The position numbers and the translations under genes are program-made. 33,651 nucleotides of DNA from Methanoregula sp. (GTDB taxonomy: Archaea > Halobacteriota > Methanomicrobia > Methanomicrobiales > Methanospirillaceae), in assembly GCA_030651815.1 (NCBI GenBank), contig JAUSBW010000127.1, forward strand, positions 1 to 33,651, given 5' to 3'. Of this stretch, positions 1 through 33,651 are shown piece after piece. Every line of letters begins with the position of its first letter. The first letter of the stretch is position 1. Below the pieces are notes generated by a model, which saw nothing but the letters and a program-made list of their open reading frames with translations, was not told where the DNA came from and ran no database searches.

Positions 1-251
1 TCCCCTTCTTGACTCGCCGAATAGTCATGTTATATTTATTAAGTACTACAAATATATTAATATTTCGCCTCTATTTTGGAATTCAATGGGAAATATTGGA
101 ATTAATTATTTGTAGTACGTATTTTTTCGCTATTCAGGTAAAAGAAACTGGAGATGGATCAGGATCGGGCGTTCTTCTGATTGGCATCCCCCATTCAAAA
201 GCGAGAGCATTTTATGAAATCCGCACAAATGGTGTGTAGAGTGTTTTTACC
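1..251. other. AT-rich stretch with no supportable gene
   Basis: This opening stretch is AT-rich and carries one open frame (about 9 to 239, plus strand). Its predicted peptide has no recognisable domain, and its hydrophobic start breaks into a glycine/serine-rich segment. I see no good ribosome binding site. It may be the decayed end of an accessory element lying to the left of the window. Confidence 0.4.
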
Positions 252-434
252 ATGGCCACCGATCCCGTCTGTCTGATGATAGTTGATGAAGAAGATGCAA
301 AATTTTCCAGCACCCATAAAAACCAGAAATATTACTTCTGCTGCAACTGGTGCAAGAATAAGTTCGACGAGAACCCGAAGCGATATTCGCGTATCTCTAC
401 TGATATCTGCGTTAACTTAAAAGAAACGAGATAA
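252..434 (+). CDS. small YHS-domain protein
   Basis: A 60-residue protein made almost entirely of one YHS domain. It opens with the family signature DPVC (residues 4-7), followed by VDEEDA and then YYFCCNWCKNKF (residues 27-38) with paired cysteines. YHS domains are treble-clef, metal-binding modules found as stand-alone proteins or fused to copper and other heavy-metal ATPases and to mercury-resistance proteins. Here it stands alone, so a metal-carrier or metal-sensor role is inference. The ATG at 252 puts the DPVC motif at its usual place near the N terminus. The next gene begins 160 bases downstream on the same strand. Confidence 0.8.
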   Translation: MATDPVCLMIVDEEDAKFSSTHKNQKYYFCCNWCKNKFDENPKRYSRISTDICVNLKETR

Positions 435-594
435 CCGGTATTGACTGGGCGATACCCCTCACAGATGTGATAACCGCTCTCCCGATCCTAAAGGAAAATA
501 CCGTCTGGGAAACGGGCTGCGGATATCATTTTAAAGCCACGGGGGCAGATACACGTACAATAATCCATTTACCGGAACGATTGAGAATTTTTTT

Positions 595-1392
595 ATGAAA
601 CCACAAGATGATCCCTGGCTCAAAAACGCACATAAAAATGCAGAACTGCTTGACCGGGAGATCAAAAACCTTTCATCATTAACCGGTCCGATAAGAGAAA
701 ACTTCCCGATCATTACCAAATACCAGGATTTCTGGAATAAGGCAAAACAGATCACTGCGTTATTCAAAGAGCTAAAACCGTTAGCCCAGAGCGACCGGGA
801 TCTGCTCTGGAAACAGTTCAATGCCCTCTGCTGGGAAGTAAAGGAGAAACAAAAGTCCGAGTATGGGACGCTGGAATCCCTGTCGCAGGGGCATTTCAAT
901 GAAATAATAAAACTCGCGGAACAGGCAAGGCTCCCTGTTGATGCCCCTGCTATGGAGATCCATGAACTGGTGGAACGCGGGCAGGCGCTCAAAAATGCCG
1001 GGGACCTGCTTGGCAAATTCAAGCACGAGATGATCGCAAAACACAAAAAAACCAGTTTTGATCAGATCCAGAAGATCCGAAAAACCCACGATGCGGCATG
1101 GGAGTTATTAAAAGCGGGAAAGCCCCGGCAGCAGTCAGAAACTGAGTCCCGTGTCCGGAAGAATCTGGAATCCAATTATGAGCGTTACCGGAAAGCGGCA
1201 AATGCCCTGGAAAATTTCCAGATCGGCAGGGGCCATATACGCACATTTCTTGCCACCTTTGAAGATCCTGAGAAAGTTGCACAGGCAACTGCCCAACTCG
1301 CGGAAACCGAACGGCGGATTAAGGATATTGAAGACGGTATCCGGAAACTGGAGAAATGGATTGAAGAAGATGAGCGAACGCTGAAAGGGTAA
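595..1392 (+). CDS. coiled-coil protein, DUF349-like
   Basis: A 265-residue soluble protein, highly charged and almost wholly alpha-helical by composition. Helical repeats rich in Lys, Glu and aromatic residues, such as WNKAKQI and LLWKQFNALCWEVKEKQ (about residues 38-90), resemble the tryptophan-containing helical repeats of DUF349 proteins. The last 70 residues (KVAQATAQLAETERRIKDIE onward) are a classic coiled coil. There is no signal peptide, membrane segment or catalytic motif. The start ATG at 595 follows a run of T. A hairpin plus T-run terminator follows at 1429-1448. Function is unknown; the DUF349 link is a pattern impression and not a search result. Confidence 0.65.
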   Translation: MKPQDDPWLKNAHKNAELLDREIKNLSSLTGPIRENFPIITKYQDFWNKAKQITALFKELKPLAQSDRDLLWKQFNALCWEVKEKQKSEYGTLESLSQGHFNEIIKLAEQARLPVDAPAMEIHELVERGQALKNAGDLLGKFKHEMIAKHKKTSFDQIQKIRKTHDAAWELLKAGKPRQQSETESRVRKNLESNYERYRKAANALENFQIGRGHIRTFLATFEDPEKVAQATAQLAETERRIKDIEDGIRKLEKWIEEDERTLKG

Positions 1393-1428
1393 GTAACCGC
1401 TTTTTTTAGTGAGACCGTTTGCGGTCAC

Positions 1429-1448
1429 AAGGTTTGTTGACCTTTTTT
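1429..1448 (+). terminator. hairpin plus T-run terminator
   Basis: A 5-bp stem (AAGGT/ACCTT) with a 6-base loop is followed directly by a run of T. It lies about 40 bases after the stop of the coiled-coil gene and before the convergent CARF-like gene. A second imperfect hairpin (GACCG TTTG CGGTC) lies just upstream at 1412-1425. Confidence 0.5.
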
Positions 1449-1489
1449 ATCACCGTCCACTCCCAATCCGGTCTTCCACATCCAGAGGA

Positions 1490-2302
1490 TCACGATAGAC
1501 CGTGGTGCTTTTCGACACTCCGTTTTTTCATACGGGCTGAATATACGAATAATGCCAGCTCGCCATCCGGAGTGATGCGGTAGAGTTTTTCATGTTCATT
1601 GCCCGGATCGTTCTCCTCCCGGATAAGGTTCCACCGGATCAGGGTTGATAACAAACGGGAAAAGGCTGCCGGAGCGATCTCCTGCCCGGCGGATCCCACA
1701 TCTGCATCCCTGACCGGGATCTGCCAGACCTTTGTCTCGTTAAACAGCGTCTCTTTCGGTACCAGCGTACTCGCCACCTTCCCGTGTTCCTGCCCCCGGA
1801 AGAGAATGGTTAAGATCACGAGATAGTGCGGATTGGCCGGCAGGTTCCTTGTGGGAAGGGACGGAACCGGCACTCTTCGCGAGGGGGAATTTCCGAATGC
1901 GTAATAGGAGTCGCCCTCCACCCAGAGCGACATAGAAAAGAGGCCAAGTGAGAGGCGTTTTGAGCCTGCGGAGATATCAAACGAGTACCGGGCATCCGGA
2001 TGATCGCCAAATATCCCAAGCACCGGATCGCGGATGGCATCGAACGTTGCCGCATCGATACAGACCAGTGCACAGGAAATATTCCGGGAGAGGGAGATGA
2101 TATTTACTTCATCGATTGCGTTGCGGATGGCAACCTTCCACATTCTTTTCTGGTTATCATCCCGGGCCGAGTTGGTATAGACCTCTTTCTCAGCAAAGAT
2201 GAACGTGTGCGTGACGGTCCGGAGATCCTTAAGAACCGCAGGATAGGTTTTATGGATACTGTCACCTGCGCTGATGATGTGGATGTGTTCCTGCGGATCC
2301 AT
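1490..2302 (-). CDS. CARF-like / winged-helix regulator
   Basis: A 270-residue protein when started at the internal ATG at 2302. The longer frame from 2410 would overlap the end of hppA and adds an unlikely Cys- and Lys-rich N terminus. Residues 5-140 read as a Rossmann-like CARF domain: the first strand is HIHIISAGDS, the middle is FIFAEKEVY, and the diagnostic loop is FDISAGSKRLS (108-118), matching the strand-(S/G)GTK-like motif of Csa3/Csx1-type CARF proteins. Residues about 158-255 look like a winged helix (FSRLLSTLIRWNLIREE, then LYRITPDGELALF). CARF domains sense nucleotide second messengers, often cyclic oligoadenylate. No CRISPR array or cas gene is in the window, so this is an orphan. 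It lies 88 bases downstream of hppA on the same strand and could be co-transcribed. Confidence 0.65.
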   Translation of the reverse strand: MDPQEHIHIISAGDSIHKTYPAVLKDLRTVTHTFIFAEKEVYTNSARDDNQKRMWKVAIRNAIDEVNIISLSRNISCALVCIDAATFDAIRDPVLGIFGDHPDARYSFDISAGSKRLSLGLFSMSLWVEGDSYYAFGNSPSRRVPVPSLPTRNLPANPHYLVILTILFRGQEHGKVASTLVPKETLFNETKVWQIPVRDADVGSAGQEIAPAAFSRLLSTLIRWNLIREENDPGNEHEKLYRITPDGELALFVYSARMKKRSVEKHHGLS

Positions 2303-2390
2303 GAGTATTATCCGGAGTTGGATGATAAATTGTTGTCCTGTACCATGGCACCGCGTTTCCGGAAGATCCGGGCGGAGAAAAAAAGATTTT

Positions 2391-4478
2391 TTAAATGAAC
2401 AGCGGTGCAAAGACCACAGCTACGATCGCCATCAGTTTGATTAAGACGTTGAGCGCCGGACCTGCGGTGTCCTTGAACGGGTCCCCGACCGTGTCACCGG
2501 TAACTGCCGCCATGTGTGCAGGTGAGCCCTTTCCGCCGAGGTGACCCTGTTCTATGTATTTCTTCGTGTTGTCCCATGCGCCACCGGTGTTTGCCATCAT
2601 GACGGCAAGGATAAAGCCGCAGGCGATTGCACCGATGAGGAGTCCGGCAAGTGCAGCAGTCCCGAGAACCAGTCCGCAGACCACAGGCGCAAGGATTGCC
2701 ATGAGGCCTGGGATTATCATCTGCCTGAGTGCGGCGTTGGTGGAGATCGTGATGCAGGCATCATAGTCGGGATCCGCCGTACCTTCCATGAGACCGGGGA
2801 TCTCCTTGAACTGCCTGCGCACCTCCTGTACGATGTCACCTGCTGCCTTGCCGACAGCGGTCATGGCAAACGAGCAGAAGAGGAAGGGGAGCATTGCACC
2901 GATCAGGACCCCGATAAAGACTACCGGGCTGAGGAGGTCGACAAGCGGGAGGCCGACTGCAGCCGTGTATGCGATGACAAGGCCGAGAGCGGTAAGTGCG
3001 GCACCCCCGATGGCAAAGCCCTTGCCGATCGCTGCGGTTGTGTTGCCGACCGCATCAAGGGTGTCTGTGATCTCCCGGACGCTCTTATCCTGGTGGGACA
3101 TCTCGGCAATACCCCCGGCATTGTCCGCAACCGGGCCGTAAGCGTCAACAGAGAGGGTGATGCCCAGTGTGGCGAGCATGCCGACACCTGCAATTGCAAC
3201 CCCGTATAGTCCTGCCTGCTGAGCGGCAATGAGGATTGCGGCCGCGACAATGAGCACAGGAAATACCGTGCTCTCAAATCCCACGGCAAGACCGGTGATG
3301 ATACCGGTTGCTGCCCCAGTCTCCGTGGATTTTACAATCCGCTGGGTTGGCGGGCGGTCATAGGATGTGTAATACTCGGTTACAAGCCCGATTAAGAACC
3401 CTCCGACCAGTCCTGCAACTGTGGCAATAAATACCCCTACATAGAGGGGGCCGAGAAGTGTAACCACTAGGAAATAGGTGGCAATCGCGGTGATGATCAG
3501 GCTGGCAAACGTGCCCGCGTTGAATGCCTTGTGAATCGCGCTGCTCTCGTTCTTGGAACTCCTGACAAAGAACGAACCGATCACGGAAGCGATAATCCCC
3601 ACAGCAGCAATCAGCAGCGGGAGGAGGACCAGGTTCATGACACCGGCTGCGTCCGGAACGACATTGATTGCGGAACCGAGCGTCAGATGGATGGTGTCCA
3701 TCAGGTTGGCAGCCTTGGATGATGCAATCATGACCGCGACAGAACCGCCGATCAGCATGGTTGCAATTATGGATCCGCAATAGGATTCATACAGGTCGGC
3801 ACCCATGCCGGCGATATCGCCCACATTATCCCCGACATTGTCGGCTATGACTGCAGGGTTGCGGGGATCATCTTCCGGGATCCCCGCCTCGAGCTTTCCG
3901 ACAAGGTCGGCACCGACATCAGCGGCTTTCGTGAAAATCCCTCCGCCAACACGGGCGAAGAGCGCAATTGAACTTGCACCAAGGGAGAATCCCGAAAGAA
4001 TATTGATCACTTCATAAATACCAACAGTCGTGAAGGCATCAACCACATAAAAGACAACCGAGAGCCCGAGCAGGCCGAGTCCGACGACCGTCAGGCCCAT
4101 GACCATACCGCTGGAGAACGAGACGCGGAATGCGGCGGCCATCCCCGTTTTCGCAGCATGGGTTGTGCGGACATTTGCCATGGTTGCCGCAGTCATACCG
4201 ATATACCCGGCTGTTGCTGACAGGGCTGCACCTACTAAGAAACACCCGGCAGTCAGGGGGTTAATCGCAATGGCTAGAACAACTGCCATGATCACGACAA
4301 AGATCGCAATCGCGGTATATTGACGTTTCAGGTACACCATCGATCCCTTGTGTATCGCTGCTGCAATCTTCTGCATCAGTTCAGTACCGGTACCCTCTTT
4401 TTTCATGTTGAAAAAAGAAAAAGCTGCAAAAAGCAACCCAATAATGGCACATACAGGTGCAATTATCAACAAATCCAT
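2391..4478 (-). CDS. hppA: membrane-bound pyrophosphatase, K+-dependent, Na+-pump type
   Basis: A 695-residue polytopic membrane protein that hydrolyses cytoplasmic pyrophosphate and pumps a cation outward. The substrate-binding motifs are intact: DVGADLVGK (187-195), [20 protein letters not shown] (202-221), and a C-terminal block with [17 protein letters not shown]. At the site that decides potassium dependence ([14 protein letters not shown]) residues 482 and 485 are Ala and Gly, the K+-dependent state; K+-independent enzymes have Lys and Thr. The gate Glu is at 231 in GADLYESY, as in Na+-pumping members such as Thermotoga, and not four residues later as in plant H+ pumps. So a Na+ pump, or a mixed Na+/H+ pump, is inferred. 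Length is normal. A Shine-Dalgarno and TATA-like box precede the ATG at 4478. It is divergent from the mbh operon. Confidence 0.96.
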
Positions 4479-4488
4479 TTTTTCTTCT

Positions 4489-4543
4489 ACCCTCCTGTTG
4501 AAATCCTGAATACGATTTGAAAAACTTTACACCAATATTTTAA
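4489..4543 (-). promoter_or_regulatory. hppA promoter and ribosome binding site
   Basis: On the minus strand the sequence AGGAGGGT (4489-4496) ends 10 bases before the hppA ATG. A TATA-like AT-rich box (TTAAAATATTGG, 4532-4543) lies about 55-65 bases upstream of the ATG, predicting a short leader. The assignment comes from position and base composition only. Confidence 0.45.
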
Positions 4544-4925
4544 TGTCAAGCCATAAAAACCAGTCGCAATTTGCTGGATTTACCGTGTAATGCACTCATT
4601 ATGGGGTAACCGGAATTGACTACCCCGTGACATCTTATGTTCCCTCCCGTCCGTGTTGATTGTCCAATGCTCTCTGATACACCGGTATGTCTCATATCAG
4701 AGGCGATCAACGCGATCTGCAGCCGTTTTTAGATGTGCAGGTTGCAGTTCGAACCGGCACCATGCCCTGTACAGGATCTGATACCGGTCTTTTTTTAGTG
4801 GCATCTCTCTCATCAAATCAGGAATCTCCCCCTTTTTTACCCAAAGAGTGGGGGGAAAATGTGGGGTAAAACAAACACGTTTTTTAGATTGAACATCATA
4901 AATCGTTAACAATTATGGTGGCATT
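4544..4925. other. intergenic region between hppA and the mbh operon
   Basis: A long divergent spacer with no convincing gene. It holds an inverted repeat GGGGTA/TACCCC (4603-4608 and 4621-4626), a T-run at about 4791-4797, and an AT-rich stretch at about 4880-4905 (TTTTTTAGAT, ATCATAAATC) that could be the TATA region of the hydrogenase operon. Open frames on either strand here (for example 4687-4869 plus and 4697-4912 minus) show no domain and are probably chance. Confidence 0.4.
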
Positions 4926-5036
4926 ATGGCGTTACTGACCCGTTCTTACGGTGACATTATCAAAAAAACAAGCGAATGGTGCTGGCAAGGCACGAGTGAA
5001 AATACCTTTTCTGAACAAAGAAAAGGACAACAGTAA
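4926..5036 (+). CDS. possible 36-residue leader peptide before mbhA
   Basis: A short open frame, too small for most gene callers, begins at ATG 4926 with GGTGG 6 bases upstream and ends at TAA 5034-5036, nine bases before the mbhA GTG. The product is hydrophilic, with a WCW cluster at residues 18-20 and a Gln/Lys-rich end. I recognise no family. Its ribosome binding site and close packing against mbhA suggest it may be translated as part of the operon, either as a leader or as a small subunit. It may equally be untranslated 5' leader. Confidence 0.3.
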   Translation: MALLTRSYGDIIKKTSEWCWQGTSENTFSEQRKGQQ

Positions 5037-5045
5037 GGTGAGTCT

Positions 5046-5573
5046 GTGATTGCATTTCTCGTAACTGCGGGTATGGCGTTTCTCCTGTACCTGGTATTGA
5101 CTGCCGGCTCGGGCACTATCGGGTTATGGTCGTTATCTGAACTTGTCATGGGAGCCCTGCTCGCACTGCTCACCGGCCTTGTTGCACGAAAATTCCTGTG
5201 CAGGTCAGAGAGTTACCGGCTCCTTTCCCCCCTTCGGTTATTGCTTCTGCTGGTCTACGTGCCGGGCCCCTTCTTCATCGAGCTGACAAAAGCCAACCTT
5301 GATGTGGCATACCGGGTCATCACGATGAAGATCAGGCCCGGTATCGTGCGGGTGCATTCGGGACTGAAGACCGATCTGGGCATCTTCATGCTGGCAAACT
5401 CGATCACCCTGACACCGGGCACCCTTTCTGTAGGGATTGATGAAGAGACAAACGATCTCTTCATCCACAATATCAATATCGCTGAGGGGGATGAGAAGAG
5501 AGAGGTGATAGAGAGCACCGAGCTCTTCGGGCTTGCAAACCTCCCCGCATGGATACGGAGGATTGCCGAATGA
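5046..5573 (+). CDS. mbhA: Mbh hydrogenase subunit A, MrpE-like
   Basis: A 175-residue MnhE/MrpE-family protein, first gene of the membrane-bound hydrogenase operon. Two or three hydrophobic segments fill residues 1-75, including a PGPFFIELTKANLDVAYRV segment typical of the family. A soluble C-terminal domain follows (LANSITLTPGTLSVGIDEE, residues 118-136). In Mbh-type complexes this subunit belongs to the sodium-translocating Mrp module. The start is GTG at 5046, chosen because AAGGTGAG lies 4 bases upstream and no ATG fits. The stop overlaps the mbhB start in an ATGA arrangement. Confidence 0.93.
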   Translation: MIAFLVTAGMAFLLYLVLTAGSGTIGLWSLSELVMGALLALLTGLVARKFLCRSESYRLLSPLRLLLLLVYVPGPFFIELTKANLDVAYRVITMKIRPGIVRVHSGLKTDLGIFMLANSITLTPGTLSVGIDEETNDLFIHNINIAEGDEKREVIESTELFGLANLPAWIRRIAE

Positions 5574-5827
5574 TCGATGCCTGGATCCTTGCAGTCCTGT
5601 GCCTTGTTGTTCTCATGGTACTCGCAACCGTCAGGCTGGTGATCGGGCCGACAGCTCCTGATCGTGTGATAGCGCTCGATACAGTGAACACCCTCGTAAT
5701 TGCGTCAATGATCCTCCTGGGAGTGGTGTATAAGGAGATTATCTTCGTTGACGTTGCGATCGTGTACGGGCTGCTCTCGTTTGTGAGTACGCTGTACATT
5801 GCCAAGTATATCGGGGGGGAGCTCTGA
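5570..5827 (+). CDS. mbhB: Mbh hydrogenase subunit B, MrpF-like
   Basis: An 85-residue protein with three transmembrane helices, of the MnhF/MrpF family. The family hallmark RLVIGPTAPDRVIALDTVNT (about residues 22-41) is intact and is followed by a hydrophobic segment with VYKEIIFVDVAIVYGLLSFV. It belongs to the ion-translocating Mrp part of the hydrogenase. The start at 5570 overlaps the mbhA stop by four bases (ATGA); an upstream in-frame ATG at 5549 lies inside mbhA and is less likely. Confidence 0.93.
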   Translation: MIDAWILAVLCLVVLMVLATVRLVIGPTAPDRVIALDTVNTLVIASMILLGVVYKEIIFVDVAIVYGLLSFVSTLYIAKYIGGEL

Positions 5828-5828
5828 C

Positions 5829-6188
5829 ATGACAGCTGTTGAAATACTTATTTACGCATGCCTTGCCATCGGTGTTGTCTTTAACTCGCTCGGGGTGATC
5901 GGGCTCCTGCGGTTTCCTGACGTGTACACCCGTATGCATGCGACAACGAAGGCAACCACGTTTGGCTCGATCTTCACGTCGCTTGCCGTGATTGTGTATG
6001 GATTTTTTATGTTTTTATCACAGGCCGACAGCCAGTACCTCATCCTTGCCATCCATGCATTTTTGGCAGCTGCATGCCTTGCATTCACAAATGCAGTCAG
6101 CGCCCATGCGATTGCGCGTGCCGCCCACAGGAGCGGGATTATGCCAACACCTGCAGTCGTCGACCGGCTGGCGGAGGCAAAACTATGA
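5829..6188 (+). CDS. mbhC: Mbh hydrogenase subunit C, MrpG-like
   Basis: A 119-residue MnhG/MrpG-family membrane protein with three helices. The family block NSLGVIGLLRFPDVYTRMHA (about residues 18-37) followed by TKATTFGS is diagnostic. It is part of the sodium/proton antiporter module that the hydrogenase shares with Mrp antiporters. The ATG at 5829 is one base past the mbhB stop; the upstream in-frame start at 5799 would overlap mbhB by 29 bases. The stop overlaps the mbhD start by four bases. Confidence 0.93.
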   Translation: MTAVEILIYACLAIGVVFNSLGVIGLLRFPDVYTRMHATTKATTFGSIFTSLAVIVYGFFMFLSQADSQYLILAIHAFLAAACLAFTNAVSAHAIARAAHRSGIMPTPAVVDRLAEAKL

Positions 6189-6439
6189 TCGAACAGATTC
6201 CCCATATTCTGGTACTGCTAGGGCTGATCGTCTCGGCAATCCTGACCTTTCATTTCAAGGACCTGCTGGCAGCAACACTTGCGGCGGGTCTCTTTGGTTT
6301 CCTGATATCGCTGGAATTCTATATCCTGCAGGCCCCTGATGTTGCGATATCGCAGGCTGCTATCGGTGCCGGCCTGACGACAGCGATCTTTATCATTGCG
6401 ATCCGGGCAACCGGGCGGTTTGAGGGGGAAAGTTCATGA
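6185..6439 (+). CDS. mbhD: Mbh hydrogenase subunit D, DUF4040 family
   Basis: An 84-residue protein with about three membrane helices, corresponding to the stretch of MrpA found as a separate small subunit in Mbh (DUF4040). The conserved LQAPDVAISQAAIGAGLTTAI (around residues 45-65) marks the family. In the Pyrococcus complex this subunit lines the presumed sodium path next to MbhE. The ATG at 6185 overlaps the mbhC stop and the gene's own TGA overlaps the mbhE ATG, so translation is probably coupled. Confidence 0.9.
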   Translation: MIEQIPHILVLLGLIVSAILTFHFKDLLAATLAAGLFGFLISLEFYILQAPDVAISQAAIGAGLTTAIFIIAIRATGRFEGESS

Positions 6440-6723
6440 AAAAGATGTTCGTTGTGGTCGCATCCCTCCTCATCCTTGCCGCATTTTTCGGGGTGATGGC
6501 AATGACGCTGACGTTTGGCTCGCCGATGGTGACGGACATGGATGACTACTTCCTCCGGCACGGGCAGGAGCAGACCGGCAGCAACAACCAATGCACGGCC
6601 GTAGTCTTCGATTTCAGGGCCTTTGATACCCTCGGGGAATCGACCGTGCTGTTCTGCGGTATTATGGGCGCGGCGCTGATGTTCCGGAAGATGCAGGGGG
6701 GTGAGGAATATGAGGATGAGTAG
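6436..6723 (+). CDS. mbhE: Mbh hydrogenase subunit E
   Basis: A 95-residue protein with an N-terminal membrane helix, a loop and a second helix. The segment NNQCTAVVFDFRAFDTLGES (residues 50-69), followed by TVLF, is the recognisable signature of MbhE and of the matching MrpA C-terminal region. It acts with MbhD in the membrane arm. It overlaps mbhD by four bases, and its C terminus (GGEEYEDE) overlaps the start of mbhF by 14 bases. Confidence 0.88.
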   Translation: MKKMFVVVASLLILAAFFGVMAMTLTFGSPMVTDMDDYFLRHGQEQTGSNNQCTAVVFDFRAFDTLGESTVLFCGIMGAALMFRKMQGGEEYEDE

Positions 6724-7177
6724 GATTGTGCGGACAGCAGCAGATCTCCTCTACCCGGTGATCCTGATCTTCGGGCTGTATATTGTGGCGCACGGCCACC
6801 TGACTCCAGGTGGAGGGTTCCAGGGCGGCGCTGTGATTGCAACCGGCGGGGCGCTGGTCATTGTCGCATACAGTTATAAGGAAATCAGCGGGTGGCTGAA
6901 AAAGAATGTCCTGCTGGGACGGGAAGTGATCGGGCTTGTCGGGTTTATTGGCGTGGGGCTCCTCGCACTTGCATTCGGGCAGGTGTTCTTCTTCAATTAT
7001 CTTGCCGGCAGCGGCTCACTCTTCGGGATGCCGGTTCCGTACGGGATCAATGCCGGTGAACTGAATACTGCAGGAGTAATCCCGCTCATGAACTTTGCAG
7101 TCGGGATCGAAGTATGGGGGGGGCTCACAATCGTGATCCTCTACATGCTTTCCGGGCTGGAAAAGGAGGGGTGCTGA
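6710..7177 (+). CDS. mbhF: Mbh hydrogenase subunit F, MrpB-like
   Basis: A 155-residue MnhB/MrpB-family protein with four membrane helices. It carries the family signature YIVAHGHLTPGGGFQGGAVI (about residues 22-41) near the first helix. It is part of the Mrp module. The ATG at 6710 is preferred because GGTGA precedes it by five bases; GTG at 6701 and ATG at 6716 are also in frame. The gene ends one base before mbhG. Confidence 0.93.
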   Translation: MRMSRIVRTAADLLYPVILIFGLYIVAHGHLTPGGGFQGGAVIATGGALVIVAYSYKEISGWLKKNVLLGREVIGLVGFIGVGLLALAFGQVFFFNYLAGSGSLFGMPVPYGINAGELNTAGVIPLMNFAVGIEVWGGLTIVILYMLSGLEKEGC

Positions 7178-7178
7178 A

Positions 7179-7523
7179 ATGCTCTGGAACCTGCCATTCA
7201 TCACCGTGGTTGTCCTGACCCTTATTGGCCTTGTGACCGTCCTGTTAAAAAAGAACATCATCAAGATCCTCCTTGGCCTCAACATCCTGCAATCCGCGGC
7301 AAACCTTTTTATCGTAGCGCTTGGCTACCGCGAGGGAGGTGTCGCCCCAATCTTCACGCTTGCACCATCGGAGCTGATGGTGATGCCCACACCGCAGGCA
7401 CTGGTGCTGACCTCGATCGTGATCGGGGTAGCAACAAGTGCGCTGGTACTCTCGTTTGCCATGGTGCTGCAGAAAAAATACGGTACTGTAGACATCGATA
7501 AGATACGGAGGCTCCACGGATGA
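7179..7523 (+). CDS. mbhG: Mbh hydrogenase subunit G, MrpC/NuoK-like
   Basis: A 114-residue MnhC/NuoK-family protein with three membrane helices. The block KKNIIKILLGLNILQSAANL (about residues 24-43) and then PTPQALVLTSIVIGVATSAL are typical of MrpC. NuoK homologues help form the proton path beside the large antiporter subunits. The start is ATG 7179, one base after the mbhF stop, and its TGA overlaps the mbhH ATG. Confidence 0.94.
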   Translation: MLWNLPFITVVVLTLIGLVTVLLKKNIIKILLGLNILQSAANLFIVALGYREGGVAPIFTLAPSELMVMPTPQALVLTSIVIGVATSALVLSFAMVLQKKYGTVDIDKIRRLHG

Positions 7524-9097
7524 CATTTGCTGATTTCATCATCACCAATGCACCGGCGCTGCTGATAGTTGTCCCTCTGTTTGCGGCATTCCTCTGTCCG
7601 GTCATTGGAAAGATTTCCACAACGGTCAGGAACTGCTGGGTGATGGGGATGATGCTCATCACCGCAGCCATTGCATTCATCCTCGCTTATAGGGTGTTTG
7701 CAACCGGGCCCGTGCTCTACGTGTTCGGTGCCGCTGCCACGAATCTTGCCGTCCCGCTGGATTCCGGGGGTATCCCCATCCGGATTATCTTCATGGTCGA
7801 TGCGATGAGCGCGTTCATGGGGATCATCTGTGCGATTGTCGGGGTATCGGTCCTGTTGTATTCACTGTCGTCAGAGTCCCGCAACAGCAGTCTTGAGGGA
7901 TATTACACCCTGTTTTTCCTGATGATTGCCGGTGTCTTCGGGATGGTCTCTACCGGGGATATCTTTAACTTCTTCGTGTTTTTAGAGATTCTCTCCCTTG
8001 CATCAGCAGGGATGATCGCGTACCGGGTTGACGGGGGACTTGCTGTAGAGGCAGCACTGAAGTATCTCGTCCTGTCCACGCTCGGTGCGATCCTCGTCCT
8101 GTTTGCCATAGGCATCTACTATGGAGAATACAATGCGCTCAATATCGCGATGATTGCCCAGCGGATGCAGTACACAATGCTGGACAAGATCGCACTCGTC
8201 TTAATTGTCGCTGCGCTTGCGATGAAGTGCGGTGCCGTGCCCCTGCACTTCTGGACACCGGATGCCTACTCCCGGGCCCCGTCATCAGTAACCGCATTTT
8301 TAGTGGTTGCAAGCCAGGCAAGCCTGTATGGGCTCTTCAGGGTTGTGTTCACTATGTACAACGTGACCATGAACTGCGTCACCGTGGGCTGGATCATCAT
8401 TATTCTCGGAGTGCTTTCCATGGTCGTTGGGGTCACGATGGCAATTCCCCAGAAAGATATCAAGCGCTTAATGGCATACCATGCGGTCTCCCAGACCGGA
8501 TATATGCTTCTTGGTGTCGGTGTCGGGCTTGCGGTACTTGGCAATGTCGCACTCACCAGTGCATTCGGGTTTATGGCTATGGAAGGGGGCATCTTCCATA
8601 TCTTCAACCATGCGATGTACAAGGGGCTCCTCTTCCTGACTGCAGGAGCAATAGTCTACCGGATCGGAACCCGCGACCTGAACAAAATGGGCGGGCTCGG
8701 GCACACCATGAAGTACACCATGATCTTCTTCATTATCGGGGCACTCGCCATTGCAGGAATCCCACCCCTCAACGGTTTCGCATCAAAACTGATGATCTAC
8801 GAGTCCGTTTACCTCTTCAACCCGATCCTTGCGATCATTGCTATGGTTGTTTCCATCCTCACCCTCGCCTCGTTTGTCAAGGTCTTCCATTCGGTATTCA
8901 TGGGGCCACAGCTTCCGGAGTATGCAGAGGTTAAGGAAGCCCCTCTTCCGATGCTGATCGGTATGGGCATTCTTGCTGCCATCTGCATCCTCTTCGGGCT
9001 GTTCCCGCAGCCGGTGGTGGACATGCTTGTCGCCCCTGCCGTCCATGCGCTTGCAGACCAGGGCGGGTATATCGCATCTGTGCTGGGAGGTGCCTGA
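7520..9097 (+). CDS. mbhH: Mbh hydrogenase subunit H, MrpD antiporter-like
   Basis: A 525-residue, roughly 14-helix protein of the proton-conducting quinone oxidoreductase/MrpD family (NuoL, M, N homologues). Charged residues inside the membrane that are essential in this family are visible: Glu156 in FFVFLEILSLAS, Lys236 in MKCGAVPLHFWTPDAY, and His364 and Lys368 in FNHAMYKGLLF. A further conserved block is QKDIKRLMAYHAVSQTGYM (about 311-329). It is the main cation-translocating subunit of the complex. It overlaps mbhG by four bases and is followed one base later by mbhI. Confidence 0.96.
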   Translation: MTFADFIITNAPALLIVVPLFAAFLCPVIGKISTTVRNCWVMGMMLITAAIAFILAYRVFATGPVLYVFGAAATNLAVPLDSGGIPIRIIFMVDAMSAFMGIICAIVGVSVLLYSLSSESRNSSLEGYYTLFFLMIAGVFGMVSTGDIFNFFVFLEILSLASAGMIAYRVDGGLAVEAALKYLVLSTLGAILVLFAIGIYYGEYNALNIAMIAQRMQYTMLDKIALVLIVAALAMKCGAVPLHFWTPDAYSRAPSSVTAFLVVASQASLYGLFRVVFTMYNVTMNCVTVGWIIIILGVLSMVVGVTMAIPQKDIKRLMAYHAVSQTGYMLLGVGVGLAVLGNVALTSAFGFMAMEGGIFHIFNHAMYKGLLFLTAGAIVYRIGTRDLNKMGGLGHTMKYTMIFFIIGALAIAGIPPLNGFASKLMIYESVYLFNPILAIIAMVVSILTLASFVKVFHSVFMGPQLPEYAEVKEAPLPMLIGMGILAAICILFGLFPQPVVDMLVAPAVHALADQGGYIASVLGGA

Positions 9098-9098
9098 A

Positions 9099-9446
9099 AT
9101 GGATCTGTTTGCACCGTTGCTGACCGGATATGGTATATGGGCTCCTGTTGTCTGGCTGGTGGCATTTATCGCTGCTTTTATCGTGGTGTACCTGATCTGG
9201 AAAACGGGAGAATCCTCATACAAGAAAGGAACCGAGCTGGAGCGCCCCTACCTTTCCGGCAATGCAGAACCGGAGAAGGGAGCAGTCCATATCAGGGCCA
9301 GTAACCTGTACTGGGGATTTTTGCAGGCACTAAAAGGTTATTATGATGTCCTTGTGCCTTTACATACGGGTGTCCTGACCGATTATATGATCTGGTTTGT
9401 TGCAGTAACCGCGCTGCTTCTCGTAATCGTGGGAGTGCTATCATGA
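9099..9446 (+). CDS. mbhI: Mbh hydrogenase subunit I
   Basis: A 115-residue protein with two membrane helices (about residues 13-33 and 92-112) joined by a hydrophilic middle containing KGTELERPYLSGN and LYWGFLQALKGYYDVLVPLH. This matches MbhI, which in the Pyrococcus complex bridges the Mrp-like and hydrogenase halves of the membrane arm. The ATG at 9099 follows the mbhH TGA by one base. The stop overlaps the mbhJ ATG by four bases. The longer in-frame version from 8973 lies inside mbhH and is rejected. Confidence 0.88.
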   Translation: MDLFAPLLTGYGIWAPVVWLVAFIAAFIVVYLIWKTGESSYKKGTELERPYLSGNAEPEKGAVHIRASNLYWGFLQALKGYYDVLVPLHTGVLTDYMIWFVAVTALLLVIVGVLS

Positions 9447-9874
9447 AACTGACAAAATCCTTCAACCGTTCGCTCTGGGTGTTCCACCTCAACACCGGCT
9501 CCTGCAATGGCTGCGAGATCGAGATTGTGGCGACAATAACCCCGCACTACGACCCAGAGCGCTTTGGCATAAAGCTGGTGGGCTCGCCAAAGCATGCCGA
9601 CGTACTTCTGGTGACCGGGCCAGTGACGAAAATGATGGCGCCGAAAGTCCGGAGGGTGTACGAGCAGGTGCCCGATCCCAAACTGGTCATGTGCATCGGG
9701 TCGTGCGGCCAGTCCGGTGGGGTCTTTTATGACTCGTACAACCTCGACGGGCCAATCGATCAGGTAATCCCCGTAGACGTGTATGTTCCCGGGTGCCCCC
9801 CCCGTCCAGAGGCAATCATCTACGGGGTTGTAAAGGCCTGGGAGAAACTGGAGCGCCTGGAGGCAGCGCAATGA
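9443..9874 (+). CDS. mbhJ: Mbh [NiFe]-hydrogenase small subunit, NuoB/EchC-like
   Basis: A 143-residue cytoplasmic small subunit that carries the proximal [4Fe-4S] cluster next to the NiFe site. The expected ligands are present: Cys21 and Cys24 in GSCNGCEIE, Cys88 in CIGSCGQSGG, and Cys118 in VPGCPPRPE. Length fits the compact group 4 (Ech/Mbh/NuoB-like) form; the signal peptide and extra cluster domain of uptake hydrogenases are absent, as expected. It overlaps both neighbours by four bases. Confidence 0.96.
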   Translation: MKLTKSFNRSLWVFHLNTGSCNGCEIEIVATITPHYDPERFGIKLVGSPKHADVLLVTGPVTKMMAPKVRRVYEQVPDPKLVMCIGSCGQSGGVFYDSYNLDGPIDQVIPVDVYVPGCPPRPEAIIYGVVKAWEKLERLEAAQ

Positions 9875-10509
9875 ACGAAACACCGCACCTCTCCCCAATG
9901 GAGATTATCGATCTCTACAAAACGGAATTCGGGGCAGGTATTCACGATGCCCGGATCACCGAACGCGGGGAAGGGGTACAGAAGACGAAGGGCTACAATC
10001 TCTGGATCAGGGTCGACCGGGAACTGCTCAGGCCCGCTATCAAAAAACTCATGGATATCAGGTTCCCGCATTTAGCGGTAATCGCAGGAAATGATCTCGG
10101 GGATGAGATTGAACTTCTCTATATCTTCTCTGTCTTCTATGGCACGAAATTCGGTGAGTATATGGTAACCTTCGGGATCCGTCTCCCGAAAACCGACCTG
10201 ACCGTCCCTACCATCACCGATCTCATACCCGGGGCCCTGATATCGGAACGCGAAAAACAGGAATTTTTTGGCATCACGGTAACTGATATCCCCGATGGGC
10301 GCAGGCTTTTCCTTCCCGATGATTTCCCGCAGGGTGTGTATCCCTGGAGAAAGGATGAAACCGGGATAAAACCCGAGATGATTAAGGAACTCTGGGCTAT
10401 CAACCGGCCAAAGGATCGCCCGGCACCCCCGGTTCCGGAAAAGAAACCCGTAATGGAAGTGCCGGCAGCTGAAGGAGAGGAGAGAAAGACCGGAGGCGCA
10501 GCAGAATGA
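9871..10509 (+). CDS. mbhK: Mbh hydrogenase subunit K, NuoC-like 30 kDa subunit
   Basis: A 212-residue soluble subunit of the NuoC/EchD family, a structural partner of the large subunit. The family signature lies near the C-terminal half: ALISEREKQEFFGITVTDIP (122-141), then a PDDFPQGVYPWRK segment. The last 35 residues are a Pro-, Lys- and Glu-rich tail, probably disordered. The start at 9871 gives an ATGA overlap with mbhJ; an in-frame start at 9793 would lie inside mbhJ. It overlaps mbhL by four bases. Confidence 0.92.
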   Translation: MNETPHLSPMEIIDLYKTEFGAGIHDARITERGEGVQKTKGYNLWIRVDRELLRPAIKKLMDIRFPHLAVIAGNDLGDEIELLYIFSVFYGTKFGEYMVTFGIRLPKTDLTVPTITDLIPGALISEREKQEFFGITVTDIPDGRRLFLPDDFPQGVYPWRKDETGIKPEMIKELWAINRPKDRPAPPVPEKKPVMEVPAAEGEERKTGGAAE

Positions 10510-11744
10510 ACGGCGATACAACGAAAAAATCAACCCCCTATACGGTCCCTATCGGACCGGTACATCCAGCCTTAAAAGAGCCGGTCATGTTCAACTTCCT
10601 GATGGAAGGAGAAGTGGTCAAATCGGTGGACTTTGCTCCGGGTAATGTCCACCGTGGAATCGAATGGATGGGCATGAGGAGGAACCCGGTCCAGATCGTC
10701 CACCTCACCGACAGGATATGCGGCATCTGCGGGATTGTGCACTCGCTCTCATTTGCACGGGCCGTGGAGCAGATTGCCGAGATTGAAGTACCTCCCCGGG
10801 CCGACTACATCAGGACCATCCTGCACGAGCTCGAGCGGATGCAGTCACATCTTCTGTGGGCAGGAGTGGCTGCCCACGAACTCGGTTTTGATTCGCTTCT
10901 CTTCCTTACATGGCGGGTGAGGGAGCAGTCGATGGACCTTATCGAGAATCTCACCGGGAATCGGGTGAACTACGGGATTGTCCAGATCGGCGGCGTCCGC
11001 AGGGATATCAGTAACGACCAGATCCTGTTAATTGAACAGGGTCTTGCCTATTACCGGGGGCTGCTTGACCAGATGAAGACCGTCTTTCTGGACGACAGCA
11101 CCATACGCATGCGGTGCCGGGGCCACGGTCTTTTGAGCTACCGGGATGCCCAACTCCTCTGTGCAATCGGGCCGACTGCACGGGCATCGGGTCTTGCCAT
11201 GGATGTCCGGCACGATTATCCCTACTGTGCCTATGGGGACCTCGATGTCCAACCCGTGCTCCCCCCGCAGGAATTCGGGGGACCTCAAGGGGATGTGTAT
11301 GACCGGATCATCGTAAGGCTCCTTGAGATCGCCCAGTCCATCGATATTATCCAGCAGTGCCTCGATTCGATGCCTGCCGGAGAGGTCCTCTGGGAGAAGA
11401 AGCTGCCCAAACTGCTTTCCATCCTGAAAAAAGCTCATGGTGAGGCAATTGGCCGGGTGGAGGCCCCGAGAGGCGAATGCATGCACTATGTCCGTATGGA
11501 TGGAAACGATGCCCCGGCAACCTGGAAGGTGAAAGCCTCCACCTACAGCAACCTGATGTCCTGGATCCCCATGCTCAAAGGCGAGCAGCTGGCAGACGTC
11601 CCCATCATCGTGGCATCCATTGATCCCTGTATGTCCTGTACCGACCGGGTGACAATTATCCGGAACGGTTCTGCAGATGACCTGACCAAAGAAGATCTGA
11701 CGCAGCTTTCCCGTGAGAAGACAAGGAGGTTTTCACGATGCTGA
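10506..11744 (+). CDS. mbhL: Mbh [NiFe]-hydrogenase large subunit
   Basis: A 412-residue catalytic subunit of group 4 type, where H2 is oxidised or formed at the NiFe centre. The two CxxC pairs that bind nickel and iron are present: RICGICG (Cys72, Cys75) and DPCMSCTDR (Cys375, Cys378). Conservation of all four cysteines separates it from the related NuoD and F420H2 dehydrogenase subunits, which lack them. A 31-residue extension follows Arg381 and could be removed by the HycI-type protease encoded just beyond the operon. The last residue is Cys412. It overlaps mbhM by seven bases, with a strong AAGGAGGT for mbhM inside its own end. Confidence 0.97.
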   Translation: MNGDTTKKSTPYTVPIGPVHPALKEPVMFNFLMEGEVVKSVDFAPGNVHRGIEWMGMRRNPVQIVHLTDRICGICGIVHSLSFARAVEQIAEIEVPPRADYIRTILHELERMQSHLLWAGVAAHELGFDSLLFLTWRVREQSMDLIENLTGNRVNYGIVQIGGVRRDISNDQILLIEQGLAYYRGLLDQMKTVFLDDSTIRMRCRGHGLLSYRDAQLLCAIGPTARASGLAMDVRHDYPYCAYGDLDVQPVLPPQEFGGPQGDVYDRIIVRLLEIAQSIDIIQQCLDSMPAGEVLWEKKLPKLLSILKKAHGEAIGRVEAPRGECMHYVRMDGNDAPATWKVKASTYSNLMSWIPMLKGEQLADVPIIVASIDPCMSCTDRVTIIRNGSADDLTKEDLTQLSREKTRRFSRC

Positions 11745-12739
11745 CCGATCTCATCGGGACTTTGGCAGGAGCGGTTCTTGTCGGAGTTTTCGGGATACTT
11801 GTCGCATTATTCCTGATGGGTGTTGACCGGATCGTGACTGCCCGGATGCAGGCACGCATCGGCCCTCCGCTCAGTCAGCCCCTGACAGATCTGCGCAAGC
11901 TCTTCAGCAAGGAAAATGTGGTGCCCGCCAATGCCATACCCTGGCTCTTCAACATGGCACCGGTCGTAGCACTGGCGTCGGCCATCACCATCCTGCTCTA
12001 TATCCCTGTCGGTGGTTTTCCTCCTGTTCTTTCCGACGGGGGAGATCTGATACTGGTCATGTATCTCCTGACCCTGCCGGCTCTCGCACTTGTTGTCGGA
12101 GGGTTCTCTTCCGGATCACCATACGCAACAGTAGGTGCACAGAGAGAGATGGTGACCATGATCGCGTACGAGTTCCCGCTTGCCGTGGTGATCATTGCCA
12201 TTGCATGGAAACTTGCCGTTTCCGGCATCCCGCTCCCATTCCTGCTGGCAAGCGTGCAGGCGAATCCTGTCTGGGGGCTTGTGGGGCCGCTCGGGATTAT
12301 CGGTGTCCTTATCCTGTTCTTCGTCCTTATCATTGTCACCCCGGCAGAACTATCCCGCATCCCCTTCGATACACCGGAAGCCGAGACGGAGCTTGCCGGC
12401 GGGGTGCTGGTGGAGTATTCAGGAAAGAACCTTGCCCTCTTCACCCTCACGCAGGGTGTGAAGACAGTGGTCATGGCCTCGCTTGTTGTGGCACTCTTTA
12501 TCCCTTACCGGCTCTCCGCATTACTCCCGGCACCGGTCATTATGCAACCGGTTCTTGACCTGCTGTCCTACCTCGTTCTGGTGGTGCTGGTAGCTTTTGT
12601 AGCAGTAAGCCTGATCAGGGTTTCCATGGCCCGGTTCCGCATTAACCAGGTGGTCTCGATGTACTGGATGTATATCAGCATCATCGGCATTGCCGGCATG
12701 ATCCTGATTATGGTGGATCATATCCTGGGGGTGGTGTGA
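11738..12739 (+). CDS. mbhM: Mbh hydrogenase subunit M, NuoH-like membrane anchor
   Basis: A 333-residue, eight-helix protein of the NuoH/EchB family that anchors the hydrogenase peripheral arm to the membrane. The motifs ARMQARIGPPLSQPLTDLRK (35-54) and then ELSRIPFDTPEAETELAGG (204-222) with VEYSG are the family's conserved cytoplasmic loops, rich in acidic residues that link redox chemistry to ion movement. AAGGAGGT lies about six bases before the ATG. The stop overlaps the GTG codon at 12736. Confidence 0.95.
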   Translation: MLTDLIGTLAGAVLVGVFGILVALFLMGVDRIVTARMQARIGPPLSQPLTDLRKLFSKENVVPANAIPWLFNMAPVVALASAITILLYIPVGGFPPVLSDGGDLILVMYLLTLPALALVVGGFSSGSPYATVGAQREMVTMIAYEFPLAVVIIAIAWKLAVSGIPLPFLLASVQANPVWGLVGPLGIIGVLILFFVLIIVTPAELSRIPFDTPEAETELAGGVLVEYSGKNLALFTLTQGVKTVVMASLVVALFIPYRLSALLPAPVIMQPVLDLLSYLVLVVLVAFVAVSLIRVSMARFRINQVVSMYWMYISIIGIAGMILIMVDHILGVV

Positions 12740-12741
12740 CC

Positions 12742-13146
12742 ATGGTCCGCCTTCCCATGATGACGGAACTGCTCAGGCAGCTCTTCAAAAAACCGGCCAC
12801 CAACGCCTTTCCGGCCCGCTACCTCCCGCCCTCGGTGACAACATTCCTGCACAAGGTTGCACTGGGTGAGGCGGCTATCAATCCTCCAATGCCGGTGCCA
12901 CCGAAATTCCGGGGAAAGATCACCTATGACCGGGAGTCGTGCATCGGATGCCAGCTCTGCCTGAAGGTCTGCCCGGCGCATGCCATCGAATTCCTCCCGA
13001 CAACAAAGCGTGTCCGCATCTATGTTGCCCAGTGCATCTTCTGCTCCCAGTGCAATGACATCTGCCCGAAGGATTGCCTGCATATGACTGATGAGTTCCT
13101 GCTCGCTACGGAAAACCGGTTTGCAGACTGTCAGATTGTGGAATAG
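12742..13146 (+). CDS. mbhN: Mbh hydrogenase subunit N, 2x[4Fe-4S] ferredoxin-like (NuoI)
   Basis: A 134-residue NuoI-like electron-transfer subunit, last gene of the operon. Two clusters are encoded: CIGCQLCLKVCP (Cys67, 70, 73, 77) and CIFCSQCNDICP (Cys98, 101, 104, 108). It passes electrons between soluble ferredoxin and the small subunit. I start it at ATG 12742; GTG at 12736 in the same frame would overlap mbhM by four bases and is a fair alternative. A T-run follows 25 bases after the stop. Confidence 0.95.
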   Translation: MVRLPMMTELLRQLFKKPATNAFPARYLPPSVTTFLHKVALGEAAINPPMPVPPKFRGKITYDRESCIGCQLCLKVCPAHAIEFLPTTKRVRIYVAQCIFCSQCNDICPKDCLHMTDEFLLATENRFADCQIVE

Positions 13147-13171
13147 CAGGAGAAATTCCACTCTTTTGGTA

Positions 13172-13178
13172 TTTTTTT
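13172..13178 (+). terminator. T-run terminator after mbhN
   Basis: Seven consecutive T lie 26 bases after the mbhN stop, in the spacer between two convergent genes. Oligo-T tracts alone can end archaeal transcription. No clear hairpin accompanies it. Confidence 0.4.
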
Positions 13179-13255
13179 ATCCGCGGGACTGATTCTTAAA
13201 TTCCTATTCAATCATTCCTGTCACTATCTCGGATACTGGTGCACAGAACCGCCGG

Positions 13256-13708
13256 TTATTCTGATCCAAGAACCGTAATACGATCAAGTTCTCCTGAGTA
13301 AAGCACGTGTAAAAACTGATCCGCCCCTCTTTTGACCGGTGGTGAGATCCCCTCTCCTGTTCCGGCACATTCCGGCTGGATGCCGATAAGTATGATCCTT
13401 TCTACGGTATCTGAGAGAAAATCGATGAGAAGTGAGAGAGGGAGCTGGTGGGTTCCTATACTCACATCCTCTATTTTGTGCCGTGGAATGATCCGGTATT
13501 CCCCTGGGGAGATACTCATAGCAGCAGCGTCAACAAGCAACAGACAGTGTGGCCGGGTTTTCCGTACTATCCCGGTGAAATTCTCCGGTGCGGTTCCACA
13601 GGCGAGTGAGATCCAGCCCTCCTTCCTGAACTGCTCAGCTACATAGATACCAACACCATCGTCCCCGTTTAACGGGTTGCCGATGCCAAGCAGGATGTTT
13701 GTTGTCAT
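13256..13708 (-). CDS. hycI: hydrogenase maturation protease, HycI/HyaD family
   Basis: A 150-residue endopeptidase that removes the C-terminal extension of a [NiFe]-hydrogenase large subunit after nickel insertion. The family opening GIGNPLNGDDGVG (8-20) is intact. The nickel-sensing residues align with those of HycI: Asp16, Asp60 in LLLVDAAA, and His87 in GTHQLPLSLL. The gene is convergent with mbhN, about 110 bases away, which supports MbhL as the substrate. Other hydrogenases elsewhere in the genome could also be served. The ATG at 13708 is a normal start. Confidence 0.9.
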   Translation of the reverse strand: MTTNILLGIGNPLNGDDGVGIYVAEQFRKEGWISLACGTAPENFTGIVRKTRPHCLLLVDAAAMSISPGEYRIIPRHKIEDVSIGTHQLPLSLLIDFLSDTVERIILIGIQPECAGTGEGISPPVKRGADQFLHVLYSGELDRITVLGSE

Positions 13709-13774
13709 GGTATGAGATTGATCCGGTTTCTATTTTTATTTCAGACTATTTGTGGTTTATATAAACACCCGTAT

Positions 13775-15649
13775 CTACGAATGCAGTTTCTGGAGATCGA
13801 CTGACACAGCCCGAACCGGTGTCGGGTCTCGTTTCATCGGACGTACGTTCGCTCCTTCCATCTCTCCCTCTGCCCATGCAAAACGTTCCCGGATGGTAGG
13901 TGGGAGCTCTTTCTCATCGATCGGGACGAATCCGTAATTGCCATAGAACTTCGAGAGATTCCAGACCGAATGCATGTAGAGTATATCCTGCCCGCACGCC
14001 TCGACAAGTCCCCACATGACCGCATTTGCGTACCCGTGACCACGCTGGCTGACCGGAGTAAATACGCCATCCACTTCAAACCCGTCCGTATGCCGTTTGC
14101 ACCGGGCAATAGATACTGCCTGTGCCCCATAAAACGCCGCAAAGATACGGTCTGTCGTGGGATCACCCTTCGTGTTGTGGTAATCGATCCATAGCGACTC
14201 TGCAATGAAAAACTCCAGAGAAACCAGTTCCCTCACGGTCGCACCGGTGCTGTGTTTCGAGAGATGCCGTGCCGGCACAGACAAAGACGGGAGCGGGGGT
14301 GCATCCTCATTGGTGCCCTCGAACCTGTACCCTCCGGATGGAACATGGATCAAGAACGTCGCGCCCTCCCCCTCGATCCCGGTCTCCTGTATACTCATAC
14401 CGGTCACCTCAACGATCTGGCGGCAGATGAAGAGCCCGATCCCTGCGTGCCCCCCGGCATCATACTCGAATATCTGTTGTTTCTTTCCTGCCGGGATCCC
14501 GGTGCCATCATCTCTGATACAGAGGTCAAGCCCTTCATGGGTCTCGTGATATGTGACGACAATGTTCTTCACTGTGCCGCCATGCCGTAGCGAATTCTCC
14601 GGAAGATGGGTGAGGACATCGGCAAAGAGCGGATCTGCGTAGACTTCGAGGCGTCCAGCCCAAAACCTGATCGAAACCGTACTGTCATCTGAAGGAAAGC
14701 GGGCTGAATCAAGCATCCGCTGCACACTCATCCAGACCGGTGGGAGCGCACCAAGATCCTTGTAGGACTCGGTGAGGAAAAGCTGGCGGGCAACGTTCCA
14801 TGCCAGCGTCCGGATCCGTTCGATATACGCATGTATCCCGGCATCATTGCAGTGAGCATCTGCCTCATCGACCGTCTCGATGATCTGGTCGACCGAGCGG
14901 TGGAGGTGGTCTGTAGAGAAGCGTGAAAGGAGGCTGAGTTTGTCGTTTGCTGTCTTCAACGCATGTTCGGCATGAACGCGGCTGGTGATATCGAAGAATG
15001 TGAGTATCGCCCGTTTGCCAGGGAGGGATGCAGCAGAGACAAGCACGATAAACGAGTTCTCATCCGGTAGAGAGAATCTCGTTTCAGTGGCGTATACCGC
15101 ACCCTCGCGGGAGAGCCGGTTGAAAAATTCCTGCTCCTCTTCCCCGCTCCAGATGGTCGTAATTGAAGTGCCCTTAATGTCAGCAGCTTTTCGTTTGAGA
15201 AGGTCAGCAGCTTTCCAGTTGATCTCTTCAATCGTCCGGCTGCTGCCAATATCGGCAACAAGGATGCTGCCTCCTTCCGAATTGTCAAAGAGACCTTTGT
15301 AGAGCACTTCCTGTTCACGGAGTTGGAGGGTGAGTGTAGAGATCAGCCACCCGATCACGACAATGACAAGTGTGCGCAGCAGCGCATCTATAAGAATGGT
15401 TGGCGAGGTTCCGGCAAGAAGGATTACGAAGAGGAGGTAGATAGCTCCTATGCACCCGGCGATGATGACCCCCCTGCGCGGGTACTGGTATGCGGCGATC
15501 ACAACCGGAATGTACAGGAGATGGGGGATGCCTGTCGAGATTCCAAAAAGGAGTCCGATAAGGTTGGCGAGAAGTGCAACCGCAGCCGTTCCAAGGATTA
15601 CCACATTCCAGAGAAGATCGCGCCTCTCAAACCGGGCATGGAGGTTCAT
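13775..15649 (-). CDS. membrane PAS/histidine-kinase-like protein fused to a GNAT acetyltransferase
   Basis: A 624-residue multidomain protein. Residues 12-110 hold about four membrane helices; 113-225 a PAS domain; 233-290 the dimerisation helix region; 330-440 a histidine-kinase-type ATPase with N box PENSLRHGG (350-358), DDGTGIP (380-386) and GIGLFICRQI (403-412). Residues about 470-600 form a GNAT N-acetyltransferase, with the acetyl-CoA loop RGHGYA at 536-541 and a typical NLSKFYGNYGFVP end. Related methanogen kinases usually have RHDILNQ at the phosphoacceptor; here the matching stretch reads SRFSTDHLHRS (242-252), so the His is displaced or absent. The last 16 residues resemble the DP1 tail encoded next door. 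Domain limits are approximate. Confidence 0.85.
   Translation of the reverse strand: MNLHARFERRDLLWNVVILGTAAVALLANLIGLLFGISTGIPHLLYIPVVIAAYQYPRRGVIIAGCIGAIYLLFVILLAGTSPTILIDALLRTLVIVVIGWLISTLTLQLREQEVLYKGLFDNSEGGSILVADIGSSRTIEEINWKAADLLKRKAADIKGTSITTIWSGEEEQEFFNRLSREGAVYATETRFSLPDENSFIVLVSAASLPGKRAILTFFDITSRVHAEHALKTANDKLSLLSRFSTDHLHRSVDQIIETVDEADAHCNDAGIHAYIERIRTLAWNVARQLFLTESYKDLGALPPVWMSVQRMLDSARFPSDDSTVSIRFWAGRLEVYADPLFADVLTHLPENSLRHGGTVKNIVVTYHETHEGLDLCIRDDGTGIPAGKKQQIFEYDAGGHAGIGLFICRQIVEVTGMSIQETGIEGEGATFLIHVPSGGYRFEGTNEDAPPLPSLSVPARHLSKHSTGATVRELVSLEFFIAESLWIDYHNTKGDPTTDRIFAAFYGAQAVSIARCKRHTDGFEVDGVFTPVSQRGHGYANAVMWGLVEACGQDILYMHSVWNLSKFYGNYGFVPIDEKELPPTIRERFAWAEGEMEGANVRPMKRDPTPVRAVSVDLQKLHS
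13783..13837 (-). repeat. 3'-end copy A shared with the DP1 gene tail
   Basis: The DNA around the end of the kinase-GNAT gene (13790-13837) lines up with the end of the DP1 gene (15880-15927). The best-conserved parts are TCTGGAG, TCGAC and the 12-mer CCGGTGTCGGGT (13816-13827 and 15906-15917). The encoded tails share PTP..AV.VDLQ.L. I count about 30 of 48 identical bases by eye. Confidence 0.5.
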
Positions 15650-15846
15650 AGGTCAGCCTCTGGTTTCTCCGCTCCTTTTTTCATTGACGGATATTGCGAA
15701 TCAAAATACTTGAGGGTTGTGATTTTGTGAGCGGGCTGCCATATAAGTTCCGGGAGTCTGTCCGGGCGCTACCATGCGGTGGCTAAAAATGTCTCCGGAA
15801 AGATTCTCCTGTTGGGGAGGGAGATGCGGCCGGAAAGAAGTGTTTT

Positions 15847-17244
15847 TCACGCGAACGAGAACGTCTCAGGGAGCAGCGTCTGGAGGTCGACCACAACCGC
15901 AAGCGCCGGTGTCGGGTTCACGTTCATCTGCTTCTGGAATTTCGTCTGGGACTGCCAGGTACCGGCATTAATGCCGAGCACGCCCCGGTAGCTCGTAATT
16001 CCCTTGACATGGACATGGCCGGTATGGAGAATCTCGGGCAGCGGATCGATGATCATCCGGTCGGTCTTTCCTGCAGCAATCGGTGTCTTGCGCCCGTAGA
16101 CCGGCGCAAGGTGGCGGCGCTGGAGCATCTCCTGCATCATAAGTCCGCTCTTCTCATAGGATGCCCCGGGGATTAACCCAATCATATCATCGATCGATCG
16201 CCCGTGATACATCAGCACTCGCACGCCCTGCAGGTTGACAAGCGCCGGGTTCTCTACAAGGATACAATTGTCCGGGAATTTTTTGATGAATGCATCCGGT
16301 AACACCGGTTGCGGCTCTGCGCCACGAACCACATCGTGGTTGCCGGGTGATATGATGATCTTCATCCGCGAGGGAAGGTCGCGCATCATCGCACCGAACG
16401 CCTCGTACTGCTCATAGATGTTTTTTATCACCAGTTCGCTCTCATGACCGGGATAGATACCGATACCATCCACAAGGTCACCGGCAATCAACAGGTAGGA
16501 GAAATCCGAATCCGAGAGCCAGTCGGAAAACCGGCTCCAGCTATCCGCTAAAAAAGTGTCACTGCCTACATGAACATCCGAGATGAAGACCGCCTTTCCC
16601 GGCGTTTCGCTCCTGAACGGGGTGTTGTCGATGCGGATGTCCGGGCGGTAGAGGAGCTCGGCAAAGAAGAGTTTCCCATCACTGGAGAGCTTGCCCTTCA
16701 CTCCAATGACTTCGTCGTGGATAATCCGCTCGGCATCGGAAAAGACCGGGCGATCCTTCAAAAAGAGCACCGAAATATTTGCCGAAGAGTCCTCGATCTC
16801 GGCGATCCTGTGCCCGTTTGTGGTGGTCTTGACTTCTGTTACCATACCAATGATGGTGCACTCCTCCTGCCGGTACCGGTTGGAACGTGTCAGTGCCTCT
16901 ATGGGCATGGCGCTGCACCGGCTCCGGATCATTCCACCCAGTCTGGCGTAACGGTCGCGGAAATAGTGGAGGTAATCACCGGTACCGTTTATGGGCCCGG
17001 AAGTTCCGGCAGAGCCGCTGACCACTTCCACACTGGGATCGGTGAGAAAGCGGGTGCCGTCCCGGGTGACGGTCATGCCGGGGATGTGCTGCGCCGAGAC
17101 CACGATCGCATGGTCCGGCACACCTGCGATGATGCGCTCGATCAGGTCAGGTTCATCCTGTTCCAGGATATACCGCACCACATCGGGATGTACCTGCAGC
17201 CGCTTCTCTAAAAAAGCGAGTGTGATCTGCTGTACATCGAGCAT
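15847..17244 (-). CDS. polB: DNA polymerase D (Pol II) small subunit DP1
   Basis: A 465-residue exonuclease subunit of the euryarchaeal replicative polymerase PolD. An N-terminal helical domain (1-60) and an OB-fold region (about 125-205) are followed by an Mre11-like phosphoesterase with all metal-binding blocks: ISDVHVGSD (Asp223, His225), LIAGDLVDG (Asp256), ISPGNHD (Asn302, His303), MYHGRS (His347), and LHTGHVHVK (His410, His412). It supplies 3'-5' proofreading to the DP2 polymerase, whose gene is not here. Length is within the family range. The ATG at 17244 is the natural start. It reads towards the kinase-GNAT gene with about 200 bases between them. Confidence 0.96.
   Translation of the reverse strand: MLDVQQITLAFLEKRLQVHPDVVRYILEQDEPDLIERIIAGVPDHAIVVSAQHIPGMTVTRDGTRFLTDPSVEVVSGSAGTSGPINGTGDYLHYFRDRYARLGGMIRSRCSAMPIEALTRSNRYRQEECTIIGMVTEVKTTTNGHRIAEIEDSSANISVLFLKDRPVFSDAERIIHDEVIGVKGKLSSDGKLFFAELLYRPDIRIDNTPFRSETPGKAVFISDVHVGSDTFLADSWSRFSDWLSDSDFSYLLIAGDLVDGIGIYPGHESELVIKNIYEQYEAFGAMMRDLPSRMKIIISPGNHDVVRGAEPQPVLPDAFIKKFPDNCILVENPALVNLQGVRVLMYHGRSIDDMIGLIPGASYEKSGLMMQEMLQRRHLAPVYGRKTPIAAGKTDRMIIDPLPEILHTGHVHVKGITSYRGVLGINAGTWQSQTKFQKQMNVNPTPALAVVVDLQTLLPETFSFA
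15873..15927 (-). repeat. 3'-end copy B, DP1 gene tail
   Basis: This is the partner of the repeat at 13783-13837, at the end of the DP1 gene. It encodes PTPALAVVVDLQTL (residues 444-457). It is probably the source copy, since this strand-like segment closes the DP1 phosphoesterase domain. That direction is inference. Confidence 0.45.
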
Positions 17245-17377
17245 GGATACTATATCGTCAACTGAGAAAATATAGGATACCGTCCCTCCGGTAATTCCGA
17301 GCCTCTCACCGAAATTACGGGGGATTTATTGCCCTCTCCCGCACACGTGATCATAGCTTAGGTCACGGACGGCACCC

Positions 17378-17995
17378 ATGTATGACATACTCCAGACATT
17401 TTCTCTCGGACTGGTGATCGGTCTTACCGGTGCCCTTGCACCCGGGCCTATGCTGGTGGCTACGATCAATGCATCGATCTCCGGTGACTGGAAGATCGGT
17501 CCGAAAGTGGTCGTCGGTCATATGATCGCAGAGAGTGTAATATTTCTCCTGATCGTTCTGGGGCTTGCAACACTCGCCCTCCCCTATACCACAGCTATTG
17601 CTGTGATTGGCGGGATTGCACTGATTGTATTTGGGGCGCTGACGATCGCAGGAAGCCGGGAAGCTTCCATAAACGGCCCGGTGACAGGGACTGCCGGCAA
17701 TCCGTATGTAGCCGGGCTGGTCACCAGTGTGGCAAATCCCTATTTTTGGATCTGGTGGCTAACCATCGGCAGTGCCATGGTAATTGCCGGGCTTGCGGGT
17801 GGTATTGTCCTTGCAGCAGTCTTCATGGTGGGGCACTGGTGTGCAGATATTGGGTGGTTCACGCTCGTGTCTGCGGGCATCTCACAGGGAAGGACAATCC
17901 TCTCTGACACCTCTTACCGCAGGATCATGGGAGTGTGCGGTGTATTTCTCATCCTGTTTGGGGCATACTACCTCTCGACACTATTTGTGCCGTGA
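17378..17995 (+). CDS. LysE/RhtB-family membrane exporter
   Basis: A 205-residue, six-helix membrane protein of the LysE amino-acid exporter superfamily. The N-terminal signature GLVIGLTGALAPGPMLVATI (about residues 11-30) matches the family's PGP motif. The middle carries NGPVTGTAGNPYVAGLVTS and then NPYFWIWWLTIG, both typical. The substrate cannot be told from sequence; archaeal members are usually annotated only as translocators. The ATG at 17378 gives the N terminus usual for the family. Divergent from the polymerase gene across 133 bases. Confidence 0.88.
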   Translation: MYDILQTFSLGLVIGLTGALAPGPMLVATINASISGDWKIGPKVVVGHMIAESVIFLLIVLGLATLALPYTTAIAVIGGIALIVFGALTIAGSREASINGPVTGTAGNPYVAGLVTSVANPYFWIWWLTIGSAMVIAGLAGGIVLAAVFMVGHWCADIGWFTLVSAGISQGRTILSDTSYRRIMGVCGVFLILFGAYYLSTLFVP

Positions 17996-18052
17996 TTCAT
18001 GGCAGAACAGGTGCGCTATATTAACAAAAAATCTCATACAGTGTAGCAAGAG

Positions 18053-19003
18053 ATGGCAGACAAGGACAAACCCCGGGACATCCGCACGATGATCAACCAG
18101 TTCCGGACAAGCGATCACTGGGCGGTATCCCTAGCCCGCGATCTGCTCTGGGTGGTGGCGGTTGTCGGCTGTATTGCACTCGCCCTCTTTTTGATCTGCG
18201 GTACCTGGCCGTCTGTGGTCACGATCGAGTCCGAGAGTATGGTGCCCAACATGAACGTAGGCGATCTTGTTGTTGTTGTCCAGAAAGACCGGTTCGGGGA
18301 TCTCCAGACCTGGGACGACGGGAAGAAGTCCGGGTATAAAAAGTTCGGTGACTACGGGGACGTGATCATCTACCGCCCGAACGGTATAACCGATATGTGG
18401 GCTTCGGTTGGGATCCTCCCCTTCTCAAAACAGCACCCCATCATCCACCGCGCCATGTCATGGACAGAAGCTGGGCAACCGGTCCCTTCGTATCTCAATA
18501 CGTACCGCGGGAAGGTCACGCCTGCGGACTATCTCCCGCTTACTGTCAGCGGGCAAACGGCAAACGGTTATACAATCCTCTCGACCGGCACAGCCAATCA
18601 GGTATCCAACTACACGTCCGGATCAAAGGATCTCATCATGAAAACCCCGCAGGGCAACTACGTCCTTCCCGAAGATGCTGTAATCCCGAACTCCGGCTAT
18701 GTCAGGGATACCGACACTACGGCAACCAATGGCGGGTACATCACCAAGGGTGACAATAACTATTTCAGTGACCAGGGATATCTCACGATCCCCGGGACAG
18801 GTACGGTCGGGCCCGTGGCAAAGGAGTGGGTCATCGGCAAAGCGCTCTTCACAGTGCCCTATGTCGGCCTCCTCCCGCTCCATATCGTAGAAGTGATTGT
18901 CGTTATCGTCATCATCATGGTGCTCCATGAATTCTACCTCCGCAGGAAATGGGAAGAAACGACCGTAAAACCGCAGAAGAAGAGCGGGAAGAAACAGCGG
19001 TGA
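18053..19003 (+). CDS. archaeal signal peptidase I (S26B) with an extended insert
   Basis: A 316-residue membrane serine protease that cleaves signal peptides outside the membrane. One N-terminal helix (about 29-50) and one C-terminal helix (about 270-293) flank the catalytic domain. Catalytic Ser62 lies in ESESMVPNM. The base is His132 in HPIIHRAM, as in archaeal and ER enzymes, in place of the bacterial Lys. Conserved Asp234 and probably Asp240 lie in YITKGDNNYFSDQG. About 100 residues separate His132 from Asp234, longer than in compact archaeal enzymes. The C terminus is Lys-rich and cytoplasmic (KPQKKSGKKQR). The stop is immediately followed by a cofH tail remnant. Confidence 0.92.
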   Translation: MADKDKPRDIRTMINQFRTSDHWAVSLARDLLWVVAVVGCIALALFLICGTWPSVVTIESESMVPNMNVGDLVVVVQKDRFGDLQTWDDGKKSGYKKFGDYGDVIIYRPNGITDMWASVGILPFSKQHPIIHRAMSWTEAGQPVPSYLNTYRGKVTPADYLPLTVSGQTANGYTILSTGTANQVSNYTSGSKDLIMKTPQGNYVLPEDAVIPNSGYVRDTDTTATNGGYITKGDNNYFSDQGYLTIPGTGTVGPVAKEWVIGKALFTVPYVGLLPLHIVEVIVVIVIIMVLHEFYLRRKWEETTVKPQKKSGKKQR

Positions 19004-19004
19004 T

Positions 19005-19124
19005 GCCGGGGCCACCGGCTCGGATTATCTGGATCCAAGGGATATGGAACGGACCGTCACCGATATCGGGCGGAAACTACGGCAGCGGACTACGCTGTAT
19101 GAGATCGTGTTAGAAGCGCAATAA
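19005..19124 (+). pseudogene. remnant of a cofH 3' end
   Basis: Directly after the signal peptidase stop, the frame beginning at 19005 encodes 39 residues ending at TAA 19122-19124 that match the C terminus of CofH. It contains SDYLDPRDMERTVTDIGRKL and then RQRTTLYE; the full cofH downstream ends TDYLDPKEMQRVAEDVGRPL and KQRTTLYENI. By eye 21 of 35 residues are identical. There is no start codon and no radical-SAM domain, so it cannot function as CofH. DNA identity is clearly lower than in the thiC tail pair, so this is either an old duplication or the stub of a second, lost cofH. Confidence 0.8.
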
Positions 19125-19168
19125 AAACCGGCAGAAATAAAAACAATTTTTGATCTCTGATCTGATGA

Positions 19169-19468
19169 TTAGAGCAGTTCCAGCGCCTGACGCCCGGTCA
19201 TACCGTTCTTGATCCCGCGTCCAATCGCAGACCGGTTTGCCTCTTTGACAATCCCTTTTAAGATATCATCAATATCGACAATCGAGGGGCCGATCGAAGG
19301 TCTGACTTTTGCTGCCGGATAACTGAACGAGTCGAGCGCCGCCACATCGAACGCGCCGCACCCGACCATTCCCACATCAGTCTTGACAGCGACAAGGTTC
19401 GCCGGGCCGAGAGGGATGACGAATCCGTCTGCGACTTTTCTTGTCAGTTGAACATCTACCTGCTGCAT
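19169..19468 (-). CDS. DUF1805 (YunC-like) protein
   Basis: A 99-residue small protein of the DUF1805/YunC family. It has the family pattern GPANLVAVKTDVGMVGCGAFDV (residues about 21-42, a Cys in the strand before the turn) and the closing GIKNGMTGRQALELL. No enzymatic role is established for the family to my knowledge. The minus-strand start at 19468 has AGGAG a few bases upstream. It is divergent from cofH with 112 bases between them, so the two may share a control region. Confidence 0.85.
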   Translation of the reverse strand: MQQVDVQLTRKVADGFVIPLGPANLVAVKTDVGMVGCGAFDVAALDSFSYPAAKVRPSIGPSIVDIDDILKGIVKEANRSAIGRGIKNGMTGRQALELL

Positions 19469-19580
19469 ATCGCTCCTGTAATCATGGTTGGCGCGAGGGA
19501 ATAATAATCATGTGGCATGGGAATACGATACAATCACAACTATCCGGTCGTTCCGGACCGGAAATTGCGTGGAGTAAATC

Positions 19581-20669
19581 ATGGATCAATACCTGCGGAC
19601 CCTGCTCAATGATGTGAAAAGCGGCCATAGACTGAGTGAAGATGAATGCCTCATGCTGTTTTCTGTTCGCGACCGGCAGGTATGGGATGTTGCCAGAACA
19701 GCGGATGAGGTGCGCGAGGAGCGGGCCGGGCCGGCAGTCACGTATGTCCGGAACCAGAACATTAACGTGACCAACCTCTGCGTCAATGCCTGCGGGTTCT
19801 GCGGGTTTTCAAAAAAACCCGGCAACGAGGGTATCTATTTCCACGACCGGGCAGAGATCCAGAAGAAGGCCACCCTTGCAAAAGAGCGGGGCGTCTCTGA
19901 GATCTGCACGGTCAGCGGTCTTCACCCGGCATTTACCGCGCAATCCTACATCGATGTCTACTATTGGATTCATGAAGCGGCGCCGGGGGTTCATCTCCAC
20001 GCAGGCAACCCGATGGAAGTCGCTTATGCGGCAAAACAGAGTGGGATGAGCACCCAGGAGGTACTGGTTGCAATGAAAGGAGCCGGGCTGGGATCGATGT
20101 GTGGAACGGCAGCTGAGATCCTTGTGGATTCCGTCCGGGAAACTATCTGCCACGAGAAGATCCCGACCGCAGAATGGGTGCGCATCATCAAAGAGGCGCA
20201 CATGCTCGGCATTCCCACCACCGCTACGATAATGTACGGCCACTGCGAGAGCGACGTTGATCGGGTGCGCCACCTCGCTATCCTGCGGGAGATACAGGAT
20301 GAGATGCATGGGTTTACCGAGTTTGTCCCGCTCTCGTTTATCCACATGAATACCCCACTCTACCGCGCAGGTATCGCGCGGGCGGGAGCAACGGGAAGAG
20401 AGGACCTCCTGATGGTGGCCGTTGCACGCCTCTTTCTTGACAATTTTAAAAACATACAGGTCTCGTGGGTGAAAGAGGGGATCAAGATGGCCCAGCTCGG
20501 ACTCATCGCAGGAGCCAATGATCTCGGCGGGACCATGTTTGAAGAGAGCATCTCAAAAGGGGCAGGAGCTGTCAATACCGATTACCTTGACCCCAAAGAG
20601 ATGCAGCGCGTGGCAGAGGATGTGGGCAGACCGCTTAAACAGCGCACCACGTTGTATGAGAATATCTGA
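19581..20669 (+). CDS. cofH: CofH, FO synthase subunit 2 (radical SAM)
   Basis: A 362-residue radical SAM enzyme of coenzyme F420 biosynthesis. It joins the 4-hydroxybenzyl part of tyrosine to 5-amino-6-(D-ribitylamino)uracil, and CofG then closes the deazaflavin ring. The cluster motif CVNACGFCGF places Cys67, Cys71 and Cys74 in CX3CX2C spacing. It is preceded by the conserved NQNINVTN. Later blocks GGTMFEESISKGAGAVNTDY and QRTTLYENI are typical of CofH and not CofG. No cofG is nearby. The cofactor product is essential to hydrogenotrophic methanogens. An A-run/T-run terminator follows. Confidence 0.96.
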   Translation: MDQYLRTLLNDVKSGHRLSEDECLMLFSVRDRQVWDVARTADEVREERAGPAVTYVRNQNINVTNLCVNACGFCGFSKKPGNEGIYFHDRAEIQKKATLAKERGVSEICTVSGLHPAFTAQSYIDVYYWIHEAAPGVHLHAGNPMEVAYAAKQSGMSTQEVLVAMKGAGLGSMCGTAAEILVDSVRETICHEKIPTAEWVRIIKEAHMLGIPTTATIMYGHCESDVDRVRHLAILREIQDEMHGFTEFVPLSFIHMNTPLYRAGIARAGATGREDLLMVAVARLFLDNFKNIQVSWVKEGIKMAQLGLIAGANDLGGTMFEESISKGAGAVNTDYLDPKEMQRVAEDVGRPLKQRTTLYENI

Positions 20670-20695
20670 AAAAAGGTTTTTTCGTTTTCTTATTT
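20667..20695. terminator. bidirectional A/T terminator between cofH and Isf
   Basis: The spacer reads AAAAAAGGTTTTTT followed by more T, giving an A/T stem and T-runs in both directions between two convergent genes. It can end both transcripts. Confidence 0.45.
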
Positions 20696-21247
20696 ATTGT
20701 GGTTGCTTTTGACAAGCCGGACAATCTTATCCCCGATCTTCCGGGCATTCTCTACTGCTTCCTTATCAGCGAGCACTTCGCCCTCATGATACCCGTTGCC
20801 CTTGACTGATCCTAACGATGAAAACTCGTGGGTGCTTAAGAATCCTTCCAGCGTCTGGATCGTCCGGCTTGCACCTTTATGCGCCTGCACGGCTACAGCG
20901 ACGCCCTTTCTGCCTGCCAGCTTCCGGTCATGGTAGAGGGAATACGTGCGGTCGATGAAGTTTTTCAAATGACCACAGACATCGTAGTAATACGTGGGTG
21001 AACCGATCACGAGCACATCACAGTCGAGAACCTTATTGACAATTATATCCCAGTCATCGTTCTCGATCACGCACCACTTCTTCTCTTTGCACTTCTCACA
21101 GCCCATACACGGGTGGATCTTCTTTCCTGCAAGCGAGACAAATTCGGTCTTTATCCCCGCACCATGACAGCGTTCGAGAATGACGTTGACCAGAACTGCG
21201 GTGTTGCCATCCTTACGCATGCTCCCGGATATTCCCAGCACCTTCAT
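20690..21247 (-). CDS. iron-sulfur flavoprotein (Isf family)
   Basis: A 185-residue flavodoxin-fold protein of the NADPH-dependent FMN reductase superfamily. FMN binding is suggested by GISGSMRKDGNT (5-16) and by GSPTYYYDVCGHLKNFIDRT. The compact cluster motif CMGCEKCKEKKWC (Cys47, 50, 53, 59; CX2CX2CX5C) is that of methanogen iron-sulfur flavoproteins, which hold FMN and one [4Fe-4S] cluster and take electrons from ferredoxin. The physiological acceptor is uncertain; a role in oxygen or peroxide defence has been proposed for the family. It is last in a three-gene minus-strand operon, 14 bases after DUF123. Confidence 0.9.
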   Translation of the reverse strand: MKVLGISGSMRKDGNTAVLVNVILERCHGAGIKTEFVSLAGKKIHPCMGCEKCKEKKWCVIENDDWDIIVNKVLDCDVLVIGSPTYYYDVCGHLKNFIDRTYSLYHDRKLAGRKGVAVAVQAHKGASRTIQTLEGFLSTHEFSSLGSVKGNGYHEGEVLADKEAVENARKIGDKIVRLVKSNHNK

Positions 21248-21261
21248 ATGTTATCCTCAAC

Positions 21262-21699
21262 TCAGGGGCTCATGATTGTTTTGGTGGTTGGTATGAGCCT
21301 CAGGTGCCGTAATGCAGAGAGGATCTCATCCTCCGGATCGCACTGCCGGTAAAAAAGGTGGGATGCGCAGTTGCAGTCGCTGCTCCCGAACCCCGGAACA
21401 CCGCCATCACCCAGATCCTGTGCAAGGCGGCATTCGAGCCTTTCACGGGTGACACCATAGACTGCACAGGCCAAGGAAAAAAGAGGCGACGAGAGGAGAT
21501 AATCCACATGCCATTTCGGTCGTTTGTCGCGGTTATGGAAAAGAGAGATGTGGCGCTCCAGCCGTTTTAAGCCCCCGCTGCCCAGGGCGGAACCGATATA
21601 GCAGTGCCAGCCGGGCTGGAAATGGATCTCACCGAGTGCACCGATCCTGACCGTGCAGCCGGGATTTTTGAAAACGAGACAATAAATTCCCTTATCCAT
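21262..21699 (-). CDS. DUF123, GIY-YIG-like domain protein
   Basis: A 145-residue protein of the DUF123 family, a GIY-YIG-related endonuclease-like fold found in archaea. It opens with KGIYCLVFK and has the second motif GWHCYIGSALGSGGLKRLER (about residues 30-49), matching the GIY ... YIG pair. Further conserved parts are KRPKWHVDYLLS and CNCASHLFY. Homologues are stand-alone or fused to endonuclease III-like proteins. DNA repair or processing is plausible but unproven. Its start overlaps the end of the upstream metallo-beta-lactamase gene by eight bases. Confidence 0.85.
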   Translation of the reverse strand: MDKGIYCLVFKNPGCTVRIGALGEIHFQPGWHCYIGSALGSGGLKRLERHISLFHNRDKRPKWHVDYLLSSPLFSLACAVYGVTRERLECRLAQDLGDGGVPGFGSSDCNCASHLFYRQCDPEDEILSALRHLRLIPTTKTIMSP

Positions 21700-22294
21700 A
21701 ACCGCTCTTGATCAGACTGAGCGCAGCAGCGATATGCTGTCTCCCGCCCTCTTCTACCGGCGATCCGTGGCCCGGGAAGAGCCCTTCTACATCGAGCGGT
21801 GCGAGGCGTTCAAGCGACCGCTGGAGCTCTGCCCGGCTCCCGCCCGGGAAATCATAGCGCCCGAATGCCCCGTCGGTAAATACCGTATCGCCGCTAAAGA
21901 GGATCTGTTCTTTTTCGCAGAACAGGCAGATGCTCCCCGGTGTGTGGCCTGGTGTGTGGATGACGACAAAATCACCGATGGTGTCTCCTTCTTTCAGCAT
22001 CAGGTCCGGTATAATCCCGGGCGAACGGGCACCAAAGTGCATAGAGAGGTTTTGCGCATCATCAAGCAGACCCCGTGCATCGTTCTTGTGGATGGCAACC
22101 CTGGCCTTGCACATATGTGCGATCTCTTTTATGCGGGCAGTATGGTCAAAGTGGCAGTGGGTGAGGACGATGGTCTCGATCCGCTCCTTGTGTGGTGCGA
22201 TAGCCATCGGCATGACCCCGGCATCTACGAGAATATTTCCAACGATATAGGAGTTTGCCCAGACATCACCGTTTGTTATCCACTCGACCTGCAT
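21692..22294 (-). CDS. metallo-beta-lactamase fold hydrolase, glyoxalase II-like
   Basis: A 200-residue single-domain hydrolase. The metal motif THCHFDH (His46, His48, Asp50, His51) is complete, followed by HTPGHTPGSICLF (third-site His), the FSGDTVF aspartate, and LFPGHGSP with the last His. The domain set fits hydroxyacylglutathione hydrolase-like enzymes; the substrate is unknown. The start is set at ATG 22294; the longer minus frame to 22681 runs through thiC and gives an unrelated Ser/Ala-rich N terminus. The ATG overlaps the divergent ATG at 22293 within GCATGC. First gene of the MBL-DUF123-Isf operon. Confidence 0.88.
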   Translation of the reverse strand: MQVEWITNGDVWANSYIVGNILVDAGVMPMAIAPHKERIETIVLTHCHFDHTARIKEIAHMCKARVAIHKNDARGLLDDAQNLSMHFGARSPGIIPDLMLKEGDTIGDFVVIHTPGHTPGSICLFCEKEQILFSGDTVFTDGAFGRYDFPGGSRAELQRSLERLAPLDVEGLFPGHGSPVEEGGRQHIAAALSLIKSGYG

Positions 22295-22319
22295 GCACAA
22301 TAATAAGGACTCCGCACAG

Positions 22320-23624
22320 ATGTTTCTTATGGATTTGCTGGTCAGCAGGTGTTCCCGCGGTGTTCCGGAAGATGTGGCGGCGGCAGCCCGGGCTGAGGGT
22401 ATGGATCCCGCCCGCATGGCACGACTGGTTGCGGCTGGCAGGATTGTCATTCCCGTAAACCCCAACCGGAAGCACCAGCAGTGTGCGATCGGCGAAGGGT
22501 GCACGGTCAAGGTCAACGTGAATGTCGGCACATCGGGCACCCGGTGCGATGCTGCAATGGAAGAGAAAAAGGCGCAGGCAGCGCTAGATAACGGTGCCGA
22601 TGCCCTGATGGATCTCTCAACCGGTGGCGATCTTGTCGCGATCCGGAAGAAGATGCTCGCGCTGGATACCACGGTTGGCACCGTGCCGGTCTATGAAGCG
22701 GTGCGCCGTGCAGGGAATGCGGCGGATGTTGATGCCGACCTGCTCTTTAAGATCATACGCGAACACTGCCAGCAGGGTGTGGATTTCTTAACCCTCCACT
22801 GCGGCGTGAACCGGCAGGCACTCGCGGCGCTCAGGAGCGATCCCCGCCTGATGGGCGTGGTGAGCCGGGGCGGATCATTCCACTGTGCGATGATGATGCA
22901 GCGGGACGAGGAGAACCCGCTGTATGCAGAATACGATTACCTGTTAGAGATCCTCGCAGAGTATGACGTGACGGTCAGCCTCGGGGATGGGATGCGCCCC
23001 GGTTGTTTACAGGACGCCGAGAAACTCGCAAAGTCTGTTGAGTATATCACGCTCGGCACGCTGGCAAAACAGGCGCAGGCAAAGAGTGTCCAGCGGATGA
23101 TCGAAGGGCCGGGCCACATGCCGCTCGATCAGATAGGCTACAATGTGCGGATGATAAAAGAGATCACCGACCATGCCCCGCTCTACCTGCTCGGACCGCT
23201 CGTCACCGATATCGCGCCGGGCTACGACCACGTGGTCGCGGCCATCGGAGGGGCGACTGCCTGCCTCAACGGCGCCGACTTCCTCTGCATGGTCTCGCCG
23301 AGCGAGCATCTTGCCCTGCCGGATGTTGCCGACATTATCGAAGGGACGCGGGTGGCAAAGATCGCTGCGCATGTGGGGGATACTGTCCGGAAACATGAGG
23401 GCTGGCGGATGGACCGCGAGGTGCAGATGGCCGAGGCCCGGCATGAACTCGACTGGGACGAGCAGTTCCGGCTGGCGCTCTATGGGGATCATGCCCGGAA
23501 GATCCACGAGCGGGACGGGGAGACGGAGACCTGCTCGATGTGCGGGGATTTATGTGCGGTCAAGATGGTGAATGAGCTGTTCGGGACTGCGGGAAAGGGC
23601 AAAGGGAAGAAGACGGGGAAGTGA
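22320..23624 (+). CDS. thiC: phosphomethylpyrimidine synthase ThiC
   Basis: A 434-residue enzyme that rearranges aminoimidazole ribotide to the thiamine pyrimidine HMP-P. Typical blocks are VIPVNPNRKHQQCAIGEGC, VNVNVGTSG, then LGDGMRPGCLQDAE, GPGHMPLDQIGYN and TDIAPGYDHV. The C-terminal radical-SAM cluster motif reads CSMCGDLCAVK (three cysteines, CX2CX3C as written here, shorter than the CX2CX4C of bacterial ThiC). The start is uncertain: 22293, 22320 and 22329 are in frame. I prefer 22320 because it leaves room for a promoter opposite the MBL gene. The Lys/Gly tail GKGKGKKTGK is unusual. No TPP riboswitch was recognised upstream. Its last 150 bases of conserved sequence recur about 1.08 kb downstream. 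Confidence 0.95.
   Translation: MFLMDLLVSRCSRGVPEDVAAAARAEGMDPARMARLVAAGRIVIPVNPNRKHQQCAIGEGCTVKVNVNVGTSGTRCDAAMEEKKAQAALDNGADALMDLSTGGDLVAIRKKMLALDTTVGTVPVYEAVRRAGNAADVDADLLFKIIREHCQQGVDFLTLHCGVNRQALAALRSDPRLMGVVSRGGSFHCAMMMQRDEENPLYAEYDYLLEILAEYDVTVSLGDGMRPGCLQDAEKLAKSVEYITLGTLAKQAQAKSVQRMIEGPGHMPLDQIGYNVRMIKEITDHAPLYLLGPLVTDIAPGYDHVVAAIGGATACLNGADFLCMVSPSEHLALPDVADIIEGTRVAKIAAHVGDTVRKHEGWRMDREVQMAEARHELDWDEQFRLALYGDHARKIHERDGETETCSMCGDLCAVKMVNELFGTAGKGKGKKTGK
23436..23585 (+). repeat. thiC 3'-end direct repeat, copy 1
   Basis: These 150 bases, inside thiC, recur as a direct repeat at 24518-24667 with roughly 90 percent identity by eye and no gap. They encode the stretch from ARHELDWDEQ to VNELFG, including the cluster cysteines. 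The two copies bracket the MntA-HepT pair. Confidence 0.85.
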
Positions 23625-23739
23625 ATTCCCGGCAACGTATCGTTTTTTTATCATATTTCTTAATCTCCGGATTCCCGTTTTCCTCAAAAAATATAACATC
23701 GGATAATTCTATCATCTATACTAAGAGAGATGCATCACC

Positions 23740-24060
23740 TTGTCCAGGATCAATCCACCTCAGAATAAGCGGTCGTTTGACGAGATCCGGCAGGACCTCC
23801 GGTCACACCTGCCGGAACTCCGGCAACGGTATGGTGTTTCCTACCTTGGGATATTCGGCTCCTATGTTCGGGGCGAGCAGAAAAAGACAAGCGATGTTGA
23901 CGTTCTTGTGGAGTTCGACCGCCCAGGAACCCTCCTTGATTTTATCCATCTCCAGAATGATCTTATGGACCTCCTTGGCGTCAAGGTGGACCTTGTTGAA
24001 AAGAACGGACTCAAACCGGCGATCAAACCCTATGTGCTCGCAGAAGTTGTGCCGGTATGA
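23740..24060 (+). CDS. mntA: MntA-like nucleotidyltransferase antitoxin
   Basis: A 106-residue minimal nucleotidyltransferase of the DNA polymerase beta fold. The active-site pattern GSX10DXD is exact: Gly40-Ser41 in IFGSYVRG and Asp52, Asp54 in SDVDVLVEF; a third acid lies in VDLVEK. In HepT/MntA modules this protein neutralises the HEPN RNase by transferring AMP to a tyrosine. The start is TTG at 23740; the ATG at 23730 is in a different frame. The gene overlaps hepT by four bases (ATGA), the usual order for this antitoxin-toxin pair. Confidence 0.88.
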   Translation: MSRINPPQNKRSFDEIRQDLRSHLPELRQRYGVSYLGIFGSYVRGEQKKTSDVDVLVEFDRPGTLLDFIHLQNDLMDLLGVKVDLVEKNGLKPAIKPYVLAEVVPV

Positions 24061-24404
24061 CCAGCCCGAAAGAGAAACGGAGTGCAGGGGAATACCTTTC
24101 CGATATGCGGGATGCGATCCATGCCGCCCGCGAATTTTCGCAGGGCGTGACATTCGAAGAGTTCCGGGATAACCGGGAGAAGCAGTTTGCTATTATCCAT
24201 GCCCTTGAGATCATCGGGGAAGCGGCAAAGCAGGTACCGGCATCGGTAAGGGAAGAGTACCCGGATATCCCGTGGCGCGATATTGCGGGGATGCGGGACC
24301 GGCTCATCCATGGCTATTTTTCCGTGAATCTTGAACGTTTATGGAATACGGTCCGGGATGATCTGCCCCGCCTTGAGGCGGCTCTTAAAAAAAATGAATC
24401 GTGA
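24057..24404 (+). CDS. hepT: HepT-like HEPN ribonuclease toxin
   Basis: A 115-residue HEPN protein of the HepT (DUF86) family. The catalytic and AMPylation motif RX4HXY is present as RDRLIHGY (Arg80, His85, Tyr87) in the segment IAGMRDRLIHGYFSVNLERL. Family features upstream are AIIHALEIIGEAAKQVP. Such toxins cleave RNA and are silenced by MntA through AMP added to the Tyr. Intact motifs suggest a working toxin. The four-base overlap with mntA implies coupled translation. Confidence 0.88.
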   Translation: MTSPKEKRSAGEYLSDMRDAIHAAREFSQGVTFEEFRDNREKQFAIIHALEIIGEAAKQVPASVREEYPDIPWRDIAGMRDRLIHGYFSVNLERLWNTVRDDLPRLEAALKKNES

Positions 24405-24457
24405 ATCCGGCTGAGTCGGGTTGCTGCGACAACCACTTTTTAGTCCGGCAATCGAAG

Positions 24458-24508
24458 TGCACGAAAATAGACAAAATCGTGCATTATGATGTTACAAATG
24501 CACGAAAA
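24458..24508. repeat. TGCACGA repeat cluster with 9-bp inverted repeat
   Basis: TGCACGAAAA occurs twice in the same orientation (24458-24467 and 24499-24508). A reversed copy lies between them, giving the perfect inverted repeat TCGTGCATT/AATGCACGA (24477-24485 and 24497-24505, 11-base loop). It sits between hepT and the thiC tail copy. It could be an operator, a recombination site or a small hairpin. Confidence 0.55.
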
Positions 24509-24697
24509 CTGGCGGATGCCCGGCACCGGCTCGATTGGGATGAGCAGTTCCGGCTGGCGCTGTATGGGGAGCATGCCAGGAAGATCCATGAGCGGGACGG
24601 GGAGATGGAGACCTGCCCGGTGTGCGGGGATCTGTGTGCGGTCAAGATGGTGAACGAGCTTTTTGGCGAGAAGAAAGATTTATTCAAGAGAAAGTGA
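24498..24697 (+). pseudogene. remnant of a thiC 3' end
   Basis: An open frame reaching TGA at 24695-24697 encodes a ThiC C terminus from about ADARHRLDWDEQFRLALYGE through the cluster motif CPVCGDLCAVK to VNELFGEKKDLFKRK. The conserved part (24518-24667) is nearly identical to the end of the intact thiC. All catalytic domain sequence upstream is missing. A GTG at 24401 could start a 98-residue peptide, but its first 35 residues look unrelated. It is read as a broken copy; expression of a small cluster-binding peptide cannot be excluded. Confidence 0.85.
24518..24667 (+). repeat. thiC 3'-end direct repeat, copy 2
   Basis: The second copy of the 150-base thiC tail repeat (see 23436-23585). Most differences are single bases, many at third codon positions, so the copy was under coding constraint or diverged recently. 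Offset between copies is 1082 bases. Confidence 0.85.
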
Positions 24698-24710
24698 CAC
24701 TTAATAATAA

Positions 24711-24794
24711 CGCCGAGGCGGGGATTCGAACCCCGGATGTGAAAGCACAACACGTTTTGGAGACGAGCGCTTTGCCTAACTAAGCTACCTCGGC
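24711..24794 (-). tRNA. tRNA, long variable arm, apparent anticodon CCA
   Basis: On the minus strand a full cloverleaf can be drawn. The acceptor is GCCGAGG/CCTCGGC (24788-24794 and 24712-24718), the D arm GCTT-loop-AAGC with GG, the T arm CGGGG TTCGAAT CCCCG. The anticodon arm is CTCGT CTCCAAA ACGTG with one U-U mismatch. A 15-base variable region forms its own stem, TGTG CTTT CACA. The 7-base loop gives anticodon CCA (tryptophan), but the long variable arm and discriminator base G (24711) are features of serine tRNAs. The terminal CCA is not encoded. A standard program would probably call it tRNA-Trp. I could not fit an intron that restores an ordinary short-arm tRNA. Confidence 0.8.
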
Positions 24795-24830
24795 ACACTT
24801 CTTAACTACGATCCCATAATGGGAACCTCC

Positions 24831-25604
24831 TCACAGACTTTTGGTTTCAAGGGACATTCCTCTGATTTGTAGTTCTTTTTCCATGGCTTTTAGCAATTTA
24901 TATGCAAGTTTCAAAGACGATTCATCAAGAATTTCGACATGGAGCATACCATAATCTATTGACATTTTCGACTTTTCGCGATTATGCAGTATTGAAGAGT
25001 TGATTTCAGGCTGTCCCGTCTGGGTGAGATTTGATAGGGGTGGTATTTCTGGATTAAGATTTGGTTGTTGTGGAGGTAATTCAGGTGCCGTTTCTGTTGA
25101 TTTGTATATATATCCGGGCATAAAAAATCTAATGCAATCGATGTCCCTTAAGAATGCACGTTTTATTTCAGGGGCTCTCTCTCTTGCCTCCTTATCTTCC
25201 AACTTTGCCATATTTTTTAAGATTTCGATAACCTTCTCATCAGAAATGGTTTTTCCTCCGGCACTCAAAAAAATATTCCATAACGGGATATACTTTATAG
25301 CCGTCTCGACGTCTTTCTCACGTTGTGGATTATTAAACTGAACAATTCTTTTACCGAGATCTGTTATTCTAAATTTTTCCAAACGTCCCTCAATTAAGCC
25401 GAACTTTTTCAACTCTTTTGTCTTTGAGGACAAAGAACTAGATTTCTCGCTTTTTATATCGATATCTTTTAGTAATTTTTCAGAAGAGAAGACGTTATCT
25501 AAATTTTTTTCATAGATAATCGTAAGAACCTTTAGCAAGATGTCCAATCTTAATGAAGGTATACGAAAGGCACCGACCTTAACGCTCACAATTGTCTTTG
25601 TCAT
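24831..25604 (-). CDS. unknown protein, winged-helix-like N-terminal half
   Basis: A 257-residue AT-rich gene if started at ATG 25604; the frame stays open to 25811 but the extra 69 residues look random. The N-terminal half (FRIPSLRLDILLKVLTIIYE, then SSLSSKTKELKKFGLIEGR and RITDLGKRIV) has the pattern of a winged helix with a C-terminal wing, somewhat like DUF5343 proteins. The middle is helical, followed by a Pro/Gln/Asn-rich linker and a last helix. I do not recognise a family with confidence. Base composition differs from the GC-rich neighbours and it sits next to a tRNA gene, which suggests acquisition. Confidence 0.6.
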   Translation of the reverse strand: MTKTIVSVKVGAFRIPSLRLDILLKVLTIIYEKNLDNVFSSEKLLKDIDIKSEKSSSLSSKTKELKKFGLIEGRLEKFRITDLGKRIVQFNNPQREKDVETAIKYIPLWNIFLSAGGKTISDEKVIEILKNMAKLEDKEARERAPEIKRAFLRDIDCIRFFMPGYIYKSTETAPELPPQQPNLNPEIPPLSNLTQTGQPEINSSILHNREKSKMSIDYGMLHVEILDESSLKLAYKLLKAMEKELQIRGMSLETKSL

Positions 25605-25811
25605 ACTGGTATATTTGGTGTCTTTGGTATTAAATATTGTGGCTATGGAGGTAATACTGTTAAAAATATTGGCTAAGTTGTAATTAATCCATTTAACGGA
25701 TCTAAAAACACAAATTTCGATTGTATTAGTTGATCTTTCCCTAAAGTACTGCTTGAAGAAAGTGCTTCTCATATGTACTTGTAGATCTTTATTTTCTATC
25801 GAAAAATGCAA

Positions 25812-25984
25812 CTCTGAAAAACCGGTTTTTACACCTTTCTGTTAGAGAGGCCTCCTGACCTTTTTTCTGAAAAGGTGGGATTACCCATTTCTGAAAATAA
25901 TTAGGCCGGGAAGTGGGGGTACCACCCCCATTAGCGATAACCGGACCCGGCCGGAAGTTAAACAAAAAGGCAAGTGCTGCCAGT
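25812..25984. other. spacer with nested inverted repeats, probable terminator
   Basis: No gene is seen. An outer stem GGCCGGG/CCCGGCC (25904-25910 and 25946-25952) encloses a 7-bp hairpin TGGGGGT ACC ACCCCCA (25914-25930). On the minus strand the hairpin follows the LEA14 gene stop by about 55 bases and is followed by an AT-rich stretch, so it probably ends that transcript. Confidence 0.5.
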
Positions 25985-26458
25985 TCAATCTGGCTTCGCA
26001 CCTGCAACAGCTTCCGCGACCTGCGCCATCGTCACCGCCAGAGTTTTTGTAAATGGGATTGACCAGCCGAAAAGGATACAGTCGATGGTTGCTGTACCCT
26101 GAATCGTCACCTGCATGCCGCCTCTGGTGACAAATGTTGCGAGTGCCCCAATGAGAGCGGCGTTCTGCGATGTGACCGGCATACGAAGTACCGTGCTGCC
26201 CCTGGCGGGGATCTTTACCCGCCCGGTATTTCCTGTTGCGATCTCCTGATTCTGGTCCCCAGCACTGCATAGAACTGTAAACGGCAGTTCTCGCAGGGTC
26301 ACACCAAGAGAGTTTGAATTCTGCACCCGGATCATCACCTCAAGCTCAAGGGATGATAGTGAGAGTGCCCGAAGCTTCACCTCTTCAAGACTGACAAACG
26401 GTTCGTGCAGGACAGGCATGGTAAAACGTTCGGCAGGCCGGTTCATAATCCTGCCCAT
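25985..26458 (-). CDS. LEA14/WHy-domain (LEA type 2) protein
   Basis: A protein of up to 157 residues with one WHy (water stress and hypersensitive response) domain of the LEA_2 family. Typical parts are FVSLEEVKLRALSLSSLELE, VMIRVQNSNSLGVTLRELPF and a later strand set ending VPFTKTL-like (here IPFTKTL). Archaeal members are small beta-sandwich proteins of uncertain, possibly stress-related, role. There is no signal peptide. The start is ambiguous among ATG 26458, 26446 and 26419; the domain begins just after the last. GAGGAAG lies upstream of 26458. Confidence 0.8.
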   Translation of the reverse strand: MGRIMNRPAERFTMPVLHEPFVSLEEVKLRALSLSSLELEVMIRVQNSNSLGVTLRELPFTVLCSAGDQNQEIATGNTGRVKIPARGSTVLRMPVTSQNAALIGALATFVTRGGMQVTIQGTATIDCILFGWSIPFTKTLAVTMAQVAEAVAGAKPD

Positions 26459-26609
26459 GCTTGCGTTACTTCCTCGCTTGCAAATGCTGTTTCATTTCAA
26501 CGAGGGCTGCAGTCCGGTGCTCTTTTTAAAATTTTACAGGCTCCTAAAAATGGGTGAACCGCATTCCTCCAGACCACAAAGCACTCAATTCCCCATTGCC
26601 AACCTTTGA

Positions 26610-27373
26610 GTTACAATTACACCTGAAGAGTTTTTTTACCATGTATTCGAGTTCCTCCCAAGGCAGGGACCCGGGTGCACGGGTGCAACAAGGAAAGCAT
26701 ATTCATACCTCCCGCCCCTCCCCAGGAATGCGAAGATCCTCGATATTGGATGCGGTTCAGGTACCCAGACAAGGGACCTTGCCGGCCTGACCTCCAACAC
26801 GATAACGGCAGTGGATAATCATCAGCCGTTCATCGATGCCATCAAGGCACGGGCTCAGAAGGATGGCATGACGGGACGGATCAGGGCCGTGTGTGCCTCG
26901 ATGGATACCCTGCCATTTAAGCCGGGGCAGTTCGATCTCATCTGGTCCGAGGGGGCCATCTTCATCATGGGATTCGAAAAGGACCTCCGGGCCTGGCGCT
27001 CGTGAAGAAAGGTGGGTTGATTGTGGTTTCTGACGCGGTCTGTTTTGAGGCAGATCCTCCTGCTGAACTTATGCAGTACTGGGAAACGCAGGGTTACTTG
27101 CTCCTGTCCGAACAAGAGCGGGTGGAGCAGATCCACAGGGAGGGGCTCCGGCCCGTTGCAACGTACCGGCTGCCGGAAGCCGGCTGGTGGGAGAACTACC
27201 TTGTCCCGATGCGTGCTCGTGTGGCAGAGCTCAGGAAAACTTATGGGAACGATCCCACTCTTGGGGCATTCCTTGACTCCTGCGATCTCGAAGTGGAGAT
27301 GTACCGGAAGTACAAGCGGTATTACGGGTACACGTTCTTTGTGATGCAGAACCCAAAGGACTTGATCTGTTGA
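26610..27373 (+). pseudogene. SAM-dependent methyltransferase, frameshifted and lacking a normal start
   Basis: Two frames together encode a class I methyltransferase. The first carries FEFLPRQGPGCTGATRKAYS and the SAM motif ILDIGCGSGTQT (about 26733-26768), then FDLIWSEGAIFIMG, and stops at TGA 27003-27005. The second, from about 27000 to 27373, continues LVKKGGLIVVSDAVCFEA to the family's usual end. Restoring one C in the run at about 26998-27001 (CGCTCGTG to CGCCTCGTG) rejoins them as RAWRLVKKGG, so a one-base deletion is the simplest cause. The upstream frame also has no ATG, GTG or TTG between its in-frame stop (26607-26609) and the conserved region. Either a true pseudogene or a sequencing error plus a rare start. 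Confidence 0.8.
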
Positions 27374-27411
27374 AAAAAAGGTGATTCAAAAAGGGGCGAA
27401 CCTGATAATCC

Positions 27412-27807
27412 CTATTTTAATTTCAGTATCCGGATCGCCAGCCACGCCGCATTCTCCCCGTTGTCCACACCTACACAGGCTACGGGAACACCTTTGGGCA
27501 TCTGGGCGATCGAGAGGAGTGCATCCATGCCGTTCAGCGTCCCGCTCACCGGGACACCGATCACCGGTTTGTCGGACTTGGATGCAATCACTCCGGGAAG
27601 CGCAGCGGAAAGGCCGGCAATCGCGATGAAAATTTTCGCATTGCTGGTCTTGATATACGCATCCAGCTTGTCGGGATCGCGGTGAGCGGAGATGATCTGA
27701 GCGTCATACGAAACCTTGTTCTCGTCAAGGACCTTCCTGACCTTGTCTGTAATGCTTGCGTCCGATGCGGATCCCGAGATGATAGCTACGTCAGCCATAC
27801 TTGCCAT
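27412..27807 (-). CDS. purE: N5-carboxyaminoimidazole ribonucleotide mutase PurE
   Basis: A 131-residue PurE-family protein of purine synthesis, which moves or adds the carboxyl group on aminoimidazole ribotide. The phosphate- and substrate-binding motifs SGSASD (11-16) and SAHRDPDKL (40-48) and the [13 protein letters not shown] loop are all present; the His in SAHR is the catalytic one. It is slightly shorter than bacterial PurE. ATG 27798 (MADVAI) is an alternative start that would suit a leaderless transcript. It is divergent from the aminotransferase operon over 46 bases. No purK was seen in the window. Confidence 0.94.
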
Positions 27808-27853
27808 CCAAAGATATATTGTGCCTTTATAGATATACTATGAGCAGATCCAC
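27808..27853. promoter_or_regulatory. compact divergent promoter region between purE and the aminotransferase operon
   Basis: Only 46 bases separate two divergent starts. For the plus gene, TTTATAGATATAC (27826-27838) is a TATA-like box about 20-25 bases before ATG 27854. For purE, AATATATC on the minus strand (about 27815-27823) lies 25 bases before ATG 27798. Both spacings predict leaderless or near-leaderless transcripts. Confidence 0.45.
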
Positions 27854-29442
<1,589 letters not shown>

Positions 29443-29497
29443 AGCAAACTGCGGAGCTACGGGTTTATGAAGTTCAATAAAAAAGAGATGATCAGCT

Positions 29498-29917
29498 ATG
29501 TGTGACACACAACCAATAAAACTGGGATTTGTTGTTGCGGAATTCAACCGTGACATCACGTATATGATGGAGATTGAAGGAAGAGAACACGCCGCATTCC
29601 TCGGCGCTGAAGTAACAGATTGTATCTATGTGCCGGGAGCGTACGATATGCCGCTTGCGATCAAGAAGATGCTCCAGGCAGGAAAAGTCGATGCAGTCAT
29701 CACGATCGGATGCGTAATCGAGGGCAACACGCAGCACGATGAGATTGTTGTGCAGCACGCAGCCCGGAAGATCATCGACCTATCGTTAGAGTTTGGAAAG
29801 CCCGTAACCCTCGGCATATCCGGGCCCGGCATGACCAGGCTCGAAGCGAATGAACGGATCGATTACGCAAAGCGTGCCGTGGAATCTGCCGTCAAGCTTG
29901 TCAAGCGATTGAAATGA
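29498..29917 (+). CDS. ribH: 6,7-dimethyl-8-ribityllumazine synthase RibH
   Basis: A 139-residue lumazine synthase that condenses 5-amino-6-(D-ribitylamino)uracil with 3,4-dihydroxybutanone phosphate. Motifs are [11 protein letters not shown] (11-21), [12 protein letters not shown], and [17 protein letters not shown], which contains the catalytic His. It acts just before RibC and is its distant paralogue. The ATG at 29498 fits the family N terminus. An AT-rich patch in the 55-base gap upstream (around TTTATGA at 29464) could be an internal promoter. The stop overlaps the next ATG by four bases. Confidence 0.96.
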
Positions 29918-31047
29918 GGCAGCTCTCGGAAAAGATTGCCGCCGTCGCGCCCTCTGCGACTATCGCGATCTCTGACAAGGCCAAGAAGATGGAGCGGGAG
30001 GGCATCGATGTCATCAGCCTGTCGATTGGCGAGCCTGATTTCGATACTCCCCGGCATATCAGGGATGCCTGTATCGATGCGCTGAACCGGGGCGAGACGC
30101 ACTACGCGCCGAGCAACGGTATTCCCGAACTCCTCTCAGCCATAAGCGAGAAGATCACGAAAGAGAATCATTTCCCCTGCACTCCTTCACAGGTGATTGT
30201 TGCGTGCGGGGCCAAGGATGCGATCTACGAGGCGATGGAGGCCATCTTAAATCCCGGCGATGAGACTATTCTGCTCACGCCCGCATGGGTATCCTATGAA
30301 CCCTGCGTGCAGATCGCCGGGGGGAAAATTGTCAGGCATGCGGTCAATCAAAAGACCTTCCAGCTCGATGACTCCCTGCTGGAGCGGGTGAATGCGAAGA
30401 CCAAGATGATCGTGGTCAACTCGCCCTCGAACCCGTCAGGTGCAGTGTTTGACAAAAAATCCATGCAGCTTGTTGCTGACCTCTGCGAGGATCACGATAT
30501 CTACGCGATGTCAGATGAGATCTACGAAAAGCTCGTGTACGGAAAAGAGCATATCTCCCTTGCGGCACTCGGGGATATGGCGCACCGCACCATCACCATT
30601 AACGGGTTCTCCAAGGCATACGCGATGACCGGCTGGCGACTCGGGTATGCCGTGGCACCGGTTGAGATCATCCGCGAGATGTCTAAGGTGCAGCAGCACT
30701 CCGTCAGCCAGGCAACCACGTTTGCGATGTGGGGCGGTGTGGCGGCGCTCAGAGGCGATCAGCAGTGTGTTGAAATCATGCGCACCGAGTTTGACCGGCG
30801 GCGGAAATATATCATATCCGAGCTGAACCTCATGGGATACGAGACGGCACCTGCAGATGGCGCTTTCTACGCATTTGTCAAGGTTGCCGGTGACGATAGG
30901 GAAATCGCCGACCGCTGGCTCGAAAAAGGGCATGTTGCCGTAACGCCCGGAAGTGCGTTCGATGCACCGGGATGGATCCGGCTCTCGTATGCAACCTCCA
31001 TTGAGAAGCTCAAAGAGGCGATGGGGCGGATAAGACGGGTTGGATAG
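29914..31047 (+). CDS. aspC: aspartate aminotransferase, class I/II PLP enzyme
   Basis: A 377-residue aminotransferase of the AspC-like (I-gamma) group. Cofactor and substrate residues are visible: [10 protein letters not shown] (37-46), [21 protein letters not shown] with Asn173, Asp201 and Tyr204 in [10 protein letters not shown], Lys234 in [16 protein letters not shown], and a late WIRLSYATS with the carboxylate-binding Arg. Aspartate is the likeliest substrate, but related enzymes accept aromatic or other amino acids. It ends the operon and starts inside the end of ribH. Confidence 0.93.
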
Positions 31048-31074
31048 AAAAAATGAGATCGGTGATTGGATCAA

Positions 31075-32322
31075 ATGCATAGCAACGGGGGTGGACTCTT
31101 TACAAATGAGGAACGGCGAATACCCGTTTATCATGAAAATTCAATTCCAACAATACCTGCTACTGTAACCTCTGAAACACCGCTAGAGAGTCTCAACCTA
31201 AACTGGCGTGAACGTGATTTACCCGAACGAGAACGGACAAAGCACGTTCACCGACTTCATCCATATCTTGGAAAATTCATCCCTCAATTAATTGAAATTT
31301 TCTTAAGAAAATATTTCAAAACTGGCCAAACGGTTCTCGATCCGTTTAGTGGCTCAGGAACAACACTTGTTCAAGCGAATGAACTTGGTATCAATGCGAT
31401 TGGTTGTGATATATCCGCATTCAATGTCCTTCTCGGTCAGGTAAAAACGGAAAAATATGATCTAAATGAGGTCAGCCGTGAAGTGAATGATATTTTAGAC
31501 CGAATAAAAAATGCCACTCTTGCACATAGTAAACAACAGACCCTGTGGGGAGATACGCTTGAAAAACCCGATCTGGAACTACTTGACGATGATTACCTCA
31601 AAATGTGGTTTGCACCACGAGCTCTCAATGAATTACTAACATATCGGCATTTCATTGAACAGGGGGATTATCAATACAAAGATCTACTGAAAATTATTCT
31701 CTCTCGTTCTGCAAGATCTGCTCGATTAACAACTCATTTTGATTTGGATTTCCCCAAAAAACCGCAAACCGAACCGTACTGGTGCTATAAACATGGAAGG
31801 ACCTGTCAACCGACTACAGATGCGTTTCAATTCTTAAAACGATACAGTATTGATACAGTTCGTAGAATCCAAGAATTTGCGGAAGTCAGAACAGACGCCA
31901 AAGTTCGAGTTATTCATGGCGACAGTAGGTTTGTGAAATTTCCCCGAATCAATGGTGTTATTACCAGTCCTCCGTATGTTGGACTAATCGACTATCATGA
32001 ACAACACACGTATGCCTATCGCCTTCTTGGGTTAATCGATCGACGGGAAGAAGAGATAGGGGCTGCTATAAACGGATCAAGTAAGAAAGCCCAAGCATTG
32101 TACCAAAAAAATATCGCGGATGTTTTTGCGAATGCTGCGAAATCAATGCCTAAAGGGGGGCGAATGATCGTGATTGCTGGTGATCGATGCAATCTCTATG
32201 GTGGTATCTCAGAAATGCTTAATGTTGAAGAAGAAGGAAAAATTGAGCGTCATGTAAATCGCCGTACAGGAAGACGATCAAGTGAATTTTTCGAATCAAT
32301 TTTTATATGGAAAAAATGTTGA
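31075..32322 (+). CDS. type II DNA methyltransferase (TSPPY, probably N4-cytosine)
   Basis: A 415-residue modification enzyme from ATG 31075; TTG 31066 is an alternative. The SAM motif DPFSGSGTT lies at residues 89-97, preceded by RLHPYLGKFIPQLIEIFL and followed by AIGCDIS. The catalytic motif is TSPPYVGLIDYHEQHTY (297-313); TSPPY favours N4-methylcytosine. The order motif I before motif IV is standard for N4/N6 enzymes with the SAM region first. It pairs with the endonuclease gene nine bases downstream and protects the host from it. Codons are AT-rich compared with the aspC gene just upstream, suggesting horizontal acquisition. Confidence 0.92.
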   Translation: MHSNGGGLFTNEERRIPVYHENSIPTIPATVTSETPLESLNLNWRERDLPERERTKHVHRLHPYLGKFIPQLIEIFLRKYFKTGQTVLDPFSGSGTTLVQANELGINAIGCDISAFNVLLGQVKTEKYDLNEVSREVNDILDRIKNATLAHSKQQTLWGDTLEKPDLELLDDDYLKMWFAPRALNELLTYRHFIEQGDYQYKDLLKIILSRSARSARLTTHFDLDFPKKPQTEPYWCYKHGRTCQPTTDAFQFLKRYSIDTVRRIQEFAEVRTDAKVRVIHGDSRFVKFPRINGVITSPPYVGLIDYHEQHTYAYRLLGLIDRREEEIGAAINGSSKKAQALYQKNIADVFANAAKSMPKGGRMIVIAGDRCNLYGGISEMLNVEEEGKIERHVNRRTGRRSSEFFESIFIWKKC

Positions 32323-32331
32323 AGTGATGAA

Positions 32332-33171
32332 ATGCCGGCTATCCTACCTATAACCCGAACGAAAATCAAAGCATATCTCGAAGTATTTATTGAAAATCTC
32401 GTAAGGGAATATAAAGATAAGACGTTTTCAGTTTTCGAATCCCCTTCACAGTATTTGGCGCATGAATCTCGTAAGGGAGAAATCAAACCTTTCCATGCTG
32501 CAATTATCCCCGTCCAAATCATGCGCATCAGTGCCTTCGAGCGGAGTTTTTCAACGACCCTTGGAACGACGTTTGAAGAATGTGCTAAGCTAATTGCACT
32601 CGATCATCATCCGGAAGCTGTGCGAGGATATGATATAAGCGGAGAGATCAGCACTCAAGCGATAAATGAAATTGAGCATCAAGTTGCACGGTTTGAGCAT
32701 GCAGCCGAAGAAAAAGGAAAAAAGCCCACTCTTGATCAGATGATCGAAGCTGTCCAGAAAGCGGAAAGAAAGGATGATCTCGCCACCAGAACCGTTCGAG
32801 CGGATTTATTCATCAGGACAAAGGAAGGAACTCAATACTTTTTTGAAATGAAGTCTCCAGTGCCAAATAAAGGGCAATGCCTTGAAGTTACACAGAGGAT
32901 TTTACGCATCCATCAACTTACAAAAAAAATCCGCCCGGAGGTTCAAGCATATTTCGCAATGGCGTATAATCCGTATGGGACAGCACGGAAAGATTATCGC
33001 TGGAGTTTTGCAATAAATTACACCCCCTTTGATCAGTCTGTAATTATTGGACAAGAGTTTTGGAATATTGTTGGAGGCCCGACCGCATATACAGAACTTC
33101 TTGAAATATATCAGGAAGTGGGGCGAGAAAAAAGTAAATTCATGCTGGATGCACTTGCCTTCGGATTTTAG
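32332..33171 (+). CDS. type II restriction endonuclease, TdeIII/MjaII-like
   Basis: A 279-residue endonuclease. A PD-(D/E)XK core is visible: Asp158 in VRADLFIRT, then Glu172 and Lys174 in YFFEMKSPVPNKGQ. The sequence as a whole reminds me of the TdeIII family, whose named members cut GGNCC; the specificity is therefore a guess to be tested. The N-terminal part is helical and the C terminus (FWNIVGGPTAYTELLEIYQE) is typical of proteins that act as a single domain. It follows the methyltransferase in a tight pair and is followed by a strong hairpin. Confidence 0.8.
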   Translation: MPAILPITRTKIKAYLEVFIENLVREYKDKTFSVFESPSQYLAHESRKGEIKPFHAAIIPVQIMRISAFERSFSTTLGTTFEECAKLIALDHHPEAVRGYDISGEISTQAINEIEHQVARFEHAAEEKGKKPTLDQMIEAVQKAERKDDLATRTVRADLFIRTKEGTQYFFEMKSPVPNKGQCLEVTQRILRIHQLTKKIRPEVQAYFAMAYNPYGTARKDYRWSFAINYTPFDQSVIIGQEFWNIVGGPTAYTELLEIYQEVGREKSKFMLDALAFGF

Positions 33172-33182
33172 TTTAGAATAAA

Positions 33183-33207
33183 GGAGGGGACAGTGCCCGT
33201 CCCCTCC
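33183..33207 (+). terminator. strong GC-rich hairpin after the restriction gene
   Basis: A perfect 9-bp stem, GGAGGGGAC and GTCCCCTCC, with a 7-base loop begins 12 bases after the endonuclease stop. The following CTTTA is only weakly T-rich. It probably ends the restriction-modification transcript or marks an element boundary. Confidence 0.6.
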
Positions 33208-33323
33208 CTTTACCCACCCCTGCGCTTTGCGAGAGTTCAGTATTACATGAGTTTCGGTTATTTCTAAAAATGCGGCAAGTTAAGTAAGAGAAGATTAAAA
33301 TACTTAAACCACGATAAATTATT

Positions 33324-33651
33324 ATGATGTTACAGAGTCAACAGACTCGTGTATCTTCAATCATTCAGGTATTGAAAAATATCGAAGTGTCTTCACTATC
33401 AGTTAATCAATACTTTAAAACTGGCAGTCCTCCATTCAGTCAATCTCAGTATTATATTTACAAAAAAATTCTGGAAACAAAAGGTACGGAGGGCTTGTAT
33501 GATCAGAGAGCTGAAGGCAATAACTTAAAATTTTCAGAGAATATGAAAAATTATGTGCAAGGATTGCTTGAACACAATCCATCAATAAGTACAATTGATA
33601 TTCAAAAAGACATTGAAAACCATTTTAATATCAATATATCCAACACCACGA
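33324..33651 (+). CDS. N-terminal part of a probable transposase, cut by the window end
   Basis: An open frame from ATG 33324 (or 33327) runs 109 codons to the window edge without a stop. The product has a helix-turn-helix-like start (VSSLSVNQYFKTGSPPFSQS), a linker with LYDQRAEGN, and a second helical unit (NYVQGLLEHNPSISTIDIQK) typical of the DNA-binding N terminus of DDE transposases. The catalytic domain would lie beyond the window. The gene is AT-rich, and no terminal inverted repeat could be fixed. The element family is not assigned. Confidence 0.6.
   Translation, partial: MMLQSQQTRVSSIIQVLKNIEVSSLSVNQYFKTGSPPFSQSQYYIYKKILETKGTEGLYDQRAEGNNLKFSENMKNYVQGLLEHNPSISTIDIQKDIENHFNINISNTT

Follow-up and report, generated by a model that had tools for sequence, protein, structure and literature searches.

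A kinase-like membrane protein without the phosphoacceptor histidine, fused to a GNAT domain in Methanoregula: a possible sensor-acetyltransferase

The usual output of a two-component system is phosphotransfer to a receiver, and a histidine kinase (HK) that runs on into an acetyltransferase raises the question of how its signal would be read out. Such a gene lies in the window, the whole 33,651-nucleotide stretch of Methanoregula sp. DNA analysed here (GCA_030651815.1, contig JAUSBW010000127.1). An initial annotation of the sequence proposed that the protein senses a signal and answers by acetylation and not by phosphotransfer. We put the probability that it is a one-piece, membrane-anchored, pseudokinase-gated sensor-acetyltransferase at roughly 0.5. 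The membrane helices, PAS domain, kinase ATPase and GNAT domain reported for this locus do share one uninterrupted frame, laid out as follows:

13775..15649, minus strand: sensor-acetyltransferase gene, 624 aa, single open frame with an ATG start and 0 internal stops, orthologues known
15323..15649, minus strand: N-terminal membrane domain, residues 1-109, four predicted helices (low-confidence model), weak DUF4118 likeness (E=0.006, under the cut-off)
14984..15241, minus strand: PAS domain, residues 137-222, Pfam PAS_9 (E=6.4e-9)
14750..14971, minus strand: DHp-like two-helix region, residues 227-300, from model and profile alignment
14894..14917, minus strand: degenerate H box STDHLHRS, residues 245-252
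14909-14911, minus strand: Asp247, at the phosphoacceptor position of the H box
14906-14908, minus strand: His248, at the +1 acid position of the H box
14336..14620, minus strand: HATPase_c (CA) domain, residues 344-438, Pfam E=2e-13, ATP-site motifs intact
14240..14317, minus strand: variable linker, residues 445-470
13814..14239, minus strand: GNAT acetyltransferase domain, residues 471-612, from profile, fold and conserved residues
Residues 536-541, in the GNAT domain: RGHGYA acetyl-CoA loop, with Glu525, Asp527 and Tyr569

The full-length structure model is poor (mean pLDDT 48.9) and was used for helix order only; in the low-confidence monomer model the DHp consists of two helices, 247-265 and 270-298.

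The fusion is a real gene shared among relatives. Kinase and whole GNAT stand in a single frame in 20 of the 22 type-A loci (the window, L081-L100 and L208). L091 (genome G132) has an in-frame TAG at 4071-4073, within the GNAT start of its type-A orthologue, which may be a nonsense change or a gene split, and in L208 the frame goes into the GNAT and then meets a run of N. Because the single-contig genomes G017, G020, G102 and G125 contain the fusion, it is no assembly artefact; together with the open frame in the window and its orthologues, this rules out a frameshift or an assembly chimera, and with it the idea that the GNAT part is a separate gene. A search for the same domain order in other archaea found it in Methanoregula and other Methanomicrobiales loci, the named relatives being Methanoregula and other Methanomicrobiales MAGs, and none was found in viral contigs. 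For residue counts, five genomes present twice among 43 orthologue rows were reduced to one row each, leaving 38 distinct orthologues (L001 includes L009, L002 includes L010, and L014 was kept outside the counts because its frame is broken early). Between the window and five orthologues, dN was below dS in every domain, and four of the five comparisons had their highest dN in the linker (445-470).

What has become of the H box was read from a profile alignment (hhalign) of 17 type-A proteins with 15 sister kinases, in which the whole membrane-PAS-kinase part aligned at 100% probability and STDHLHRS fell gap-free on TRHDILNQ. Asp247 is therefore in the phosphoacceptor place and His248 in that of the following acid. 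The sister kinases of the genus, about 450 aa long (e.g. L241, 447 aa), share the membrane-PAS-DHp-CA order; they differ from the fusion in carrying the canonical TRHDILNQ, in ending where the GNAT begins (at about residues 447 and 454, within the linker region, in the two GNAT-less sisters checked) and in having no GNAT of the clade in the fetched flanks. Among 18 such sisters from 18 genomes, all 18 have the acceptor His. In the 38 distinct orthologues the acceptor position holds Asp in 35, Glu in two and Gly in one (L015) and never His (0/38); position 248 holds His in 37 and Tyr in one (L026); and position 250 holds His in 26, Gln in nine and Asn in three. The initial annotation was right that the usual H box is replaced and its His out of the expected place, and the possibility that would have overturned it, His248 in the canonical position, is not what the alignment gives, since His248 sits one place on. 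It asked whether His248 or His250 occupies the acceptor position; the alignment places neither of them there, but Asp247. Of the two, only His248 is conserved, and His250 is ruled out as acceptor because 12 of the 38 orthologues have Gln or Asn in its place.

The near-invariance of the Asp-His pair suggests, from conservation, that the position still does something. One way to account for it is that the H-D dyad has been swapped to D-H, with His248 phosphorylated, Asp247 as helper, and phospho-His248 regulating the GNAT or being passed on. His248 in 37 of 38 orthologues, Asp or Glu at 247 in 37 of 38 and the invariant ATP site all fit such a displaced phosphoacceptor. The flanking pattern, however, stays in the canonical register, and one residue further on a helix faces elsewhere; L026 and L015 break the dyad at 248 and 247, respectively. 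Moreover, in the His-less HKs of the related forms described below, 31 of 31 rows keep Asp at +1 and their acceptor column shows N, S, R, D, T, I, L or Q, so there is no D-H swap there. We consider a displaced phosphoacceptor unlikely. The +4 residue has changed as well: 18 of the 22 type-A loci, the window among them, have Arg, and all 19 control rows, made up of 18 sister kinases and one further HK, have the Asn of HDxxxN. Asn or Thr at +4 from the acceptor is the phosphatase-type residue.

The N and G boxes, reported as intact, are so without variation in the 38 distinct orthologues: Asn352 of the N box, Asp380, Gly382 and Gly384 of G1, and Gly403 and Gly405 of G2. Judged from these alignments, the classical acceptor is gone while the predicted ATP site is conserved, and His248 is the odd conserved residue. 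Pseudo-histidine kinases of this general kind are known. In DivL of Caulobacter the acceptor His is replaced across homologues and the core repurposed, with Tyr at the acceptor position and weak ATP binding (PMC4211667); the sensor described here shares the replacement across homologues but has Asp in that position, keeps its ATP motifs intact and ends in a GNAT. In Methanosarcina acetivorans, the MA_type 2 proteins RdmS and MsmS lack the H box, bind and hydrolyse ATP and show no autophosphorylation (PMC11784639). These, too, are methanogen HK-like proteins without a classical H box, but they are described as completely lacking the H-box region, whereas by comparison with that description the helix here aligns gap-free and only its residues are replaced; neither GNAT nor acetyltransferase occurs in the text of that paper. 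Their authors suggest phosphate transfer to another target (PMC11784639), and a similar activity could be imagined here, in which ATP is hydrolysed and its phosphate goes to a different residue or a different protein, perhaps to the fused GNAT. The ATP site, intact in sequence, and the ATP hydrolysis of MA_type 2 kinases without autokinase activity (PMC11784639) would agree with this; a Pfam search of the 624-aa protein at E up to 1 returned neither a receiver nor an Hpt domain, which speaks against it, and we hold such a kinase to be distinctly improbable.

The C-terminal part is a complete GNAT domain with the RGHGYA motif, as first reported. In a single-sequence Pfam scan it is weak (Acetyltransf_10, residues 501-579, E=0.003, under its cut-off), and Acetyltransf_1 is matched by all 13 GNAT domains scanned, the window's included, with E values of 0.5 or lower (0.05 for the window, 4e-10 at best). 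Modelled alone, this part reached a mean pLDDT of 76.6, gave 167 Foldseek matches in the PDB at E<=0.001 and had a best Z of 14.7 against solved structures, the nearest of which include ElaA, N-acetylglutamate synthase and SACOL1063. The fold neighbours cover protein and amino-acid acetyltransferases, with many GNAT families within 1-2 Z of each other, and a family missing from the list is not thereby excluded. The acetyl-CoA loop motif of GNATs is Q/RxxGxG/A, which RGHGYA fits. Glu525, Asp527, Arg536, Gly539 and Tyr569 are present in 62 of 62 HK-coupled GNATs; among the 38 distinct orthologues the GNAT residues were readable in 35 (all save L025, L091 and L208). By analogy with GNATs in general, Glu525, Asp527 and Tyr569 are candidate catalytic residues. 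The presence of N-acetylglutamate synthase and small-molecule GNATs among the fold neighbours would suit a constitutive metabolic enzyme for which a decaying kinase scaffold is no more than a membrane anchor. Decay is hard to square with dN below dS in the PAS, DHp and CA domains, with invariant ATP-site residues and with a GNAT that is repeatedly paired or fused with one kinase clade, and we give this reading little credence.

That pairing emerged from a census of the family. Searched alone, the GNAT domain had matches at E<=1e-12 in at least 142 of 199 genomes from the order and at E<=1e-8 in 66 of 392 from the phylum, each of these 66 being the own genome or belonging to its genus, family or order; no second match of the GNAT clade was present in the window's genome among the matches listed at either threshold (E<=1e-12, E<=1e-8). 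About 4 kb around the matches of the 66-genome search were taken as loci L081-L210. Together with the window these contain 142 GNAT-bearing frames, of which, with HKs and GNATs alike counted as stop-to-stop frames and not as called genes, 24 are fused to an HK, 24 have an HK directly upstream and 50 have none, while 16 USP-GNAT frames have an HK directly upstream and 28 do not. Two Usp stretches were found by Pfam in each of the three USP-GNAT frames checked (3/3). In L101-L115 an HK gene lacking the acceptor His directly precedes the USP-USP-GNAT gene, and in L101-L103 a stop codon and a few codons separate the two.

The acceptor His is absent in 53 of the 64 GNAT-partner HKs and kept in 11, and its loss is therefore not required for coupling to a GNAT. 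What replaces it varies with the form: HKs of the window's clade have D or E, those preceding USP-USP-GNAT have N, S, R or D, and those of the operon form mostly have T. Neighbouring HKs that are not partners have His in 31 of 33 readable rows and lack it in two (35 rows in all, two without a residue at this column). Among the best 30 of 66 HATPase matches in the window's genome, the other HKs gave 27 rows, 22 with His and five unreadable. A Fisher test of His loss against partnering gave p=7e-14 with rows treated as unrelated; a kinship-corrected test had one independent pair only.

The reason lies in the trees. All 64 partners fall on one side of the HK tree (SH-aLRT 99). A more careful tree used 87 rows after thinning: 18 loci with near-copies, eight long-branch loci (one of them L159, a partner whose acceptor position holds Gln) and alternate loci of the series L224-L240 and L241-L258 were omitted. 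It again divides 45 partners from 41 non-partners, and because a single divergent row (L247 8281) falls outside both sets, two changes rather than one are needed for the two groups. Within the partner clade of this tree, at least two changes between His and not-His are needed. In the GNAT tree, built without eight of the 142 GNAT ORFs that were too short or partial, one clade of 63 rows contains 62 HK-coupled GNATs (the exception is L157) and the other, of 71 rows, contains none; HK-GNAT fusion requires at least three changes on its starred branches. As partnering arose once on the HK tree, its tie with His loss is not testable with kinship removed, and we treat the association as a pattern in the sequences and not as a proven dependence. 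The trees do indicate that a private GNAT clade and a private HK clade travel together, as a fusion, as an HK beside USP-USP-GNAT or at the end of an operon.

In this last, third form, the HK-GNAT pair has an HK with intact His (REC-HK) just upstream. In 18 of the 26 operon-form loci the end of a CheA gene is found no more than 4 kb away, and nine loci were extended (L261-L269), in eight of which six genes matched in the order CheW-MCP-CheA-REC/HK-HK-GNAT. The reference for these matches was:

L265, 9515-18855: CheW, MCP, CheA, REC-HK, membrane-PAS-HK and GNAT, genes matched in the other loci

Pfam assigns to its six genes, in turn, CheW; Cache, HAMP and MCPsignal; Hpt, HATPase_c, CheW and Response_reg; Response_reg and HATPase_c; PAS and HATPase_c; and Acetyltransf_1. 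The ninth locus, L266, lies near a contig end and has no CheW match and a partial MCP; here, in the same place as L145, the HK and GNAT are fused. In L264 (G036), one of the eight loci with all six matches, an ORF on the other strand (16094-17824), which from its sequence we take to be transposase-like, interrupts the membrane-PAS kinase. That the fused protein is an orphan sensor kinase, its C-terminal GNAT being an accessory, and that it works by phosphotransfer in heterodimers with His-bearing kinases, is highly improbable: the REC-HK of the operon form and another, His-bearing HK in the fetched flanks of five of 22 type-A loci (L092-L094, L098 and L208) could supply such a partner, but the fusion has both the acceptor and the +4 residue replaced, and 17 of the 22 loci, including the 33 kb of the window, have no other HK in the stretch examined.

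We return to the pseudokinase-gated sensor-acetyltransferase. With the acceptor His lost, the ATP site kept and a GNAT as tail, the signal is probably passed on by acetylation. A signal would arrive at the membrane or PAS domain and change the nucleotide-bound, presumably dimeric kinase core; this change, and not phosphotransfer, would switch the C-terminal GNAT on or off, and the output would be acetylation of a protein or small molecule. The readout first proposed stands in part: the conserved GNAT residues, HK-GNAT pairing, His loss and dN below dS favour it indirectly, whereas 11 of 64 partners keep His and the near-invariant His248 may be a displaced phosphoacceptor. There is precedent in type III GNATs, whose N-terminal regulatory domains exert allosteric control (PMC8556138; PMC6434083). 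Like cAMP-GNAT (MsPat/MtPat) and ACT-GNAT (AAPatA), the protein has an N-terminal regulatory part and a C-terminal GNAT; unlike them, the regulatory part is a membrane-PAS-HK core (Pfam PAS and HATPase_c) and not a cAMP, NADP or ACT domain, and the allosteric control stated for type III GNATs is here inferred. One GNAT with an N-terminal ligand domain acetylates a universal stress protein (PMC8556138; PMC6434083), a parallel to the USP-USP-GNAT form that may be worth a test, no more.

In most HKs of the partner clade the acceptor is lost and the ATP site remains, and a private acetyltransferase either adjoins the kinase gene or forms part of the same protein. More tentatively, and at somewhat less than even odds, they could form a signalling branch of the Methanomicrobiales in which HK cores, many of them acceptor-less, control a dedicated acetyltransferase clade in three forms: a fused protein, an HK with USP-USP-GNAT, and a chemosensory operon with acetylation, and not motility or transcription, as output. 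If true, this would be a direct link from sensor to acetylation in archaea, where the roles of acetylation have been called poorly understood (PMC12607858), and the chemosensory-operon form would allow genetic testing in any tractable carrier species. Neither acetyltransferase nor GNAT occurs in the main text of a 2018 archaeal two-component census (PMC5847659) or in the text of a survey of CheA architectures (PMC10542144), nor does 'acetyl' in that of an archaeal chemoreceptor survey (PMC9680633). No HK-GNAT protein or operon was described in the titles and abstract openings searched, a set outside which most subscription papers, and supplements, fell.

Genomic neighbours were dropped as a clue to function. 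A hydrogenase maturation protease gene lies on the same strand 66 bp downstream of the sensor's stop codon; a search of 25 further type-A loci gave no match to it, and matched the small subunit of DNA polymerase D in five, all within the genus. Antisense frames contaminated a clustering of the flanks based on stop-to-stop frames, which serves as a lead only. In the window, an energy-converting hydrogenase-like cluster with Mrp-type antiporter subunits (5046-13146) converges on the sensor gene, and a paralogous complex (49 kDa subunit about 40% identical) occupies the same side in five further loci of the genus. A frame that reads from its sequence as peptide methionine sulfoxide reductase-like lies near the fusion in 11 of the 22 type-A loci (L087-L089, L093-L096, L098-L100 and L208), perhaps a link to oxidative stress.
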